Below, piece after piece: positions 1 through 64,000 of a stretch of DNA of 64,000 nucleotides. The notes below the pieces were generated by a model. The model searched no databases and was not told where the DNA came from. It saw nothing but the letters and a program-made list of their open reading frames with translations. Where the stretch lies: the NCBI RefSeq assembly GCF_004116465.1, contig NZ_PDJV01000002.1, positions 186,001 through 250,000 on the forward strand, in the 5' to 3' direction. The translations under genes were made by a program, and so were the position numbers. The first letter of the stretch is position 1, and each line of letters opens with the position of its first letter. Source of the DNA: Arcobacter sp. F2176 (GTDB lineage Bacteria > Campylobacterota > Campylobacteria > Campylobacterales > Arcobacteraceae).

Positions 1-630
1 TGTTATCATAGTAGCTTTAAAAGTACCAACACCTGGAACTTCTAAATCATCTACTAAGTTACCAGTTGGAAATAACTCTTCACTTGGGTCAACAGGTTCA
101 ACAAACTCTAATTTAATCTCTTCAGCTGGAAAAGTAACCCCATCGATTTCATAATCACCTATTTCTTTAACCATTCCATCTGCCATTGTTACATAACAAA
201 GTATAGTTTTTTTGATATTTGCTTGCCAAATTTTTACACAACAAACACCGTTTTGGGGTACATTGTCAACTAAACCCTCTTTTATGGCAAAGGGACCAAC
301 TGCTGAAGATAGGTTTCCACAGTTTCCACTCCAATCCATAAAATCTTTATCAATAGCAACTTGACCAAAGTAATAATCAACATCATGATTAGGAACTTCA
401 CTTTTTCCAACTATTACAGTTTTTGAGGTACTTGATGTTGCTCCACCCATACCATCTATTTGTTTTTTATAGGCATCAGGCGAACCAACTATTCTTTGAA
501 GAAGTCTATTTTTTGCTTCTTGATTTTCTTGAGCCTCTTTAGGTAAATCAGTTATATTAAAAAATGTTCCTTTAGAAGTTCCACCTCTCATATATGTTGC
601 TCTTACTTTAAATTGTGGTTGGTAAGCCAT
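1..630 (-). CDS. prpF: 2-methylaconitate cis-trans isomerase PrpF, 3' end cut by the window edge
   Basis: This is the first 210 codons of a PrpF-type isomerase, a diaminopimelate-epimerase-like fold enzyme that converts the AcnD product into the form that aconitase can hydrate in the 2-methylcitrate cycle. Visible hallmarks are RGGTSKG at residues 15-21, GGATSSTSK at 62-70 and the SGNCGN loop with Cys104. The start at 630 is preceded by AAAGGAAATTAA, a good ribosome binding site. It is the last visible gene of the leftward operon prpB-prpC-acnD-prpF, and the pairing of prpF with acnD rather than prpD is the expected one. The C-terminal half lies outside the window. The family call is secure. 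Confidence 0.95.
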   Translation of the reverse strand, partial: MAYQPQFKVRATYMRGGTSKGTFFNITDLPKEAQENQEAKNRLLQRIVGSPDAYKKQIDGMGGATSSTSKTVIVGKSEVPNHDVDYYFGQVAIDKDFMDWSGNCGNLSSAVGPFAIKEGLVDNVPQNGVCCVKIWQANIKKTILCYVTMADGMVKEIGDYEIDGVTFPAEEIKLEFVEPVDPSEELFPTGNLVDDLEVPGVGTFKATMIT

Positions 631-689
631 TTAATTTCCTTTATTAAGTTTAAAATATTTATTAAAAAATCTTTTGATTAATTAATAAA

Positions 690-717
690 TATTTTAAGGG
701 CAAATGCCCTTAAAATA
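690..717. terminator. Hairpin between acnD and prpF
   Basis: TATTTTAAGGGCA (690-702) and TGCCCTTAAAATA (705-717) are perfect 13-base complements with only two bases between them, so the real loop is made by opening the innermost pairs. Read leftwards it is followed by an AT-rich tract (ATTTATTAATTAATC) without a clean U-run. It could be a leaky intra-operon terminator, or an mRNA processing or stability element between acnD and prpF. Confidence 0.55.
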
Positions 718-735
718 GAAGAGTTTATCTAAGGT

Positions 736-3330
736 TTATTTACCTTCTGCAATAACATCTTTAGCAAATTTTTGTAAAATACCACCATTAGTGTAAACAT
801 CAACTTCAGCACTTGTATCTAATCTACATAAAACAGGGAATTTAACAACTTCACCATTTTCTCTAGTCATTACAACTGTTAAATCACATCTTGGAGTAAT
901 TTCACCAACGATGTCAAAAGTTTCAGTTCCATCGATATTATAAGTGTGTCTAGTCTCACCATCTTTGAATTGTAATGGTAATACACCCATACCAACTAAG
1001 TTAGTTCTATGAATTCTTTCAATTGATTCAGCAATTAAAACTTCAACACCTGCAAGTCTTACTCCTTTTGCAGCCCAGTCTCTTGATGACCCTTGACCAT
1101 AATTAGTACCAGCAATGATGATTAGTGGTTGTTTTCTTTGAGTATAAGTCTCAATAGCTTCCCACATTCTTGACTCAGTACCTTCTGGCATAATTTTTGT
1201 CAATGAACCTTGCTTAACAGTTCCATCTTCATTTTTAACCATTTCATTAAATAGTTTTGGATTTGCCAATGTTGCTCTTGAAGCTGTATGATGATCCCCT
1301 CTATGTGTTGCATATGAGTTTAAATCTTCAACAGGTAATCCCATTTTTAAACAATATTCCCCAGAAGCACTAGTTGGTAAAATCGCATTTGAAGGCGATA
1401 AGTGGTCTGTTGTAATATTATCAGGGAACACACCTAATGGTCTCATACCTTTAAGTGCTGGCATTTGCATATATTCATCTTCCCAATAAGGAGGTCTATT
1501 GATATATGTAGATTTTGGATTCCATTTATAGAATGGATCAATTTTAATACTATCTAATAGTTCTCTTTTAAACATTGGTTCATAAATATTATTATACATT
1601 TCAGGTTTAACGCAAGATTTTTCAACAGCATTAATCTCTGCATCACTTGGCCATAAATCTTTTAATCTAATATCATTACCATCTTTATCTTTTCCTAATA
1701 CATCATTTTCAATATCAAATCTAATAGTACCTGCTAAAGCATAGGCAATAACAAGTGCAGGAGATGCCAAAAATGCTTCTTTTACATATGGATGGATTCT
1801 TCCATCAAAGTTTCTATTACCTGATAATACAGCCGTAGTATAGATATCTCTATCTACAACTTCTTTTTGAATCTCTGGGTCTAAAGCTCCACTCATACCA
1901 TTACAAGTAGTACAGGCAAATCCAACAACACCAAATCCTAATTTTTCCATTTCAGATAATAATCCAGCTTCTTTTAAATATACTTCGATTACTTTAGATC
2001 CTGGTGCCAATGAAGACTTAACCCATGGCTTTCTTGTAAGTCCAAGTTCATTTGCTTTTTTAGCTAATAAACCAGCCGCGATAACATTTCTAGGATTTGA
2101 AGTATTAGTACATGAAGTAATAGCAGCAATTAAAATACCACCATCAGGAATTTTATCACCATCTTGTGTCCAATCTTTTACAATACCTTCAGCTTTTAAA
2201 GTTGAAGTTGGAACCAATTTATGTGGTTTAGAAGGACCAGCTAAAGATCTTGTAACTTTTGATAAATCAAACTCTATAGTTCTTGCATATGTAGCATTGT
2301 CAAATTGGTCTGCCCATAATCCATTTGCTTTTGCATAAGCTTCTACAAGTTTAACTTGAGCAGCATCTCTACCTGTTACTGTTAAGTAATCAATAGTTTG
2401 TTCATCAATAGCAAAGATACCAGCACTTGCACCATATTCAGGAGTCATATTTGCAATTGTTGCTCTATCTCCTAAGTTTAAGTACTGAACACCTGAACCA
2501 AAAAACTCTAAATAAGCAGAAATGACATTGTTTTCTCTTAAGAATGAAGTCATAGCAAGTGCAATATCAGTTGCTGTAATTCCTTCAGATCTAACACCTG
2601 TAATTTCTACACCAATGATTTCTGGAACTCTCATATAAGATGGGTTTCCTAGCATTACATTTTCAGCTTCTAATCCACCAACACCAACAGCAATTACACC
2701 AAGTGCATCCACATGAGGAGTATGTGAATCTGTACCAACTAATGTATCAGGACTTGCTATTCCATCTATGTTATGTACAACTGGAGACATTTTTTCAAGG
2801 TTGATTTGGTGCATGATACCATTACCTGGAGGGATAACATCTACATTATTAAATGCTTCTTTAGTCCAGTTAATAAAGTGGAATCTATCTGCATTTCTTC
2901 TATCTTCAATATCTCTATTTTTTTGAAATGCATCTGGATCAAATCCACCACATTCAACTGCTAGTGAGTGGTCAACGATTAGTTGAGTAGGAACTACTGG
3001 ATTTACTTTATCAGGGTTCCCACCTTTTGATGCAACTGCTTCTCTAAGACCTGCTAGGTCAACAAAAGCTGTAAGTCCTAAGATATCATGACAGATAACT
3101 CGTGAAGGAAACCAAGGGAAATCTTTGTCAGTTCTTTTTTCAATAAGTTGAATAAGTGAATCTTTTAAATCAGCACTTGGGCATTTTCTTATTAAATTTT
3201 CTGCTAATACTCTTGAAGTATAGTTTAATTTCTCAAAAGAACCAGGAGTTATATCTTCAACAGCTGCTTTTACATCATAGTATTTTGTATTAAAACCATC
3301 AAGTTCTTTAAGATATTTTTCATTTGTCAT
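736..3330 (-). CDS. acnD: Fe/S-dependent 2-methylcitrate dehydratase AcnD
   Basis: Aconitase-superfamily enzyme that dehydrates 2-methylcitrate in propionate catabolism; its product needs PrpF. The three [4Fe-4S] cysteines are visible in SCTNTSNP (about Cys407) and ACTTCNG (about Cys473 and Cys476). The C-terminal swivel domain has the GTNYGQGSSRDWAAKG motif. The open frame runs upstream to 3369, but that extension reads through a 12-bp hairpin. The ATG at 3330 (MTNEKYLKEL) is preceded by GGATATAAAA and gives 864 residues, about the family length. AcnD rather than AcnA is inferred mainly from its place between prpC and prpF. Confidence 0.93.
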   Translation of the reverse strand: MTNEKYLKELDGFNTKYYDVKAAVEDITPGSFEKLNYTSRVLAENLIRKCPSADLKDSLIQLIEKRTDKDFPWFPSRVICHDILGLTAFVDLAGLREAVASKGGNPDKVNPVVPTQLIVDHSLAVECGGFDPDAFQKNRDIEDRRNADRFHFINWTKEAFNNVDVIPPGNGIMHQINLEKMSPVVHNIDGIASPDTLVGTDSHTPHVDALGVIAVGVGGLEAENVMLGNPSYMRVPEIIGVEITGVRSEGITATDIALAMTSFLRENNVISAYLEFFGSGVQYLNLGDRATIANMTPEYGASAGIFAIDEQTIDYLTVTGRDAAQVKLVEAYAKANGLWADQFDNATYARTIEFDLSKVTRSLAGPSKPHKLVPTSTLKAEGIVKDWTQDGDKIPDGGILIAAITSCTNTSNPRNVIAAGLLAKKANELGLTRKPWVKSSLAPGSKVIEVYLKEAGLLSEMEKLGFGVVGFACTTCNGMSGALDPEIQKEVVDRDIYTTAVLSGNRNFDGRIHPYVKEAFLASPALVIAYALAGTIRFDIENDVLGKDKDGNDIRLKDLWPSDAEINAVEKSCVKPEMYNNIYEPMFKRELLDSIKIDPFYKWNPKSTYINRPPYWEDEYMQMPALKGMRPLGVFPDNITTDHLSPSNAILPTSASGEYCLKMGLPVEDLNSYATHRGDHHTASRATLANPKLFNEMVKNEDGTVKQGSLTKIMPEGTESRMWEAIETYTQRKQPLIIIAGTNYGQGSSRDWAAKGVRLAGVEVLIAESIERIHRTNLVGMGVLPLQFKDGETRHTYNIDGTETFDIVGEITPRCDLTVVMTRENGEVVKFPVLCRLDTSAEVDVYTNGGILQKFAKDVIAEGK

Positions 3331-3355
3331 TTTTATATCCATTTTGTTTGAATTT

Positions 3356-3383
3356 AAAAGGATAAGCAAAAGCTTATCCTTTT
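3356..3383. terminator. Hairpin between prpC and acnD
   Basis: AAAAGGATAAGC (3356-3367), loop AAAA, GCTTATCCTTTT (3372-3383): a perfect 12-bp stem. Read leftwards, the direction of the operon, the stem ends in CCTTTTAAATT, which resembles a weak intrinsic terminator. It sits 25 bases before the chosen acnD start, so it could lower acnD expression relative to prpBC, or mark an RNA processing site. Confidence 0.6.
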
Positions 3384-3423
3384 AGTGTTTGCCAAAGGTG
3401 GCACTAGAATATTTTAAGTTTTT

Positions 3424-4572
3424 TTATCTTTCTTCTAAAGGAACGAATTTTAAACCTTCAGGTCCTGTATAATGAGCTGATGGTCTAATGATTTTCCCAT
3501 CTTCTCTTTGTTCAATCGCATGTGCTCCCCATCCAGTAACTCTTGAGATAATGAAGATTGGAGTAAACATATCTGTTGGAATTCCCATTTGGTTATAAGA
3601 AACTGCTGAGAACCAGTCAAGATTTGGGAACATTTTCTTTTGTTCCCACATTACAGATTCAATTCTTTCAGCAACATCATACATTAATGTGTCGTTGTTC
3701 TCTTTAGATAAATCTTCAGCAACTTTTTTAATTACCACATTTCTTGGATCACTTGTAGTATATACAGGGTGTCCAAATCCGATGATAATTTCTTTTCTTG
3801 CCATTCTTTCTTTGATATCTTTTTCTGCTTCATCAGCTGAAGAGTATCTCTCTTGGATTCTAAATGCAACTTCATTTGCTCCACCATGTTTAGGACCTCT
3901 TAAAGCACCAATTGCACCAGTTATACATGAGAATATATCTGAGTTTGTTCCAGAGATAACTCTTGAAGTAAATGTTGAAGCATTGAATTCATGCTCAGCA
4001 TATAAAATCAAAGATACATGCATAGCTTTTACCCAAGATTCTCTTGGTTTTTCACCATGTAATAAGTGTAAAAAGTGACCACCAATAGTATCATCATCAG
4101 TTACAACTTCAATTCTTTTTCCATTGTAGGCATAGTGGTACCAGTAACATAATATTGAAGGGAAACAAGACATTAATTTATCAATAATATTTTGTGCTTC
4201 TGCTTTTGGATGAGATTCGTCTTCAGACATAATTGCACCAAGAACTGAACAACCTGTTCTCATAACATCCATTGGGTGAGCAGTTTTTGGTAATTGCTCT
4301 AATGCAACTTTAACACCAGCTGGAATATCTCTCATACTTTGTAATTTTTCTTTATAAGCTTTTAATTCTGCTTTATTTGGTAATTTTTCATGTACGATTA
4401 AATATGCAATTTCTTCAAATTGGGCTTGATTTGCAAATTCTAAGATATCATAACCTCTATAATGTAAATCATTCCCCGTTTTACCAACTGTACAAATAGC
4501 TGTATTTCCAGCAGCAGTCCCCGAAAGTGCAACTGATTTTTTTGGCTTAAATCCTGTAGTTGTAGTGCTCAT
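3424..4572 (-). CDS. prpC: 2-methylcitrate synthase PrpC
   Basis: Citrate-synthase family enzyme of 382 residues, condensing propionyl-CoA with oxaloacetate to 2-methylcitrate. Family motifs are visible: RGYDILEFA near the N-terminus, GPKHGGANE with the first active-site His, [15 protein letters not shown] with the second, and [15 protein letters not shown] near the C-terminus. The short length and the [11 protein letters not shown] string are typical of the methylcitrate synthase branch rather than the larger TCA citrate synthase. The start at 4572 has AAAGGAGACAAT in front. The operon position between prpB and acnD supports the assignment. Confidence 0.95.
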
Positions 4573-4610
4573 ATTGTCTCCTTTTGTTTTTGTTATCTAT
4601 AATTATTTTA

Positions 4611-4635
4611 GTAAAGCTAAATTATTTAGCTTTAC
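4611..4635. terminator. Hairpin over the prpB stop codon
   Basis: GTAAAGCTAAA (4611-4621), loop TTA, TTTAGCTTTAC (4625-4635): a perfect 11-bp stem whose loop and arm contain the prpB stop codon (4622-4624). The leftward RNA runs on into TAAAATAATT, not a clean U-run. It is more likely an mRNA stability or processing hairpin than a full terminator. It is the third such element in this operon. Confidence 0.5.
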
Positions 4636-5506
4636 CTTTTGCGAATAATGAATCCATTTTTTGTTCATATTCGTGATACCCCAACATTTCGTAAAGTTCC
4701 ATTCTTGTTTGCATAGTGTCTAAAGTACTTTCTTGAGTACCTTTATCTCTTAATTCTTGGTATACATGTAAAGCAGCTTTGTTCATAGCTCTAAATGCTG
4801 ATAATGGATAAAGTACCATTTCAATACCTACACTTCCTAATTCTTCAGTAGTAAACATTGGCGTTGCCCCAAACTCAGTAATGTTTGCTAATACAGGTAC
4901 AGACATTTGATCACAAAATTCTTTGTACTCTTTTAATGTATGAACTGCTTCTGCAAAAATTGCATCTGCTCCAGCTTCAACATACGCTTTTGCTCTTGCT
5001 ACTGCAGCTTCTTGACCTTCTGAAGCATGTGCATCAGTTCTTGCAATAATATAAAAATCTGGATCTAATTCCATTTTAGCATCAACAGCAGCTCTGATTC
5101 TATCACACATCTCTTCAGTTGAAACTAACTCTTTGTTTGGTCTATGTCCACATCTTTTTGCAGCAACTTGATCTTCAATATGTAATCCAGCAGCACCAGA
5201 TCTGATAAATTCTTTAACAGTTCTAGCTACATTAAATGCATGTCCCCAACCTGTATCAGCATCAACGATTAATGGCGTATCACAAATTGAAGTTACTCTT
5301 CTAATATCAATACATACATCTTCAATCATAGTCATACCTAAATCTGGTAAACCATAAGAAGCATTTGCTATACCTCCACCTGAAAGGTAAATAGCTTTAA
5401 ATCCTACTTTTGTAGCTTGTAACGCTTGATAAGCATTAATTGTACCAACAATTTGTAATGGTCTCTCTTCTTTAAGAGCTTCTCTAAATCTTTTTCCTGC
5501 GCTCAT
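4622..5506 (-). CDS. prpB: 2-methylisocitrate lyase PrpB
   Basis: Cleaves 2-methylisocitrate to pyruvate and succinate, the last step of the 2-methylcitrate cycle. The 294-residue length is right for the isocitrate lyase/PEP mutase superfamily. The sequence has [17 protein letters not shown] (metal-binding Asp residues), [16 protein letters not shown] with the catalytic KRCGH loop, and IIARTDA. The ATG at 5506 follows AAAGGATTTAC. It is the first gene of the leftward operon and diverges from a regulator gene 176 bp away. Confidence 0.96.
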
Positions 5507-5682
5507 GTAAATCCTTTTGTAGTTTTATATTGTTAGTATACATCATAGTGAAATGTATGTATTGTATAATAGTTGAAATAAAAAACACAATTTTATTACA
5601 TGTATAATTATTTTGTACAATACTTGATTTTATGTATAAAAATGGTACAATTTTACAAGTATAATTATGAAAAGAGGAATAA
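5507..5682. promoter_or_regulatory. Divergent promoter/operator region of the prp operon and its neighbouring regulator
   Basis: This intergenic stretch is full of related words. TTGTATAATAGTTG (5562-5575) and TTGTACAATACTTG (5613-5626) match at 12 of 14 positions and lie 51 bp apart. TGTATAATTAT (5601-5611) and AGTATAATTATG (5658-5669) form a second pair, and GGTACAATTTTAC follows at 5644. TTGTACAA is itself palindromic. A possible leftward -10 (TATACT, complement of 5535-5540) sits about 30 bases before prpB without a good -35, which would fit activator-dependent control. Protein binding is inferred only from repetition. Confidence 0.5.
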
Positions 5683-6660
5683 ATGTCTTATAGAACAAGT
5701 ATAGATAAGCTAATAGAGATATATAAAAGATCTAATTTAAGTATATCAAAATTTGCATCATTAATTCAAAAAGATAGGAGAACCGTAACTTCTTGGGTTG
5801 ATAGAGTAACAGATGTTGAACCTTCAAAAAGTGTCAAAGATAAAATTTGTGAGTTATTTAGGTATCCAGATTATATTTGGGAAGAGGCTTGCAATGAAGA
5901 AGAATTTGTAAAATCAATCACTCAAATTCCACAAAAAGAAGTACGAATAATCGATGAAGATTATTGTGGAAGAATGAGATATATTATGGAAATAGAAGAA
6001 AATAGAAGATTTGTAATACAAGCACAGTTCCCAGGGCCTATGTATAGAGATACAGCAGTAAAAAGAATATATAGAACCCAAACAAGTTCAGAAATAGAAG
6101 CACTAAAACAAAATAGAATAAATCAAATGCTTAGATATGATTATGATACAACTGAATGGTACTCAATAAAATCTATACTATCTTTTTGTTTTGCAAGTAT
6201 TGGGAACTTTTATACAAAAGAGGAGAAGATAAAAATACTTGAACTTATTTATGAATTGTTTAATAATAATTACAATAAGAAACTATTTTTATTTGACTCT
6301 TTTTCAAGAAAAATATATGGTATGGAGACGACTTATATCTCAATCAATGTAAAACAAAAGGTACTATTTTTTAAATCCCCAATTGAGTCAGTTTTTATAG
6401 AAATAAGAAATAAAAATTTAGTGGAGCGTATGCATAAATATTATTCTTCTCCTATAGAAGCACCTTCTCATATTAACTTTTTAGAATCAGTTAAAATTAT
6501 AAAAATATTACAAGATGCTTTAAAATATAATAATGATATAAAACAAGCATATGAGACAATAAATAGATTGACAGATTATGGTGAATTGTTTTATAATAAT
6601 CTAAGCGTGGACTTGCAAAAAGAAGTCACTGAACCAAAACAAGGGCAAAGAAGAAACTAA
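5683..6660 (+). CDS. Putative transcriptional regulator of unfamiliar type, divergent from prpBC-acnD-prpF
   Basis: A 325-residue protein. The first 45 residues resemble a Cro/XRE-like helix-turn-helix (LSISKFASLIQKDRRTVTSW); I do not recognise the remaining 280 residues. There is no sigma-54 AAA+ domain, so it is not a classical PrpR, and no GntR or MerR signature. The position, diverging from prpB across a repeat-rich 176-bp gap, suggests that it controls the methylcitrate operon; that is inference from context. The start at 5683 follows AAAGAGGAATAA. The next gene, a TetR regulator, begins one base after its stop, so the two are probably cotranscribed. Confidence 0.6.
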   Translation: MSYRTSIDKLIEIYKRSNLSISKFASLIQKDRRTVTSWVDRVTDVEPSKSVKDKICELFRYPDYIWEEACNEEEFVKSITQIPQKEVRIIDEDYCGRMRYIMEIEENRRFVIQAQFPGPMYRDTAVKRIYRTQTSSEIEALKQNRINQMLRYDYDTTEWYSIKSILSFCFASIGNFYTKEEKIKILELIYELFNNNYNKKLFLFDSFSRKIYGMETTYISINVKQKVLFFKSPIESVFIEIRNKNLVERMHKYYSSPIEAPSHINFLESVKIIKILQDALKYNNDIKQAYETINRLTDYGELFYNNLSVDLQKEVTEPKQGQRRN

Positions 6661-6661
6661 A

Positions 6662-7228
6662 ATGAGTAGTAGAGATAAATTATTAGATGTAGCATTTGAT
6701 GAAATATATCACAATGGTTATGCAGCAACTTCGGTTGATAAGATTTTAAAACAAGCTAATATGAATAAAGGAAGTATGTATCACTTCTTTAAGTCAAAAA
6801 AAGAGTTAACTCTTGCAGTTATAAAAGAGAGAATAAACCTTTATACTGAGACTAAGTATTCTATTCTTTTGAATTATGATGAGAATATAATAGATGAGAT
6901 TATGTCTTTACTAAAACAAAGGGGTGGTTTTGATTTTAGATTGGGTTGCAAGCTTAATAATTTGGTTCAAGAACTCTCACCTAAAGATAAAGATTTTAAA
7001 GAGGCATTAGAAAAAGTCTATTTAAGATTTGAATCTATTATAAAAGAAGCTTTGGATAAAGCTGTAAAAAATAAAGAGATTAATCATAATGATACAAGAG
7101 CTTTATCTATGTATATCGTTGCCTCAATTGAAGGATGCTTAGGAACTGCAAAAAAATCTCAAGATGGTCAAGTTTTCTATGATTGTCTTTCTCAACTTGA
7201 TCTGTTTTTAAACTCACTAAAAAAATAA
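6662..7228 (+). CDS. TetR/AcrR-family repressor
   Basis: 188 residues with a typical N-terminal TetR helix-turn-helix (GYAATSVDKILKQANMNKG, then SMYHFFKSKKEL, about residues 19-50) and an unrecognised helical ligand domain. The start codon lies one base after the upstream stop. Just after its own stop there is a 28-bp perfect palindrome followed by a second related palindrome, both overlapping the promoter and RBS of the next operon. The obvious inference is that it represses the EamA/dehydrogenase/hydrolase operon and possibly senses the transported compound. Confidence 0.88.
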   Translation: MSSRDKLLDVAFDEIYHNGYAATSVDKILKQANMNKGSMYHFFKSKKELTLAVIKERINLYTETKYSILLNYDENIIDEIMSLLKQRGGFDFRLGCKLNNLVQELSPKDKDFKEALEKVYLRFESIIKEALDKAVKNKEINHNDTRALSMYIVASIEGCLGTAKKSQDGQVFYDCLSQLDLFLNSLKK

Positions 7229-7234
7229 TTTCAA

Positions 7235-7291
7235 AAAGTCTTGACTAATTAGTCAAGACTTTGCTATACTTCTAATTGACTAAACAGTCAA
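7235..7291 (+). promoter_or_regulatory. Twin palindromic TetR-type operators embedded in a sigma-70 promoter
   Basis: Positions 7235-7262 form a perfect 28-bp palindrome centred on TTGACTAATTAGTCAA. A second site, TTGACTAAACAGTCAA (7276-7291), shares the half-sites TTGACT/AGTCAA. The TTGACT at 7241-7246 also reads as a -35 box, and TATACT at 7265-7270 as a -10 with 18-bp spacing. The second palindrome runs into the AAGGAG ribosome binding site of the gene at 7301. The first palindrome may also serve as terminator of the tetR-type gene. Confidence 0.85.
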
Positions 7292-7300
7292 GGAGAAAAA

Positions 7301-8194
7301 ATGTTGTTAAAATTGAAATCTTTTATAGTTCCTTTATCATTTATTATACTTTCAGGTGCTGGTTTTGTATTTATAAAAATGGGATTGACTTATTCAAGCA
7401 GTATGGCTTTTTTAGAATTACGATATTTACTTGCATTTGTAGTTTTGCTCTTAGTTGCATTTATATTTAAAGCAAAGTTTTCTAAAAATTTAAATGAAAT
7501 ATTTCACATAAGTATTGCTGGGATTTTATCTGTAGGACTTTTTTCTATTGGTTGTTTTAATTCAATAGATTATGGATTGTCACCCGCTCTTTGTTCTTTG
7601 ATTATTTCCTTACAGCCTATTGTAGTTTCATTTTTTGCAATGAAGTTTTTAGGTGAAGAAGTAAGTAAAAGAGCATGGTTTGGACTAATACTTGGACTCA
7701 TTGGAGTAGGGCTTGTTTTAGGGCTTGATGGAGAAATTAATAAAAATGAGTTAATAGGTTTTTTATTTGCAATATTGGGATTGTTTAGTATGAGTTTTGG
7801 GAATTTGTATCAAAAAAAATATTGTTCAAATATGAATTTGATTACAGGTGGAGTAATCCAAACATTTGCTTCTGCAATTATTGTTTTACCATTATTGTAT
7901 TTTGAAGATATAAGAGTTGATTTTAGTGGCGAATTTATAATTGCTTTAAGTTATATGTCTGTGATTGCTAGTATTGGAGTTATGTCTTTATTGTACTATA
8001 TGATTAGACATGGTGAAGTATCAAAAGTATCTTCTTTATTTTATTTATTACCTGTAGCTTCTGCTATTGTAGCTTATTTTGTATTGGATAAAAGTCTGGA
8101 GTTGAATGTATTTATTGGAATTATTATTGTTCTTATTGCTATGAATTTGATAAATAAAAAAGAACAATTTCAAGCTATAGTAAATAAAGGTTAA
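7301..8194 (+). CDS. EamA/DMT-family permease (first of a tandem pair)
   Basis: 297-residue drug/metabolite transporter-type membrane protein with about ten hydrophobic segments and the two-repeat EamA layout. Recognisable stretches are the N-terminal LSGAGFVFIKMGL, SSMAFLELRYLLAFVVLLL, and near the first-repeat end SLIISLQPIVVSFFAMKFLGEEVSKRAW. The start at 7301 has AAGGAGAAAAA in front and is under the twin TetR-type operators. Its close paralogue follows after two bases. Substrate unknown; families of this kind usually export metabolites or amino acids. Confidence 0.88.
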   Translation: MLLKLKSFIVPLSFIILSGAGFVFIKMGLTYSSSMAFLELRYLLAFVVLLLVAFIFKAKFSKNLNEIFHISIAGILSVGLFSIGCFNSIDYGLSPALCSLIISLQPIVVSFFAMKFLGEEVSKRAWFGLILGLIGVGLVLGLDGEINKNELIGFLFAILGLFSMSFGNLYQKKYCSNMNLITGGVIQTFASAIIVLPLLYFEDIRVDFSGEFIIALSYMSVIASIGVMSLLYYMIRHGEVSKVSSLFYLLPVASAIVAYFVLDKSLELNVFIGIIIVLIAMNLINKKEQFQAIVNKG

Positions 8195-8196
8195 GT

Positions 8197-9072
8197 GTGA
8201 AATTTTATATACAAAAATCTATTCTGCCATTTTTTTTCATGTTTTTATATGGAAGTGGATTTATTTTTTGTGAATATGGTTTACAAAATGCATCTCCAAT
8301 GGCTTTTTTAGAAGTACGGTTTTTTATTGCTTTTTGTATCTTACTTTTGATTACGCTTATATTTAAAATACCAATGCCTAAAACTAAAAAAGAGTTTTTA
8401 CATATATCCATTGCTGGAAGTTTAACTGTTGGGACATTTTCAATAGGAGGATTTTTAGCCGTTAGTTATGGTATATCTGGGGCAACAAATGCTTTGATAA
8501 TAGCTTTACAACCAATTGTTGTAACTGCTTTAGCCTTAAAATTATTAAATGAAGATATTAACATAAGAGTTTGGACAGGACTAATAATAGGATTTGTGGG
8601 AGTTGGTTTTGTGGTTTTTTCAAAACTTGAAACTTCCTTTTCAGCTCTTGGTCTGTTTTGGGCTTTTATTTCATTATTGGGTCTTAGTATTGGAAGTTTG
8701 TATCAAAAGAAGTATTGTTCTCATATGAATCTTTACTCAGGTGGTGCAATACAGACTTTTAGTTCCACAATTTTGGTTTTACCATTTTTGCTTTTTGAAG
8801 ATGCTCATATAAATTGGAATGTTGATTTTACTATTGCCTTACTTTATATGACAGTTGGAGTGAGTATTGGTGCCTTGTCATTATTATATATTATGATAAA
8901 AAATGGTGAAGTATCAAAGGTATCAGCTATCTTTTATTTGGTACCCGTTAGTGCTGCTATTGTTTCATATTTTTTATTGGGTGATAAAATAGAATTTAGC
9001 GAAATCATAGGAATATTTACTATAATAATTGGAATAGTATTAATAAATAAAAAGAAGAAAGGAATAAAATGA
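8197..9072 (+). CDS. EamA/DMT-family permease (second of a tandem pair)
   Basis: 291 residues with the same layout as the preceding permease and obvious shared strings (YQKKYCSNMNL versus YQKKYCSHMNL, LQPIVV, GEVSKVS), so a tandem duplication. The start is GTG at 8197, two bases after the previous stop. The gene end overlaps the following dehydrogenase start by four bases (ATGA), which indicates translational coupling within a four-gene operon. The two permeases might act as a heteromer, but that is speculation. Confidence 0.88.
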   Translation: MKFYIQKSILPFFFMFLYGSGFIFCEYGLQNASPMAFLEVRFFIAFCILLLITLIFKIPMPKTKKEFLHISIAGSLTVGTFSIGGFLAVSYGISGATNALIIALQPIVVTALALKLLNEDINIRVWTGLIIGFVGVGFVVFSKLETSFSALGLFWAFISLLGLSIGSLYQKKYCSHMNLYSGGAIQTFSSTILVLPFLLFEDAHINWNVDFTIALLYMTVGVSIGALSLLYIMIKNGEVSKVSAIFYLVPVSAAIVSYFLLGDKIEFSEIIGIFTIIIGIVLINKKKKGIK

Positions 9073-9998
9073 AAATAGTTATTTTAGATAGAGCAACATT
9101 AGGATCAGATATAAATATAGATATTTTTAAAGAGTTTGGGGAAGTTGTCTCTTATGATAAAACAAGTGCAAGTGAATCAAAAGAGAGAACAAAAGATGCA
9201 GATATAGTTATCACAAATAAAGTAGTTTTAGGAAAAGAACAAATGGATGACTCTTCTATAAAACTTATATGTATAACAGCAACAGGAACGGATAATGTTG
9301 ATTTAGAATATGCAAAAAGTAAAAATATAGAAGTAAAAAATGTAGCTGGATATTCTACTTCTAGTGTAGTTCAAGTTACTTTTGGGATGATATTTTATTT
9401 TATTCAAAAATTAAATCATTATCAAGATTCTCTTAATAATGGAAATTGGGGAAAAGTACCAGCTTTTAATGATGCAGATGATATCTTTTTTGAATTGGAT
9501 AAAAAAAGAGTAGGGATTATAGGGTTTGGTGATATTGGAGTAGACTTAGCAAAAAAAGTAGAGGCTTTTGGTTGTGAAGTTGTTTATTATTCAACCAGTG
9601 GAAAAAATTCTAATTCAGACTACAAAAGAGTTGAATTAGACGAGCTTTTACAAAGCTGCGATATTATATCTGTCCATGCGCCTTTAAATGAAAATACAAA
9701 AAATCTATTGATTTATGAAAATATGAAAAATATAAAAGAGGGTGCTATTTTATTAAATCTTGGTCGTGGTGGAATTATAAATGAAAATGATTTAGCCAAA
9801 ATTATAGATGAAGAAAAGATCTATTGTGGTATTGATGTATTTGCAAAAGAACCAATTGAGCGTACTAATCCATTATTAAAAGTTGTAAATAAAGAAAGAC
9901 TACTTTTAACACCACATATTGGTTGGGGATCAAGTGAATCAAGAAATAGACTAATGAAAAAAGTTGCACAAAATATAAAAGATTTTTTAAATAAATAA
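9069..9998 (+). CDS. D-2-hydroxyacid dehydrogenase, NAD-dependent
   Basis: 309 residues of the D-isomer-specific 2-hydroxyacid dehydrogenase family. The Rossmann motif GFGDIG lies at residues 152-157, and the catalytic triad is readable as Arg233 (NLGRGGIINE), Glu261 (DVFAKEP) and His283 (TPHIGWGS). It resembles glycerate/hydroxypyruvate reductase-like members, but the substrate cannot be told. The start overlaps the upstream permease by four bases. With the permeases and the hydrolase it may form a small catabolic or detoxification unit under TetR control. Confidence 0.9.
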   Translation: MKIVILDRATLGSDINIDIFKEFGEVVSYDKTSASESKERTKDADIVITNKVVLGKEQMDDSSIKLICITATGTDNVDLEYAKSKNIEVKNVAGYSTSSVVQVTFGMIFYFIQKLNHYQDSLNNGNWGKVPAFNDADDIFFELDKKRVGIIGFGDIGVDLAKKVEAFGCEVVYYSTSGKNSNSDYKRVELDELLQSCDIISVHAPLNENTKNLLIYENMKNIKEGAILLNLGRGGIINENDLAKIIDEEKIYCGIDVFAKEPIERTNPLLKVVNKERLLLTPHIGWGSSESRNRLMKKVAQNIKDFLNK

Positions 9999-10008
9999 AG
10001 GAGAGAAA

Positions 10009-10554
10009 ATGAGTAAAGCATTGGTAATTATAGATATTCAAAATGATTATTTTGAAGGTGGAGCTTGTGAATTAGTAGGTGCCCAAGAGGCAAGTTTAAA
10101 AGCAAAAGAGTTATTAGAATATTTTAGAGAGAATAAAATGCCAGTATTTCATGTACAACATACAAGTTTATATGAAGGCGCAACATTCTTTTTACCAGAT
10201 ACATATGGAATGAAAATACACGAGAATTTAAAACCCCGTGAAGATGAGCCTATTATAGAAAAAAACTTTCCAAATAGTTTTTTAGATACATCTTTAGAAT
10301 ATGAGTTAAAAATACAAGAAATAAAAGAGTTAGTAATATGTGGAATGATGAGTCACATGTGTGTAGATGCTACAACTAGAGCTGCAAGTGATATGGGATA
10401 TGGTTGTACAGTTGTGTATGATGCTTGTACAACAAGAGATTTAGAATTTTTAGGAGAAATTGTTCCTGCAAAATCAGTACATAACTCTTTTATGGCAGCA
10501 CTTGAAGGTACTTATGCGAAAATGGTTTCTTGTGAGGAGATAGTTTCTAAGTAA
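10009..10554 (+). CDS. Isochorismatase-family cysteine hydrolase
   Basis: 181-residue cysteine hydrolase with the family triad visible: Asp9 (IDIQNDYF), Lys85 (IIEKNFPNS) and nucleophilic Cys118 (CGMMSHMCVDATTR). Members hydrolyse amides such as nicotinamide, N-carbamoyl compounds or biuret; the exact substrate is not readable here. It is the last gene of the TetR-controlled operon, 10 bases after the dehydrogenase, with AAGGAGAGAAA before the ATG. Confidence 0.88.
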   Translation: MSKALVIIDIQNDYFEGGACELVGAQEASLKAKELLEYFRENKMPVFHVQHTSLYEGATFFLPDTYGMKIHENLKPREDEPIIEKNFPNSFLDTSLEYELKIQEIKELVICGMMSHMCVDATTRAASDMGYGCTVVYDACTTRDLEFLGEIVPAKSVHNSFMAALEGTYAKMVSCEEIVSK

Positions 10555-10609
10555 TTACAAGTAAATTTAAACCTATTTTTGTAGAATAAGAAAAAACATC
10601 GGATAGCTT

Positions 10610-11521
10610 ATGATAAAAAAGATTTCTATACTGTTTCCTTTATGGGCAGTTTTATTTTCGTTTCTTGCATATTTACAGCCAAGTTTGGTAGTTGGATTTA
10701 AGAGTTGGATTATTCCACTTTTGATTCTTATTATGTTTTGTATGGGGATTACTTTAAAAATTGATGACTTTAAAAGAGTTTTTAAAAGACCAAAAATCAT
10801 AGCATTGACTGTGGTATTGCAGTTTTTATTTATGCCTTTTTTTGCTTTTATAGTATCTAAGGTATTTAATCTATCTGATGAACTACTTGTGGGAATGGTA
10901 CTTGTAGGAGCAGTTTCTGGTGGAACTGCTTCAAATGTAATAGCATTTTTAGCAAAAGCTGATGTGGCACTTTCTATTACTATGACAATTGTATCAACTC
11001 TTTTATCAATAATTATTACTCCATATTTAACACTTCTTTATGTGGGACAAACAGTACCTGTACCAGCTCTTAGTATGCTTCTTAGTATTTTAAAAATAGT
11101 ATTTGTACCTGTAATTGTAGGGCTTATATTAAATCAAATTTTTAATAAATATATTGAAAAAAGACATGATATTTTTGCCCTTTTATCTATTATTTCTATT
11201 GTATTTATTATAGGAATTATAATAGGTATAAATGAGAGTAAAATCTCTACTATTGCCCTATCATTGATGTTGGCAATAATTTGTCATAATCTTTTGGGAC
11301 TAATAACTGGATATTATTTTGCGAAAATATTTGGTTATGATAAAACTGTATGTAAAACAGTAGCTATAGAAGTTGGTATGCAAAACTCTGGTTTAGCTGT
11401 TGTTTTAGCTATGAAATATTTTTCTCCTTTAAGTGCACTTCCTGGGGCTATATTTAGTATTTGGCATAATATTTCAGGCTCTATTCTTGCAGGTATTTGG
11501 TCAAAACAAGAACAAGAATAA
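10610..11521 (+). CDS. Bile acid:sodium symporter (BASS) family transporter, copy 1
   Basis: 303-residue polytopic membrane protein of the BASS fold. The signatures MFCMGITLKIDDFKRV, VGAVSGGTASNVIAFLAKADVALS and AIEVGMQNSGLAVVLA match the sodium-site crossover motifs of the family. Members of this bacterial branch move organic anions such as pyruvate, pantoate precursors or keto acids, so the substrate is open. A closely similar paralogue follows at 11594, and a decayed third copy lies near 17.8-18.6 kb. Confidence 0.92.
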   Translation: MIKKISILFPLWAVLFSFLAYLQPSLVVGFKSWIIPLLILIMFCMGITLKIDDFKRVFKRPKIIALTVVLQFLFMPFFAFIVSKVFNLSDELLVGMVLVGAVSGGTASNVIAFLAKADVALSITMTIVSTLLSIIITPYLTLLYVGQTVPVPALSMLLSILKIVFVPVIVGLILNQIFNKYIEKRHDIFALLSIISIVFIIGIIIGINESKISTIALSLMLAIICHNLLGLITGYYFAKIFGYDKTVCKTVAIEVGMQNSGLAVVLAMKYFSPLSALPGAIFSIWHNISGSILAGIWSKQEQE

Positions 11522-11557
11522 AAGTATTTATTTGTGTTTAAATTATTTTAATACTTT
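11520..11557 (+). terminator. Weak hairpin between the two BASS genes
   Basis: AAAGTATT just after the stop can pair with AATACTTT (11550-11557) across an AT-rich loop, and is followed by TTG. The stem is AT-only, so this is at best a weak terminator. Next to it, TAGAATAA resembles the sequence upstream of copy 1 and may be part of the promoter of copy 2. Confidence 0.3.
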
Positions 11558-11593
11558 TTGAGTAGAATAACAAACTTTTTCAAAAGGATAATT

Positions 11594-12505
11594 ATGATAA
11601 AAAAATTTACACTTCTTTTCCCTTTATGGGCAATATTAGCATCAACTTTTGCATATTATGAATCAAGTATGGTTGTTGATTTTAAAAGTTGGATAGTTCC
11701 TTTACTTGTTTTAATAATGTTTTGTATGGGAGTTACTTTAAAGGTTGAAGATTTTAAACGAGTTGTTAAAAAGCCTAAAATTATAGCTATGACAGTTGTT
11801 TTACAGTTTTTATTAATGCCACTAGCAGCTTTTGTTATTTCAAAAGCGTTTAATTTTTCAACAGAACTTTTAGTTGGAATGATATTAGTTGGAGCAGTTT
11901 CTGGGGGAACAGCATCAAATGTAATTTCTTATTTGGCAAAAGCAGATGTTGCTTTATCAATCACTATGACAATAGTTTCTACACTATTATCTATTGTAGT
12001 TACACCTTATTTAACCTTACTTTATGTTGGGCAAACTGTACCTGTGCCTGCTTTAAGTATGTTGTTAAGTATATTAAAAATAGTTTTAGCACCAGTTGTT
12101 TTAGGGGTTATTGTAAATTATATTTTCCATAAGTTTATTGATAAAAATAATGATATTTTTGCTGTTTTATCAATAGTTTCAATTGTTTTTATTATTGCAA
12201 TAGTTGTTGGATTAAATCATTCAAGAATTGATACTATAGGGTTATATTTGTTAGTTGGAATTATGCTACATAATTTAACAGGATTAGTTGGTGGTTTTTA
12301 TACAGCAAAATTGTTTGGATATAATAAAAAAGAGTGTAAAACTGTTGCCATAGAAGTAGGAATGCAAAATTCAGGTCTAGCAGTTGCTCTTGCTAGTAAG
12401 TATTTTACTCCTTTAAGTGCCTTACCAGGTGCTATTTTTAGTATTTGGCATAATATCTCAGGATCACTTATTGCTTCTTTTTGGTCAAAAGAAGAAAAAA
12501 ATTAA
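11594..12505 (+). CDS. Bile acid:sodium symporter (BASS) family transporter, copy 2
   Basis: 303 residues, the same length as the upstream paralogue and similar along its whole length (FPLWAIL, MFCMGVTLKVEDFKRVV, GAVSGGTASNVISYLAKADVALS, AIEVGMQNSGLAVALASKYF). The frame is open 12 codons further upstream, but the ATG at 11594 is preceded by AAAGGATAATT and aligns with the start of copy 1. A tandem duplication is evident. Sodium-coupled uptake of an organic anion is the family role; the substrate is unknown. Confidence 0.92.
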   Translation: MIKKFTLLFPLWAILASTFAYYESSMVVDFKSWIVPLLVLIMFCMGVTLKVEDFKRVVKKPKIIAMTVVLQFLLMPLAAFVISKAFNFSTELLVGMILVGAVSGGTASNVISYLAKADVALSITMTIVSTLLSIVVTPYLTLLYVGQTVPVPALSMLLSILKIVLAPVVLGVIVNYIFHKFIDKNNDIFAVLSIVSIVFIIAIVVGLNHSRIDTIGLYLLVGIMLHNLTGLVGGFYTAKLFGYNKKECKTVAIEVGMQNSGLAVALASKYFTPLSALPGAIFSIWHNISGSLIASFWSKEEKN

Positions 12506-12528
12506 AAATAGAATTTAATATTCTAATA

Positions 12529-12558
12529 TGCCTAATCTTAATAGCCTAAGATTAGGCA
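12529..12558. terminator. Inverted repeat downstream of the BASS pair
   Basis: TGCCTAATCTTA (12529-12540), loop ATAGCC, TAAGATTAGGCA (12547-12558): a perfect 12-bp stem 23 bases after the BASS stop. It lacks a U-run on the plus strand (CAAAACTATCTTT follows), so termination would be imperfect. The words ATTAGGCA and GGATTAGGCATAAA recur near 13940. Confidence 0.55.
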
Positions 12559-12703
12559 CAAAACTATCTTTAAATTTAGTTTCCAAAGAGACTTTCCTTT
12601 CCTTTTTATTTTAAAAATTATAGAATATAATAGCAATCTTGGAGTAGTTTTAATTTCTAAATCTTAATACAATTCCCACATAAAAGAGTTTGAAAGAGAG
12701 CGG

Positions 12704-13531
12704 ATGAGTAAGAGTACAAAAGATGATTATGTTCAAAGTGTATGTAGAGTAGTTTTATATATTGAGCAAAACTATAATAGTGATTTAACCCTTGATGAGT
12801 TATCAAAGATTGCTAGCTTTTCTAAGTATCATTTTCACCGTATTTTTAAATCAATTGTTGGTGAGAGTATGGTTGATTATATCAGAAGAGTGAGACTTCA
12901 AAGTACTACTTTACAGTTTAAAACAAATCAAAAAATCACTCAAATAGCCATGAATAGTGGTTATGAAACCAATGCCTCTTTTTCAAAAGCTTTTAAAAAG
13001 CATTTTGGAATAACTCCCAAAGAGTTTGCAAAAAATGCAAAATTAAAAAGAGGAAATAAGATGTTAGAACCAAAAATAATAAAGGTAGAAGATATAGAAA
13101 TTTTATATATAAGAAAAACAGGTGAATATACAAAATGCAGTATTGAAGCATGGGAAACTCTTATAAACTTTGTGGGCACAGAGTATTTTATAAGAGATGA
13201 TGTAATGATGTTTGGAATAGGGCATGATAATCCCCGTATTACAGATGCAGACAAACTAAGATATGATGCTTGTGTTTCATGTATAGATAAAACAATTCAA
13301 CCAAAAGGTAAGATTCAAAGTAAAATAATAGATGGTGGAAAATACGCTGTATTTTTGCATAAGGGTGACTATAAAGAATTAATCAATACTTATGATGGTG
13401 TATCTGATTGGATTGTAGAAAGTGGTGTTGAATTAAGAGATTTACCTATTGTTGAAAAGTACTTGAATAAGAATCCCATTACTTGTAAACCTGAGGATTT
13501 AAGAACAGAGATTTATATTCCTTTGGTGTAG
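12704..13531 (+). CDS. AraC-family regulator with C-terminal GyrI-like effector domain
   Basis: 275 residues. The N-terminal AraC DNA-binding domain (about residues 10-110) has both helix-turn-helices: LTLDELSKIASFSKYHFHRI and ITQIAMNSGYETNASFSKAF, ending FGITPKEFAK. The C-terminal 150 residues (VEDIEILYIRKTGEYT, GKYAVFLHKGDYKELINTY) match the GyrI-like/effector-binding fold. This Rob/SoxS-like architecture often senses amphipathic drugs. Upstream lies AGAGAGCGG before the ATG. No obvious target gene is adjacent, as the following region is noncoding and decayed. Confidence 0.9.
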   Translation: MSKSTKDDYVQSVCRVVLYIEQNYNSDLTLDELSKIASFSKYHFHRIFKSIVGESMVDYIRRVRLQSTTLQFKTNQKITQIAMNSGYETNASFSKAFKKHFGITPKEFAKNAKLKRGNKMLEPKIIKVEDIEILYIRKTGEYTKCSIEAWETLINFVGTEYFIRDDVMMFGIGHDNPRITDADKLRYDACVSCIDKTIQPKGKIQSKIIDGGKYAVFLHKGDYKELINTYDGVSDWIVESGVELRDLPIVEKYLNKNPITCKPEDLRTEIYIPLV

Positions 13532-13558
13532 TAAAATATTTAGGAATATCTCTCTTGA

Positions 13559-13803
13559 AGAGGTAAACCTCTCCGCTCTTTTCTTCTTTTGTTGAAAAGA
13601 AGAAACAAGAAATCAACCAGACGAGTTGATGAAGGCAAAGTTCCCTTCCAGTTAAATATTTATTTTCTGCCCTGCCTTGTGCTTGCACTCTCTTTGAGAA
13701 AACTCGCTAAAGATTGCATTTAGCACTCTTCTTAACGCTCAAACAGTTTCGGGCTTAACCGAAAATAAACATCTAACTTCCGGCTTCATTAAAGTCTGGG
13801 AAG
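13559..13803. repeat. Multi-hairpin noncoding element, probable dispersed repeat or structured RNA
   Basis: A 245-bp stretch, more GC-rich than its surroundings, lies in the 490-bp gap after the AraC/GyrI gene. It holds six successive inverted repeats: AGAGGT/ACCTCT (13559-13572), TTCTTCTTTT/AAAAGAAGAA with loop GTTG (13581-13604), ATCAAC/GTTGAT (13612-13630), GAAGG/CCTTC (13631-13648), TTTCGG/CCGAAA (13747-13764) and CTTCC/GGAAG (13777-13803). No convincing ORF or ribosome binding site is present. The pattern recalls dispersed extragenic palindromic repeats. The rest of the gap (13804-14010) is AT-rich and shows nothing else. Confidence 0.5.
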
Positions 13804-14023
13804 AAAAAAAGTTCAAAGTAACAGTTGTAAATATACTAAAAAAAAGTTAGGAATCTAAACAATCAGAAATGCAAATAACACTAGAATATAATCTTTAATA
13901 AATATCCTATCCCTGAAATCTTCAAACTAAATTTGTAGGATTAGGCATAAATTATCTATAAATTAACTAGTTATAAAAATATTTTTTTCATATACTTTTC
14001 ATATAAAATAAAAGGAAAATATA

Positions 14024-14749
14024 ATAAGTAAAGAAATAGAAAATAAAGTAGCTATAGTTACTGGTGCATCAAGAGGAATAGGAAAACAAGTCGCTATTCA
14101 ATTTGGGAAATTAGGAATAAGTACAGTTATAAATTATAATTCAAATGAAAAAGAAGCACAAGAATTAGTAAATGAGATTATTTTTGAGGGTGGAAAGGCT
14201 GTATCTATACAAGCAGATATATCTAAACTTAGTGAACTAGAAAAACTTTTTGGGCAAACAATAAAAACCTATGGAAAAGTGGATATTCTTATTAATAATG
14301 CAGGATTGATGATAAAAAATCCAATTGAAAAAGTAAGTGAAGAGGTGTTTGATAGATACTTTGCCATTAATGTAAAAGGTACATATTTTGCTTGTCAACA
14401 AGCTATAAAACATATGCAAAATGACGGAAGGATAATCAACTTTTCCACTTCTGCTACAGGTGCGATGTTTCCAGCTTATAGTGTATATGCTGCATCTAAA
14501 GGAGCAGTTGAGCAAATAACTAGACAACTTGCTAAAGAGTTTGGTGTAAAAGGTATAACTATAAATGCAATCGCACCAGGACCTGTGAAAACTGAACTAT
14601 TTATGAAAGGTAAATCAGAGGAGCAAATTACGATGTTAAGCAAAATGAACTCTTTTGGACGACTTGGTGAGACTGAAGATATTGCAGAGGTGATTGAGCT
14701 TTTAGTTAGTGATAAAGCCCATTGGATTACGGGGCAAACTATAAAGTAA
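14024..14749 (+). pseudogene. SDR-family oxidoreductase with ATA in place of a start codon and a frameshifted C-terminus
   Basis: The frame reads as a full classical short-chain dehydrogenase: VAIVTGASRGIGKQ near the N-terminus, DILINNAGLMIKN, and YSVYAASKGAVEQITRQLAKEF with the YxxxK pair. Two lesions are visible. The codon at the expected start, seven bases after AAGGA, is ATA (14024), and no ATG, GTG or TTG occurs in frame until 14279, after the NAD motif. At the end, the frame stops after WITGQTIK, whereas one extra A in the AAA at 14744-14746 would restore KVNGGFI and a stop, the usual VNGG tail of the family. Probably a young pseudogene; sequencing error is possible for the frameshift. 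Confidence 0.75.
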
Positions 14750-14801
14750 ATGGTGGGTTTATTTAAAGAAATATATTATAAAATGATTATACATAAAAGG
14801 T

Positions 14802-15688
14802 TTGAAGATGGATGGTTTATCACAACTAAAACAAATTGTTAAAAAGATAAGCTTAGAGGAAGGGATAAATAATACAAATATACCATTTGTAAAAATCTTC
14901 AAATCTTTAAGTAGTGGTGAGGTTCTACACACAATGTATGAACCATCACTGTTTATAATCTTACAAGGCTCAAAAACTGTAATGGTGGGTGATAAAATAT
15001 TTGAGTACGATAGTGCATCTTACTTTATCTCTTCAACTTTTTTAGCAGTATCTGGGAAAGTTATACAAGCAAGCGAAAAAGAGCCTTTTATATCTATACA
15101 AATACTTTTTTCTCAAGAGCAGATATTCCAAGCTTTTGAAGAGTTTTCTATGAATTTAAATAAAGTAGATACTACAAATTTTTCTGCTTCAACTTACATT
15201 TTAGATGATAATTTAAAAGGTTCTATCTTAAGACTAGTAAAATTGAATGAAACACCAAAAGATGTAGAGGTTTTATCAAAAATATATCTTAAAGAGATAC
15301 TTTATAGACTTTTAGTCTCAAATCAAAATATAGAGTTACAACAACTAGCTTTTATAGAAAGCAATTCCTATAAAATATCTAAAGCAATTACTTTTATAAA
15401 TCAAAATCTGCACGAAACTTTTTTAATGGATGATATCGCAAAATCAGTAAACATGAGTATCTCATCTTTTCATAAGCATTTTAAAACTATTACTGGAATA
15501 AGCCCACTACAATATGCAAAAAGCTGAAACTTTTAGAAGCAAAACGATTGATGACTTTAGAAAATATGGATATAGAAGGTGCTGCTTTTTATGTGGGATA
15601 TCAAAGTACTTCTCAGTTTTCTAGGGAGTATTCAAGCTACTTTGGAATGGCTCCTGGTAAGCATGTCCGGAGTTTAAAAAATATATGA
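14802..15688 (+). pseudogene. AraC-family regulator interrupted by a one-base frameshift
   Basis: The first 241 codons encode an AraC_N-type cupin-like domain (SLFIILQGSKTVMVGDKIFEYDS) and the first helix-turn-helix (LMDDIAKSVNMSISSFHKHF), then stop at 15525. In the next frame the protein continues directly with LKLLEAKRLM and the second helix-turn-helix (EGAAFYVGYQSTSQFSREYSSYFGM cut to its key parts), ending at 15688. Adding one A to the five-A run at 15518-15522 restores a single 295-codon gene. Its restored stop overlaps the next start as ATGA, which shows that the long frame was the ancestral one. Pseudogene, phase-variable gene or sequencing error. Confidence 0.78.
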
Positions 15689-16572
15689 ATCAAAAATCAC
15701 TTAATGAACTTGAAAAACTACTAAAAGAAGATGGTCTTTATAATACTTACTTAGATAATCTAAAATTGTTTAAAGTAAGCTCACCTATGGTTTTAAGCCC
15801 ATGTGTTTACGATAATTGGGTTGTATTTACTTTTCAAAATAGTAAAACTGTAAAATTAAATAATCATGTACTCGAATACAATAAAAGTAATTATTTAGTT
15901 GCATCATCAAAATTACCCCTTGAAGGTCAAACATATTTTGCCTCACAAGAAGAGCCGATGATAAGTATGATTATCTCAATAGATGAAAAAGAGATATATC
16001 AGCTTATCCAAGAATTATCTGAAGATTTCAGTGATGAACTAACAGACACTTTACAAGGAACTTTTGTCGATAGTGTTACTCCTGAGATAGAAGATCTTTT
16101 ATATAAATTGATAAAAGTTATAAAGTCTAAAGAAGAGTCAAGAATCTTAGGTAAGGCACTTCTTAAAGAACTATTTTATAGAATTCTAAAAGGTAAAAAT
16201 GCAAAATTTTTATATAAATTATTTGATAAGTCTTCAAAAGAAGCAAAAATTGCAAGAACGCTACAGAGTATTCATAATGGTTTTTCAAATAATTTAGATA
16301 TAGAATCTTTAGCAAGAGAAGAGGATATGAGTGTGGCGTCTTTTCATACTCATTTTAAAAAAATCACTTTACATACTCCTTTACAATATATAAAAAAAAT
16401 TCGTTTAACAAAAGCAAGGGATCTAATTATCCAAGAAAATCTACAAGTAAATGAAGTAGCTACAAAAGTAGGATATGAAAATATTTCACACTTTAGTAGG
16501 GAGTTTAAAAAGTATTTTGGATTTTCTCCAAAGGATGCAAAAGTATCTTATGCTGAGTACAATCTAGAATAG
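15685..16572 (+). CDS. AraC-family transcriptional regulator
   Basis: 295 residues with an N-terminal AraC_N-like sensing domain and a C-terminal double helix-turn-helix: LDIESLAREEDMSVASFHTHF, then VNEVATKVGYENISHFSREF and FGFSPKDAK. It is paralogous to the frameshifted regulator just upstream (same FHxHFKxIT motif and similar N-terminal spacing) and overlaps its restored stop by four bases. AraC_N regulators of this type are often placed beside oxidoreductases; here the neighbours are the broken SDR and the NmrA-like gene at 16679. Confidence 0.88.
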   Translation: MNQKSLNELEKLLKEDGLYNTYLDNLKLFKVSSPMVLSPCVYDNWVVFTFQNSKTVKLNNHVLEYNKSNYLVASSKLPLEGQTYFASQEEPMISMIISIDEKEIYQLIQELSEDFSDELTDTLQGTFVDSVTPEIEDLLYKLIKVIKSKEESRILGKALLKELFYRILKGKNAKFLYKLFDKSSKEAKIARTLQSIHNGFSNNLDIESLAREEDMSVASFHTHFKKITLHTPLQYIKKIRLTKARDLIIQENLQVNEVATKVGYENISHFSREFKKYFGFSPKDAKVSYAEYNLE

Positions 16573-16678
16573 ATCTATATTTATAGAATTATGCATAAGA
16601 TTTATAGAAATCTCTATTTACATATTTTCGTCTAAAAAATATACTTACCTTGTTAATAAATTAAGACAAGGAAAGATA

Positions 16679-17599
16679 ATGAATATTTCAAATAATAGTA
16701 AAATTCTTATAATTGGAGCAGGGGAACTAGGGATGTCAATGATTGATGCCTTTAGTAAAAAAATAAAAACTAAGCAATGCTCTTTATATGTATTACTTAA
16801 AAAAGAATCGATAATAACTCCAAGCAAAGAAAAAGAACAAAGGCTTAAAGAGTTTGAATCTAAGGGGATAGAAGTTGTAAGCGGCGATTTACAAAATGAT
16901 TCAATAGAAGAGTTAAGTGAAATCTTTTGTGAATTTGAAACCGTTGTAAACTGTAGTGGTTTTGTAGGAGGGAAAGGTACACAAATTAAGATTACTAGTG
17001 CTGTATTAAAAGCAAAAGTTACTAATTATATTCCATGGCAGTTTGGTGTGGATTATGATATTGTTGGAAAAGGAAGTGGTCAACCAGTTTGGGATGAACA
17101 ATATGATGTTCGGGAGTTATTACATTCTCAAAATATTACTAATTGGGTAATTGTATCTACTGGAATATTTACTAGTTATCTATTTTCTCCACATTTTGGA
17201 ATTGTAAATCTAAAAGAAAAAGTAGTTTGTGCCTTGGGTGATTGGGATTATAAAGTTACTGTTACTACTCCTGAAGATATTGGAATATTAACAGCCGAGA
17301 TTACTTTTGTACCTGAGCTTAGAAACGAAGTAGTTTTTGTAGCTGGAGATACAATTTCTTATGCTAAATTAGCTGATGTGACTGAGGAGGTTATGGGAGA
17401 GCCTTTTGAAAGGAAGTTATTGAATATGGCTGACTTAAATAAAGATATAGAAAAAGATGAAAATAATATAGCTGCTAAGTATAGACTTGCCTTTGCAAGA
17501 GAAGATGGAGTAGCATGGGATAAAGAATTAACATTCAATTTTCAAAAAAATATTAAAGTGACTGATGCGAAAAGTTGGTTGAAAAAAAGTATTAATTAA
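16679..17599 (+). CDS. NmrA/isoflavone-reductase-like NAD(P)-binding protein
   Basis: 306 residues with an N-terminal Rossmann motif (ILIIGAGELGMSMIDAF), the acidic beta-strand end GIEVVSGDLQND, and the atypical-SDR layout of NmrA or phenylcoumaran-reductase-like proteins (TVVNCSGFVG, YIPWQFGVDYD, TPEDIGILTAEI). Reaction unknown. The start follows AAGGAAAGATA. A hairpin terminator follows its stop. The gene lies next to AraC regulators that are plausible controllers. Confidence 0.8.
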   Translation: MNISNNSKILIIGAGELGMSMIDAFSKKIKTKQCSLYVLLKKESIITPSKEKEQRLKEFESKGIEVVSGDLQNDSIEELSEIFCEFETVVNCSGFVGGKGTQIKITSAVLKAKVTNYIPWQFGVDYDIVGKGSGQPVWDEQYDVRELLHSQNITNWVIVSTGIFTSYLFSPHFGIVNLKEKVVCALGDWDYKVTVTTPEDIGILTAEITFVPELRNEVVFVAGDTISYAKLADVTEEVMGEPFERKLLNMADLNKDIEKDENNIAAKYRLAFAREDGVAWDKELTFNFQKNIKVTDAKSWLKKSIN

Positions 17600-17617
17600 T
17601 TTTATATCTCCTAAAAT

Positions 17618-17652
17618 AAAATAAGCAGAGGCTATCTTACCTCTGTTATTTT
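17618..17652 (+). terminator. Intrinsic terminator of the NmrA-like gene
   Basis: AAAATAAGCAGAGG (17618-17631) pairs with CCTCTGTTATTTT (17640-17652), with one bulged G and an eight-base loop. The stem is GC-rich at the loop end, and a T-rich 3' arm (TTATTTTAAT) completes a plausible Rho-independent terminator 19 bases after the stop. It would also work partly on the opposite strand because of the A-rich 5' arm. Confidence 0.7.
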
Positions 17653-17728
17653 AATACTAAAATCTTAAAATTCTAAAAAGAACAATCTTTTTTTTCGCTT
17701 TAGTTTAAGTTATATAAATATCTTAATT

Positions 17729-17758
17729 ATCAATAACAAATATGAGATATTAAAAAAA
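17729..17758 (+). repeat. Near-copy of a recQ-like gene start (left copy)
   Basis: Thirty bases here match positions 18565-18594 at 27 of 30 sites and read in frame as INNKYEILKK. The copy at 18565 reads MNNKYEILKN and continues into a recognisable RecQ N-terminus. Here the would-be ATG is ATC and the similarity stops after about ten codons. The two copies flank the degenerate BASS gene. Confidence 0.6.
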
Positions 17759-17806
17759 TTGTACAAAAATGAATCTTTTTTTAGTTAGATTTATATAGAC
17801 CTTTAA

Positions 17807-18572
17807 AAGCCTAAGCCTATTGGATTAACTGTAGTTTTACAGTTTTTACTTATGCCTTTGGCTGCTTTTGTTATTTCAAAAGCTTTTGACTTTTCTACAG
17901 AACTTACTTTTGGAATGATTTTAGTAGGTGCAGTATCTGATGGTACTGCTTCAAATGTAATAGCATATTTAGCTAAAGCTGATGTGGCATTATCCATAAG
18001 TATGACAGTTGTTTCTATACTTTTATCTATAGTAATAACTCCTTATTTGACATTATTTTATGTAGGACAAAACGTACCCGTACCAGCTTCAAGTATATTG
18101 TCTAGTATCTTAAAAATAGTATTAGCACAAGTTGTTATAGGTGTAATAGTGAATTATTTCTTTAATAAATATATTGAGAAAAATCAAGATTTATTTGCTT
18201 CTTTGTCTATTATCTCTATTGTGTTTATCATTGCGATTGTAGTAGTTTTAAATGAATCAAAAATTCATACTGTTGGTTTATAGCTATTAGCTGGTATTGT
18301 ATTACATAACTTATCCGGTCTATTAGGTGGATACTATATAGCTAATTAGTTATGATAAAAAAGAGTGTAAATCTGTAGCTATAGAAGTGGGGATGCAAAA
18401 CTCAGGTTTAGCAGTAGCTCTTTCTATAAAATATTTTAGTACTTTAAGTGCTCTTCCTGGTGCTATCTTTAGTATTTGGTATAATATTGCAAGGTCAATT
18501 ATTGCCTCAATTTGGGCAAAACAGGAAAAATACTATTTAACTCAAAGTATGATAGTATCTCATAATGAATAA
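17807..18572 (+). pseudogene. Degenerate third BASS-family transporter gene
   Basis: The remnant is similar to the BASS genes at 10610 and 11594 from residue 57 or so to the end. The first segment and start codon are missing: similarity begins at KPKPIGLTVVLQFLLMPLAAF. The frame has a TAG at 18281-18283 after HTVGL, then LLAGIVLHNLSGLLGGYYIA, a second stop, and a frame change into EVGMQNSGLAVALSIKYFS. The signature GGTASN has become DGTASN, and HNISGS has become YNIARS. Truncation plus stop plus frameshift make it clearly non-functional. Confidence 0.9.
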
Positions 18573-18693
18573 TAAATATGAGATACTAAAAAATACTTTT
18601 GGGTATAATGCTTTTCGTTCTTTTGATGACTACGAGGGTGTAGCCTCTTGGGATAAGCTCTTGTTTAATTTAAAAGTCAGTACTAAAACTTAA
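18565..18693 (+). pseudogene. recQ N-terminal fragment (first ~20 codons of a RecQ-like gene)
   Basis: An open frame of 42 codons starting at ATG 18565. Its first 20 residues, MNNKYEILKNTFGYNAFRSF, match the start of the intact RecQ at 19685 (MNNKHKILKDIFGHEHFRSF) at 13 of 20 residues, with many silent base changes. After FRSF the resemblance ends and the frame runs on into the 3' end of the opposite-strand SDR gene. The codon-level match to a gene only 1.1 kb away makes chance unlikely. I read it as the broken 5' end of a recQ paralogue. Confidence 0.65.
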
Positions 18694-19503
18694 CTCTTTA
18701 TTTTTTTCCAACTCTATTTCCAGAGTATCTATTTTATTTTTTGCATAAGAGTACGAATCTGAGCCTAAAAATAAATGAAAAGGAACTTCATCTAATAGTG
18801 AAACTTCATAAATCATTTTTGCGAGTTTCTTAGGATCACCTGGTTGATTCTGATTGATATCATTTTGATGCGTTGATACCATCTTTTTAGCTTCTTTATA
18901 ATCTGAAATTTCGTTACTTGGTGCTTTCATTGATGTAGATTCTAAAAAATTGGTTCTAAAATATCCAGGATAAACAAGTATCACCTTTATACCAAACTCT
19001 TCTACATCAGCTTTTAAACCTTCTGTTAGTCCAGCAACGGCAAATTTAGTAGAACAATAAATACCAGAACCAGGAAAAGTACCAATAAATCCACCAATAC
19101 TTGAGATATTGAAAATATGCCCACTTCTTTGTTTTCTCATTATTGGTAAAACTGCACTTAATACATTGATTAGTCCAAAAACATTGATATTATAATTGTT
19201 TTCTATCTCTTTTTGGCTAAGCTCTTCTATAGCACCAAATAATCCATATCCTGCATTGTTTATAAGAACATTAATCCTAGAAAATTTCCTAATCACTTGA
19301 TTAACTGAAGTCTCAATATCTTTTCTATTTGATAAATCAATTTCTAAAGCTAAAAAATTGGTATTTGTACTTAATGTAGTATCTATTTTACTAATATCTC
19401 TTGTTGTTCCTGCAACTATATGACCTTCCTTTAAAAAATGTTTTGTCATCTCATAGCCTAAACCTTGAGAAACTCCTGTTATAAAATAAACTTTTTTATC
19501 CAT
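18670..19503 (-). CDS. SDR-family oxidoreductase
   Basis: 277-residue classical short-chain dehydrogenase: the TGVSQGLGYEM glycine motif near the start, INVLINNAGYGLFG, ISSIGG, and the YCSTKFAV YxxxK pair. The long C-terminal region after LVYPGYFRTNFL is typical of the retinol-dehydrogenase-like or cyclohexanol-like group with undefined substrates. The ATG at 19503 follows AAGGAAAAAACA. It is convergent with the decayed BASS/recQ region and divergent from recQ. Confidence 0.88.
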   Translation of the reverse strand: MDKKVYFITGVSQGLGYEMTKHFLKEGHIVAGTTRDISKIDTTLSTNTNFLALEIDLSNRKDIETSVNQVIRKFSRINVLINNAGYGLFGAIEELSQKEIENNYNINVFGLINVLSAVLPIMRKQRSGHIFNISSIGGFIGTFPGSGIYCSTKFAVAGLTEGLKADVEEFGIKVILVYPGYFRTNFLESTSMKAPSNEISDYKEAKKMVSTHQNDINQNQPGDPKKLAKMIYEVSLLDEVPFHLFLGSDSYSYAKNKIDTLEIELEKNKELSFSTDF

Positions 19504-19684
19504 TGTTTTTTCCTTAAAATGTATTTAAATAATGTAAAAAGTATATTTAATCTCTGGAGATATGTAAATACATATTTCTATTGTATTTCTGTACAATTCT
19601 ACTAACGAATAAAGAAGTAGAATATTTGTATTTATTCTAAATCATTCTTATACTCCTTAACTAAATTTATGCTAAAATCCCCCA

Positions 19685-21790
19685 ATGAACAATAAACACA
19701 AAATACTAAAAGATATTTTCGGACATGAACACTTTAGAAGCTTTCAAGAGGAAGTAGTAGACAGTATCATCAATAAACAAGATGTACTAACCATCTTACC
19801 AACTGGTGGTGGTAAATCACTTTGTTATCAACTCCCAGCACTTCTTATGGAGGGAACGACAGTCGTAATCTCTCCACTTATTGCTCTTATGCAAGACCAG
19901 ATAAAAGCACTCAATGATTTGGATATAAAAGCTGACATGATAAGTTCATCACAAAGTGGTGAAGAGAATGGCTTTACTATGCAGAAGCTTTTGCGAGGTG
20001 AGTTGAAGTTTATTTATGTGGCACCTGAGAGATTTACTTCTAATGAGTTTGTTGGAGTATTACAACGAATCAATATCAACTATTTTGTTATCGATGAAGC
20101 TCATTGTGTATCTGCTTGGGGTCATGAATTTAGAGCTGAGTATAGAAATCTGGATAAACTAAAAAGACTGTTTCCCCATACTGCTATAGCTGCATTTACT
20201 GCAACTGCTACAAAAAAGGTAGAAGCAGATATCGCTTCAAATCTGAACTTGCAAGGTGCGAAACACTTTAGGGCAAAAACTGTTAGAGATAATCTTGATA
20301 TAAAAGTTGAACCTCGAATTTCAAATGGTAAAAAACAGATATTAAGTTTTTTAAAAGCACATAAAGGCTTGTGTGGGATTATCTATACTTTTACAAGAAA
20401 AGAAGCAGAAAGTACGGCACAATTTTTATGTGAAAGTGGATATACAGCTAAGGCTTATCATGCTGGATTATCACCAGCTGTTAAAGATGAAGTTTATGAT
20501 GATTTTGTTTATGAGAAGATTGATATCGTTGTGGCAACTATTGCTTTTGGTATGGGAATTGATAAGTCTAATATTCGTTTTGTCATACATACATCTTTGC
20601 CTAAAACACTTGAAAACTATTATCAAGAGATAGGTCGAGCAGGTCGTGATGGAGATATGTCTTATGTGTATTTACTTTACTCAAAATCTGATGAGGTAAA
20701 AAGAAAAATACAAATAGAAGACGCCATAGATGTGGGATATAAGCAAACAGGGCTTGATAAACTTGAAGCCATGTATAGATATTGTGTATCAAATAATTGT
20801 CGGCATAAAATCATCGCAAACTATTTTGAAGATGAGTGTGAAGATTGTAAAATCTTGTGTGATAACTGTACAAAAGGTGATATTGAACAAGTTGATGTGA
20901 GTATAGATGTACAAAAGTTTTTAAGTGCTGTTTATAGAAGTGGTCAAAGATTTGGAGCAAATCATATCATAGATATTTTAAGGGGTTCAAAAAATCAAAA
21001 GCTTTTAGAGTTTGCACATGATAAACTTAGTGTTTATGGTTTGGGAGCAGATAAAAGTAAAAACGAGTGGGTGGCTATTGCTGATAAACTTATAGATATA
21101 CAAGCTTTAAATTTAGGTGAATTTAGAGCATTAAAAATTAGTAATCTTGGTATGGAGATACTAAAAGGAAATGAGAAAGTTCTAATAGATAGTGATAAAC
21201 TTGGTATTGCTCAAAAGATTGAAGAAGAAGTTACGGAACTGAGTTTTGATGAAGAGTTATATGAGAAATTTAGAAGTTTGAGAAGAGAGATAGCCCAAGA
21301 GAGTGAAGTACCAGCTTATGTGATATTTGGGGATAAAACTCTAAAAGAGCTAGCTTCAAAACTTCCTCTTACAAAAGAAGAGATGTTAGATATCAATGGA
21401 GTAGGTCTTGTAAAATATGAAAAATATGGTGAGAGTTTTTTAGCATTATGTAAAAGTATAAAAGAGGAGTTTAGTGAAAAACTAGAAGAAAAAGCTCCTT
21501 TGAAAAAACTTACAAAAACATATTTAGAGACTTTTGAGTTAATAGAAGATGGGAAAACAGTAGAAGAAATAGCACAAATAAGAGACTTGGGTTTGACATC
21601 TATTTTATCTCATGTTTCAGTTTTAAATGAGCATGAAAAAATATCAAAAGAGAAAAAAGAAGAGCTTTTAAAACCACTTGAAATCCCTCAAAATATAAAA
21701 TCTTGGATAGAAGAGGGTTTAAATTTGGATTCAATAAAAGAGTTACGAAAACAGTTATATTTGTATGAGTATTTATCTAAAGAAATATAA
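19685..21790 (+). CDS. recQ: ATP-dependent DNA helicase RecQ
   Basis: 701 residues with all RecQ parts: Walker A TGGGKSLCYQLP (about residues 40-51), the DEAH box in VIDEAHCVSAWGHEFR, helicase C-terminal motif GMGIDKSNIRFVIHTSLPKT and QEIGRAGRDG, and the RQC zinc cysteines in CRHKIIANYFEDECEDCKILCDNC (read in pieces). An HRDC domain with LPLTKEEMLDINGVGLVKYEKYG follows. A C-terminal extension resembles the RQC-associated helix-turn-helix tail. It unwinds DNA during recombinational repair. The gene is convergent with the histidine kinase at 21796, five bases away. Confidence 0.95.
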   Translation: MNNKHKILKDIFGHEHFRSFQEEVVDSIINKQDVLTILPTGGGKSLCYQLPALLMEGTTVVISPLIALMQDQIKALNDLDIKADMISSSQSGEENGFTMQKLLRGELKFIYVAPERFTSNEFVGVLQRININYFVIDEAHCVSAWGHEFRAEYRNLDKLKRLFPHTAIAAFTATATKKVEADIASNLNLQGAKHFRAKTVRDNLDIKVEPRISNGKKQILSFLKAHKGLCGIIYTFTRKEAESTAQFLCESGYTAKAYHAGLSPAVKDEVYDDFVYEKIDIVVATIAFGMGIDKSNIRFVIHTSLPKTLENYYQEIGRAGRDGDMSYVYLLYSKSDEVKRKIQIEDAIDVGYKQTGLDKLEAMYRYCVSNNCRHKIIANYFEDECEDCKILCDNCTKGDIEQVDVSIDVQKFLSAVYRSGQRFGANHIIDILRGSKNQKLLEFAHDKLSVYGLGADKSKNEWVAIADKLIDIQALNLGEFRALKISNLGMEILKGNEKVLIDSDKLGIAQKIEEEVTELSFDEELYEKFRSLRREIAQESEVPAYVIFGDKTLKELASKLPLTKEEMLDINGVGLVKYEKYGESFLALCKSIKEEFSEKLEEKAPLKKLTKTYLETFELIEDGKTVEEIAQIRDLGLTSILSHVSVLNEHEKISKEKKEELLKPLEIPQNIKSWIEEGLNLDSIKELRKQLYLYEYLSKEI

Positions 21791-21795
21791 ATTTT

Positions 21796-23499
21796 TTAAA
21801 TAGGAAATTCTATTGTAAATGTGGCACCAGTACATTTCTCTTTGTTTATATAAAAGGTGCCATTTTTTACACTTATTTTTCCATTCATATGTTCAGTTAT
21901 AATCATTTTACATAAGTGCAATCCTATACCTGAACTTTGTTTTGTAGTAAAAAATTGTTCAAATATATTTTCGATATGTTTTTCATCTATTCCACCTGCA
22001 TTGTCTCTTATGGTTATAAACTTTTTATTATCTTTTTCATAGGTAAATATTTCCACTAAAGGCTTATTTACTCTTCTTTCTATAAAGGCATCCCTACAAT
22101 TAGATAAGATATTAATAAGTACTTGTGAAAACTCATTTTGATAGCCATATATTCTTATTTGTTCTTTTTTATTATCTCTTTTAACTCTTAAATCTAATTT
22201 TGTAAAATCGTGTTCTAAAAGTTTTAGGGCGATATCTAAAGTATCATCAAATAAGAAGTTAGTTTTGATTTTATCTTGAATATGGAAATTTTTAAATTCA
22301 TCTACAAGATTACTCATATACACTAAAGTATTTTGCATATTATTAAGTGAATTTTGGAGTTTTTCTTGAGATGGCATACCTTTAAACTCTATCTCACTTT
22401 GTAAGGAGATGATATTTGAAGATACTTTTGATAAGGGACTTCTCCATTGATGCTCGATATTTGATAGGGTTTCACCAATTGTGGCATAACGAGATTGGAT
22501 ATACAAAATCTCATCTTTATTCTTAAGTTCTTGTATTGATTCATATTTCAAGTTATAAAATTTATTGATTCTATAAGAAACTATGATTGTCAAAAGGATT
22601 CCAATAAATAAGCTTAGTTCTGTAACAAAACTTCTTCTTTCATTTATATATCTCAAGCTAGGTATTGCTTCAAAAGTCCATTGTCTAGACCAAATAACTG
22701 GTAAGTTTTTTTTATATTTTAGGTGTTTATATATTTTATTTAAAGAGTTGTGAGAATAAATCTCTTCATTTATTTTATTTGTGGTATCAAATATTTTGAA
22801 ATTTATCTCGTTTGAAGTTTCATCTTCTTCTAAAATTGATTTTTTAAATATATCTTCTATAACAAAAACACCAAGAACAAAACTTTTGATATCTTCATTT
22901 TCATCAAAGATAGGCAAAAAAGTTAAAAACCCTTTTTTGTTCTTTTTTTGTACCAACTCTATTGCTTGAGTAACTTGTGGGCTTTTTGTTTTTAAAGCTT
23001 TTTTTATAGTTTCAAATCTATTTTTATCGCTTGATAAATCAAAGCCTAAGGCCTTTTCATTATTTAAAAAGGGTTCAACATAATATACTGGAAAATACCT
23101 ATCTTTTGATTCTACTTTTTTCATATTATTATTTTTTGATTCTTTTGTAAAGAAAAAATCCTTTTCAAAAAGTTTTCTTTTTTCATTTGGAACTATTGGA
23201 ATCCACTCTAAAGCATGAATAGCATCATGTCTTTGTATTATTTTTTTTGCTTCTTTTGAAAACTGTTCTTTTGTAGGAGTTTGACCATTATTATAAAGAA
23301 TTGATAAGCTGTAAAGAGTTTCGAGATTTAATAAAATTTCTCTATAAAAAGATTTTGTTTTATTATCGACTATATTTTGAAATCTACTTTGTATATTTTT
23401 TTCTTCAATATTATTAATAATATAACTAACAGATATGGATAAAAATAATCCAATAATTATTATAGAAGATACATGTAGTTTGTATTTATTTCCTATCAA
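21796..23499 (-). CDS. CHASE-domain sensor histidine kinase
   Basis: 567 residues: a transmembrane helix near residues 10-30, a periplasmic CHASE-like sensing domain (LEWIPIVPNEKRKLFEKD, KESKDRYFPVYYVEPF-type strings), a second membrane helix around 290-310, and a kinase core. The H-box is NIEHQWRSPLSK (His about 350), the N-box NILSNCRDAF, and the G-boxes DNAGGIDEKH and GIGLHLCKMI. The start overlaps the end of the response regulator by four bases, so the pair is translationally coupled. CHASE domains bind small extracellular ligands; the ligand is unknown. Confidence 0.9.
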   Translation of the reverse strand: MIGNKYKLHVSSIIIIGLFLSISVSYIINNIEEKNIQSRFQNIVDNKTKSFYREILLNLETLYSLSILYNNGQTPTKEQFSKEAKKIIQRHDAIHALEWIPIVPNEKRKLFEKDFFFTKESKNNNMKKVESKDRYFPVYYVEPFLNNEKALGFDLSSDKNRFETIKKALKTKSPQVTQAIELVQKKNKKGFLTFLPIFDENEDIKSFVLGVFVIEDIFKKSILEEDETSNEINFKIFDTTNKINEEIYSHNSLNKIYKHLKYKKNLPVIWSRQWTFEAIPSLRYINERRSFVTELSLFIGILLTIIVSYRINKFYNLKYESIQELKNKDEILYIQSRYATIGETLSNIEHQWRSPLSKVSSNIISLQSEIEFKGMPSQEKLQNSLNNMQNTLVYMSNLVDEFKNFHIQDKIKTNFLFDDTLDIALKLLEHDFTKLDLRVKRDNKKEQIRIYGYQNEFSQVLINILSNCRDAFIERRVNKPLVEIFTYEKDNKKFITIRDNAGGIDEKHIENIFEQFFTTKQSSGIGLHLCKMIITEHMNGKISVKNGTFYINKEKCTGATFTIEFPI

Positions 23500-24176
23500 G
23501 TTAAAAGCCTATAACCTTGTTCGTTTTCATTTAAGATGTTATCTTTTCCTATTTTTTGACGAAGTTTTCCAATGAGTACTTTTAGTGTTCCTTTATTTAA
23601 AAGGTCACCTTCCCAAACATTTTCTTCTATAATATCATAAAAAACTAATTCATTTTTATTCTCAATTAAAGTTTCTAAAAGAAGTCTCTCTTTATTTTGT
23701 AGTCTCTCTATTTCATTTGTACTATTAGTAAAGATATGAGTATGCAGGTTATATTTAGCGCCATTTTGGAATGTTATTTCAAATTTATTTCTTTCTAGTA
23801 GTTTTTGAGAACAATTAAATAAAGCCTCTTTTAAAGAGGCATAAGAAATAGGTTTTATGATATAAGACTCCAGATGTAAAGAGACAGCTTCCATAAGAAA
23901 GCTTTCTGTTTTATAAGCTGTTAAAACTACAACTGGAGTTTGGCTATCTTCTTCTCTTATCTCTTTTATGAGTTCTAGCCCATTCATACCTTCCATATCA
24001 ATATCTGTGAAGATGATATCAGGTTTTATTTCATCATATATCTCTAAAGCCTCTTTTGCATTTGAGGCAGAATAGACTTTTTTAACAATATTTGAAATGG
24101 TATTTGTGATGTTTTCTCTCACTTCATCATCATCTTCAACATACAGTACAGTAAGGTATTTTAATATATTTTTCAT
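23496..24176 (-). CDS. OmpR-like response regulator
   Basis: 226 residues. The receiver domain has acidic residues in YVEDDDEV, the phosphoacceptor Asp58 in FTDIDMEGMNG, and the conserved Lys in YIIKPISY. The C-terminal winged-helix output (about residues 140-226) has the campylobacterotal layout RLLLETLIENKNELV, VWEGDL, LKVLIGKLRQKIG and GYRLL. It precedes and overlaps its cognate CHASE kinase and lies just downstream of the Opp/Dpp operon (33 bases), so readthrough could co-express them. Confidence 0.92.
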   Translation of the reverse strand: MKNILKYLTVLYVEDDDEVRENITNTISNIVKKVYSASNAKEALEIYDEIKPDIIFTDIDMEGMNGLELIKEIREEDSQTPVVVLTAYKTESFLMEAVSLHLESYIIKPISYASLKEALFNCSQKLLERNKFEITFQNGAKYNLHTHIFTNSTNEIERLQNKERLLLETLIENKNELVFYDIIEENVWEGDLLNKGTLKVLIGKLRQKIGKDNILNENEQGYRLLT

Positions 24177-24209
24177 GTGAAATTATATCCTATTCTTCTT
24201 CTTTACAAA

Positions 24210-25919
24210 TTAAGCCATTTTTAGTTTATTTGGCTCAAAATGTGGAATTGAATCAATAAGTTTTTTTGTATAATCTTTTTGTGGATTTTCCAAAATATCA
24301 TAGACATTTCCTTGTTCAACTATTTCACCTCTATTCATCACGATTACTCTTTCACATAATAGTTTTACAACATTTAAATCATGTGAAACAAAGATATAAC
24401 TCATACCTAACTCTTTTTTTAATCTATCTAATAACTGTAATACTACCGCTTGAACTGATACATCAAGGGCAGAAGTTGGCTCATCTAGAATCAAAATCTT
24501 TGGATTTACTGATATTGCTCTTGCTATTCCTACCCTTGCTTTTTGACCACCTGAAAGTTGGTGGGGAAATCTAGAGAGTAAATGAATAGGAAGTCCTACC
24601 ATTAAAGATAATTCTTCTACTTTTTCTTTTATTTTTTTTCTGTCTCTCATTTTCAAAAGTCGTCTAAGGGGCTCTGCAATACAATCAAAAGCATTAAATC
24701 TAGGATTTAAACTATCTGTTGGATCTTGAAATACCATTTGTATTTTATTTCTTTGTTTCATGGCTGCAAATTGTTTAGATGTGTAAGCTGTGATATTTTC
24801 ATTTTCTAAAATTATATCACCAGAAGTTGGGTCTAAAAGTTTTGTAATCATATTTGATGTTGTAGATTTACCACAACCTGATTCACCTACTAATCCTAAA
24901 CTTTCCCCTTTTTTTAGATTGAAGGTGATTCCATTTACCGCTGTAAAAGTATTCTCTTCTTTTTTCTTTGCAAAGAGGCTACTTTTGTCCCTTAGAGGAA
25001 ACTTTTTAACTAAGTTTAGAACTTCTAAAATCACTTCACCTTTTTTTGTTATTTCATTGTGTATTTGCTTTTTTGAGACTATCTTTTCACCTTCCATCTC
25101 TTCTGGAATAGCAGTCAAATCTGAAAGTTTAGATTTTGGACCAGGGGATGCTGCTATTAGTTTTATTGTATATGGGTGTTTTGGTTTTGTAAAAAGTTCA
25201 TAAACACTATTTTTTTCTACTATCTCACCCTTTTGCATAACACAAATATTATCACAATACATTGCTGCCATTCCAAGGTCATGGGTTATTAACATAACAG
25301 CCATATGATGCTCTTTTGCCAAATCTTTAATTAAATCCATTATTACCTTTTGAGTAGTAACATCAAGTCCTGTTGTTGGTTCATCTGCTATTAAAAGTCT
25401 TGGATTACAAGCAATTGCAATTGCTATCATAACCCTTTGACACATTCCCCCTGATAGTTCAAAAGGATAAGACCAATATCTATCTTCGGGATTTACTATT
25501 TTTACTTTTTCTAGTATTTTTATCGCTTTTTCTTTTGCATTTTGTGGACTTGCTTGGTGGTGACAAATAAGTACATCTTCTATTTGTTTACCCACACATC
25601 TTATAGGATTTAAAGCAGCTCTTGGGTTTTGAAATATCATAGAGATTTCTCTTCCTCTGATTTCTTTAAAATCCTTCTCTTTTGCAGTTGTTAGAGGAAA
25701 TCCCTCAAACTCTATTTTCCCATTTGTTACTCTTCCTGCACTATCTAATAATCCCATTACTGTAAAAGCTGTAATTGATTTACCAGAACCACTCTCTCCA
25801 ATTACTCCTAAAATCTCACCTTTTTGGATATTCATTGAGGCTTTTTTTAGTCCATGAACTGTTCCATTTCGTGTTTTAAAATCTATTGATAACTCATCTA
25901 TTTTTAAAAATGAATACAT
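24210..25919 (-). CDS. Dipeptide/oligopeptide ABC transporter, fused double ATP-binding protein
   Basis: 569 residues made of two complete ABC ATPases in tandem, as in YejF/GsiA/DdpD-F fusions. The first half has GESGSGKS and signature LSGGMCQRV. The second half has GESGCGKST and LSGGQKARVGIARA. The oligopeptide-type C-terminal extension HPYTIKLIAASPGP lies between them. It energises uptake through the two permeases encoded just upstream. Substrate is uncertain because the operon begins with an amidase-type allophanate hydrolase. Confidence 0.93.
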   Translation of the reverse strand: MYSFLKIDELSIDFKTRNGTVHGLKKASMNIQKGEILGVIGESGSGKSITAFTVMGLLDSAGRVTNGKIEFEGFPLTTAKEKDFKEIRGREISMIFQNPRAALNPIRCVGKQIEDVLICHHQASPQNAKEKAIKILEKVKIVNPEDRYWSYPFELSGGMCQRVMIAIAIACNPRLLIADEPTTGLDVTTQKVIMDLIKDLAKEHHMAVMLITHDLGMAAMYCDNICVMQKGEIVEKNSVYELFTKPKHPYTIKLIAASPGPKSKLSDLTAIPEEMEGEKIVSKKQIHNEITKKGEVILEVLNLVKKFPLRDKSSLFAKKKEENTFTAVNGITFNLKKGESLGLVGESGCGKSTTSNMITKLLDPTSGDIILENENITAYTSKQFAAMKQRNKIQMVFQDPTDSLNPRFNAFDCIAEPLRRLLKMRDRKKIKEKVEELSLMVGLPIHLLSRFPHQLSGGQKARVGIARAISVNPKILILDEPTSALDVSVQAVVLQLLDRLKKELGMSYIFVSHDLNVVKLLCERVIVMNRGEIVEQGNVYDILENPQKDYTKKLIDSIPHFEPNKLKMA

Positions 25920-25931
25920 AATATTAGCTCC

Positions 25932-26777
25932 TTATGTTCTTTTTTTAGGGTCTACTAAATCTCTTAATCCATCACCTAATAGATTAAAACAAAATACTGC
26001 AAGCATAAGTGCAAGTCCTGGGAATAGGGCTAACCACCACTCTCCTGAAACAATATATGTGGCTCCTTGAGCTACCATAATTCCCCACTCTGCATCAGGT
26101 GGTCTAACGCCTAATCCTATAAATGATAATCCTGCTGCATTTAATATTGCCCAACCCATATTTAAAGAAATTTGTATCATCATAGGTGGCAAACAGTTTG
26201 GAAATATTTGAAAAGTAAGGATTCTAAAATCTGAATTTCCATTAAGTCTTGCAGCTTGAACATATCCTGCATCTCTTCTTATTAGAACTTCGGCTCTTGT
26301 TACCCTTGCATAAAATGGTATATTAATAACAGCAGTTGCATAAATAATATTTTCAATAGAATTACCCAAAGTTGCCACAATTCCCATTGCTAAAACAAAA
26401 AGTGGGAAAGCCATAATTGCATCAGAAAATCGACCAATTATTTTATCAGCCCAACCACCTAAATAACCAGCAATTGCCCCAAAAGCACTACCAATGATAA
26501 AGGATAAAATTACTGCTGAAAAAGCTATCCATAAATCAAGTTTTGTAGCAACTATTACTCTACTTAAAACATCTCTTCCTAAATTATCAGTTCCAAATAG
26601 ATGTTCCCAAGAGGGAGGAGATAAAACTGCATGTGCATTTGTCAAAAGTGGATCATAAGGTGCAATAGCTGAACCAAATATAGCCAAAAATATAAAAGCA
26701 AAAAACATGAAAAATGAAAATGCAGTAATTAAATTATCTTTTAAAATATATTTAAAATGTGTAAAAAATTGTTTCAT
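25932..26777 (-). CDS. ABC transporter permease, DppC/OppC type
   Basis: 281 residues with the N-terminal OppC/DppC domain, LFGTDNLGRDVLSRVI before the first conserved segment, and the permease coupling motif around EVLIRRDAGYVQAARLNGNSD. The C-terminal LNLLGDGLRDLVDPKKR is a classical family tail. It is the second inner-membrane subunit of the binding-protein-dependent importer; it follows the DppB-like gene by eight bases and precedes the fused ATPase by twelve. Confidence 0.94.
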   Translation of the reverse strand: MKQFFTHFKYILKDNLITAFSFFMFFAFIFLAIFGSAIAPYDPLLTNAHAVLSPPSWEHLFGTDNLGRDVLSRVIVATKLDLWIAFSAVILSFIIGSAFGAIAGYLGGWADKIIGRFSDAIMAFPLFVLAMGIVATLGNSIENIIYATAVINIPFYARVTRAEVLIRRDAGYVQAARLNGNSDFRILTFQIFPNCLPPMMIQISLNMGWAILNAAGLSFIGLGVRPPDAEWGIMVAQGATYIVSGEWWLALFPGLALMLAVFCFNLLGDGLRDLVDPKKRT

Positions 26778-26785
26778 ATTTTTTC

Positions 26786-27808
26786 CTAATTATCTATAGA
26801 GACACGGGGGTCAATAAGAGTTAAAATTATGTCAATAGTTAAATTTACCACAACAAAAAGTAATGCCATAGTAAGTACAAAACCTTGAACTGCTGCATAA
26901 TCAGAAGCCACAAGTGCTTCAATAGCAAAAGAGCCAATTCCAGGCCAAGAAAATACTTTTTCAACCAATACATTTGCACCTAAAAGAAATGAAAAAACCA
27001 TTCCTAGTGTTGTAAGTATTGATAATAAAGAGTTTCTAAGGGCATAAGTTATTAGTATCTTACTTCTTGGCAGGCCATTTGCTCTTGCAGTTCTTATAAA
27101 ATCACTTGACAAAGCATTTAACATGGAAGCTCTTGTCATCCTAGCAATTGGTGCTAGAGCAAATATTCCTAGTGTAATTGCAGGTAACATTAGCTGTCTT
27201 ACACTTGCCCAAAATGTCTCCATATCATTTGCTAACAAAGAATCAATAGTATAAAATCCTGTTACATGGGGAGGTGATAAATACATAATTTCCAATCGTC
27301 CAATGGGAGAAGGAGCAATACCTAAAAGATAATAAAAAATGTATATCAAAAATAGTCCCGTAAAAAACGTAGGTAAAGATACTCCCATAGTAACTAATAC
27401 TCTAGTTAGATGGTCAATCCAAGTTCCAGGTTTAGTTGCAGACAAAATACCTAAAGGAATTGCGATTATTAATGCAAAACTTAGACCTAAAAAAGTCAAT
27501 TCCAAAGAGGCTGGAAGTCTAGTAGTAAGTTCTTCTAAAACTGGAAGACCTGTATTTAAAGACATGCCTAAATTACCATGGGAAAGATTTTGTACATAGA
27601 TAAAAAATTGTTCAACAATACCTTTATCTAAACCCAAAGAAACCCGTACTTGCTCAATTGATTCTTTATCTGCCATAGCCCCAGCAAAATAAACTGCTGG
27701 GTCACCTGGAAGTGCTCTTGTTAATAAAAAAGAGATTATGACAATACCTATAATTGAAGGAATTGATTGAAACAATCTTCTTAATATTTGTGTTATTTTA
27801 TTTTTCAT
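26786..27808 (-). CDS. ABC transporter permease, DppB/OppB type
   Basis: 340 residues with the family start (RRLFQSIPSIIGIVIISFLLTRALPGDP) split over the first helix, the coupling loop TRASMLNALSSDFIRTARANGLP, and the C-terminal tail LTIDIILTLIDPRV. The frame is open seven codons further upstream, but the ATG at 27808 overlaps the stop of the binding-protein gene as ATGA, the usual coupling, so I chose it. It forms the translocation pathway with the DppC-like subunit. Confidence 0.94.
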   Translation of the reverse strand: MKNKITQILRRLFQSIPSIIGIVIISFLLTRALPGDPAVYFAGAMADKESIEQVRVSLGLDKGIVEQFFIYVQNLSHGNLGMSLNTGLPVLEELTTRLPASLELTFLGLSFALIIAIPLGILSATKPGTWIDHLTRVLVTMGVSLPTFFTGLFLIYIFYYLLGIAPSPIGRLEIMYLSPPHVTGFYTIDSLLANDMETFWASVRQLMLPAITLGIFALAPIARMTRASMLNALSSDFIRTARANGLPRSKILITYALRNSLLSILTTLGMVFSFLLGANVLVEKVFSWPGIGSFAIEALVASDYAAVQGFVLTMALLFVVVNLTIDIILTLIDPRVSIDN

Positions 27809-29421
27809 GATTTTGTAATGGTTGTACAATCAAGCTGTCTATGAAACCATGAAACATAGCCATCAATATTTTTTTGCATTGCTGCATCTAAATATGGTTG
27901 ATATAATGGGATTCTAGGAACATCATCATAAACAATCTCAATCATCTCTTTAATCATATTTTCATATTTTGGATTATCTATTTCCATATGAAGTGTTTCA
28001 TCTGTTAGTTTCTCAATTTTTTCATTTTTATAATTTGATGAATTAAATAAGTGTCCATATTTATATGCCCAGAAGAAGTAATAATCAGGATAATTCAACC
28101 ACCCTCCAAAGTTTTCTAAATGCATAGGAAGTCTTTTTTCAACAAGTGCTGCTGTTCTCCAATTTGCCCCTGGAATTTTGTCAAGTTTAACTTTTATACC
28201 TATTTTTTTCAATCCTTCTTGGATTAGAAGTGCGGTTGGTTCTTGCCATGATGCAAGACCTAAATTATACGAAAGTGTTGTTTTAAACCCATCTTTAAAT
28301 CCAGCTTCTTCTAATAGTTTTTTAGCTTTTTCTATATTTGTATTATAAGGAGATGGTTGCGGCCATACAATATTTGATGGAGTTTTACTACTTGCTCCAA
28401 ACATAGGTTTTCCTCTTCCATAAGCAGCTGATGATAAAATCTCTTCATAAGGAATAGCATAAGCAATAGCTTGTCTAACTTTTTTATTATCAAAAGGTTT
28501 ATATTTAACATTTAATCCTAAAACATGTATACAGTTATCAATAGGAGCACCAGAAACTTTTATTTTGCCTTCTTCTTTGAATTCTTTTACATCTTTTGGT
28601 GGAACATTTGTATATAGATCTGCATCTTTTCTCTCTAATAATGCTCGTCTAGTAGAAGCTGATGGTACTTCTCTTACTATAACTCTTTTTATTGCAGGTT
28701 TTTGAGCTATGGCATAATCTTCATTTCTTTGATAAACAAATTGTTGCCCCGGATCCCATCTTAAGATTTTATACGGTCCAGAACCAGCAGGAGTCTTATG
28801 TAAATACTCTGTAGCCCAAGGGTCATTTGCACTAGCATGTGCTTTAGCAACTTTTGAATTGATAATAAAAGGAATTGGCACAGCTAAATCAGGAAGTGTT
28901 AATTTAGAAGGAAATGGTAAATCAATTCTAAATGTTATATCATCAACAGCAACAAATTGTTTTGGATCTGACATAGAACCAGCTTTCATCTGTACAGTTG
29001 GGAAACCACCTAAAGTAACAGCTCTATCAAAAGACCATTTTACATCATGTGCAGTAACTGGTGTGCCATCCCAAAATTTAGCTTTTGGATTGATTTTAAA
29101 AGTAATTGATTTTTTATCATCTGAAAATTCCCAAGATTGGGCAATTTCTGGTTCTATTTTTGTAGAATCATATGCATATGAGCCATCAGGAAGAGTTTTA
29201 ACTCCAAATTTTACAAGTCTGTCATAAATATTTACAGTAACTTGATAACTAGGTCTATTTGTACCTTTTCTATGTAAATCTAAACTATTGATATTGTTTC
29301 CACTAACAACTACTAAAACACCATTGCTCCCAGTTGCTGCATTTGCCTCTGTTGGTAAATATCTTAAAAAAGGCAGTATTGAAGCAGCACCTGCTATTCT
29401 CATAAAATCTCTTCTTTCCAT
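27805..29421 (-). CDS. Periplasmic solute-binding protein family 5 with Tat-type signal
   Basis: 538-residue extracellular solute-binding protein (SBP_bac_5) for oligopeptides, nickel-chelates, glycosides or related solutes. The N-terminus MERRDFMRIAGAASILPFL has a twin-arginine pair followed by a hydrophobic stretch and an ANAA cleavage region, so Tat export is likely. Family motifs include IEPEIAQSWEFSDD, FKINPKAKFWDGTPVTAHDVKWSFDR and VRQAIAYAI. It lies between the allophanate hydrolase and the permeases in one operon. Its ligand is not known. Confidence 0.92.
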   Translation of the reverse strand: MERRDFMRIAGAASILPFLRYLPTEANAATGSNGVLVVVSGNNINSLDLHRKGTNRPSYQVTVNIYDRLVKFGVKTLPDGSYAYDSTKIEPEIAQSWEFSDDKKSITFKINPKAKFWDGTPVTAHDVKWSFDRAVTLGGFPTVQMKAGSMSDPKQFVAVDDITFRIDLPFPSKLTLPDLAVPIPFIINSKVAKAHASANDPWATEYLHKTPAGSGPYKILRWDPGQQFVYQRNEDYAIAQKPAIKRVIVREVPSASTRRALLERKDADLYTNVPPKDVKEFKEEGKIKVSGAPIDNCIHVLGLNVKYKPFDNKKVRQAIAYAIPYEEILSSAAYGRGKPMFGASSKTPSNIVWPQPSPYNTNIEKAKKLLEEAGFKDGFKTTLSYNLGLASWQEPTALLIQEGLKKIGIKVKLDKIPGANWRTAALVEKRLPMHLENFGGWLNYPDYYFFWAYKYGHLFNSSNYKNEKIEKLTDETLHMEIDNPKYENMIKEMIEIVYDDVPRIPLYQPYLDAAMQKNIDGYVSWFHRQLDCTTITKS

Positions 29422-29431
29422 TTTTTATCCT

Positions 29432-31234
29432 TTAATTTAATTTTTGATTTGAATTTAAAAAAGCTTTCCAGCCACCAAAACTTGAAATATCTTTTGCACC
29501 AATTAAGGCACTTGGCTCACATAAAAAACCTTTTACAGTTTTTTTATTTTCTAATTCAATTGAACCTATGCATAAGGGTTTTGGGATAGTTCTCTCAAAT
29601 TCTCCTAAATTTTCAATTGGTATTGCCCAAACTTCAAGTTCAATAGAAACTCCATTTTCATCTTGAATAAGCCCAGGTTTTAGTATTTCTTCACCTTGAA
29701 GTTTAAAAAGTTTGTAATTTGGAGTTGTTTTTGTTTCGTATAAAAATCTTGAATTTAATTTTAATAAGTCTTTATTTAAGGGCATTCCTCTAAGGTGTGC
29801 TCCTACAACAGCTACTTCTATCTCATCATAAGTTACGCCAAAAGTATCATCATCACTTAGTTTTACTTCAACCTTACTATTTCCATATGTTAGAGTCATA
29901 TCTTTTTGGATATATTTAGCAAACTTTGCAATTTTTAGTTCCTCGAAGGCATTTGCTATAAGTGTAACTCCTCCAGCAAAACCATCTTCTCTTTTATTTA
30001 CAGGAATTGCTATTGCGCTGAGGTCTAAAAGATTTACAAAGTTTGTATAAATACCAAGTCTAGAATTTGCTTTTATTGGATCATTTTCTATCTCTTTTAC
30101 ACTTGCAACTCTTGGCATTGAGGGTAAACATAAGATGTCAAATTGTTCCAATACTGGTTCAATCTCTTTTTTAAGTTCATTAAATCTATAAATATCTCTA
30201 TAAACATCACTTGCAGAAAATGTTTCTGCTTTTTGGATAAGTTTTCTAGTAATATCTAAAATATCATTTGGTTGATTTTTTATCATATCTCCAATTACTG
30301 TGTATCTTTCAGCTAACCAAGTACCTTCATATAATAATTGAGCAACTTCAAAGAAAGGTTTTAAATCTATTTCAATAGTTTTAAAACCTTTTTCTTGGAT
30401 AAGAGAGATTGTTTGTTCATATGATTTTCTTTGAATTTCATCATCAATAAAGATTTGAGAATCGCTATTTGGAATAGCTACAACTACATCTTGGGTATTT
30501 TTATATTTGTTTTTAGGTCTTTTTTTAGAGTAAGGATCTTTTTCATCATGTTTGCTAGCAACTTCAAAAATATCATAAGCATCTTCAATATTTAAAGCTA
30601 AAATTGAAACAGTATCAACTGTAAGACAAGCAGGAACTACTCCTCTTTTTGAAAAAGCTCCCAAAGTTGGTTTTAGTCCAACTAGATTATTAAGTGCTGC
30701 TGGAATTCTTCCTGAACCTGCTGTATCAGTTCCAAGGGAAAAAGAAAATAGTTGGTGAGAAACAGCAACAGCAGAACCACAACTAGAACCACCTGGAATA
30801 ATGTTTTCATCAAGGGCATTTTTAGGTGCTCCATAAGGAGTTCTAATTCCAACTAAACCAGTTGCAAATTGGTCTAGATTTGTTTTTCCTATACAAACAG
30901 CACCTGCTTCTTTTAAAACTTTTACTATAAAAGCATCTTCTTTTGCAATATATTCATATGCAGGACAAGCAGCAGTTGTAGGAATACCTTCTACATCAAT
31001 ATTATCTTTTACTGTAAAAGGGATTCCCCAAAGTGGTTTTTTATCTAAGTCCATCTTTTCTAAAGATGAAGTTTGAGCAAATATATCTTCTATGGGTTGT
31101 AGATGAATAAATATTCCATCATCATTTACTTTTTTAATTCTATTGTAAACCTCAGTTACAATATCTTTAGGTGTTACACCTTTTTTGTATGAGTCATGGA
31201 TACTTTTGATATCAAATAACTGATTGCTTAACAT
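29432..31234 (-). CDS. atzF: Allophanate hydrolase (AtzF type)
   Basis: 600 residues: an amidase-signature domain plus the allophanate-hydrolase C-terminal domain (VVGAHLRGMPLNKDLL, SVPGE-like region). The catalytic Ser-cisSer-Lys triad reads Lys76 (FTVKDNID), Ser150 (PGGSSCGSAVAVS) and Ser174 (DTAGSGRIPAA); a Cys replaces the third Ser of the GGSSS string. AtzF splits allophanate into ammonia and CO2. No urea carboxylase or biuret hydrolase gene lies alongside. It leads the operon with the Opp/Dpp importer, so the imported compound may yield allophanate or a related acyl urea. The start at 31234 follows AAAAGGTAAAAC. Confidence 0.88.
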   Translation of the reverse strand: MLSNQLFDIKSIHDSYKKGVTPKDIVTEVYNRIKKVNDDGIFIHLQPIEDIFAQTSSLEKMDLDKKPLWGIPFTVKDNIDVEGIPTTAACPAYEYIAKEDAFIVKVLKEAGAVCIGKTNLDQFATGLVGIRTPYGAPKNALDENIIPGGSSCGSAVAVSHQLFSFSLGTDTAGSGRIPAALNNLVGLKPTLGAFSKRGVVPACLTVDTVSILALNIEDAYDIFEVASKHDEKDPYSKKRPKNKYKNTQDVVVAIPNSDSQIFIDDEIQRKSYEQTISLIQEKGFKTIEIDLKPFFEVAQLLYEGTWLAERYTVIGDMIKNQPNDILDITRKLIQKAETFSASDVYRDIYRFNELKKEIEPVLEQFDILCLPSMPRVASVKEIENDPIKANSRLGIYTNFVNLLDLSAIAIPVNKREDGFAGGVTLIANAFEELKIAKFAKYIQKDMTLTYGNSKVEVKLSDDDTFGVTYDEIEVAVVGAHLRGMPLNKDLLKLNSRFLYETKTTPNYKLFKLQGEEILKPGLIQDENGVSIELEVWAIPIENLGEFERTIPKPLCIGSIELENKKTVKGFLCEPSALIGAKDISSFGGWKAFLNSNQKLN

Positions 31235-31300
31235 GTTTTACCTTTTCAAAATAAAATTTATATTGGAAATTGTAAAACTATGAGGTAAATTAAAAGTAAA

Positions 31301-32173
31301 TTATTTTTTTTTGAATTTGATTTCCGCTAAAAGTAGGGCAAATATGATTAAGGTAGCTCCAAAAAGTTGGATTGAACTTAGAAGCTCATTTCCTACAAAA
31401 TAGCCATAAACACCTGCACTTACAGGTTCCATAGAAAAAATAACTGCTGTTTTTGTAGGAGTTGTAAATTGTTGCATATAAGTTTGTATCAAAAAGGCAT
31501 AAACAGTTGCAAAGATAGAAGTGATTATTAGTGCTTTTAAAAATGTATTATTAAAATTCAAATCAAAAGTTACACTATCTAAACTAAGTGAAAATAATAA
31601 AGATAATATTGTCACAGTTATAAATTGAAACAGTACTAAGAGATATACATTAACTCTTTTTGAATATTTGTCAGTAAAGAGTATTTGTAAAGCAAAAAGT
31701 AAAGCACATATTATTCCTAATACTTCACCTTTTCCAAGTGATAAACTTCCACTCATAGTTAATAAATACAGACCACAAACGGCTATTAGAGAACTTATAA
31801 AAACCATTTTTCTAACATGCTCTTTAAAAACAACATAGGCTAAGAAAGGTACAATTATTACATTTAATCCTGTTAAAAAAGCTATTATTGAACTTTTTGT
31901 ATAGGCCAAACCAAAGGTTTGAGTAGCAAAGGCAGAAAATAAAAAACAGCCTAAAATAACTCCATAAAGAATAGTTTGCTTATTTAATTTGTCAAAATAT
32001 TTATATGCAATTATTGCCATTAAAATAGTAGCAATTCCAAAACGCCAAAATAAAAATGCATAAACAGGTACAGATTTAATAGCATCTTGTACCATTAAAA
32101 AAGTCACACCCCAAGCAATAGCGACAGTTAAAAGTAAAAAGTCTGCTCTTAGTTCTAATAGTTTTTTATTCAA
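31301..32173 (-). CDS. EamA/DMT-family permease
   Basis: 290-residue ten-helix transporter of the drug/metabolite superfamily (LLTVAIAWGVTFLMVQDAIKS at the N-terminus, in two pieces; AFLTGLNVIIVPFLAYVVFKE; SMEPVSAGVYGYFVGNELL near the end). It is distinct from the tandem pair at 7.3 kb. The start is TTG at 32173, preceded by AGGAGAATAA. It stands alone, 67 bases upstream of the allophanate hydrolase gene and possibly in the same transcript. Substrate unknown. Confidence 0.87.
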   Translation of the reverse strand: MNKKLLELRADFLLLTVAIAWGVTFLMVQDAIKSVPVYAFLFWRFGIATILMAIIAYKYFDKLNKQTILYGVILGCFLFSAFATQTFGLAYTKSSIIAFLTGLNVIIVPFLAYVVFKEHVRKMVFISSLIAVCGLYLLTMSGSLSLGKGEVLGIICALLFALQILFTDKYSKRVNVYLLVLFQFITVTILSLLFSLSLDSVTFDLNFNNTFLKALIITSIFATVYAFLIQTYMQQFTTPTKTAVIFSMEPVSAGVYGYFVGNELLSSIQLFGATLIIFALLLAEIKFKKK

Positions 32174-32234
32174 TTATTCTCCTAAAATAAAATTTGCATT
32201 GTACCCATAGTTTATTTAAACAAAAGACAATTAT

Positions 32235-32253
32235 ATGTATAAATTATATACAT
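32235..32253. promoter_or_regulatory. Palindrome upstream of the amino-acid ABC operon
   Basis: ATGTATA (32235-32241) and TATACAT (32247-32253) are perfect inverted arms around AATTA, 65 bases before the ATPase start and in the 144-bp gap between divergent genes. It may be an operator for either direction. No regulator gene is adjacent, so the binder is unknown. Confidence 0.4.
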
Positions 32254-32317
32254 GCTCTATAGGAATGTTAAAATAAATTTAGCTATGATATCGTCTTAGT
32301 CTAATTAAAGAGAGATG

Positions 32318-33055
32318 ATGGATAATATTATAAGTATGAAGAAAATCGATAAGTTTTATGACAAGTTTCATGTCTTAAAAGGAATTGATTTCAATGTTAA
32401 AAAAGGTGAAATTGTTGTTGTTTGTGGACCTTCTGGTTCAGGGAAATCAACATTAATCCGATGTATTAATGGTTTAGAAGAAATAGATAGCGGTGAAATT
32501 TTTGTTGATAACATCGATATCCATGGAAGCAAAAAAAATCTACAAACTATAAGAAGCGAAGTTGGTATGGTATTCCAACATTTTAATCTTTTTCCCCATT
32601 TAACTATACTTGAAAACATTACTTTAGCACCCAATTTAGTCAAAAATATAAAAAAAGAGGATGCTAGCACTATTGCAATGGAACTTTTAAAAAAAGTAAA
32701 ACTAGAAGATAAAGCGAACTCTTATCCTGGGGATTTATCAGGTGGTCAAAAACAGCGTGTTGCTATTGCTAGAAGTTTAGCAATGAAGCCTAAGATAATA
32801 CTTTTTGATGAGCCTACATCTGCATTAGATCCAGAAACAATCGGTGATGTTTTAGCTGTAATGAAAGATTTAGCCCACGAAAGCTTTACAATAGTATGTG
32901 TAACTCATGAGATGGGGTTTGCAAAAGAAGTTGGAGATAGAATAGTATTTATGGATCATGGTGTTGTAGTTGAAGAATCTACACCAAAAGAATTTTTTGA
33001 AAATCCAAAAAGTGATAGAGCAAAAAAATTCTTAAATGAAATTTTAACACATTAA
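32318..33055 (+). CDS. Polar amino-acid ABC transporter ATP-binding protein (GlnQ type)
   Basis: About 245 residues with the full ABC set: Walker [11 protein letters not shown]-loop [12 protein letters not shown], signature [20 protein letters not shown], Walker [15 protein letters not shown] and the switch His in VTHEMGFA. The strings are typical of glutamine/arginine/general amino-acid importers. Two adjacent ATG codons (32315 and 32318) could start it; the second is better spaced from AAAGAGAG. It opens an operon with the binding protein, permease, MarC and LysE family genes. Confidence 0.94.
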
Positions 33056-33072
33056 ATAAAAAAGGAAGAAAA

Positions 33073-33888
33073 ATGAAAAAAACGCTTTTAGCTATTTTAG
33101 TATTTGCTACAGTTAATTTAGTGGCATCGGATATAAATTTATGGAAGAATTCTACATTGAATAAAATCTTAGAAAGAGGTGAAATGCAAGTTTGTTTAGA
33201 ACCTGGATATATGCCTTTTGAAATGAAAGATAAAAAGGGTAGAATTATTGGTTATGATGTGGATGTTGCTAAAAAAATGGCTAAAGATATGGGAGTTAAA
33301 TTAAAACTTCTTCCTACAGCTTGGGATGGTATAGTTGCAGCACTTGTAACTGGAAAATGTGATATTATTATCTCTGGTATGACTGTTTCTCAACAAAGAA
33401 ACTTAAAAGTAAATTTTGCAGATCCATATTTAGTAGTTGGACAAACTATGTTAATGAACAAATCTTTAGAAGGTAAAATCACATCTGCAAAACAGTTAGA
33501 TGATCCAAAATATACAATTGTTACAAAACTTGGAACATCAGCTGAAATTGCAATAAGAAAATTTTATAAAAAAGCAAAAATTGTTACATTTGAAACTGAA
33601 GCAGATGCTGTAAGTGAAGTGTTAAATGATAATGCAACTGCATTTGTTTATGACCAACCATACAATATCTTATTTATGGCAGATAAAGGTAAAGATAAAT
33701 TAGTACATTTAGATGAACCTTTAACATTTGAACCTTTAGCATGGGCAATTAGAAAAGGTGATCCTGATTTTTTAAATTGGTTAAATAACTTTTTAAGACA
33801 AATGAAGGGTGACAAAGTAATTGATTTCTATGGTAAGTTAAATGATAAGTGGTTGAAAGATACTGCTTGGTTAAAAAGAGTTCAATAA
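33073..33888 (+). CDS. Periplasmic amino-acid-binding protein (SBP family 3)
   Basis: 271 residues with a Sec signal (MKKTLLAILVFATVNLVAS, cleavage near residue 19) and the family-3 fold: MQVCLEPGYMPFEMKDKKG, IIGYDVDVAKKMAKDMGV, TAWDGIVAALVTGKCDIIISGMT in pieces. It should deliver a polar amino acid to the permease encoded four bases downstream. The binding signature LxPG-MPFE occurs in several amino-acid receptors, so the ligand cannot be fixed. The start has AAAGGAAGAAAA. Confidence 0.93.
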   Translation: MKKTLLAILVFATVNLVASDINLWKNSTLNKILERGEMQVCLEPGYMPFEMKDKKGRIIGYDVDVAKKMAKDMGVKLKLLPTAWDGIVAALVTGKCDIIISGMTVSQQRNLKVNFADPYLVVGQTMLMNKSLEGKITSAKQLDDPKYTIVTKLGTSAEIAIRKFYKKAKIVTFETEADAVSEVLNDNATAFVYDQPYNILFMADKGKDKLVHLDEPLTFEPLAWAIRKGDPDFLNWLNNFLRQMKGDKVIDFYGKLNDKWLKDTAWLKRVQ

Positions 33889-33891
33889 TCT

Positions 33892-34857
33892 ATGGCAAGA
33901 AGAGAATCATGGACACAAAATAAAAAGCTAGGGCATATCATTGCCTTAGCTTTATTTATTGTTTTAGGATATTTTTTATATGCAGCAGCTTCAAATATTA
34001 ATTATGTTTGGAAGTGGAGTTCTGTTCCTAAATATTTTGCATATAAAGAAACTATAACAATAGAAGCCCCAGTAGATGGAAAACTAGTATTAGAAGATGG
34101 CAAATACTATATTAAGGGTGATGAAAATATAACTCTTAATAAGTTAGATAGTAGTTTTTTATTTGAGTATAAAGTGGGTGAAAATGTATATAGTGGCGAT
34201 TATATTGCTACAAAAACAGTAACAAAACCAGGACCTATTTTAAATGGTTTATGGATAACCTTAAAAATATCCTTTTTCGCAGCTGTTTTAACTTTTTTTA
34301 TTGGTATTATTGTTGCTTTTATGAAGCTATCTCCAATAGTATTTATAAAAGATTTAGCAACGGTATATGTAACAATCGTAAGGGGAACTCCTTTATTAGT
34401 TCAAATATTTTTATTTTATTTTATTGTTGCAAATATTTTTGAATTTGATCGTTTTGTAGCAGGGGTATTATCTTTAGGTATATTTTTTGGTGCATATATG
34501 GCAGAGATTTTAAGAGGTGCTATTCAATCTATTGATAAAGGTCAACTAGAAGCTTCAAAATCTTTGGGAATATCTAACTTTCAAGCTATGAGATATATAA
34601 TTTTACCTCAAGCTTTTAAAAGAGCTTTGCCAACACTTATTGGTGAAATGATTGCTTTAGTAAAAGATTCTTCTTTGGTTTCAGTTATTTCTATTACAGA
34701 TTTGACAAAAGTTGGAAAAGAGATTGTTGCAAATACTTTTTCTCCTTTTGAAACTTGGATAATTGTAGCATTACTTTATCTTTGTATAACTTCTGTATTA
34801 AGTTTTATAGGACATAGAATAGAGAAAAAAATGGCTTTAAAAGGTGGAATGAATTAA
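33892..34857 (+). CDS. Amino-acid ABC transporter permease with an extra extracytoplasmic domain
   Basis: 321 residues, about 100 longer than typical HisM/GlnP permeases. After one membrane helix (residues 13-31) comes a beta-rich, hydrophilic segment (about 40-110: ITIEAPVDGKLVLEDGKYYI, then GDENITLNKLDSSF) that resembles a lipoyl or barrel-sandwich-like fold in its APVDGKL start. The standard permease follows: GLWITLKISFFAAVLTF, RGTPLLVQIFLFYF, coupling loop EASKSLGISNFQAMRYIILPQAF split at the Gly. The insertion would face the periplasm, near the receptor. Confidence 0.9.
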   Translation: MARRESWTQNKKLGHIIALALFIVLGYFLYAAASNINYVWKWSSVPKYFAYKETITIEAPVDGKLVLEDGKYYIKGDENITLNKLDSSFLFEYKVGENVYSGDYIATKTVTKPGPILNGLWITLKISFFAAVLTFFIGIIVAFMKLSPIVFIKDLATVYVTIVRGTPLLVQIFLFYFIVANIFEFDRFVAGVLSLGIFFGAYMAEILRGAIQSIDKGQLEASKSLGISNFQAMRYIILPQAFKRALPTLIGEMIALVKDSSLVSVISITDLTKVGKEIVANTFSPFETWIIVALLYLCITSVLSFIGHRIEKKMALKGGMN

Positions 34858-35487
34858 TTGGAAATTTTTCAAAATTTTTTACAACAAAGTATCACATTTT
34901 TTGCAATAATTGATCCTATTGGAATAAGTGCAATTGCTTTGTCAATTCTTAGTCCCAATATCTCAAAAACACAAATGTCTACAATCGCTAGAAAAACAAC
35001 TATTACTATTGTAGTGGCATTTTTTGTTGTATTGATTAGTGGAGATTTAGTTTTAAAACTATTTGGTATAGGAGAAGATTCACTTCAAGTTATGGGTGGA
35101 TTGATTTTATTATTGATGGCTATTACTATGGTAAGAGGAAGTTCTTCTAATGAAAATCAAGATGGTACAAGAGATAGTAAAAAAGATGAAGAACTAGCAG
35201 TTATTCCAATAGGTATTCCAATTGCTTTTGGAGCTGGACTTTTTACTACAATTATTATTTTTAAAAATCAAGTTGAAAATACTATGGAACTTTTTACTTT
35301 GGTTATGGCTTTTTGTATTAATGCTTTGATATTTTATTTAATACTAAGAAACTCAATCTATATTAAAAAATATTTAGGTGTTACTGGACAAAATGTTGTA
35401 ACAAAACTTATGGGACTTATTGTTGGAGCACTTGCCGTTCAATTTATAGTTTCAGGAATTATACATTTAGCTAAAAGTTATATTTAG
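34858..35487 (+). CDS. MarC-family integral membrane protein
   Basis: 209 residues with six hydrophobic segments and the MarC-family start (FAIIDPIGISAIALSIL) and GEDSLQVMGGLILLLMAITMV. TTG at 34858 directly follows the permease stop, so translation is probably coupled. MarC proteins have no firm function; some have been tied to amino-acid or drug resistance phenotypes. Its place between an amino-acid importer and a LysE-type exporter suggests overflow export of an amino acid. Confidence 0.88.
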   Translation: MEIFQNFLQQSITFFAIIDPIGISAIALSILSPNISKTQMSTIARKTTITIVVAFFVVLISGDLVLKLFGIGEDSLQVMGGLILLLMAITMVRGSSSNENQDGTRDSKKDEELAVIPIGIPIAFGAGLFTTIIIFKNQVENTMELFTLVMAFCINALIFYLILRNSIYIKKYLGVTGQNVVTKLMGLIVGALAVQFIVSGIIHLAKSYI

Positions 35488-36104
35488 TGGAATTTGATAT
35501 TTTTATAAAAGGTTACATAGTAGCCTTATCTTTAATAGTGGCAATTGGTGCTCAAAATGCCTATATCTTAAAGCTTGGATTACTTAAGCAACATGTATTA
35601 AAAGCAACACTCATTTGTATTATTTCAGATTTTGTTTTGATTACTTTAGGAGTTTTTGGACTGGGTGCTTTTATAAAAGGAAACCAAACTTTTATAAATG
35701 GCATTGCAATTTTTGGAATAGTTTTTTTATTATTTTATTCTTTTAAGTCTTTTAAGTCAGCTTTTAAAAACGAGAGTTTAAAAATTGATAATGAGATAAA
35801 AACAAATCCTATCAAAGAAGTATTTACTTTACTTTTTATGTTTACTTTTTTAAATCCTCATGTATATTTAGATACAGTTTTATTAATAGGTGGAATTGGA
35901 GCTAATGTTGAAGACAACTTAAAAATATATTTTATTTTAGGTTCTGCTTTAGCTTCAGCTAGCTGGTTTTTGACATTAGGTTATGGAGCTAGAGTCTTAA
36001 TTCCTTTATTTAAAAAACCAATTACTTGGAAAATCTTAGATATATCAGTTGCCTGCTTGATGTTATATATTTCTTACACATTAATAGATTTACTTATCTT
36101 TTAA
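35487..36104 (+). CDS. LysE/ArgO-family amino-acid exporter
   Basis: 205 residues, with the family N-terminus GYIVALSLIVAIGAQNAYILKLGL and the conserved FLNPHVYLDTVLLIGG, both hallmarks of LysE/ArgO basic amino-acid exporters. The start is GTG at 35487, sharing one base with the MarC-family stop. It is the last gene of the amino-acid transport operon. Importer and exporter in one operon imply balancing of lysine/arginine-like amino acids, though the substrate is inferred. Confidence 0.92.
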   Translation: MEFDIFIKGYIVALSLIVAIGAQNAYILKLGLLKQHVLKATLICIISDFVLITLGVFGLGAFIKGNQTFINGIAIFGIVFLLFYSFKSFKSAFKNESLKIDNEIKTNPIKEVFTLLFMFTFLNPHVYLDTVLLIGGIGANVEDNLKIYFILGSALASASWFLTLGYGARVLIPLFKKPITWKILDISVACLMLYISYTLIDLLIF

Positions 36105-36157
36105 ACAAAATTTATTTATAAAATATATAATCTTAGGTAAAATATTCTTCAATATTT

Positions 36158-36175
36158 AGTAGTATATTTACTACT
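36158..36175. promoter_or_regulatory. Short inverted repeat in the thyA leader
   Basis: AGTAGTA (36158-36164), loop TATT, TACTACT (36169-36175), ending 15 bases before the thyA ATG and just ahead of the TAAGGAACG ribosome binding site. The small stem is next to, not over, the binding site. It could be an operator or a leader hairpin; no further evidence is available. Confidence 0.35.
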
Positions 36176-36190
36176 TATGTAAGGAACGAA

Positions 36191-37054
36191 ATGAAGCAAT
36201 ATTTAGACTTGATGAAACATGTATTAGAAAATGGAACACTAAAAGAAGATAGAACAGGAACAGGAACAAAATCAGTATTTGGTTACCAAATGAGATTTGA
36301 TTTAAGTGAAGGTTTTCCTTTAGTAACTACTAAAAAATGTCATTTGAAAGCTATTATTTCAGAGCTTCTTTGGTTTTTAGAAGGTTCAACTGACGAGAGA
36401 AGATTGGCTGAAATTCACTATGGTGATAAGGCAGAAAATATCATAGGCAAAAAAACAGTATGGACTGCAAATGCAGATAATCAAGGTGTTGCTTTAGGAT
36501 ATGAAAATAGTGATACTGTAAAAGAGTTAGGTCCTGTTTATGGAAGCCAATGGAGAAGTTGGAAAACAAATGATGGAAAAGATATTGATCAAGTATCTGA
36601 ATTAATAGAACAAATCAAAAATAATCCTGATTCGAGACGACTTATTTTAAGTGCTTGGAATGTGGCAGAAATAGAAAAAATGGCACTTCCTCCTTGTCAT
36701 ACTTTTTTTCAATTTTATGTGGCAAATGGAAAGTTATCGTGCCAACTTTATCAAAGAAGTGCGGATATATTTTTAGGAGTACCTTTTAATATCGCTTCTT
36801 ATGCATTATTGACTATGATGGTTGCACAAGTTTGTGATTTAGAAGTAGGGGATTTTGTACATACTTTTGGAGATGCACATCTTTATTCAAATCATATAGA
36901 ACAAGCAAACTTACAAATTACAAGAGAACCCTTTGCAAAACCAACTATGAAAATAAATCCAGATATCAAAAATATCTTTGATTTTAAAATGGAAGATTTT
37001 GAACTTAGTAATTACCAAGCTCACGAGCATATAAAAGGTGTAATGGCAGTATAG
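36191..37054 (+). CDS. thyA: Thymidylate synthase ThyA
   Basis: 287 residues: folate-dependent methylation of dUMP to dTMP. Hallmarks are [19 protein letters not shown] near the start, [14 protein letters not shown], the YGSQWRSW motif, and the catalytic Cys (about 169) in [14 protein letters not shown]-type context ([12 protein letters not shown]). The dUMP site [20 protein letters not shown] (read in parts) and the C-terminal IKGVMAV are also present. It lies immediately upstream of folA, matching the shared folate cycle, with a hairpin between. Confidence 0.97.
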
Positions 37055-37058
37055 CCAA

Positions 37059-37079
37059 AAGGCAAATCATTGCCTTCTT
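37059..37079 (+). terminator. Hairpin terminator after thyA
   Basis: AAGGCAA (37059-37065), loop ATCA, TTGCCTT (37070-37076), followed by CTTTTG. It is a short but GC-containing stem with a T-rich tail, five bases after the thyA stop. It probably ends or attenuates the thyA transcript before folA. Confidence 0.6.
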
Positions 37080-37105
37080 TTGTCAAAAAAGTAGATATAT
37101 AAAAA

Positions 37106-37128
37106 TGGTTCCTTTTTATTGGGAACCA
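37106..37128 (+). promoter_or_regulatory. Hairpin in the folA leader
   Basis: TGGTTCC (37106-37112) and GGAACCA (37122-37128) form a 7-bp GC-containing stem around TTTTTATTG, ending a few bases before the AAAAGGAAT ribosome binding site of the dihydrofolate reductase gene. It could be an attenuator or a translation-control hairpin; the spacing leaves the binding site free. Confidence 0.4.
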
Positions 37129-37145
37129 ATTAAAAGGAATACAGT

Positions 37146-37649
37146 ATGATAGTATCAATGATAGTAGCTTATGGAAAGAATTGGGAAATAGGTTTAAATA
37201 ATGAAATGCTATGGCATATCTCTGAGGATTTTAAAAACTTTAAAACTATAACTTCCGGGCACCATATTTTAATGGGAAGAAAAACCTTTGAATCAATAGG
37301 TAAGCCCTTACCAAATAGAACTTCACTTGTACTAACAAAAGGTGGTTTTGAATATGAAGGTGTGGAGACATTTTCTGATATATATGAGGCTTTGAATTGT
37401 GCTAGAGAAAAAGGAGAGGAAGAATTATTTATAATAGGTGGGGCTACTATTTATAAAACTTTATTTGAGTATGTTGATAAAATGTATTTAAGTGAAGTTG
37501 ATTATTCAGGAGAAGCAGATGCATACTTAGAACCTATTGATTTTTCAACTTGGGATTTAGCTCAACAAAGAGATTATGAAGCAATCAAAGAAGATGGCAA
37601 AATAAAAAGCCCAGCTTGGAAATTTAAAGTTTATGTAAAAAAAGATTAA
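37146..37649 (+). CDS. folA: Dihydrofolate reductase FolA
   Basis: 167 residues. Reduces dihydrofolate, which ThyA produces. The signature is plain: MIVAYGKNWEIGLNNEMLWHISEDFKNFK in pieces, with the active-site acid in the LWHISEDF region, GHHILMGRKTFESIGKPLPNR, and LFIIGGATIYKTLFEYVDKMYL with the NADPH-binding GG. It usually has Asp or Glu after LPW; here the WHISED string places Glu or Asp nearby, as in many bacterial DHFRs. Convergent with the HPP-family gene, sharing no gap. Confidence 0.95.
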   Translation: MIVSMIVAYGKNWEIGLNNEMLWHISEDFKNFKTITSGHHILMGRKTFESIGKPLPNRTSLVLTKGGFEYEGVETFSDIYEALNCAREKGEEELFIIGGATIYKTLFEYVDKMYLSEVDYSGEADAYLEPIDFSTWDLAQQRDYEAIKEDGKIKSPAWKFKVYVKKD

Positions 37650-38213
37650 TCAATCTTCTTCAAACCATTTAAAATTAAAAATTTTATGTGAATGTGGATA
37701 ATGTCTATGTGCAGGGATATTATTCACAACTACTGCAATTATCAAAAGAATAAAAGCTCCAGATGCTACTGGATATAAAACATATAAAAATCCTAAATCA
37801 TGTATTTGATTACTGCCAATTACAGCAATGAGGGCTGTTGCACCTCCTGGAGGATGAAGTGTTAAAGTTACTTGCATAATCAAAATAGAAGTGGCAACTG
37901 CAAAAGCAGAACAAAATAATATATGATTATGAAATAGTTTAAAAGATATAACTCCTATAAGTGCGGATAAAATATGTCCACCAATGAGATTTCTAGGTTG
38001 GGCAAGGGGAGAATTTACAGCTCCATAAACTAATACAGCACTTGCACCAAAAGAACCAATTACTAAAGTTAAATCATTATCATTTAGAATATCACTGTGA
38101 AATAAAGAGATAGCTAAAATACCTACAAATGAACCTATCCAAGACCAAATAATATTAGCTCTTTCAATAGGTTCAGTATTTACTTTTTTAAATTGTTTAA
38201 AAAACTTTTTCAT
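37650..38213 (-). CDS. HPP-family integral membrane protein
   Basis: 187 residues with about four or five membrane helices and the HPP-family core TLHPPGGATALIAVIGS that gives the family its name, plus FGASAVLVYGAVNSPLAQPRNLIGGH. The C-terminus is His-rich (PAHRHYPHSHK). Members have been tied to nitrite transport in chloroplasts, but the bacterial role is unsettled. Its stop adjoins the folA stop, so the two genes converge with no spacer. Confidence 0.88.
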   Translation of the reverse strand: MKKFFKQFKKVNTEPIERANIIWSWIGSFVGILAISLFHSDILNDNDLTLVIGSFGASAVLVYGAVNSPLAQPRNLIGGHILSALIGVISFKLFHNHILFCSAFAVATSILIMQVTLTLHPPGGATALIAVIGSNQIHDLGFLYVLYPVASGAFILLIIAVVVNNIPAHRHYPHSHKIFNFKWFEED

Positions 38214-38281
38214 ATATTAATCCATTTTTCAAGAAATAAATGAATCTTAGCCAAAAGAAAAAGGTAAAAGTATGATTTAAA

Positions 38282-38497
38282 TCAATTCTTTTTTTGCTCT
38301 TCTCTTATATTTGTAATTGTTTTTCCACCAATTGCATAATTATCAGTAGAAACCTCTTCTATAAGAACAACAGCACTTGAAGCTCCTCTTCCAAAAATCT
38401 CTGAAAAAAGTTCAGTTATACCTTTTGAAAGTTTTTCTTTTTGTTCTTTTGTTGCCCCTCCATCTTCGTGGGTCATTTTTACATTTATATATGGCAT
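38282..38497 (-). CDS. 4-oxalocrotonate-tautomerase-family small protein
   Basis: 71 residues beginning MPYINVKMTHEDGGATKEQ. Tautomerases use Pro1 as catalytic base after Met removal, and that requirement decides the start at 38497, preceded by AAAGGAATAAAT; the frame is open 21 codons further upstream but such an extension would bury the proline. VLIEEVSTDNYAIGGK matches the family C-terminal strand. It lies just downstream of the MFS gene and may share its transcript. The substrate is unknown. Confidence 0.9.
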   Translation of the reverse strand: MPYINVKMTHEDGGATKEQKEKLSKGITELFSEIFGRGASSAVVLIEEVSTDNYAIGGKTITNIREEQKKN

Positions 38498-38578
38498 ATT
38501 TATTCCTTTAAGATGTTCCCATTTTAAAGGGAACTTATATTTAATAACTTCTTTTAACAAGATTTGTAAAAAATCTTT

Positions 38579-39763
38579 CTATTCCTTTACTATATTTAGA
38601 ATTTTTGAGATAAACAATAATACTACACCTGAAAATACAATAAAAGCAGTTAAATAAAGTGCATAAGTGTAGTTTCCAAATTTATCTATTAAGGCTATAC
38701 TATATAATGGTGCTAAAACTTGTCCTACTCCATAAGCAGTTGTAAGTGCTCCCATTAGAACAACAGGGTTTGCACCTGAAAGTTTGCCTCCTAGACTCAT
38801 AAATAGTGCTACAAGACCTATAAAAGTACCTCCATATAAAACACCAGATAATAGGTTAAGGTATAGATTATTTGTAAGGGCTGAAATTAGTATTCCAACT
38901 ACTTGTAATAACATAGCAATAATGATTATATTTACACTTCCATATTTGTGTGCTAAATTCATCCAAATAATACAAGAGGGAATACCTGCTAGTCCAACAA
39001 GAGTCCAAGTAAGATTACCATATCCTTTTAGACCTTCAAGTGAATTAATAATATCAGGAATAAAAGTTGCTTGAACAACAAACCCAACACCTTCACAAAA
39101 ATATGCAATAATAAGAAGTATTACAAAGGGTGAAAATAGTTTTATATCAAAATGGTGTTTTACCACATTTGCATCTACTCTTTTACCAAAAGATAAAATA
39201 TACATAGAATAAAAAGATGCAAAAAAGGCAAAAATAGTTAAAACTAACCAAGCTTCTTGCCAAGTTCCCTGGAAATAAAATACTGCACGAACAATTAAAT
39301 CAGTAACTAAAATAGAAAACCCAATTCCTGAAAAATGTATCCCCATGGCTTTTGTTTTATTATCTATTTTTAGTTTGTACATTACAATTGCAGAACCTAC
39401 AACTAAAGCCATAGCGGCTCCAAATCCTGCGATTATTCTTGAGATTAACCATAAAGTTTCATTATGTGTTGTAGCTAAAACTAAGGTTGTTAAAATAGAT
39501 ATAATCATCCCAAGTCTAAAAAACTTTACCTTTGTATATATATCTTTTATGAATACAGCAAAAATAGAACCAGCTAAATATCCTGCATAATTAACAGAAG
39601 CTAAAATACCAGCAAAACTAACAGTTAAATAATCTTCAAGCATAGGAGGAAGTAAAGATGTAAATACAAATCTTGCTACTCCCACTCCAATAATTAATGC
39701 AAGGATTCCTGCGAGTATAATAGAAGCATTTGAATCTTTATCTAAAAGGTTTATTTTTTTCAA
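38579..39763 (-). CDS. YbfB/YjiJ-type MFS transporter
   Basis: 394 residues, twelve hydrophobic segments. The N-terminal half has GIGVARFVFTSLLPPML and GYLAGSIFAVF, typical of YbfB/YjiJ-type major facilitator proteins (a group with tightly linked LysR regulators). The start is TTG at 39763, after AAAGGAATAGAGT. It diverges from a LysR regulator over a single palindromic promoter, so it is the likely regulatory target. Export of a metabolite or drug is the usual role. Confidence 0.88.
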   Translation of the reverse strand: MKKINLLDKDSNASIILAGILALIIGVGVARFVFTSLLPPMLEDYLTVSFAGILASVNYAGYLAGSIFAVFIKDIYTKVKFFRLGMIISILTTLVLATTHNETLWLISRIIAGFGAAMALVVGSAIVMYKLKIDNKTKAMGIHFSGIGFSILVTDLIVRAVFYFQGTWQEAWLVLTIFAFFASFYSMYILSFGKRVDANVVKHHFDIKLFSPFVILLIIAYFCEGVGFVVQATFIPDIINSLEGLKGYGNLTWTLVGLAGIPSCIIWMNLAHKYGSVNIIIIAMLLQVVGILISALTNNLYLNLLSGVLYGGTFIGLVALFMSLGGKLSGANPVVLMGALTTAYGVGQVLAPLYSIALIDKFGNYTYALYLTAFIVFSGVVLLFISKILNIVKE

Positions 39764-39779
39764 ACTCTATTCCTTTGTT

Positions 39780-39816
39780 TTTGACATAATATCACTAAAA
39801 ATGATATTATGTCAAA
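39780..39816. promoter_or_regulatory. Symmetric palindrome encoding two overlapping divergent promoters
   Basis: TTTGACATAATATCA (39780-39794), loop of seven, TGATATTATGTCAAA (39802-39816): perfect 15-base arms. On the plus strand TTGACA (39781-39786), 18 bases, TATTAT (39805-39810) is a good sigma-70 promoter for the LysR gene. By symmetry the minus strand has TTGACA (complement of 39810-39815), 18 bases, TATTAT (complement of 39786-39791) for the MFS gene. The same palindrome would be the natural LysR binding site. Confidence 0.8.
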
Positions 39817-39852
39817 TAATTAATCATGATTAGTGATATAAGGAAAAGTGAT

Positions 39853-40680
39853 ATGGATTCAAACTTACTAAAAGTATTTGTAAGTGTTGCAAATAAGAAG
39901 TCTATTTCAAAAGCTGCAAATAGTTTAAAATATGCTCAGTCAAATGTAACTTCTAGAATAAAACAGTTAGAAAAAAATCTTGAATGTAAACTTTTTCATA
40001 GAGTTCCTTCTGGTGTTATCTTAACACATGAAGGGGAAAGACTTTACCCACATGCAGTAGATATTATAAAAAAAATAGAGTTAGCAACTTTAGATATGAA
40101 AGATATGCTAAAGCAAGAGCAGTTAATTGTTGCTTCAACTGAATCAAATGCTGTGACAAGAATAGTAAACTTTTTAATAAATATACACAATGAATTCCCA
40201 GATATTCAACTAGAACTTATCACAAATACAACAGGTGAAATCAAAAAAATGATAATGGACTACAAAGTAGATATGGCTTTTGTTAGTGGTGTACCTCAAG
40301 AAAATGAACTCCTTGTATTAAATAAAGTTGATGAAGAATTAGTTTTAGTTGAACCTTTTGAGGAAGTGGTTCCAAATGTATTTTTGAGTTTTAAAAAAGG
40401 GTGTGCATACAGTGATTTTGCTCAAGATTATCTTTTTGAACTAACACAAGTGGAACACAAAAAGTTAGAATTTGGCAGCTATGATACTATTTTAGGATGT
40501 GTAAAAGCTGGAATGGGAAAATCAATACTTCCTTTAAGTATTGTAAAAAAATTAAGATTTGAAGATGAGGTTAAAATTTTGAAGTTAAATAAAAAAGCTT
40601 GGGATATGCCTACTTGTTTAGTATGTAGAAAAGATAATATTCCTAAAATTGCAGACTATTTAAAAGAACTTGCGTTATAA
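39853..40680 (+). CDS. LysR-family transcriptional regulator
   Basis: About 275 residues: the winged helix-turn-helix at the N-terminus (LLKVFVSVANKKSISKAANSL, KYAQSNVTSRIKQLEKNLECKLF in parts, RVPSGVILTHEGE) and a type-2 periplasmic-binding-like effector domain (IVASTESNAVTRIVNFL). The frame is open to 39826, but the ATG at 39853 follows AAGGAAAAGTGAT and gives the usual LysR start MDSNLLKVF. Divergent from the MFS gene and likely its activator/repressor. Confidence 0.92.
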   Translation: MDSNLLKVFVSVANKKSISKAANSLKYAQSNVTSRIKQLEKNLECKLFHRVPSGVILTHEGERLYPHAVDIIKKIELATLDMKDMLKQEQLIVASTESNAVTRIVNFLINIHNEFPDIQLELITNTTGEIKKMIMDYKVDMAFVSGVPQENELLVLNKVDEELVLVEPFEEVVPNVFLSFKKGCAYSDFAQDYLFELTQVEHKKLEFGSYDTILGCVKAGMGKSILPLSIVKKLRFEDEVKILKLNKKAWDMPTCLVCRKDNIPKIADYLKELAL

Positions 40681-40706
40681 AAATATGCAAATGCATATTT
40701 TTATAA
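40675..40706. terminator. Bidirectional terminator formed by two overlapping stop codons
   Basis: TTATAAAAATATGCA (40675-40689), two bases, TGCATATTTTTATAA (40692-40706): perfect 15-base arms. The palindrome contains the LysR stop (40678-40680) and the glycosyltransferase stop on the other strand (40701-40703). Each direction ends in a T-run (ATTTTTAT), so it should end both converging transcripts. Confidence 0.8.
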
Positions 40707-41813
40707 GATATTTAATTGATGAGCTAAAGCATCAGCGATTCTTTCATAGTTTCTTATATCTAAAAGTCTTTTTTGTCCATCAATTCCAACTTGAGTGATA
40801 TTTTCTTTTGGTAATGAGATTATCTCTTCAAGTTTTGTTTTAATTGAATCTTTGTCAAAGTCACAAAGCCAAGCTGTTTTGTTATCATCAAAAATAGAAA
40901 GATTGTTATCATTTTTTGACATTATACAAGGAACAGCAGAAGCATAATAATCCATGATTTTAACAGGTGTTGAGGTGTTAAATAAAGCAATATCAGGTAA
41001 AATTGATAAACCAATATCAGCTTTTGCAATTAAATCCAATAACTCCTCTTTTGATGTGGCATTACTTAATTCAAAATTTGCTCTTAAGTTAGGATATTTA
41101 CCCAATAACTCTTGGGCATATTCTGGGTCTTTTGTAGAAATCATGATTTTAAAGCTTTTAGTCTCAATTTGAGAAAAGGCATCTAATACTGTTTCAAATT
41201 CTCTTAATTTATCTAAAGTTCCTGCATAAAAAAATCTTTTTTCTTCACTTTCATGTTGTATATTTTCGTGTAAAACTTCTGGATCAATAGCTGAAGGAAT
41301 AACAAAAGTTTTTGTTTTCACATCTTTTAAATAGTTATCTCTCATTTTTATAGTTGTTGGAAGAAATAGGTCACAATCGTTTATTAGTGATGTTTCTTGG
41401 TGTAGTTTAATTTTATTTGAGATTATATCAAAATAGCTTTTTTTGTTGTTTGCTTCATCAATTTGAAGCTTGGCAATTCTTTTTGGAAATGATAATCTAA
41501 AAGCAACTTTATAATCAAAAACGATTCTTTTTTTAAGTACTTCTTTTAATATTTTTGTATCATTTCTTACAGCTACTATTTTATACTCTTTTAAATCTAT
41601 TCCATTATGTCCTAAAACATCTATAACATTTAGTTTATCTGCAAGGGGAATAATGATTTTATTATTATCTTTTCTTTCAAAAGATGCTTTATATTTAGAA
41701 AAATATATGATATGTATTTCAAAATGTTTAGTTAAGTATTTTTCAAATAAAGGGCCAATAAAACTATTATCGCTATATTCTGTTTGGTCAGTAATATATA
41801 AAAACTTTTGCAT
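40701..41813 (-). CDS. Glycosyltransferase, GT4-like
   Basis: 370 residues with a two-Rossmann GT-B layout: an N-terminal half without clear motif, then FVIPSAIDPEVLHENIQ, RFFYAGTLDKLREFETVLDAF, and the donor-binding ADIGLSILPDIALFNTSTPVKIMDYYASAVPCI with a conserved Glu-like TxPxKxxxY region. Such enzymes add sugars to surface polysaccharides or lipids. It is isolated here, with AAGGAGTATTC before the ATG at 41813; acceptor and sugar are unknown. Confidence 0.8.
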   Translation of the reverse strand: MQKFLYITDQTEYSDNSFIGPLFEKYLTKHFEIHIIYFSKYKASFERKDNNKIIIPLADKLNVIDVLGHNGIDLKEYKIVAVRNDTKILKEVLKKRIVFDYKVAFRLSFPKRIAKLQIDEANNKKSYFDIISNKIKLHQETSLINDCDLFLPTTIKMRDNYLKDVKTKTFVIPSAIDPEVLHENIQHESEEKRFFYAGTLDKLREFETVLDAFSQIETKSFKIMISTKDPEYAQELLGKYPNLRANFELSNATSKEELLDLIAKADIGLSILPDIALFNTSTPVKIMDYYASAVPCIMSKNDNNLSIFDDNKTAWLCDFDKDSIKTKLEEIISLPKENITQVGIDGQKRLLDIRNYERIADALAHQLNIL

Positions 41814-41949
41814 GAATACTCCTTTTTACTTCCGAGTATACTAATTTTACATAGCATTAAAAAAGCATTTCGAAATACAGCTGATTTTTGACCTAGGTTT
41901 AATCAAGTTTTTATAAAAAATAGTCGAAAATAAGAAAAAAGGTTTTGGA

Positions 41950-42324
41950 TTGGAATATACAACACAAAGAATGGTAACTTATCCTCATCTAAATGCTGCT
42001 GGTATTTTAGTTGGTGGGACAGCTTTATCTTGGATTGACCAAGATGCTATGGTTTATGCTGCAAATTTATTAGATACTAGTAGAATTGCTACTGCAAAAG
42101 TATCAGAAGTCGTATTTAATAGTGCTGCAAATATTGGTGATATTTTAATTACAGGAGTTGAACTAGTAAGAGTAGGAAAAACTTCAATTACATTAAAATG
42201 TGAACTTAGAAATAAAACAACAAATAAAGTAATAGTTCAAGTTGAAGAAGTAGTTTTAGTAACAATTGATTTTAACAAAAAACCAACTCCACACAAACTT
42301 TATAAAGAGAAAATGGCTAAATAA
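41950..42324 (+). CDS. Acyl-CoA thioesterase, YciA-like hotdog fold
   Basis: 124 residues, one hotdog domain. The motif GGTALSWIDQDAMVYAANLLD carries the conserved Asp of the cytosolic acyl-CoA hydrolase group, followed by ATAKVSEVVFNSAANIGDILITG, split here for length, and VRVGKTSITLKCEL. It hydrolyses acyl-CoA to free acid and CoA; chain-length preference is not readable. The start is TTG at 41950, preceded by AAAAAAGGTTTTGGA. Confidence 0.85.
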   Translation: MEYTTQRMVTYPHLNAAGILVGGTALSWIDQDAMVYAANLLDTSRIATAKVSEVVFNSAANIGDILITGVELVRVGKTSITLKCELRNKTTNKVIVQVEEVVLVTIDFNKKPTPHKLYKEKMAK

Positions 42325-42328
42325 TTTT

Positions 42329-43195
42329 TTATGAGAAAAGAACTGACCTCATAGAAAAAGAGCCTTCTTGAAATCCTTGAGCAAAATATTTATGTTGTTC
42401 ATCTTTTTTTACACATCCTAAAACATATAAAAGTGGCAAAAAGTGCTCAGGGCTAGGAACTGCCATCAGAGCATCTTTGCCCATTTCTTGGTAATTTACT
42501 AAAGCCTCATAATCACCACTATCTATTTTTGAAGTTACTTTTTCATCAAAACTTTTTGCCCAATCATGAACTACATCTCTAGTACCATGCATAGTATCAC
42601 TTTTTGCACTGGGAATATTATGAACAATATTTCCTGAACCTATTATCATAATCCCTTGTTTTCTTAGCTCATACATCTCATTTGCTAATAAAAAATGCTC
42701 TTTTGGAGTCATTGATTGGGCTAAGCTAAACTCAAATACTGGTACATCAGCTTTTGGGAAAAGTCTTGATAATACAGTCCAAGCTCCATGGTCCAAACCT
42801 CTTATTGGGTCTGTAAAGACCTCTTCTTTGAATGTCTCTGAGACATGTTTTGCAATTTTTGGGGCACCAGGGGCTGGATATTTAAATTCATACATAAATT
42901 CAGGAAAACCATAATAATCATATATTGTCTCAGGATTAGCAGCTGTACTGACAGCTGGAAACATGGTCTCCCAATGTGCTGAAATTACTAAGATGGCTTT
43001 TGGTTTTTTTATTAATTGAGCGATTTTTTCCCATTCTTTAGTAAATCTATTTTCTATAAAGGCGTTCATAGGTGTTCCATGTCCTATAAATAGGGCAGGA
43101 GCTATTTTAGTACTTTCTTTTGCCCATGATGGTAGGGTGGCAAATAGGGTGCTAATACCTGCTAAGTAAGTAAATTTTCTTCGAGTGATACTCAT
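42329..43195 (-). CDS. Class III extradiol dioxygenase (LigB/DODA type) with Tat-like signal
   Basis: 288 residues. The N-terminus MSITRRKFTYLAGISTLFATLP has the TRRKFT twin-arginine pattern, a hydrophobic stretch and PSWAK, so Tat export is likely. Metal ligands of the LigB fold are visible in LFIGHGTPMN, ISAHWE and GLDHGAWTV; the DODA type is a zinc or iron-dependent aromatic-ring-opening enzyme with poorly defined natural substrates. It is convergent with the thioesterase, four bases apart. Confidence 0.85.
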   Translation of the reverse strand: MSITRRKFTYLAGISTLFATLPSWAKESTKIAPALFIGHGTPMNAFIENRFTKEWEKIAQLIKKPKAILVISAHWETMFPAVSTAANPETIYDYYGFPEFMYEFKYPAPGAPKIAKHVSETFKEEVFTDPIRGLDHGAWTVLSRLFPKADVPVFEFSLAQSMTPKEHFLLANEMYELRKQGIMIIGSGNIVHNIPSAKSDTMHGTRDVVHDWAKSFDEKVTSKIDSGDYEALVNYQEMGKDALMAVPSPEHFLPLLYVLGCVKKDEQHKYFAQGFQEGSFSMRSVLFS

Positions 43196-43281
43196 ATTTC
43201 AAATTATCCTAATAATTATAGTTTATTTTGAAGTATAAGATTATTTTATTAATTGATTATTAATATGTGTAAAATAGGGGT

Positions 43282-43716
43282 TTATGCTACAAACATCAAT
43301 TTTGCAAGAATGACAATTGCTATTGATAAAACTAAAGCATATGTATGAAAATAATTCATAAAAGCTATTGGTTCTTTTTTTGTGAGTTTGCAATACATAG
43401 TATAAATAACACCAATAATGATAAGAAATACAAAAAAAACTTTGATTAATAGTAAAACTTGTAGTGAAGAATTTATAACTCCTACTTCACTATTTATGTA
43501 TTTACTAAACATATATCCACCAGTGAATATAAGAACCAAAACAATAAGAGGATATATTTTAAGTCCACGCCCAACTATTGCTTCAATCATTTTTGCATGT
43601 AATTCTTTTCCCAATTTATTTTTAACTGCTGGAAAAATAATTACATCTGCAAAAATAAAACCTATAAAAATAATTGCACTTAGTAGGTGTAAGATTAGTA
43701 CGAAGGTATATTCCAT
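43282..43716 (-). CDS. CopD-like four-helix membrane protein
   Basis: 144 residues with four predicted helices (VLILHLLSAIIFIGFIFADV, YPLIVLVLIFTGGYMF, VLLLIKVFFVFLIIIGVIYT, TYALVLSIAIVILAKLMF). The HLLSA start and a second conserved His in YFHTYALVL match the CopD/DUF2269-like group of small cytochrome-b-like membrane proteins, whose role in copper handling or heme binding is uncertain. Single gene, followed leftwards by the DODA gene 87 bases away. Confidence 0.65.
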   Translation of the reverse strand: MEYTFVLILHLLSAIIFIGFIFADVIIFPAVKNKLGKELHAKMIEAIVGRGLKIYPLIVLVLIFTGGYMFSKYINSEVGVINSSLQVLLLIKVFFVFLIIIGVIYTMYCKLTKKEPIAFMNYFHTYALVLSIAIVILAKLMFVA

Positions 43717-43848
43717 TAGAAATCCTTAATTATAAATTAACTAGTGATAATTATAATCAGTATTGGATTTAATGGCATTGATTAGAATCAACATTTAAAT
43801 TTGATTTTTCTTAATGCTATTTCGAAAATGCTCACATTTTTTTAGTAT

Positions 43849-45957
43849 TTATTTTAAACTAAGTCCTACTTTATTTTTTTTTAAATCTATTGATATGATT
43901 TTTATCTTTTTTAGTTGTTGGTTTATGCTAAGTATTTCACTAGGGTGTGAGATTCTTTTTTCGCTCATTTGTGAGATGTGTATCATTCCATCATTTTTTA
44001 GACCTATATCTACAAAAGCTCCGAAGTCTGTGATATTTCGTACGATTCCAGAGACAAAAAATCCCTCTTTTAAGTCTTCTATTGTTTTGATATCATCTGA
44101 AAACTCTATTTCATCAAATTCGCTTCTTACATCAAATCCTGGTTTTTGTAACTCATTTATAATATCTTCTAAAAGAAGTTTTGAAGTGTTTAGCTCTTTT
44201 GCTATATTTTCAATATCACTTGTTTTTATATCTTCTATTTTATATTTTTTTTGTAAGGTACTTACTAAAGCATAATTTTCTGGGTGAATTGCAGTATTAT
44301 CCAAAATAGAACTTCCCTCTTTTATTCTTAAAAATCCCACCCCTTGTTCATAAGCTTTTGAACCTATACCTTTTACATCAAGTAGTTCTTTTTTTGATTT
44401 AAATTTTTTGATTTTTTCTCTATGGGCTATAATGTTTTTTGCCATAGTTTCACTAAAACCTGATACAAAAGATAAAAGCTTATATGAAGCAGAGTTTATG
44501 TCAACTCCTACTTTATTTACTAAGTCTATTGTTACATTTTCTAGTTTTGAAGCTAAATCTTTTTGATTTACATCGTGTTGGTATTGTCCAATACCAAGTG
44601 ATTTTGGGTCTATTTTAACCAAAGCTGCCATTGGATCACGAAGCCTTGAAGCTATTGAAATGGCACCTCTAATTGTAACATCAAGGTTGGGATACTCTTC
44701 ATTGGCTATTTTTGAAGCAGAATAAACACTTGCCCCTATTTCACTTACAACTGCAAATTTTACATCTAAAGAGTTTTCTTTTATAAAGTTTGATACAAAA
44801 GAGGCAGTTTCATTTGAAGCTGTTCCATTTCCTATGGCTATTGAGTTTACCTTGTGTTTTTTTATCAAAGCCAACAGAGTTTTAGCAGAGTTAGCAAAGT
44901 CTTCTTTTGGTTTTGTTGGATAAATAACTGCACTATCTAAAAAAAGTCCATCATCACTTATAACTGCCACTTTACAACCAGTTCTAAATCCAGGGTCTAG
45001 TCCTAAAATAGTCTGATTAACTAGGGGTGGAGTTAGAAGTAGTTCTTTTAGGTTTTTTCCAAAAAGATTTATGGCTTCATATGAAGCTTTTTCTTTTAAG
45101 ATTGTTATAGCTTCTCTTTTTAAACTAGGAAGTAGAAGTCTTTTTAGTCCATCTTTATAGGCATCAAATACAAGCTCACTTGAACTATTTGCCCAAGTTG
45201 GGATTTTGTATTTTTTTATATTTTCACAAATAAAATCTTCATCAACTTCAATTTTAAAAGTTAGTTCTTTTTCATTTGTTGCTCTATTTATGGCTAAAAA
45301 TCTATATGATTTTATATATTTTATTTTTTCATTTACTTCTGATAAGTTTTTATAAAGGCCATTTTTATCAAATGTTTTTGTGGGCTTAGTTTGTATTGTT
45401 CCGTAGTTTAAAATACTATTTCTAACTACTTCTTTTGATTTAAAATCATCTGCATATCTTTGGGCGATAATATCACTTGCACCTTTTAGTGCTTCATCTA
45501 CACTTGTAACTTCTTTATTTAAAAAAGATTTGGCTTTTTCTTGGCACTCTTTTTTACTGTATTTTAAACACTGTATAAAGTTTGCTAGAGGTTCTAAACC
45601 ATTTTGTATGGCAATTGTAGTTCTAGATGATTTTTTGTCTTTAAAGGGTGTGTAAATATCTTCTAGTGCTTGAAGTGTTGTGGCAGAATTTATATTTGCT
45701 TTGATTTTATCATCTAAGAAGTTTTTTTCTTGTAGAAGATTTAATATCTCCTCTTTTCTTTTTAAAAGTTTTAGTGAATAATTATAAATCTCTTCAAAAA
45801 CTCTTAGCTCTTCATCACTTGCATTTGAAGTTTGTTCTTTTCTATATCTTGCAATAAAAGGAATAGTACACCCATCATCAAGAAGTTGTAAGATATTTTT
45901 GATAACACTTTTAGAAAAAGATGTTTTCTCTTCTAAAAGTGTTATTAAGTTATCCAA
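43849..45957 (-). CDS. tex: Transcription accessory protein Tex
   Basis: About 702 residues. The Tex layout is complete: an N-terminal helical domain (DGCTIPFIARYRKEQTSNASD), a YqgF/RNase H-like domain (ILGLDPGFRTGCKVAVISDDG split at the Thr), helix-hairpin-helix repeats, and a C-terminal S1 RNA-binding domain (GFFVSGIVRNITDFGAFVDI). It binds RNA and affects transcription termination/processing. The ATG at 45978 is possible, but the TTG at 45957 follows AGAGGTATTGC and overlaps the previous gene by only eight bases, so I prefer it. Confidence 0.92.
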   Translation of the reverse strand: MDNLITLLEEKTSFSKSVIKNILQLLDDGCTIPFIARYRKEQTSNASDEELRVFEEIYNYSLKLLKRKEEILNLLQEKNFLDDKIKANINSATTLQALEDIYTPFKDKKSSRTTIAIQNGLEPLANFIQCLKYSKKECQEKAKSFLNKEVTSVDEALKGASDIIAQRYADDFKSKEVVRNSILNYGTIQTKPTKTFDKNGLYKNLSEVNEKIKYIKSYRFLAINRATNEKELTFKIEVDEDFICENIKKYKIPTWANSSSELVFDAYKDGLKRLLLPSLKREAITILKEKASYEAINLFGKNLKELLLTPPLVNQTILGLDPGFRTGCKVAVISDDGLFLDSAVIYPTKPKEDFANSAKTLLALIKKHKVNSIAIGNGTASNETASFVSNFIKENSLDVKFAVVSEIGASVYSASKIANEEYPNLDVTIRGAISIASRLRDPMAALVKIDPKSLGIGQYQHDVNQKDLASKLENVTIDLVNKVGVDINSASYKLLSFVSGFSETMAKNIIAHREKIKKFKSKKELLDVKGIGSKAYEQGVGFLRIKEGSSILDNTAIHPENYALVSTLQKKYKIEDIKTSDIENIAKELNTSKLLLEDIINELQKPGFDVRSEFDEIEFSDDIKTIEDLKEGFFVSGIVRNITDFGAFVDIGLKNDGMIHISQMSEKRISHPSEILSINQQLKKIKIISIDLKKNKVGLSLK

Positions 45958-46684
45958 GCAATACCTCTGATACATCACTTCTTGTGTTTTTTAGAGGTTT
46001 GTTACTAATAGCTCTTGTTGTATAAACAAAAGAGATTTTTGGTTTATCTGTTATGTTTTTGCCTGCATGGTGCAAAGTTTTACAATGAAACAGAACTATA
46101 TCCCCTCTTTTTAGGTTTGTATGAACTCTGTTTTTGATTATCTCCATATTTTTAGGGTGTTCATCTAGGAAGTTTGATTTTTCATCAAATTGATCTTTTT
46201 CAAGATTTAGTTTATGACTTCCTGGAACAAATTCTAAAAGTCCATTTTCTATAAACTCATCATCAAGACTAAGCCAAATAGAAATCAAATCATTATTATC
46301 AAAGTGCCAATATCTTCTATCTTGATGCCAAGATGTTCTTGATGAATCCTTTGGCATCTTTGTCATTATTGAGTTATGGTGAGCTAAGGTTAAAACTACC
46401 TCTTCACCAAATAGTTGTTGAAGCATTGGAAGAGTCTCTTCATATGTCATCCATTCTTTAAAAACATCTTCTCTTTGGTAAACTTGTCTTAATCGTCTTA
46501 CTGTATTTGTCTCATCATTTGCTTCTAAGTATTCAGATTCTGTCTCTATTGGTTTAATTTTATTTTTTAAATGATAATTTGCTTTTTCTAAGATTTTTTC
46601 ACATAAATCATGTGGTGCAAAATCCTTGATAAGTATAAAACCATCTTTGTGAAATTGTTCTATTTGTTCTTGTGTTAATTTCAT
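45950..46684 (-). CDS. Phytanoyl-CoA dioxygenase (PhyH) family protein
   Basis: 244 residues, Fe(II)/2-oxoglutarate oxygenase fold. The metal triad reads HxD in SWHQDRRYWHF and the distal His in LFHCKTLHHAGKNITDKP, with the 2-oxoglutarate Arg in VYTTRAISN. The C-terminal end overlaps the tex start region, indicating a shared transcript. Substrate unknown; bacterial members hydroxylate varied small molecules. The start at 46684 is 13 bases after sucD. Confidence 0.88.
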   Translation of the reverse strand: MKLTQEQIEQFHKDGFILIKDFAPHDLCEKILEKANYHLKNKIKPIETESEYLEANDETNTVRRLRQVYQREDVFKEWMTYEETLPMLQQLFGEEVVLTLAHHNSIMTKMPKDSSRTSWHQDRRYWHFDNNDLISIWLSLDDEFIENGLLEFVPGSHKLNLEKDQFDEKSNFLDEHPKNMEIIKNRVHTNLKRGDIVLFHCKTLHHAGKNITDKPKISFVYTTRAISNKPLKNTRSDVSEVLLG

Positions 46685-46697
46685 TTAATACTCACTA

Positions 46698-47570
46698 TTA
46701 TTTAGGATGAACTTCTTTTAAAGCAGCACCAATGGCAGTAATTGTTCTAACTGTTGTTACTCCTGCTCTCTCTAGGGCTAAGTATTTCTCTTCAGCTGTT
46801 CCTTTTCCTCCATCAATAATTGCACCTGCATGTCCCATTCTTTTGCCTTTTGGAGCTGTTACTCCTGCGATATAAGAAACAACAGGTTTAGTAATGTTGT
46901 ATTTGATGTATTCAGCAGCAGCTTCTTCTTTTGCTCCACCAATTTCTCCAATCATTACGATTGCTTTTGTATCAGGGTCTTCTTCAAACATTTTTAAAAT
47001 ATCTATAAAATCACTTCCTGGAACGGGATCTCCACCAATACCTACACAAGTACTTTGTCCAAATCCTGCTAATGTTGATTGATTTACAGCTTCATAGGTT
47101 AGTGTTCCAGAACGAGAAACAATTCCAACACTTCCAGCCATGTGGATATTTTCTGGCATGATTCCCATTTTACATTGATTGGGAGTTATTATTCCTGGAC
47201 AATTTGGACCTATAAGTCTTGAACCATTTAAATCAACTACTGCTTTTATATCTAGCATATCAATTGTAGGGATTCCTTCTGTGATACAAACAATAGTCTC
47301 TATTCCATTTTCACTTGCTTCTATAATAGCATCTTTACAAAAAGGTGCTGGAACATATATAATTGAAGCATTTGCTCCTGTTAATCTTTTAGCACATTCA
47401 ACTGTGTTGTAAATAGGTAAGTCAAAATGTCTTTGACCTCTTTTACCTGGAACTACTCCTGAAACTACATTTGTACCATATGCTATGGCTCTTTGAGTAT
47501 GGAAACTAGCTTGTGCTCCTGTTAAACCTTGAACTAATACTTTTGTATTTTTATCAATTAAAATAGCCAT
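46698..47570 (-). CDS. sucD: Succinate-CoA ligase alpha subunit SucD
   Basis: 290 residues. The start [20 protein letters not shown], the CoA-binding [18 protein letters not shown] region (with the His of the phosphorylated loop in [14 protein letters not shown]), and [19 protein letters not shown] are typical. It forms the TCA step between succinyl-CoA and succinate with SucC. The start shares one base with the sucC stop. The order sucC-sucD-phyH-tex reads as one operon. Confidence 0.97.
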
Positions 47571-48742
47571 TATTTAACTCCTTTATTTGATAGCTCAATG
47601 ATTTTTAAAGCGGCCTTATCTAAATCAGCCTCTTCATAAACTGTTACAGTTGAATTTTTTATCAACTCAAGTCCCTCTTTTGCATTTGTTCCTTCAAGTC
47701 TTACTACAATTGGAATATTTATATTCATCTTTTGGGCAGCTCCTATAATACCAGCAGCAATAATATCACATCTTACAATTCCACCAAAAATATTTACTAA
47801 AATACCATTTACTTTTGTATCAGAAAGAATAATTTCAAAAGCTTCAATAACTCTTTTTTCATTTACACTTCCCCCTACATCAAGGAAGTTTGCTGGTTCT
47901 CCCCCATGAGTTTTTATTAAATCCATAGTTGCCATTGCTAAACCTGCACCATTTACCATACAAGCAATATTTCCATCTAAACTTACATAATTTAAATCTA
48001 ATTTTTCAGCTTTTAGTTCTCTTTCATCTTCTTGTGAATCATCTCTTATCTCATTCATTTTTGGTTGTCTATAAAGTGCTGAATTATCAACTACAACTTT
48101 TCCATCTAAACAGATAAGTTTATTATTTTTTGTTACAACTAAAGGATTTATCTCTACTAGTGATAAATCTTTTTGTACAAACATTTTATATATATTTTTC
48201 ATTAAATCTATCATTTGAGCACTAAGGTCTTTGTCAAAACCTAAGTCTTCACAGATTTGTCTACATTGAGCTGGCATGATTCCAACAATCGGATTTATTG
48301 GATTTCTTAGGATTTTTTCAGGAAATCGCTCCGCCACTTCTTCAATATCCATACCACCTTCACTAGAAGTAATTATCATAATTCTCTGAGATGTTCTATC
48401 AACAATAAAGGCTAGGTATATTTCATCTTTTATATCACAAGGTTCTTCTATGTAAATAGAATTTACAGGTTGTCCTTGTGCACTTGTTTGGTGCGTTATT
48501 AGAGTACTTCCCAATAATCTTCTTACTTCTTCATTGGCTTCTTTTTTAGAATTAACTAAAACAACTCCACCCACTTTACCTCTTCCACCTGCATGAACTT
48601 GAGCTTTGATTACCCATTTGTTTTTTCCAACACTTCTTAAGATATCATCTAGTTGAGAAGGGTGAGTTAAAAGTTTGCCTTTTGTAGTAGGAATGTCGTA
48701 TTTTCTATATAAGTTTTTTGCTTGATACTCATGTAAATTCAT
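47570..48742 (-). CDS. sucC: Succinate-CoA ligase beta subunit SucC
   Basis: 390 residues, with the ATP-grasp core: [18 protein letters not shown] start, [17 protein letters not shown] nucleotide loop, [21 protein letters not shown] metal site, and the C-terminal half [17 protein letters not shown]. It supplies substrate-level ATP/GTP from succinyl-CoA. The 2-methylcitrate cycle at the other end of the window also feeds succinate. The 203-bp upstream gap is shared with the divergent iron island and holds two Fur-like palindromes. Confidence 0.97.
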
Positions 48743-48862
48743 AATTTCTCCGAATTTTAATCATAGTAATTTTTATTAATTTAATTGCCTATTTATATCT
48801 AAATTGAAATAGAAATTTGCTTAATTGCTATACACAAAAAAAGTATAATAAAATGTTTATTT

Positions 48863-48877
48863 TGATAATAATTATCA
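48863..48877. promoter_or_regulatory. Fur-box-like palindrome in the sucC/iron-island gap
   Basis: TGATAATAATTATCA is a perfect 7-1-7 palindrome that closely follows the Fur consensus (GATAATGATAATCATTATC). It lies in the gap between divergent sucC and the flavodoxin transcript. It is one of several such sites around the iron island (48918, 50339, 54491, 55153). Confidence 0.75.
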
Positions 48878-48917
48878 TAATAAGAAAAAATTAAGTTTCT
48901 TTTATTTATAATACTTG

Positions 48918-48934
48918 ATATTGATTATCAATAT
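48918..48934. promoter_or_regulatory. Second Fur-box-like palindrome, next to the flavodoxin transcript start
   Basis: ATATTGATTATCAATAT is a perfect 17-bp palindrome, 12 bases before the ATG of the hypothetical gene that precedes flavodoxin and just upstream of its AAAGGATAAAG ribosome binding site. Its position over the probable transcript start fits repression by iron-loaded Fur. Confidence 0.72.
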
Positions 48935-48945
48935 AAAGGATAAAG

Positions 48946-49389
48946 ATGAGTTTTAATGAATGTACTAATTTAATAAATTCAATACATGATAATAAAAATA
49001 CAAATGAAAATTTTTTTAATTATGTATATAAAAAAATAGCAAGAAATACAAAAAATAGATTTGTGGAAAAGTATGAAGATTGTATTGATATCGTTTTATC
49101 AAACCATCCATCCATAAAAGTTATTCCTTTATGCACAAATATGAATAAAGAAAATTTATCAATAAAAAATGAAGTGAAAATTGCTTGCGATATAGTACTT
49201 AACAGCGAATATAAATATGTATATTTTGTATATCCAAAAAATAGAAATTTCAATAAACATATTCAAGTAAAAATACCATTACTTGAAGAATCTTGTAGTG
49301 AATATATGGTGAAATTGATACCTTATTCATTAAATGACATTATTAAAAAAAGGAGTTGTAGTGAAAACAGCAATATTTTATGCAAGTAG
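48946..49389 (+). CDS. Hypothetical protein, first gene of the flavodoxin transcript
   Basis: 147 residues that I do not recognise. It is soluble, with several Cys residues (positions near 6, 46, 62, 80, 112 and the C-terminal CSENSNILCK) and basic/aromatic segments (VYFVYPKNRNFNKHIQVK). The ATG follows AAAGGATAAAG. Its 3' end overlaps the flavodoxin gene by about 29 bases, so the two are cotranscribed, and a Fur-like box lies in front. A role in iron limitation is inferred from context only. Confidence 0.7.
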   Translation: MSFNECTNLINSIHDNKNTNENFFNYVYKKIARNTKNRFVEKYEDCIDIVLSNHPSIKVIPLCTNMNKENLSIKNEVKIACDIVLNSEYKYVYFVYPKNRNFNKHIQVKIPLLEESCSEYMVKLIPYSLNDIIKKRSCSENSNILCK

Positions 49390-49861
49390 TACGGGAAATA
49401 CTTCAAATATAGCAGAATTAATAGGAAAAGAATTATCAATAGATTCAATTCATGATATTGCAGATGTAAGTCTATCAAAAATTAATGAGTATGAAAATGT
49501 AATATTTGGAATATCAACTTGGGGTGATGGTGATTTACAAGATGACTGGGATGATAATTTTGAACAATTAAAAGAAGTAGATTTTTCATCAAAAAAAGTA
49601 GCTTTGTTTGGATTAGGAGATCAAGATGGATATCCAGATACATATTTAGATGCTATGGGTATTGTTTATGAACAACTAAAAAGTATGGGTGCAAATGTGG
49701 TAGGGGAATGGGAAAGAGATGAATCCTATGAGTTTGATGACTCAAAAGCTTTTGTTGATAATAAATTTGTAGGTTTGGCTTTGGATGAAGATACACAAGA
49801 TGATTTGACTAATCAAAGAGTTTCAAAATGGGTATCTTACATAAAAGATGATTTTATTTAG
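49361..49861 (+). CDS. fldA: Flavodoxin
   Basis: 166 residues. The P-loop SSTGNTSNIAELIGK starts at about residue 8; the FMN loops appear as FGISTWGDGDLQDDWDD and FGLGDQDGYPDTYLDAMG, with the long-chain type insert. Flavodoxin replaces ferredoxin as electron carrier when iron is short. The frame is open to 49334, but GTG at 49361 follows AAAAGGAGTTGTA and begins with the expected beta-strand KTAIFYASSTGN. Iron control by the Fur-like boxes upstream is plausible. Confidence 0.95.
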   Translation: MKTAIFYASSTGNTSNIAELIGKELSIDSIHDIADVSLSKINEYENVIFGISTWGDGDLQDDWDDNFEQLKEVDFSSKKVALFGLGDQDGYPDTYLDAMGIVYEQLKSMGANVVGEWERDESYEFDDSKAFVDNKFVGLALDEDTQDDLTNQRVSKWVSYIKDDFI

Positions 49862-49869
49862 GAGTTAAG

Positions 49870-49974
49870 ATGAATAATAAAAAAGTAAATATAGAAAAGT
49901 TATTGAAGAAAATACAAATTTTAAAAGAAGAGGTTGGTTTAACAAATAAGAAAATTTTTAAAACAAAGAAATAA
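49870..49974 (+). CDS. Small basic protein downstream of flavodoxin
   Basis: A 34-residue frame (MNNKKVNIEKLLKKIQILKE, ending NKKIFKTKK), with GGAGTTAAG directly before the ATG, eight bases after flavodoxin and before a terminator. It would be a highly basic, helix-forming peptide. The ribosome binding site and position make it a likely real gene; function unknown. Confidence 0.55.
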   Translation: MNNKKVNIEKLLKKIQILKEEVGLTNKKIFKTKK

Positions 49975-49981
49975 GAAAAGT

Positions 49982-50003
49982 TAAGGGGGTACTAATGCCC
50001 TTA
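49982..50003. terminator. Bidirectional terminator between the flavodoxin transcript and the 75-residue gene
   Basis: TAAGGG (49982-49987) and CCCTTA (49998-50003) pair around a ten-base loop, followed by GCTTTCTTTTAG on the plus strand. The 3' arm includes the stop codon of the leftward 75-residue gene. It is a modest stem with a T-rich tail, serving both convergent transcripts. Confidence 0.55.
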
Positions 50004-50228
50004 GCTTTCTTTTAGTGTATTAGATTTTTTAATTTTATTTTTTGGTTGATATAGCATGTGATGCCACAATGCAAATCCGCAAAAAGCAACGCCAGCTACT
50101 ACATGAACTTTTTTTGCAACTTTATTTTTCATAAACATAGAAGTTACTACTGTTGCTCCTAAAGTTGCTGTCATTCCAATCTTTGCAGCTTCTTTTTGAA
50201 TCTCTAAATCAATTGGCATTTCTTTCAT
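50001..50228 (-). CDS. Small membrane protein in the iron island
   Basis: 75 residues: a first hydrophobic stretch (IGMTATLGATVVTSMFM), then VHVVAGVAFCGFALWHHMLY with an HH pair as in small cytochrome-b-like or DUF4405-like proteins, and a basic tail. I cannot name the family. The ATG at 50228 lies within the end of the overlapping 39-residue gene, so the two are coupled. A Fur-like box at 50339 lies in front of the pair. Confidence 0.65.
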   Translation of the reverse strand: MKEMPIDLEIQKEAAKIGMTATLGATVVTSMFMKNKVAKKVHVVAGVAFCGFALWHHMLYQPKNKIKKSNTLKES

Positions 50229-50328
50229 TTCTTTTTTTCCTTTTATCTAGAACTTTTGCAGTTTTATTTACAGTTTTTACCGTTAAAATTGCTGTTAAAG
50301 CTGTTGCAAGTGGTAGTAAAAATGGCAT
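50209..50328 (-). CDS. 39-residue membrane peptide, iron island
   Basis: A short frame reading MPFLLPLATALTAILTVKTV and then a lysine/arginine-rich tail ending RNERNAN, with AAAGGATTAAT before the ATG at 50328. It is a single hydrophobic helix plus a basic tail. Its end overlaps the start of the 75-residue gene by 20 bases. Fits the other small membrane proteins of the island. Confidence 0.6.
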   Translation of the reverse strand: MPFLLPLATALTAILTVKTVNKTAKVLDKRKKRNERNAN

Positions 50329-50338
50329 ATTAATCCTT

Positions 50339-50355
50339 TTGATAATAATTATCAA
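50339..50355. promoter_or_regulatory. Fur-box-like palindrome upstream of the 39/75-residue pair
   Basis: TTGATAATAATTATCAA is a perfect 17-bp palindrome of Fur type, 11 bases before the 39-residue ATG and 53 bases after the ATPase stop. A further half-site, CTATTATCAATATA, follows at about 50391. It suggests a separate Fur-controlled promoter for the two small genes. Confidence 0.72.
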
Positions 50356-50407
50356 TATTTTATCTAAAGAAACTTAAATAAAACTAATAACTATTATCAA
50401 TATACTA

Positions 50408-52519
50408 CTACTTTACACCCCTTATTGAATTAAGCAATAATCCAATGGTTGTACCATTATGTAAAACAGCTGTCACAATTGGAGAAAATAGACCAAATGT
50501 AGCACCTGCTAGTATGCAAGAGTTGATTCCAACAGTTGCATTGAAATTGTTATTAATCAGATTCATTGTTTTATTAGCATATTCTTTTGCTTCAACAACT
50601 GCAGCAATATCATCTTTTAAAAGACTAATATCAGCAGTTGCTTTTGCAATATCGGCACCTCTACTCATAGATATTCCAACATGGGCAGATATTAATGCAG
50701 GTGCATCATTTATTCCATCACCAATGAAAGCAACTTTTTTGCCTTCATCCATAAGTTCTTTTACTATTTTTGCTTTGTCTTGTGGGAGTAATTCTGCTCG
50801 TACTTCATCAATACCAATTTCATCAGCAATAAGTTTTGCTTTTTCTTTCGTATCACCTGTTAGCATTATGATATTTTTAACACCTAGTTTTTTTAATTTA
50901 CTAATAGAATCTTTTGTATTTTCTCTTAATTCATCAGCGAGTCCAATGGTTCCTAAAAGCTTTCCATCATAACCAATATAAAGTAGAGTTTTACCATTTT
51001 TTAATGAATTATTGATTTTATCTTTATGTTCAGAAAAATCTATTTTTTCATCATCTTCAACAAAGTGTCTACTTCCAATTACTACAGCTTTTCCTTTTAC
51101 TTCTGTTTTTACCCCATGTGCAACAATAAATTCAACTTCTTCATGGTGCATATGAACAAAACCTCTCTCTTTTGCTGCTTTTACAACAGCTTCTGCTACT
51201 GGATGGAAATAGTGTTCTTCAGTTGAAGCTGTTAAATTTAAAACTTCCTCTTCTGTCCAATCATCACTATAGGATTCTACAGAGATTACTTCTAATTCTC
51301 CGCAAGTTAAAGTACCAGTTTTGTCAAATACAAAAGTATCTGCATTACTAAGTGCTTCAATAGATTTTGCACCTTTTATCATAATTCCATTATGTCCAGC
51401 TTTTGAAATAGTTGATTTAAAAGCAACTGGAGTTGCTAGTTTTAAAGCACAAGAGTAATCTGCTTGTAAAATAGAAGCTACTCTTTCAAAATCCCTTGCA
51501 AAAATATAAGAAACTCCAGCAAGCCCAAGTGTTACAGGAACTAGTTTATTTGCTAGTTTATTTGCTTTTAATTGAACTGATGATTTTTCATTTAGTGAAT
51601 TTTCAATATAGTGTTTAATTCTTTGAGTTGCTGTATCTGAACCTACATGTTCAGCCCAGATTCTAAATCTTCCCTCTTCAACAATAGTTCCAGAGATAAC
51701 TCTATCCCCTCTATATCTTACGATTGGTTCAGCTTCTCCTGTCATAGATACTTGATTTACACTACCTGTTCCTTCTAAAATGTGTCCATCAACTGGTATT
51801 GTATTTCCAATACCAACAACTACGATATCTCCAACTTTCACTTCATTACTTTTTATTAAAACTTCAGTAACCTTGTTATCAACTATTTTTTCAACCCAAG
51901 CTTCTTCTACATTTGGTTTTGCTAACTCTTTTAATAAATCATCACTTTTATGAACAGTCGTCTCTTCAATATATTCACCAAGTTCTAACATCATATTTGT
52001 AGAGTTTGCAGCAAGATAATCTTTTCTATAAATTGAGATGGCAACAGCTGCACTTTCTAAAACCTTTGAAGTTAAACCTTCTTCTAAAAGCTCTTTTGAA
52101 CCATCAATTAAAAGTGGAATAGAAGCACTTGTAGTAATCCCAGCTTTTAATAAATCATTGTTAATAAATCTTTCAGAGATAAGCGCACTAGAAGCTCTTA
52201 ACATACCGTTTATTGAAGGCTCTTCATCACTTACACAAGATACACAAACAGCTTCATTTTGGCAATTATTTAGTAATTCATCAAGTGTTAATTCACTTAA
52301 AATAGCTTCAATTTCATTTGTAATGTCTTTATTTATTTCAAAAATAATTGAAAATGCTTTTTTATTTATTCGTACACTTTCAACATGATTAATTTTTTTA
52401 AGATAATTTTTTAAAATATCTTCATCTATAAATTTTTCTTTTAGTAAGAAATATTTATATCTAAGTCTTGAAGAAGTTTGGTGTACTTTAATAAATTTAT
52501 TATTCATAGGTTTATTCAT
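50408..52519 (-). CDS. P1B-type metal ATPase with SCAL motif, FezB-like
   Basis: 703 residues. The N-terminus is an HMA_2-like domain (HQTSSRLRYKYFLLKEKF, with an Arg-rich start and no CxxC). The ATPase core has actuator SMTGEAEP, phosphorylation DKTGTLT (Asp about 399), GDGINDAPAL and LLKDDIA. The membrane motif that is CPC in copper/zinc pumps is here ADYSCALKLATPVAFK (Cys about 357). This matches the P1B-6-like pumps of ferrosome loci rather than copper or zinc exporters. Last gene of the six-gene leftward operon, overlapping the gene before by eight bases. Confidence 0.9.
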   Translation of the reverse strand: MNKPMNNKFIKVHQTSSRLRYKYFLLKEKFIDEDILKNYLKKINHVESVRINKKAFSIIFEINKDITNEIEAILSELTLDELLNNCQNEAVCVSCVSDEEPSINGMLRASSALISERFINNDLLKAGITTSASIPLLIDGSKELLEEGLTSKVLESAAVAISIYRKDYLAANSTNMMLELGEYIEETTVHKSDDLLKELAKPNVEEAWVEKIVDNKVTEVLIKSNEVKVGDIVVVGIGNTIPVDGHILEGTGSVNQVSMTGEAEPIVRYRGDRVISGTIVEEGRFRIWAEHVGSDTATQRIKHYIENSLNEKSSVQLKANKLANKLVPVTLGLAGVSYIFARDFERVASILQADYSCALKLATPVAFKSTISKAGHNGIMIKGAKSIEALSNADTFVFDKTGTLTCGELEVISVESYSDDWTEEEVLNLTASTEEHYFHPVAEAVVKAAKERGFVHMHHEEVEFIVAHGVKTEVKGKAVVIGSRHFVEDDEKIDFSEHKDKINNSLKNGKTLLYIGYDGKLLGTIGLADELRENTKDSISKLKKLGVKNIIMLTGDTKEKAKLIADEIGIDEVRAELLPQDKAKIVKELMDEGKKVAFIGDGINDAPALISAHVGISMSRGADIAKATADISLLKDDIAAVVEAKEYANKTMNLINNNFNATVGINSCILAGATFGLFSPIVTAVLHNGTTIGLLLNSIRGVK

Positions 52520-52853
52520 TATTCGCTTGCATTTGAGCTTTCATATCTTCATACTTTTCTTTTAACTCTTCAATTCCTGCTTGAAAAAGTTCACTTCCTT
52601 TTCCAAAAACTTGGAAAGCTTTTTCTTGGGCATTTTTATTTGTAAGTAAATATGTAACTGCTGCACCTATTAACGCACCTTTTACAAAATCTCCGGTATT
52701 AAATCCACTTTGTGTTCCCTCAACATTTGTTTGTTGTGTTGCATTTGTAGGATTTGCATTTTGATTTATATATGGGTTTTGGTTGATATTAGCAGTAGTT
52801 CTTATATCACTTGGTCTGCTACTTTCTATATTTATATCGTATTGATTATTCAT
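52512..52853 (-). CDS. Glycine/alanine-helix membrane protein with N/Q-rich N-terminus and coiled-coil tail
   Basis: 113 residues. Residues 1-48 are disordered and rich in Asn, Gln and Thr (NINQNPYINQNANPTNATQQ). One hydrophobic helix follows (GDFVKGALIGAAVTYLLT), then a charged helical tail (GIEELKEKYEDMKAQMQ) as in YtxH-like proteins. It overlaps the next gene (the ATPase) and the previous one by eight bases each. No known enzymatic function; it may shape or anchor a membrane compartment. Confidence 0.75.
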   Translation of the reverse strand: MNNQYDINIESSRPSDIRTTANINQNPYINQNANPTNATQQTNVEGTQSGFNTGDFVKGALIGAAVTYLLTNKNAQEKAFQVFGKGSELFQAGIEELKEKYEDMKAQMQANNE

Positions 52854-53208
52854 TGATTTCCTCTTCCAAAAGACAGTTTTCGTTTGTTAGATATTTTTTA
52901 TCAAGTTGTTCTTCAATAACTTCTAGGGCATAGATTCCCATAGCTCCAACAGAAAGAGCAGTAACAGCTTTCAATAATCCACCTTTTTCACCTAAATAAT
53001 TAGCAGTAGCAATAGCAGCACCAGTTGCAATTGCTCCTTGTGAAGTCTTTTTAATAGTATCTTTAATTGCAGCTTTTTTTTCTAATTCATTTGATTTTAC
53101 TTTTTTATAATTGATAGCTCCGCTAATTACAGCAGATGCAATAGCTCCACTAATTACATGTCCTAGGACATTTCTTTGAGCTCCAGTATTTATAACGATC
53201 TCTTTCAT
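52846..53208 (-). CDS. Glycine/alanine-rich multi-helix membrane protein
   Basis: 120 residues. Three Gly/Ala-rich hydrophobic segments: HVISGAIASAVISGAINY, QGAIATGAAIATANYLG and LLKAVTALSVGAMGIYALEV, with a charged linker (KSNELEKKAAIKDTIKKT) and an acidic end. The small-residue spacing resembles glycine-zipper packing. It starts with an ATG at 53208 overlapping the previous gene by four bases. Not recognised beyond this; I group it with the small hydrophobic proteins of ferrosome-like loci. Confidence 0.72.
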   Translation of the reverse strand: MKEIVINTGAQRNVLGHVISGAIASAVISGAINYKKVKSNELEKKAAIKDTIKKTSQGAIATGAAIATANYLGEKGGLLKAVTALSVGAMGIYALEVIEEQLDKKYLTNENCLLEEEINE

Positions 53209-53435
53209 TTCTCTTCCTTGTTTATTTCTTCTTTAACTTCTTTTGTCTCTTTTTTTTGGCATAAGTTATCTTTTAATTCACTAACATTTTTTTTAGTTTT
53301 ACTTATTGTTTCATTTGCAAATTCTTTTGATTTACCAACTATTTCATCTGTTTTAGTTTTTACTTTATCTGATTTGTTATATGCAAGTACAGCACCTGCT
53401 CCTACGGCTACCCCGATTAAGAATGGTAATGGCAT
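53205..53435 (-). CDS. Small YtxH-like membrane protein
   Basis: 76 residues: one short hydrophobic helix (LPFLIGVAVGAGAVLAY) and a long lysine/glutamate-rich helical tail (TDEIVGKSKEFANETISKTK then ETKEVKEEINKEEK). The layout is that of YtxH/DUF883-type coiled-coil membrane-anchored proteins. It follows the ferritin-like gene by three bases and overlaps the next by four. The N-terminal helix resembles that of the 113-residue protein in the operon. Confidence 0.75.
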   Translation of the reverse strand: MPLPFLIGVAVGAGAVLAYNKSDKVKTKTDEIVGKSKEFANETISKTKKNVSELKDNLCQKKETKEVKEEINKEEK

Positions 53436-53438
53436 TTT

Positions 53439-54116
53439 CTACTCCTCATTTTGATTTTTTGAAATATAATTATTCATAAGTGCAATGATTGCACCACCAA
53501 AAACAGCACCACTTGTCATAGATAAATTAAGTTTTGAAAATATTTTTGTAATCGAACTTTCATCAATATTTCCTGACATAATATCATCAAGTAAAACTTG
53601 ATATTCGCCAAGTTTTTCCATCATATTTTCTTGGTTAATATTTACATTGCTATTACTAGTATAATGCATAAGTACAGAGTTTCTAAAAGCTGGTAGATGA
53701 TTATTAAAAGATGCTGCTTGTAATTGATAAAGTACATTTTTTATATCATCTTGAGTTACATGACTTAATAGATTATTGTACATTGCTATATTATTAATCT
53801 CTGCTGCAACTCCCATCTCAGAACATTCAATTAATGTATTTGGAATTTCAATTTTTGAGTACCAATCATTAATAGGTACTTCAACTGCATACTTTTCCAT
53901 TAGTTTAATCAAAGCACCATAATGTATTGCTTCTGCTTCTTTGATATTTACAAATGGTTGCACTAAACCAAATTTTTCAATTATTTTTGTGTAAGTTTCA
54001 TATGCTTTATATTCATCATACACAGCAATTCTTAATATTTGAGTTGTAATAGGTATTTGACTATTTATATCAACTCTAGCACTTGTTAAAAGTTGCTCAT
54101 CTATATTTGTCTCCAA
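53439..54116 (-). CDS. Ferritin-like protein (DUF2202 type)
   Basis: 225 residues. Two pairs of helices carry ferritin-like di-iron residues: IAVYDEYKAYETYTKI (Glu), IKEAEAIHYGALIKL (the ExxxH pattern) and SEMGVAAEINNIAMYNNLL (Glu). A hydrophobic C-terminus (SGAVFGGAIIALMNNYI) suggests a membrane anchor, uncommon for ferritins. The start is TTG at 54116, with GGAGG inside the end of the preceding gene. Di-iron site inferred from motifs. Its neighbours suggest iron handling at a membrane. Confidence 0.8.
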   Translation of the reverse strand: METNIDEQLLTSARVDINSQIPITTQILRIAVYDEYKAYETYTKIIEKFGLVQPFVNIKEAEAIHYGALIKLMEKYAVEVPINDWYSKIEIPNTLIECSEMGVAAEINNIAMYNNLLSHVTQDDIKNVLYQLQAASFNNHLPAFRNSVLMHYTSNSNVNINQENMMEKLGEYQVLLDDIMSGNIDESSITKIFSKLNLSMTSGAVFGGAIIALMNNYISKNQNEE

Positions 54117-54431
54117 TTAAATAACCTCCTTTGCTAAATTGTTAATTAAATCAGTTATTTCATCTATATTCTCTTGATTTATTAAATCTTCCCATGTTTT
54201 TGGCTTAAATACTTTTGGGTCATATTTAATTGTAACTGAAGCAATAATTTTATTTATCTTAATGTGTTCTATCCCAGATATTTTTTCTGGAAGGGTCTGA
54301 ATATCTTCAATAGAAATATTTCCAGCAGAATCCTTTATTTTAGGATTGACTCTTACTCTTAGTCTTCCTGGAGTATGTGCAATTATTGTAAAAAATTTTG
54401 CTATATTTATAATTTCTTCTGTAGTAATCAA
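54117..54431 (-). CDS. HMA_2-domain protein, first gene of the iron-storage-like operon
   Basis: 104 residues. FFTIIAHTPGRLRVRVNPKIK followed by a beta-alpha-beta pattern (GIEHIKINKIIASVTIKYDP) resembles the HMA_2 domain: heavy-metal-associated fold without the CxxC metal site but with an RLRVR stretch. The same Arg-containing N-terminus occurs in the ATPase at 50408. The start is TTG at 54431 after AAAGGAATAAAT. It may act as a protein partner of the ATPase. Confidence 0.75.
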   Translation of the reverse strand: MITTEEIINIAKFFTIIAHTPGRLRVRVNPKIKDSAGNISIEDIQTLPEKISGIEHIKINKIIASVTIKYDPKVFKPKTWEDLINQENIDEITDLINNLAKEVI

Positions 54432-54490
54432 ATTTATTCCTTTTGATGATTATTATATATATAATCTTAATAATATCTTATTGTAAATTT

Positions 54491-54503
54491 GTAATCATTA
54501 TCA
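54491..54503 (-). promoter_or_regulatory. Fur-like half-palindrome in the promoter of the six-gene operon
   Basis: On the minus strand TGATAATGATTAC matches the left half of the Fur consensus. It lies 60 bases upstream of the HMA_2 gene in an 88-bp gap that is otherwise AT-rich with TATATATATAAT-type tracts. Together with the other boxes it suggests iron or Fur-family control of the operon. Confidence 0.6.
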
Positions 54504-54519
54504 AAAAAAGTATTTTAGT

Positions 54520-54972
54520 TTATTTTTGACAGGTTTGACATAAACCATATATTGTTACTACATGGTCTTTTAGAAGAAAGTTATTTGTTTTTGCTATTTC
54601 TAATTGTTTTTGTTCCATAATTTCATCTTCAAATTCGATTATAGTGTGACATGAATTACAAATAAGATGATCATGGTGGTTTGAATAGTCAAGTTCATAG
54701 TAGTTTGCTTTTTCAAGGATATTTAAGCATTTTATTATTTTAAGTTCTTCAAATAATTTTAAAATTTTGTATACGGTTGCAATAGAAATATTTACATTAT
54801 ACTGAATTTTAAGTTCTTGATTTATATTTTCTGCTGTTAAGTGACCTTTTGAGTAGTAGAGGGCTTTTAGAACATAATCTTTTTGGATAGTATTTTTTAA
54901 TTTAAGATTTTGGAAGTGCTGTTTATATCTTCTTAATAAGTTATTAAAGTGTGTTTCATTCTTTTCAAGCAT
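54520..54972 (-). CDS. Fur-family metalloregulator
   Basis: 150 residues with the Fur winged helix (HLTAENINQELKIQYNVNIS, then IATVYKILKLFEELKIIKCL), the metal-site stretch NHHDHLICNSCHTIIEFEDE and the second CxxC in LCQTCQK. PerR and Fur cannot be separated from the sequence alone. It lies between the six-gene iron operon and a divergent gene, with Fur-like boxes on both sides. It is a probable dedicated regulator, analogous in position to FezX of Clostridioides difficile. Confidence 0.92.
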   Translation of the reverse strand: MLEKNETHFNNLLRRYKQHFQNLKLKNTIQKDYVLKALYYSKGHLTAENINQELKIQYNVNISIATVYKILKLFEELKIIKCLNILEKANYYELDYSNHHDHLICNSCHTIIEFEDEIMEQKQLEIAKTNNFLLKDHVVTIYGLCQTCQK

Positions 54973-55096
54973 TTAATAATTCTTTTATCATAATAAAAGA
55001 AACAGCTACAAAAAGTGCAGAGTAATATACTTTCCATAAATTAGCATGTATTTTTATATTTTTCTGAAGTAAAGACATCTTTTTAACTTTTTTCAT
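54965..55096 (-). CDS. 43-residue single-helix membrane peptide preceding the Fur-family gene
   Basis: A frame reading MKKVKKMSLLQKNIKIHANL then a hydrophobic helix (WKVYYSALFVAVSFIMIKEL) and ending LLNA. The ATG at 55096 follows CAAGGTTATATA, and the TGA overlaps the Fur-family start by eight bases, so the two are coupled. It is a basic N-terminus with one membrane helix. Function unknown. Confidence 0.6.
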   Translation of the reverse strand: MKKVKKMSLLQKNIKIHANLWKVYYSALFVAVSFIMIKELLNA

Positions 55097-55120
55097 TATA
55101 TAACCTTGTCATTGTTATAT

Positions 55121-55171
55121 AATGATACTTATTGTGACCTTAAAGTAATATTAATGATACTTATTATCATT
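55121..55171. promoter_or_regulatory. Repeated Fur-like sites in the fur/55227 divergent promoter
   Basis: AATGATACTTATT occurs twice (55121-55133 and 55153-55165, 32 bases apart). The second is extended as AATGATACTTATTATCATT (55153-55171), an imperfect Fur palindrome. The sites lie between the leftward 43-residue/Fur-family transcript and the rightward gene at 55227. Autoregulation of the Fur-family gene is likely. Confidence 0.68.
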
Positions 55172-55226
55172 ATAATTTAGATTTAAGTTTATTGTTCATA
55201 TAATCAGGAAATTGAAAAGGATTATT

Positions 55227-55616
55227 ATGCTAAATTTAACTTTAATTTCTTCAGTAGCAAAAAGTGCATTAGTTGGAGCAGTTGCCACAAAATTGGTTGA
55301 TACCTTTGTTTCTACAAAAATAAATAATAAAATAGAACAAAATAAATGGCTTAGAAACACAAAGTTAGAGCTATTTTCAAAATTAACAGAAGATATTTTA
55401 TCAATGGGTCATGAAAATGTTGATGAACAATTAAGACAGATAAATAAAACATCAGCAAAAATAATTCTATTATTAAATGATAGAAAATTAACCAATAAAA
55501 TAGAAACATATACAAGCACACTAATAAAATTAAAAAGTACAAGAAGAATAGAAAGTAGTATGGATTTTGTAAATAAAGATATGATTGGTTATTTACAAAG
55601 AAATATTCGAATATAA
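55227..55616 (+). CDS. Hypothetical protein, divergent from the Fur-family gene
   Basis: 129 residues with a hydrophobic N-terminus (LTLISSVAKSALVGAVATKLVD) and a charged, helical body (LRNTKLELFSKLTEDILSMG, DEQLRQINKTSAKIILLLND). I do not recognise it. The ATG at 55227 follows AAAGGATTATT; a TTG further upstream (55212) is less well placed. It sits beside the Fur-like boxes and faces the Fur-family gene, so it may belong to the iron island. Confidence 0.7.
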   Translation: MLNLTLISSVAKSALVGAVATKLVDTFVSTKINNKIEQNKWLRNTKLELFSKLTEDILSMGHENVDEQLRQINKTSAKIILLLNDRKLTNKIETYTSTLIKLKSTRRIESSMDFVNKDMIGYLQRNIRI

Positions 55617-55617
55617 A

Positions 55618-55638
55618 GGTAACTCTTTTGAGTTATCC
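55618..55638. terminator. Convergent hairpin at the 55227 gene end
   Basis: TAACTC (55620-55625), loop TTTT, GAGTTA (55630-55635), with GG/CC extending it by a bulge. It lies directly after the rightward stop and includes the stop of the leftward response regulator (55633-55635). A short stem, without a long U-run; weak bidirectional terminator. Confidence 0.45.
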
Positions 55639-56283
55639 CTCTTCAGAGTTGAAAAAGTATCCACTATTTGATGAAGCATAAATATACTGCTTTGGAAGTT
55701 TCCTTCTTAATCTTTTTATAAGTGTCCTTATTGCGTCTAAAGATGCATATTCACCTTCCCATACATAGTTTTGTATATTTTCATAAGTTACTAGTTTATT
55801 TATATTCGTTAAAAAAAGATTCATCATTAAGTTTTCTTTTTTTGTAAGTATTACTTTTTCATCTTTAAATTTGATTACTCCATCGCTAAAATTAAAAGTA
55901 CAATCTTTATCTATTGTTATTTCTTTTTTAGAAATTTTGCATAATTTATTAACTTTTATTAATAATTCATCAATAAAAAATGGTTTTTTTAAGTAATCGT
56001 TACAACCAAAATCATAAGCATTTTTTATTATTTCAAATTCGACAGTTGCTGATATAATTATAATGGGAACCTCTTCATAATACTTTCTTATTTTTTGTAA
56101 TATTCTAATACCATCAATATTTGGTACATTAATATCTAAAATAAAGCATGAAAAACCTTCCGTAATATTTTCATATGCATCTTTCCCATCTAAAAAAGCG
56201 TAAACCTTATGGTCATTTTTCTCAAATTTCAACTTTATAGTTTCATTCAATGTTTTATTATCTTCAAGTAAAAAAATTTTCAT
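55633..56283 (-). CDS. OmpR-like response regulator
   Basis: 216 residues: a receiver domain with LLEDNKTLNE, Asp50 phosphoacceptor in FILDINVPNIDG, and the KKPF motif; then a winged-helix output domain (VILTKKENLMMNLFLTN, YVWEGEYASLDAIRTLIKRLRRK in parts, SGYFF). It follows its histidine kinase by seven bases. The kinase/regulator pair lies right after the ketone-body operon, suggesting it may respond to a carbon source or be cotranscribed with it. Confidence 0.92.
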   Translation of the reverse strand: MKIFLLEDNKTLNETIKLKFEKNDHKVYAFLDGKDAYENITEGFSCFILDINVPNIDGIRILQKIRKYYEEVPIIIISATVEFEIIKNAYDFGCNDYLKKPFFIDELLIKVNKLCKISKKEITIDKDCTFNFSDGVIKFKDEKVILTKKENLMMNLFLTNINKLVTYENIQNYVWEGEYASLDAIRTLIKRLRRKLPKQYIYASSNSGYFFNSEEG

Positions 56284-56290
56284 AGTTTGC

Positions 56291-57403
56291 CTACTCTTTC
56301 TTTATTGGTATTTTGATTGAAAAAATAACATTATCAACATCATTTTTCACACTAATTTTTCCAGACATTTTATCTTCAACAATGAGTTTAGCCATATATA
56401 ATCCAAGTCCAGTACCTTCACTTTTAGTTGTAAAGAAAGGTTCAAATAGTTGACCTATAATTTCCTCAGGAATTGGTCCTGCATTATCTGAGATTTCAAT
56501 AATATTGAATCTTTCATTTTGGTAAACTTTTATTTTGATAAGTGGATTAAAGACTTTCTCATTTTCAATTTTAATTATTTTATTTTTTGCATTGTTAATT
56601 ATATTTAATAGAACTTGTTTTAATTCATTTTCATAACCATAAATATAGATTTCTTCATTTACATTTTTATATTCCAAACTAACATTAATATTTAAATAAA
56701 AAATTTGTTTTCCAATTATCTCAAATATCTCTTTTATCGCTTTTTTTATTTCAAAACTTTTTTTAACAGTTGATGGTTTTAAAAAATTTCTAAAATCACT
56801 AAGTGTATTTGACATATATTTTATTTGAACCATTGTGTCATTTACAAAATCATGCATCATATTTTCATTAATCTTATTCATAGCATGGAGTAATTCAAAC
56901 CTTTGAACTTGGGCAGATAACTCAACTAATGGTTCATTCCATTGATGGGCAATAGAAGCTATCATTTCTCCCATTTCTGCAAATTTACTTTGTTGAATTA
57001 AGAACTCTTTTTCTGTAATTCTTTGAGTGATATCAGTCATTATGCAAATAATACCTGCTACATTACCTTCTTGGTTTAAACAAACAGTTTTACTTAGGTT
57101 GTAGTATCTTACTTCTCCACTTTTTTTTACAAAATGAACTTCATCTTTATTTGATTTTAATGTTTTCATTATATTTGCATCAATTATTTTATGTCTTGTA
57201 ACTACAGAAATAGGAAAAAAATCATAAGCAGATTTTCCTATAATATTTTCTTTAGAAGCATCACAAAGTTTTGAAAATCTAGAATTACATCTTATGAAAT
57301 CACCATTTATATCTTTATAATAAATAGGATTTGGTAATGAATCTAATAAAATTTCTTCAAAATCTAGTTGTTTATCTAATTCATTATGAAGTTCTTTTCC
57401 CAT
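56291..57403 (-). CDS. PAS-domain sensor histidine kinase
   Basis: 370 residues. A PAS domain (about 15-130: LLDSLPNPIYYKDINGDFI, GIICIMTDITQR) is followed by a cytoplasmic kinase core. H-box: IASIAHQWNEPLVEL; N-box: VLLNIINNAKNKI; G-boxes: ISDNAGPIPEEI and TGLGLYMAKLIVED. No membrane helix is visible, so the sensor is probably cytoplasmic. It lies 24 bases downstream of the thiolase gene and seven upstream of its regulator gene. Confidence 0.9.
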   Translation of the reverse strand: MGKELHNELDKQLDFEEILLDSLPNPIYYKDINGDFIRCNSRFSKLCDASKENIIGKSAYDFFPISVVTRHKIIDANIMKTLKSNKDEVHFVKKSGEVRYYNLSKTVCLNQEGNVAGIICIMTDITQRITEKEFLIQQSKFAEMGEMIASIAHQWNEPLVELSAQVQRFELLHAMNKINENMMHDFVNDTMVQIKYMSNTLSDFRNFLKPSTVKKSFEIKKAIKEIFEIIGKQIFYLNINVSLEYKNVNEEIYIYGYENELKQVLLNIINNAKNKIIKIENEKVFNPLIKIKVYQNERFNIIEISDNAGPIPEEIIGQLFEPFFTTKSEGTGLGLYMAKLIVEDKMSGKISVKNDVDNVIFSIKIPIKKE

Positions 57404-57427
57404 AAAGTTTTCCTTGTAAAAGTCTTA

Positions 57428-58627
57428 CTATTTTACTTTTTTGAGTAAAATAGCAGTTCCTAATCCTCCACCAATACAAAGAGAAGCCAATCCATATTCT
57501 GAATTTTGTTTTAGCATTTCATGGACTAATGAAACGATAATTCTATTACCACTCGCTCCAACAGGATGACCAAGTGCAATAGCTCCTCCATTTACATTTA
57601 TTTTTTCTTGTATGGTTTGGTTGGTTAGCTTGATTTTATCTTTTAAAAGTTCAAATACTCCTAAAGATTGGGCTGCAAATGCTTCATTAATTTCTATTAC
57701 ATCTATATCATTTATTGAAATATTTGTCTTATTTAAAAGTTTTTCAATAGCATAAGCAGGACTTAGTCCCATAACTGATGGATCTATTCCAACTTCTGCA
57801 TAATCAACTATTTCAGCTAAAGGGGTAAGGTTGTACTCTTTTACAACTTTTTCAGAGGCCAATAATGTAAAACTTGCACCATCATTTATTCCAGATGAAT
57901 TACCAGCTGTTACTGTTCCTTGTTCTTTAAATGCAGCTCTCAAATTAGTAAGTTTCTCTAAAGATGTATTTTTATTGATAAATTCATCCGTACTAAAAAC
58001 TATATTTTCTTTTCTTTCTTGTACTGTGATTGGGGTTATTTCATCAATAAATTTTCCATTTTCATTGGCGATTAAGGCCTTTCTTTGAGAATTTAGTGCA
58101 TATTCGTCTTGGGCTTCTCTAGTGATATTGAACTTCTCTGCAATATTCTCTGCTGTAATTCCCATATGATAATTCCCAAAGGCATCAGTTAATGCATCAT
58201 TAATCATAGAATCAACCATCAAAGAATTACCCAATCCTAACCCTAATCTTGCTTTTGATGAAATTAAAAAAGGAGCTTTTGACATAGACTCTACGCCACC
58301 TGCTACAATTAGATTTTTGTTTCCTGATTTTATTTCAGATGCAGCATTCATAACAGCTTTCATTCCTGAACCACATAACATATTTAAAGAGTAAGCAACA
58401 GTAGAATTTGGGAGTCCACCATATATTGAAGCTTGACGACCAACTCCTTGCGCATGTCCTGCTGATAATATATTTCCAACTATAACTTCATCAACTAAAG
58501 TATTATCGATATTTTTCACTAAATCTTTTATTACTTGTCCCGCTAAATGTCCAGGATCAATATTTTTCAATGATCCTAAATATTTTCCAATGGCACTTCT
58601 TTTTGCCTCTACAATATAAACTTTCAT
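57428..58627 (-). CDS. Acetyl-CoA C-acetyltransferase (thiolase)
   Basis: 399 residues. Active-site Cys in NMLCGSGMKAV, His in GGAIALGHPVGASG, and second Cys in ASLCIGGGLGTAIL match biosynthetic/degradative acetoacetyl-CoA thiolases. It splits acetoacetyl-CoA to two acetyl-CoA. Last enzyme gene of the operon scoA-scoB-bdhA-thiolase, nine bases after the dehydrogenase. The ATG at 58627 follows AAGGAATAAA. Confidence 0.93.
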   Translation of the reverse strand: MKVYIVEAKRSAIGKYLGSLKNIDPGHLAGQVIKDLVKNIDNTLVDEVIVGNILSAGHAQGVGRQASIYGGLPNSTVAYSLNMLCGSGMKAVMNAASEIKSGNKNLIVAGGVESMSKAPFLISSKARLGLGLGNSLMVDSMINDALTDAFGNYHMGITAENIAEKFNITREAQDEYALNSQRKALIANENGKFIDEITPITVQERKENIVFSTDEFINKNTSLEKLTNLRAAFKEQGTVTAGNSSGINDGASFTLLASEKVVKEYNLTPLAEIVDYAEVGIDPSVMGLSPAYAIEKLLNKTNISINDIDVIEINEAFAAQSLGVFELLKDKIKLTNQTIQEKINVNGGAIALGHPVGASGNRIIVSLVHEMLKQNSEYGLASLCIGGGLGTAILLKKVK

Positions 58628-58635
58628 TTTATTCC

Positions 58636-59412
58636 TTATTGAATTGTATATCCACCATCCATAACTAAGGCTTGTCCTGTTATAGATTTTGCACTTTCAC
58701 TTGCAATAAACATTGCATAATCTGCAATTTCATCTGTAGTTAATAACTTTTTTTGAGGAACTAATGAAAAAATAACCTTTTCTAAGGCTTCTTCTTCACT
58801 AACACCTCTATTTTTTGCTAAATCAGCAATTTGATTTCTCACAAGTGGAGTATCTACATATCCTGGGCATAAAGCATTAACTGTTATATTCTCTAGTGCA
58901 CCTTCTAATGCAGCAACTTTAGTTAATCCAAGTAGTCCATGTTTAGCTGAGTTGTACCCCGCTTTACCAGCAAAACCTACAAGTCCATTTATTGAAGCCA
59001 TATTTATGATTCTTCCCCATTTTTGTTTTTTCATGATAGGAAATACCTCTTTTATAGCAATAAAAGGTGCTACAAGCATAAGTTTTAGCATTAATTCATA
59101 TTTTTCAGTTGGAAAATCCTCAATATTACTTACATGTTGAATACCTGCATTTGATATAAAAATATCTATTGTCTTATAGTGTTCAACTGTCATATTTATA
59201 AGATCTTTAATTTCATCTTCTTTTAAGACATTGCACTTTATTCCAAGTGCTTCATAGCCTTTTTCTCGCAAACTATTTACTGCCTCATTTAAAGCTTCTT
59301 CATTTATATCTGATAGAACTACTTTTGCACCATTTTTTGCAAAAGTAGTTGCAATATCAAGTCCAATTCCTGAAGCTGCTCCTGTTATTATAGTAACTTT
59401 ATTTTTGATCAT
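58636..59412 (-). CDS. bdhA: 3-hydroxybutyrate dehydrogenase
   Basis: 258-residue classical short-chain dehydrogenase: TGAASGIGLDIAT, IFISNAGIQHV, YNSAKHGLLGLTK and the bdhA-like C-terminus SITGQALVMDGGYT. D-3-hydroxybutyrate dehydrogenase specificity is inferred from the ISNAGIQHVSNIEDFPTEKY string, typical of BdhA, and from its placement between CoA transferase and thiolase. It converts 3-hydroxybutyrate to acetoacetate. The gene is 16 bases after scoB. Confidence 0.9.
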   Translation of the reverse strand: MIKNKVTIITGAASGIGLDIATTFAKNGAKVVLSDINEEALNEAVNSLREKGYEALGIKCNVLKEDEIKDLINMTVEHYKTIDIFISNAGIQHVSNIEDFPTEKYELMLKLMLVAPFIAIKEVFPIMKKQKWGRIINMASINGLVGFAGKAGYNSAKHGLLGLTKVAALEGALENITVNALCPGYVDTPLVRNQIADLAKNRGVSEEEALEKVIFSLVPQKKLLTTDEIADYAMFIASESAKSITGQALVMDGGYTIQ

Positions 59413-59428
59413 GAATAACCTTTAAATT

Positions 59429-60070
59429 TTATTTTATTAGATTTGATGCAATTTTGTATGATGCTGGAGTTACTTCTTTAATATCATTTAAGGTAACACC
59501 TTGCATTAATTCTATTAATACTAATTCATTATTAATAAATTCAAAAACACCCATTTCCGTAATAATCATATCAACTACACCTTTTCCTGTTAAAGGTAAA
59601 GTACATTGTTTCAATATTTTAGGATTTCCTTTTGCAGTATGAAGCATAGAAATAATAACTTTTTTTGAACCATTAACTAAGTCCATCGCTCCACCCATTC
59701 CAGGTAAAAGCTTTCCTGGTATTTTCCAGTTAGCTAAATTACCTTCTTCATCAACTTCTAACGCTCCTAAAACTGTAATATCTATATGCCCACCTCTAAT
59801 TATTTCAAAAGAAGTAACAGAATCGAAAAAAATTCCACCATCTCTTAAAATCACATTAGATCCTCCTGCATCTACAACATTTTTATCTATATTATTTTCA
59901 TTTGCTTTGTCCCAAATACCTGCAAATCCATTTTCAGAATGTAGATTTATGTGTATATCTTTAGGAATAAAATTAACAGCTTGTGTTGGAAGTCCTATTC
60001 CTAAATTAATAAAATCTCCATTATTAAATTCTTGTGCAACTCTTTTTGCAATAATTTCTTTAGCTTCCAT
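59429..60070 (-). CDS. scoB: 3-oxoacid CoA-transferase subunit B
   Basis: 213 residues. The catalytic Glu46 is in INLHSENGFAGIW, with NLGIGLPTQAVNFI before it, and the domain ends with typical VDMIITEMGVFEF. With subunit A it transfers CoA from succinyl-CoA to acetoacetate; acetyl-CoA could also be a donor. It begins two bases after the subunit A stop. The specificity (succinyl- or acetyl-CoA) is not readable; the adjacency to bdhA favours acetoacetate activation. Confidence 0.9.
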   Translation of the reverse strand: MEAKEIIAKRVAQEFNNGDFINLGIGLPTQAVNFIPKDIHINLHSENGFAGIWDKANENNIDKNVVDAGGSNVILRDGGIFFDSVTSFEIIRGGHIDITVLGALEVDEEGNLANWKIPGKLLPGMGGAMDLVNGSKKVIISMLHTAKGNPKILKQCTLPLTGKGVVDMIITEMGVFEFINNELVLIELMQGVTLNDIKEVTPASYKIASNLIK

Positions 60071-60071
60071 A

Positions 60072-60719
60072 TTATGCCTTTATGATGTGATTTACATAAA
60101 CAAATGGAGTATGAATGAAATTTGGATCAAGGATTCCAGTTTCAACAATTTCTTCTACTTCAACAATAGTGATTTTAGCAGCTCCAGCCATAGGAACATT
60201 AAAATTTCTAGTTGAACCTTTATAGATGAGGTTTCCTGCTTTGTCAGCTTTATGTGCAGATATGAATGCAATATCTATATGAATTGGTTTTTCTAAAATA
60301 TAATCTTTTCCATCAATATGTATAACCTCTTTTCCAATTTGCACTTCAGTGTTCAAACCAGTTTGAGTCAAAGCTCCACCAAGACCAGCTGCTGCGCATC
60401 TTATTCTTTCTGCAAGTGTACCTTGGGGTATTAATTCAACTTCTAAAAAGCCTTCATTTACTTGTTTTTGTGTTTCTTTATTTGTACCAATATGAGAGGC
60501 TAATAATTTTGTTATTCTTTTATCATCAATTAATTTTCCAATACCAAAATTATCCCTTGCTGTATCTGTTGCAACTAAAGTTAAATTGTTTACATTTGTT
60601 TTTAGAATCTCATCTATAATGTTATGGGCATTTCCACACCCCATAAAACCACCAATAGCAATTGTCATTCCATCATGTAAAAAATCTTTTATCTTATCAA
60701 TTGTTATTTCTTTTTCCAT
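60072..60719 (-). CDS. scoA: 3-oxoacid CoA-transferase subunit A
   Basis: 215 residues, with the CoA-binding GGFMGCGNAHNII start, GTNKETQKQVNEGFLEVELIPQ, and AERIRCAAAGLGGALTQTGLNTEV in pieces. It is the first gene of the ketone-body operon; a strong bidirectional terminator separates it from mmsA upstream. The start at 60719 follows AAAGAGGAAAATCTT. It works with scoB, bdhA and the thiolase to convert 3-hydroxybutyrate into acetyl-CoA. Confidence 0.9.
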   Translation of the reverse strand: MEKEITIDKIKDFLHDGMTIAIGGFMGCGNAHNIIDEILKTNVNNLTLVATDTARDNFGIGKLIDDKRITKLLASHIGTNKETQKQVNEGFLEVELIPQGTLAERIRCAAAGLGGALTQTGLNTEVQIGKEVIHIDGKDYILEKPIHIDIAFISAHKADKAGNLIYKGSTRNFNVPMAGAAKITIVEVEEIVETGILDPNFIHTPFVYVNHIIKA

Positions 60720-60736
60720 AAGATTTTCCTCTTTAT

Positions 60737-60771
60737 AAAAAAGGCTTATTAAATACTTAATAAGCCTTTTT
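60737..60771. terminator. Strong terminator between mmsA and scoA
   Basis: GGCTTATTAA (60743-60752), loop ATAC, TTAATAAGCC (60757-60766): perfect 10-bp stem. It is flanked by an A6 tract on the left and TTTTTA on the right, so it has a U-run in both directions. It ends the mmsA/TRAP transcript, and implies that scoA has its own promoter to its left (only 60 bp remain). Confidence 0.85.
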
Positions 60772-60779
60772 ATTAGTTA

Positions 60780-62279
60780 TTATTTTGAATGATCAGCTTT
60801 AAAATCAAATGCAACATCTTCATTTTCTTCATCTTCAAACCATTTTTCTGTAACAGTTTTTGTTTCTGTATAAAAAGTTATTGCTTGTTTCCCGTAAGCA
60901 TGTAAATCACCATAGAAAGAACCTCTCCATCCTGTAAAAGAGAAAAATGGTAAAGGGACAGGAATTGGTAAGTTAACACCTACTTGTCCTACTTGAACTT
61001 CTCTTCTAAATTTTGTTGCACTTGCTCCACTTGAAGTGAAAATTGATGTTCCATTTCCAAACATATTATTATTTATAATATCTAGTGCTTCATTTAAATT
61101 TTTTGGTTCTAATATAGATAGTACAGGTCCAAAAATCTCTTTAGTATAAATTGACATATCTGTTGTTACTCCTGTAAAAATAGTTGGTCCAACCCAATTC
61201 CCTTCATCATATCCATCAACTTTTGCATTTCTTCCATCAAGTACTAGAGATGCTCCATCTTTAACACCTTCTTCTATGATACTTTCGATTCTATTTAGGG
61301 CAGTTTTTGTGATAATTGGTCCATAATTAGCACTTTTATCATTCCATGCTCCAGGTTTTACTTCTTTTATTTTTTGAATTAATTCAGGAATCCACTCTTT
61401 TGATTTTCCTACAAATAAAGCAACTGAAATTCCCATACATCTTTGTCCTGCTGCACCCATAGAAGATCCTACTAAGGCATTTAATACATTTTCTTTATTT
61501 GCATCAGGCATAATAACCATATGATTTTTTGCTCCTACAAAAGCTTGTGCTCTTTTTAGGTTTGCAGTTGCTCTTGAATAAATGTATGCACCAACTTCTG
61601 GTGATCCAACAAAAGAGTATGCTCTAACTTTTGGATTATCTAATAAGTAATCAACTTGATCTTTTTGTCCATGAACAACTTGTAATAAATCTTTAGGTGC
61701 TCCAGCTTTAATGAATAGTTCTGCAAGTTTCATAGTTGTATTTGGAACCATTTCTGATGGTTTTAAAATAAATGCATTACCACTAACTATTGCCATTGGA
61801 AACATCCATAGAGGAATCATTGCTGGAAAATTAAATGGTGTAACTCCTGCACAAACACCTAATGGTTGTTTGTAAGAATATGTATTCATTTTATTTGAAA
61901 CATGTTCAACAGTTTCTCCCATCATAAGTGTTGGTGCACTACAAGCGAACTCAACAACTTCATATCCTCTTACGATATCTCCTTTTGCATCATCAAAAGT
62001 TTTTCCTTGTTCAATACTTAATATTTCAGCTATTTCATCAATATTTTCTTTTATCAAAGTTTGGTAGTTAAACATTAATCTTGTTCTTGTCATTATGGGA
62101 GTGTCTTTCCATGACAAATAAGCTTTATGAGCTTTTTCAACTGCATCATCTATCTCATTTTTTGTACATAATGGTACTTGTACCTGTACTTCTTGTGTTA
62201 ATGGAGAAACTTTATCAAAATATTGAGTTGTTTCACTTTCTATAAATTTATTACTTACTATAATTTCTAATTTTTTCAT
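60780..62279 (-). CDS. mmsA: Methylmalonate-semialdehyde dehydrogenase (CoA-acylating)
   Basis: 499 residues, ALDH fold. Family marks: [21 protein letters not shown], catalytic Cys281 in [31 protein letters not shown] and the C-terminal [21 protein letters not shown] in pieces. MmsA oxidises methylmalonate or malonate semialdehyde to propionyl- or acetyl-CoA. It follows the TRAP large permease by 21 bases, so uptake and oxidation are coupled. Propionyl-CoA would feed the methylcitrate cycle at the left end of the window. Confidence 0.93.
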
Positions 62280-62300
62280 TTAATTTCCTTATAATTTAAT

Positions 62301-63692
62301 TTAATATGCGATTGAAGGTAACCAAGTTACTACTTCTGGGAAGAAAAATACTATCGCTAACCCAATAAGTTGTAAGATTATAAAAGGAATTACACCTTTA
62401 TATATATCTAACAACTGAATTTCTGGTGGACATACACCTTTTAAATAAAATAATGCAAACCCAACTGGTGGTGTTAAAAACGAGGTTTGCAAGGTCATTG
62501 CTACAAGTAGCACAAACCAAACTAAGGTTGCATTATCAATTCCAAAACCATTAATTTCAATGGCAAGATGAGAGATGATTGGTGCAACTAAAGGTAAAAT
62601 AATTAGTGTAATTTCAATCCAATCTAAAACAAAACCTAAAAGAAACACTAATCCTAAAATAAATAAAATAACAATAACAGGGTTCTCAGAAATTGAGTGT
62701 AGGGCAGATATTATTACTTCATCTCCACCTAATTCTCTTAATACTAATGAAAAGCATGTAGCTCCTACAAAAATAGCGAATATATACCCTGATGTATTCA
62801 TAGTTGACATACATATTTTTTTAACTTTACTTAATGTTAAATGTCCATTTATTGCCATCAAAATTAAGGCTCCAAGTGCACCAATCCCAGAAGCTTCTGT
62901 TGTTGTTGCTAATCCAAAAAATATTGAACCTAATACTGATAATATTAAAATAACTGGAGGAATAATATTTTTAAATAAATCCCAATATAAAACAATATCT
63001 GAGCCTTCATGTTGTTCTTCATTATCTTGAATTAAAGGCATTTTTTTAGGTTTAATAAATCCTAATATTACTAAATACGAAATATATAATAAACCTAAAA
63101 TCAATCCTGGAAATACTGCTCCCATAAAAAGATTTCCAACTGAAATACTTAATTGGTCTGCCATAATAATAAGCATAATACTTGGTGGTATTAAAATTCC
63201 AAGGGTTCCTGAACTTGCTATAACACCCAATGCTGTTTGTTTGTCATATCCTTGCTTTAACATAATTGGTAAACTCATTACAGCTAAAAGAACAACTGAT
63301 GCTCCAATTATTCCTGTTGATGCAGCAAGTAGTACTCCTAAAAGTACAACAGTGATTGCTAATCCACCTCTCATTTTCCCAAAAAACATTTGTAAAGATT
63401 TTAAAAGTTTTTCCGCAATTCCTGATTCATCTAAAGCTAAGCCCATAAAAATAAATAAAGGCAATGCTACTAAAACCCAATTATGCATTATTTGAAATAT
63501 TCTATTTGATACAAGTCCAATCGTACTAAAATCTAATCCTGTTATTGTCCCAAAATACATATCTGAAATATATCCCACTACTACAAATAATATTCCCACT
63601 CCACCTAGAACCCAAGCAACTGGAATTCCTGTGATAAGTAGTAAGATAAATGATGCAAACATTGAAATAACTAAATAATCATTAATTTCCAT
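62301..63692 (-). CDS. TRAP transporter large permease subunit (DctM)
   Basis: 463 residues, about 12 hydrophobic segments. The DctM family marks FMGLALDESGIAEKLL, GGLAITVVLLGVLLAASTGIIGAS in parts, GVIASSGTLGILIPPSIMLI and FLLGFVLDWIEITLIILP are all seen. It works with the small DctQ subunit and an external binding protein to take up carboxylates. It overlaps the DctQ gene by 11 bases. The solute receptor gene is not in the window and is expected upstream to the right. Confidence 0.95.
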   Translation of the reverse strand: MEINDYLVISMFASFILLLITGIPVAWVLGGVGILFVVVGYISDMYFGTITGLDFSTIGLVSNRIFQIMHNWVLVALPLFIFMGLALDESGIAEKLLKSLQMFFGKMRGGLAITVVLLGVLLAASTGIIGASVVLLAVMSLPIMLKQGYDKQTALGVIASSGTLGILIPPSIMLIIMADQLSISVGNLFMGAVFPGLILGLLYISYLVILGFIKPKKMPLIQDNEEQHEGSDIVLYWDLFKNIIPPVILILSVLGSIFFGLATTTEASGIGALGALILMAINGHLTLSKVKKICMSTMNTSGYIFAIFVGATCFSLVLRELGGDEVIISALHSISENPVIVILFILGLVFLLGFVLDWIEITLIILPLVAPIISHLAIEINGFGIDNATLVWFVLLVAMTLQTSFLTPPVGFALFYLKGVCPPEIQLLDIYKGVIPFIILQLIGLAIVFFFPEVVTWLPSIAY

Positions 63693-64000
63693 TTTTTCTG
63701 CCTTTTAATAAATAGCTTGTATGTCTAATAACTCTTGAAATACTTGCAATTAATAATAAACTAAAGCTAATTGGCATAACACTTTTAACAATCCATCTAT
63801 AAGGTAATCCTGTAGGTGAACTTGATCTTTCGTTTATTCTTAGTGCTTCTTCTGTCAGATCCACACCATATTTAATAACAATTAATATAAATGGAATCAT
63901 TAATATTAAAACACCAAATATTTCAATTTTTCTTTGTAGTCTTGGATTAAATTTCACTCTTAAAATATCAACTCTAACATGTGAGTGATTAACCATTGCA
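63682..64000 (-). CDS. TRAP transporter small permease subunit (DctQ), 5' end beyond the window
   Basis: A C-terminal part of the DctQ family: HVRVDILRVKFNPRLQRK is the conserved loop after the second helix, and GLPYRWIVKSVMPISFSLLLI precedes the last helix. An in-frame ATG at 63996 exists, but the family has about 60 more N-terminal residues with two helices, so the gene continues past the right edge. It pairs with the DctM gene it overlaps. Confidence 0.88.
   Translation of the reverse strand, partial: AMVNHSHVRVDILRVKFNPRLQRKIEIFGVLILMIPFILIVIKYGVDLTEEALRINERSSSPTGLPYRWIVKSVMPISFSLLLIASISRVIRHTSYLLKGRKNGN

Follow-up and report, generated by a model that had tools for sequence, protein, structure and literature searches.

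The stretch of DNA analysed here (the window; 64,000 nucleotides from Arcobacter sp. F2176) very probably carries a ferrosome (fez) locus of the six-gene type of Rhodopseudomonas palustris, with a ferritin-like component built into it. Gene content, conservation, homology, the phylogeny of the ATPase and predicted folds were observed; the function is inferred, and no granules have been shown. Ferrosomes, which are small iron stores enclosed by a membrane, have been studied in a few organisms only. By ATPase orthologue, a probable ferrosome locus can be placed in 122 of 347 Campylobacterota genomes, or about one third of the species sampled (34 of 61 genomes in the Arcobacteraceae), and iron organelles are probably much commoner in the Campylobacter phylum than has been shown so far, because the gene set recurs across the phylum. 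No experimental work on ferrosomes in any member of the Campylobacterota was found, and the literature search returned no mention of DUF2202 and none of ferrosomes together with Arcobacter; the primary ferrosome reports were outside its scope and an earlier mention is not excluded.

Architecture and conservation of the locus

The core of the locus is a leftward unit of six genes (50408-54431), which encode an HMA_2 protein, a DUF2202 ferritin-like protein, three small proteins and a P1B ATPase. From the HMA_2 gene to the ATPase gene the junctions are 0 bases, a gap of 3 bases, and overlaps of 4, 8 and 8 bases, and co-transcription of the unit is inferred from the overlaps. Upstream lie a Fur-family gene and the gene for a 43-aa peptide, and downstream the gene set reaches to 50001, with two further genes, one for a 39-aa peptide and one for a DUF4405-like protein of 75 aa. 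The features are as follows.

50001..50228, minus strand: FezC/DUF4405-like small membrane protein, 75 aa, putative haem protein (DUF4405 and profile matches)
50209..50328, minus strand: 39-aa hydrophobic peptide, whose gene opens the downstream unit (conserved in relatives)
50340..50354, no strand assigned: perfect Fur-like box (TGATAATAATTATCA, 0 mismatches), preceding the genes for the 39-aa peptide and the FezC-like protein
50385..50399, no strand assigned: second Fur-like box, 2 mismatches (box search)
50408..52519, minus strand: P1B ATPase assigned to the FezB type, 703 aa (domain matches, tree, motifs)
52512..52853, minus strand: S113, 113-aa YtxH-like protein with a GALIGAAVTYLL segment (profile match to a Pseudomonadota fez-type gene)
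52846..53208, minus strand: S120, 120-aa three-helix protein of a family judged to be related to MamC (NF038051 matches, AlphaFold)
53205..53435, minus strand: S76, 76 aa, one N-terminal hydrophobic segment and a charged tail (same position in relatives)
53439..54116, minus strand: ferritin-like DUF2202 protein, 225 aa, C-terminal Gly-rich hydrophobic tail (domain match, AlphaFold, Foldseek)
54117..54431, minus strand: HMA_2 domain protein, 104 aa, HTPGRLRVR motif (PF19991, E 8e-8, above cut-off)
54489..54503, no strand assigned: weak Fur-like box with 2 mismatches, some 57 bp ahead of the six-gene operon
54520..54972, minus strand: Fur-family regulator (PF01475, E 1e-28)
54965..55096, minus strand: 43-aa membrane peptide, its gene overlapping that of the Fur-family regulator (gene call)
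55155..55169, no strand assigned: Fur-like box with 1 mismatch, preceding the genes for the 43-aa peptide and the Fur-family regulator

Of the 33 Arcobacteraceae loci examined, 32 keep the six genes in unbroken order (the remaining locus is on a truncated contig), as do most of the 20 loci examined in other families of the Campylobacterota; thus, the order is not due to chance. The 39-aa peptide gene is kept between the ATPase and FezC-like genes in most Arcobacteraceae loci, and the 43-aa peptide precedes this Fur-family gene in 13 loci. A neighbourhood survey in the Arcobacteraceae had been proposed in an earlier note on this DNA, and the conservation just described is its outcome. The gene calls agree with what that note had described: six genes in this order with gaps of no more than 3 bases and overlaps of 8, 8 and 4 bases, with a Fur-family regulator and a 43-residue peptide just upstream, the operon including an HMA_2-like protein, a ferritin-like protein with a hydrophobic tail and a P1B-type ATPase with SCAL replacing CPC. 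Its description of three small Gly/Ala-rich membrane proteins stands for S120 (23% Gly/Ala), the only one of the three that is clearly Gly/Ala-rich, and fails for the others in this respect; as to the membrane character, S113 has no more than one weak hydrophobic segment (its highest 19-residue Kyte-Doolittle value is 1.08). The two downstream genes (50001-50328), including the FezC-like gene, had been overlooked.

The ATPase and the comparison with known fez clusters

Ferrosome ATPases feature an Arg-rich, cysteine-poor N-terminal domain in place of CxxC. The N-terminus of the window ATPase is an HMA_2-like domain with HxxxxRxR (at residue 13, HQTSSRLRYK) and no metal-binding CxxC, and across its clade R-x-R is present in 128 of 138 members and CxxC in the first 90 residues of only 2, which meets this criterion. 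The motifs CPC, SPC and TPC are absent from the ATPase; SCAL replaces CPC at residues 356-359, within DYSCALK, and DKTGT is at 399. The DYSCA-type motif is shared by 136 of the 138 clade members, as against none of 13 other P1B ATPases. In a tree of 30 rows, the ATPase falls with Rhodopseudomonas and other fez-type ATPases (SH-aLRT 100, long stem), in a clade apart from E. coli CopA, E. coli ZntA and KdpB; the reference consisted of other Rhodopseudomonas genomes, and FezB of the four experimentally studied strains was not included. The equivalog cut-offs for CopA (290 versus 1316 bits) and ZntA (254 versus 1240 bits) are both missed. The reading as a copper or zinc exporter was rejected on the tree, the SCA motif and the equivalog scores. 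A placement among zinc or copper exporters, which the earlier note had said would refute its own interpretation, is not what the tree shows. Judged by these sequence features, the ATPase meets the criterion for the FezB type, distinct from copper and zinc exporters, within a clade which we take to be P1B-6.

The fez cluster of R. palustris has six genes, RPA2333-2338 (PMC12016538), and two Rhodopseudomonas genomes in which the cluster lies on one long contig have exactly six: an HMA_2 and FezC-like fusion, HMA_2, S76-, S120- and S113-like genes, and the ATPase. Counterparts of all six are present here. For five of them the support comes from the tree or from profile matches with controls; S76 is supported mainly by position, and outside the Campylobacterota it gives a weak profile match only. 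The small proteins are in identical order, and the small-membrane-protein criterion is met, weakly for S76. The S113 profile matches the equivalent Pseudomonadota fez-type gene (probability 99.3%, E 1.5e-20), and the S113 and S120 profile matches to fez-type clusters hold with negative controls. The two systems share the FezB-type ATPase, HMA_2, the small proteins and the FezC-like domain, but here this domain is not fused to HMA_2 and forms a separate downstream gene with its own Fur-like box, and the ferritin-like gene, both peptides and the Fur-family gene are added.

In D. magneticus, FezC is a haem protein of the DUF4405-like kind (PMC10979944). The window's FezC-like protein, a relative of DUF4405/FezC cytochromes with two invariant histidines (H42 and H56), is below the Pfam gathering score for DUF4405; 22 of 24 relatives match DUF4405 (best E 7e-4), and the FezC-like profile matches the C-terminus of gene 1 in Rhodopseudomonas/Azospirillum clusters (probability 95.8%, E 7e-9). 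The criterion for a FezC-like haem protein is met by sequence only, and haem binding is inferred. The window's single-protein E values (0.007 for DUF4405, 0.003 for MamC) were too weak until the alignments of relatives were scanned. The fez loci of D. magneticus (FezB, FezC) and C. difficile (fezA/fezB) likewise combine a P1B-type ATPase with small membrane proteins; their sequences were outside the direct comparison.

The ferritin-like protein, MamC and other readings

The ferritin-like gene, which has a TTG start, gives a DUF2202 match above the cut-off (E 4e-6). AlphaFold predicts a ferritin bundle at residues 23-159 (pLDDT mostly 97-99), for which the top Foldseek match is MJ0754, followed by bacterioferritins. 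Like MJ0754 and bacterioferritin/rubrerythrin-like proteins, it has a four-helix ferritin-like bundle; unlike them, it has a C-terminal hydrophobic tail, by which it is probably anchored in the membrane, one ligand is missing, and there is no evidence of a cage. Among 31 family members, 17 match DUF2202, 12 rubrerythrin and 1 Ferritin; the window protein does not meet the criterion for a cage-forming ferritin, a match to the Pfam Ferritin family. The gene is present in nearly all Campylobacterota loci examined, common in relatives from Thauera, Azoarcus and Azotobacter, and absent from Alphaproteobacteria. The "extended version" with a ferritin-like gene, suggested by the earlier note, is real and recurs in many genera; that this form is common could not be seen by that note. 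The HMA_2-DUF2202-small proteins-ATPase clusters of Thauera, Azoarcus and Azotobacter have the same order, with the ferritin-like gene at the same position, whereas their ATPases are only 44-48% identical (genomes checked) and many lack a recognisable FezC-like gene.

This protein could serve the ferrosome as a scaffold or as a membrane tether, with a decaying di-iron site, rather than as a ferroxidase. That is a serious but less favoured possibility; it concerns this component only and does not conflict with a ferrosome. Of the six bacterioferritin-like ligands, five (E35, E62, H65, E106, H140) are present in the window protein and kept in most Arcobacteraceae and many betaproteobacterial members, which, with the high confidence of the predicted bundle, speaks against decay; the sixth is missing, and Campylobacteraceae-type homologues have also lost the ExxH of helix 2 and the helix-4 His while G203 and G207 of the tail remain invariant.

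As judged from profile comparisons, the family of S120 (for S120 itself, AlphaFold pLDDT 93) is related to the magnetosome protein MamC. Of 27 family members, 19 match the MamC profile NF038051 (best E 3e-9); the window protein scores 17.7 bits and relatives scored singly reach up to 36 bits, all of them short of the 100 bits or more required of a MamC equivalog. The reverse search against true MamC gives E 7e-9, and the alignment spans nearly the whole of MamC. A chance Gly-rich origin was rejected: six composition shuffles gave no MamC match, and the scores of 5000 shuffles stayed well under that of true MamC. This relation raises the question of shared ancestry of iron organelles. Tentatively, and at less than even confidence, a ferrosome lineage spread through the Campylobacterota may have a tail-anchored ferritin-like oxidase that works at the organelle membrane next to a protein related to MamC, in which case ferrosomes and magnetosomes would share a mineral-facing membrane protein. 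No ferrosome-MamC link was drawn in the literature examined, which did not include the primary ferrosome reports, and an earlier mention is not excluded.

An organelle nearer to the magnetosome than to the ferrosome, either mineral-forming or storing another metal, would accommodate the MamC relation, but the operon showed no further magnetosome gene and the ATPase and remaining genes fit a fez-type cluster, leaving this reading scarcely credible. Metal efflux at the plasma membrane, in which the ATPase would relieve toxicity by exporting Fe(II) or some other metal and the small proteins would be subunits, without an organelle, is improbable. The ATPase is of the P1B class and passes the general NCBIfam heavy-metal and cadmium-type subfamily cut-offs, and P1B-5 Nia is tied to Fe and Ni export (PMC4932525); set against this are the separate clade, the lack of CPC, SPC or TPC, the fact that a ferritin-like protein and several small hydrophobic ones constantly accompany the ATPase, and the one-to-one match with the Rhodopseudomonas cluster. 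The ferrosome reading, as made in the earlier note, is supported by the ATPase clade and these counterparts; granule formation is still inferred.

Predicted regulation and iron handling

The window has 8 Fur-like boxes versus 1.8 expected, 4 of them at the ferrosome locus, and none of 100 shuffles had as many. The box at 50340-50354 is in the same place in many relatives, and that before the 43-aa peptide and Fur-family genes has at most 1 mismatch in all 13 loci; similar boxes also precede 11% of the remaining long ORFs around these loci, some of them possibly iron genes. The genome has four Fur-family genes, including this one. In C. difficile, the fez genes are Fur-repressed (PMC10979944, PMC12574912). 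Regulation of the gene set by iron via Fur is a prediction from the boxes and the adjacent Fur paralogue, without expression data.

For a ferrosome, the metal, the direction of transport, regulation and organelle formation are inferred. Iron limitation would lift Fur-type repression, the small proteins would shape or populate a membrane vesicle, and the ATPase, to judge from its clade, would pump Fe(II) into it. The cytosolic metal handlers would be cysteine-free HMA_2-type domains, i.e., the ATPase N-terminus and the separate HMA_2 protein (TTG start, no cysteine). The tail-anchored ferritin-like protein, from its fold and ligands, may act at the vesicle membrane, binding Fe(II) and oxidising it, and the two-histidine FezC-like protein, by analogy with FezC, may be a haem protein that moves electrons across this membrane, setting the redox state of iron for loading or release. 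As the ferritin-like protein is encoded within the organelle operon, the coupling of ferritin chemistry and organelle storage becomes testable. Iron genes that adjoin homologous loci are feoB, imelysin and feoA.

The six-gene operon and its conservation

The six leftward genes have the start and stop positions and the junctions that the earlier note had given them, and its reading of the first as an HMA_2 protein, of the second as a ferritin-like protein (DUF2202), of the sixth as a P-type ATPase (with an N-terminal HMA_2 match that is sub-threshold), and of the gene upstream of the operon as a Fur-family member is backed by Pfam. The ATPase does have SCAL at the site of CPC in copper and zinc pumps. 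The three small proteins encoded in between (S76, S120 and S113, of 76, 120 and 113 amino acids) had all been called Gly/Ala-rich, which is clearly so for S120 but not for the other two; S113 shows no more than a single weakly hydrophobic stretch. The kind of system, i.e., the ferrosome, is already known.

Of 61 Arcobacteraceae genomes, 34 encode an orthologous ATPase (63-100% identity; next-best paralogues at 36% or less), a count that includes the source genome of the window; across Campylobacterota it is found in 122 out of 347, as a single copy in each. Of the 33 Arcobacteraceae loci, 32 keep the order HMA_2, ferritin-like, S76, S120, S113, ATPase, the sole exception being a truncated contig, and a FezC-like gene follows in 29. 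Of 20 loci elsewhere in the phylum, from other genera or families, 17 have a recognisable ferritin-like gene (only a weak match in one of them) and 15 a recognisable FezC-like gene. The cluster itself is present on Arcobacter plasmids; two from chicken meat, of ~133 kb (CP129951.1, locus L066; CP134847.1, locus L067), have the whole cluster aboard, one of them with the ATPase broken into a pair of ORFs and with two genes for TonB-dependent receptors close by. The ATPase gene of a close relative of the same genus (genome G031, locus L034) has an in-frame TAA, reflecting either decay or a sequencing error.

ATPase phylogeny and the Rhodopseudomonas cluster

Placement of the ATPase among zinc or copper exporters would have refuted the ferrosome reading. 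This is not what was found: a tree of 47 rows places the window ATPase inside a 30-row clade with a long stem (SH-aLRT 100), which takes in homologues from Rhodopseudomonas, Azospirillum, Aeromonas, Thauera and Azotobacter and plasmid-borne copies from Azospirillum, Vibrio and Cereibacter, and E. coli CopA and ZntA are outside it, together with E. coli KdpB and a solved P1B-4 pump. The tree is from a quick search without bootstrap, and relations among the outgroups are unsure because several of their branches are long. One Rhodopseudomonas genome (locus L197) has another type of DYSCA-motif ATPase (42% identity), which groups with those borne on the Vibrio and Cereibacter plasmids. At loci L053-L056, L058, L172, L175, L177 and L191, a second P1B ATPase is encoded directly upstream of the HMA_2 gene; those sampled in the tree possess a CPC motif and group together in a clade of their own. 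The window has no second P1B ATPase at this site.

The ATPase occurs at 47-48% identity in 4 of 16 Rhodopseudomonas genomes, one copy each. In two Rhodopseudomonas genomes whose cluster sits on a single long contig, it has exactly six genes, encoding a fusion of HMA_2 and FezC-like parts, an HMA_2 protein, S76-, S120- and S113-like proteins and the ATPase, an arrangement also seen at locus L095. From the genus, the gene number and the single copy, we infer that these clusters are RPA2333-2338, the six fez genes of R. palustris (PMC12016538); the genomes are not known to be strain CGA009. Profile comparison (hhalign) matched the counterparts of S113 (probability 99.3%, E 1.5e-20), S120 (98.6%, E 7e-16; cross-controls <10%) and the FezC-like protein (95.8%, E 7e-9), with weak similarity only for S76; these E-values are for single comparisons, with no library search.

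FezC-like, MamC-related and ferritin-like proteins

One unit lies downstream of the ATPase:
50001-50328, 39-aa peptide and 75-aa protein, preceded by a perfect Fur-like box

The 75-aa protein matches DUF4405 weakly (Pfam, E 0.007); 22 of 24 aligned relatives, itself included, have the match, and H42 and H56 are invariant in the family alignment. As FezC, a D. magneticus ferrosome protein, is a DUF4405-like haem protein (PMC10979944), the 75-aa gene is read, from sequence, as its counterpart. FezC-like proteins at loci L054 (11649-12302), L055 and L179 have a long C-terminal extension, which at L054 is a SpoIIAA-like domain (E 2.5e-21).

The NCBI MamC model is matched by 19 of 27 S120 family members (best E 3e-9), nearly over its full length by three from Campylobacterota (E 5e-8 to 1.5e-5), and by none of six composition shuffles. 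S120 is the best MamC match genome-wide in three Arcobacteraceae genomes, the window's own reaching only E 0.017. In reverse, the family recovers bona fide MamC proteins from two magnetospirilla at E 7e-9 and 3e-8; among 5000 shuffles the lowest E was 0.016. No MamC match was obtained with the S120-like protein of one Rhodopseudomonas or with several from beta- and gammaproteobacteria. Thus, judged by these matches and controls, the S120 family has a relationship to MamC that is clearest in Campylobacterota and a Vibrio plasmid copy. The curated cut-off rules it out as MamC proper; the two magnetospirillum proteins score 147 and 142 bits against the model.

Among the 80 top-scoring hits of an Azospirillum query, which are not a random sample, the ferritin-like gene belongs to the operon at 19 of 29 betaproteobacterial loci, 4 of 11 gammaproteobacterial loci (Pseudomonadaceae only) and none of 26 alphaproteobacterial loci. 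AlphaFold predicts a bundle of residues 23-159 (pLDDT mostly 97-99) with a poorly placed tail; Foldseek gave MJ0754 as top match, with bacterioferritins and ferritins next, and the family profile likewise finds MJ0754 (E 1e-9). In the alignment E35, E62, H65, E106 and H140 are in place, which we take to be five of the six bacterioferritin ligands. Campylobacteraceae-type homologues (loci L172-L176, L191) have lost the helix-2 ExxH and the helix-4 His. In the tail, G203 and G207 are invariant, in these members too; as the tail is hydrophobic, membrane anchoring is likely, albeit not shown. Further ferritin-family genes lie elsewhere in the genome, separate from the locus.

Inferred mechanism and predicted Fur control

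What the analysis establishes is gene content, order, homology, the ATPase clade and predicted folds. By inference, the ATPase would transport Fe(II), and into a vesicle, organelle formation being without direct evidence; the ferritin-like protein might carry out oxidation at the membrane, and a haem-mediated redox step may take part. No description of the ferritin-like component, of the split FezC-like gene or of a relation to MamC turned up in the literature examined, which did not cover the two primary ferrosome papers, and earlier description is not excluded.

Control by Fur is likewise inferred. The window has eight Fur-like boxes with at most two mismatches (1.8 expected; no shuffle of 100 reached eight), four of them at the ferrosome-type locus, and the genome has four Fur-family genes. 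In 13 of 13 loci, a box with one mismatch or none precedes the 43-aa peptide and Fur-family gene; boxes with up to two mismatches lie upstream of the FezC-like unit in 24 of 44 loci and upstream of the six-gene operon in 18 of 52, the latter compared with 0.7% of shuffles but 11% of other long ORFs nearby. Homologous loci are adjoined by feoB, feoA and imelysin genes. Elsewhere in the window are:
48863-48877, Fur-like box, no mismatch, just upstream of the 147-aa ORF
48916-48930, Fur-like box, one mismatch, just upstream of the 147-aa ORF
48946-49389, + strand, 147-aa ORF, no Pfam match
49334-49861, + strand, flavodoxin-like ORF, overlapping the 147-aa ORF

These two ORFs are possibly an iron-starvation flavodoxin unit.
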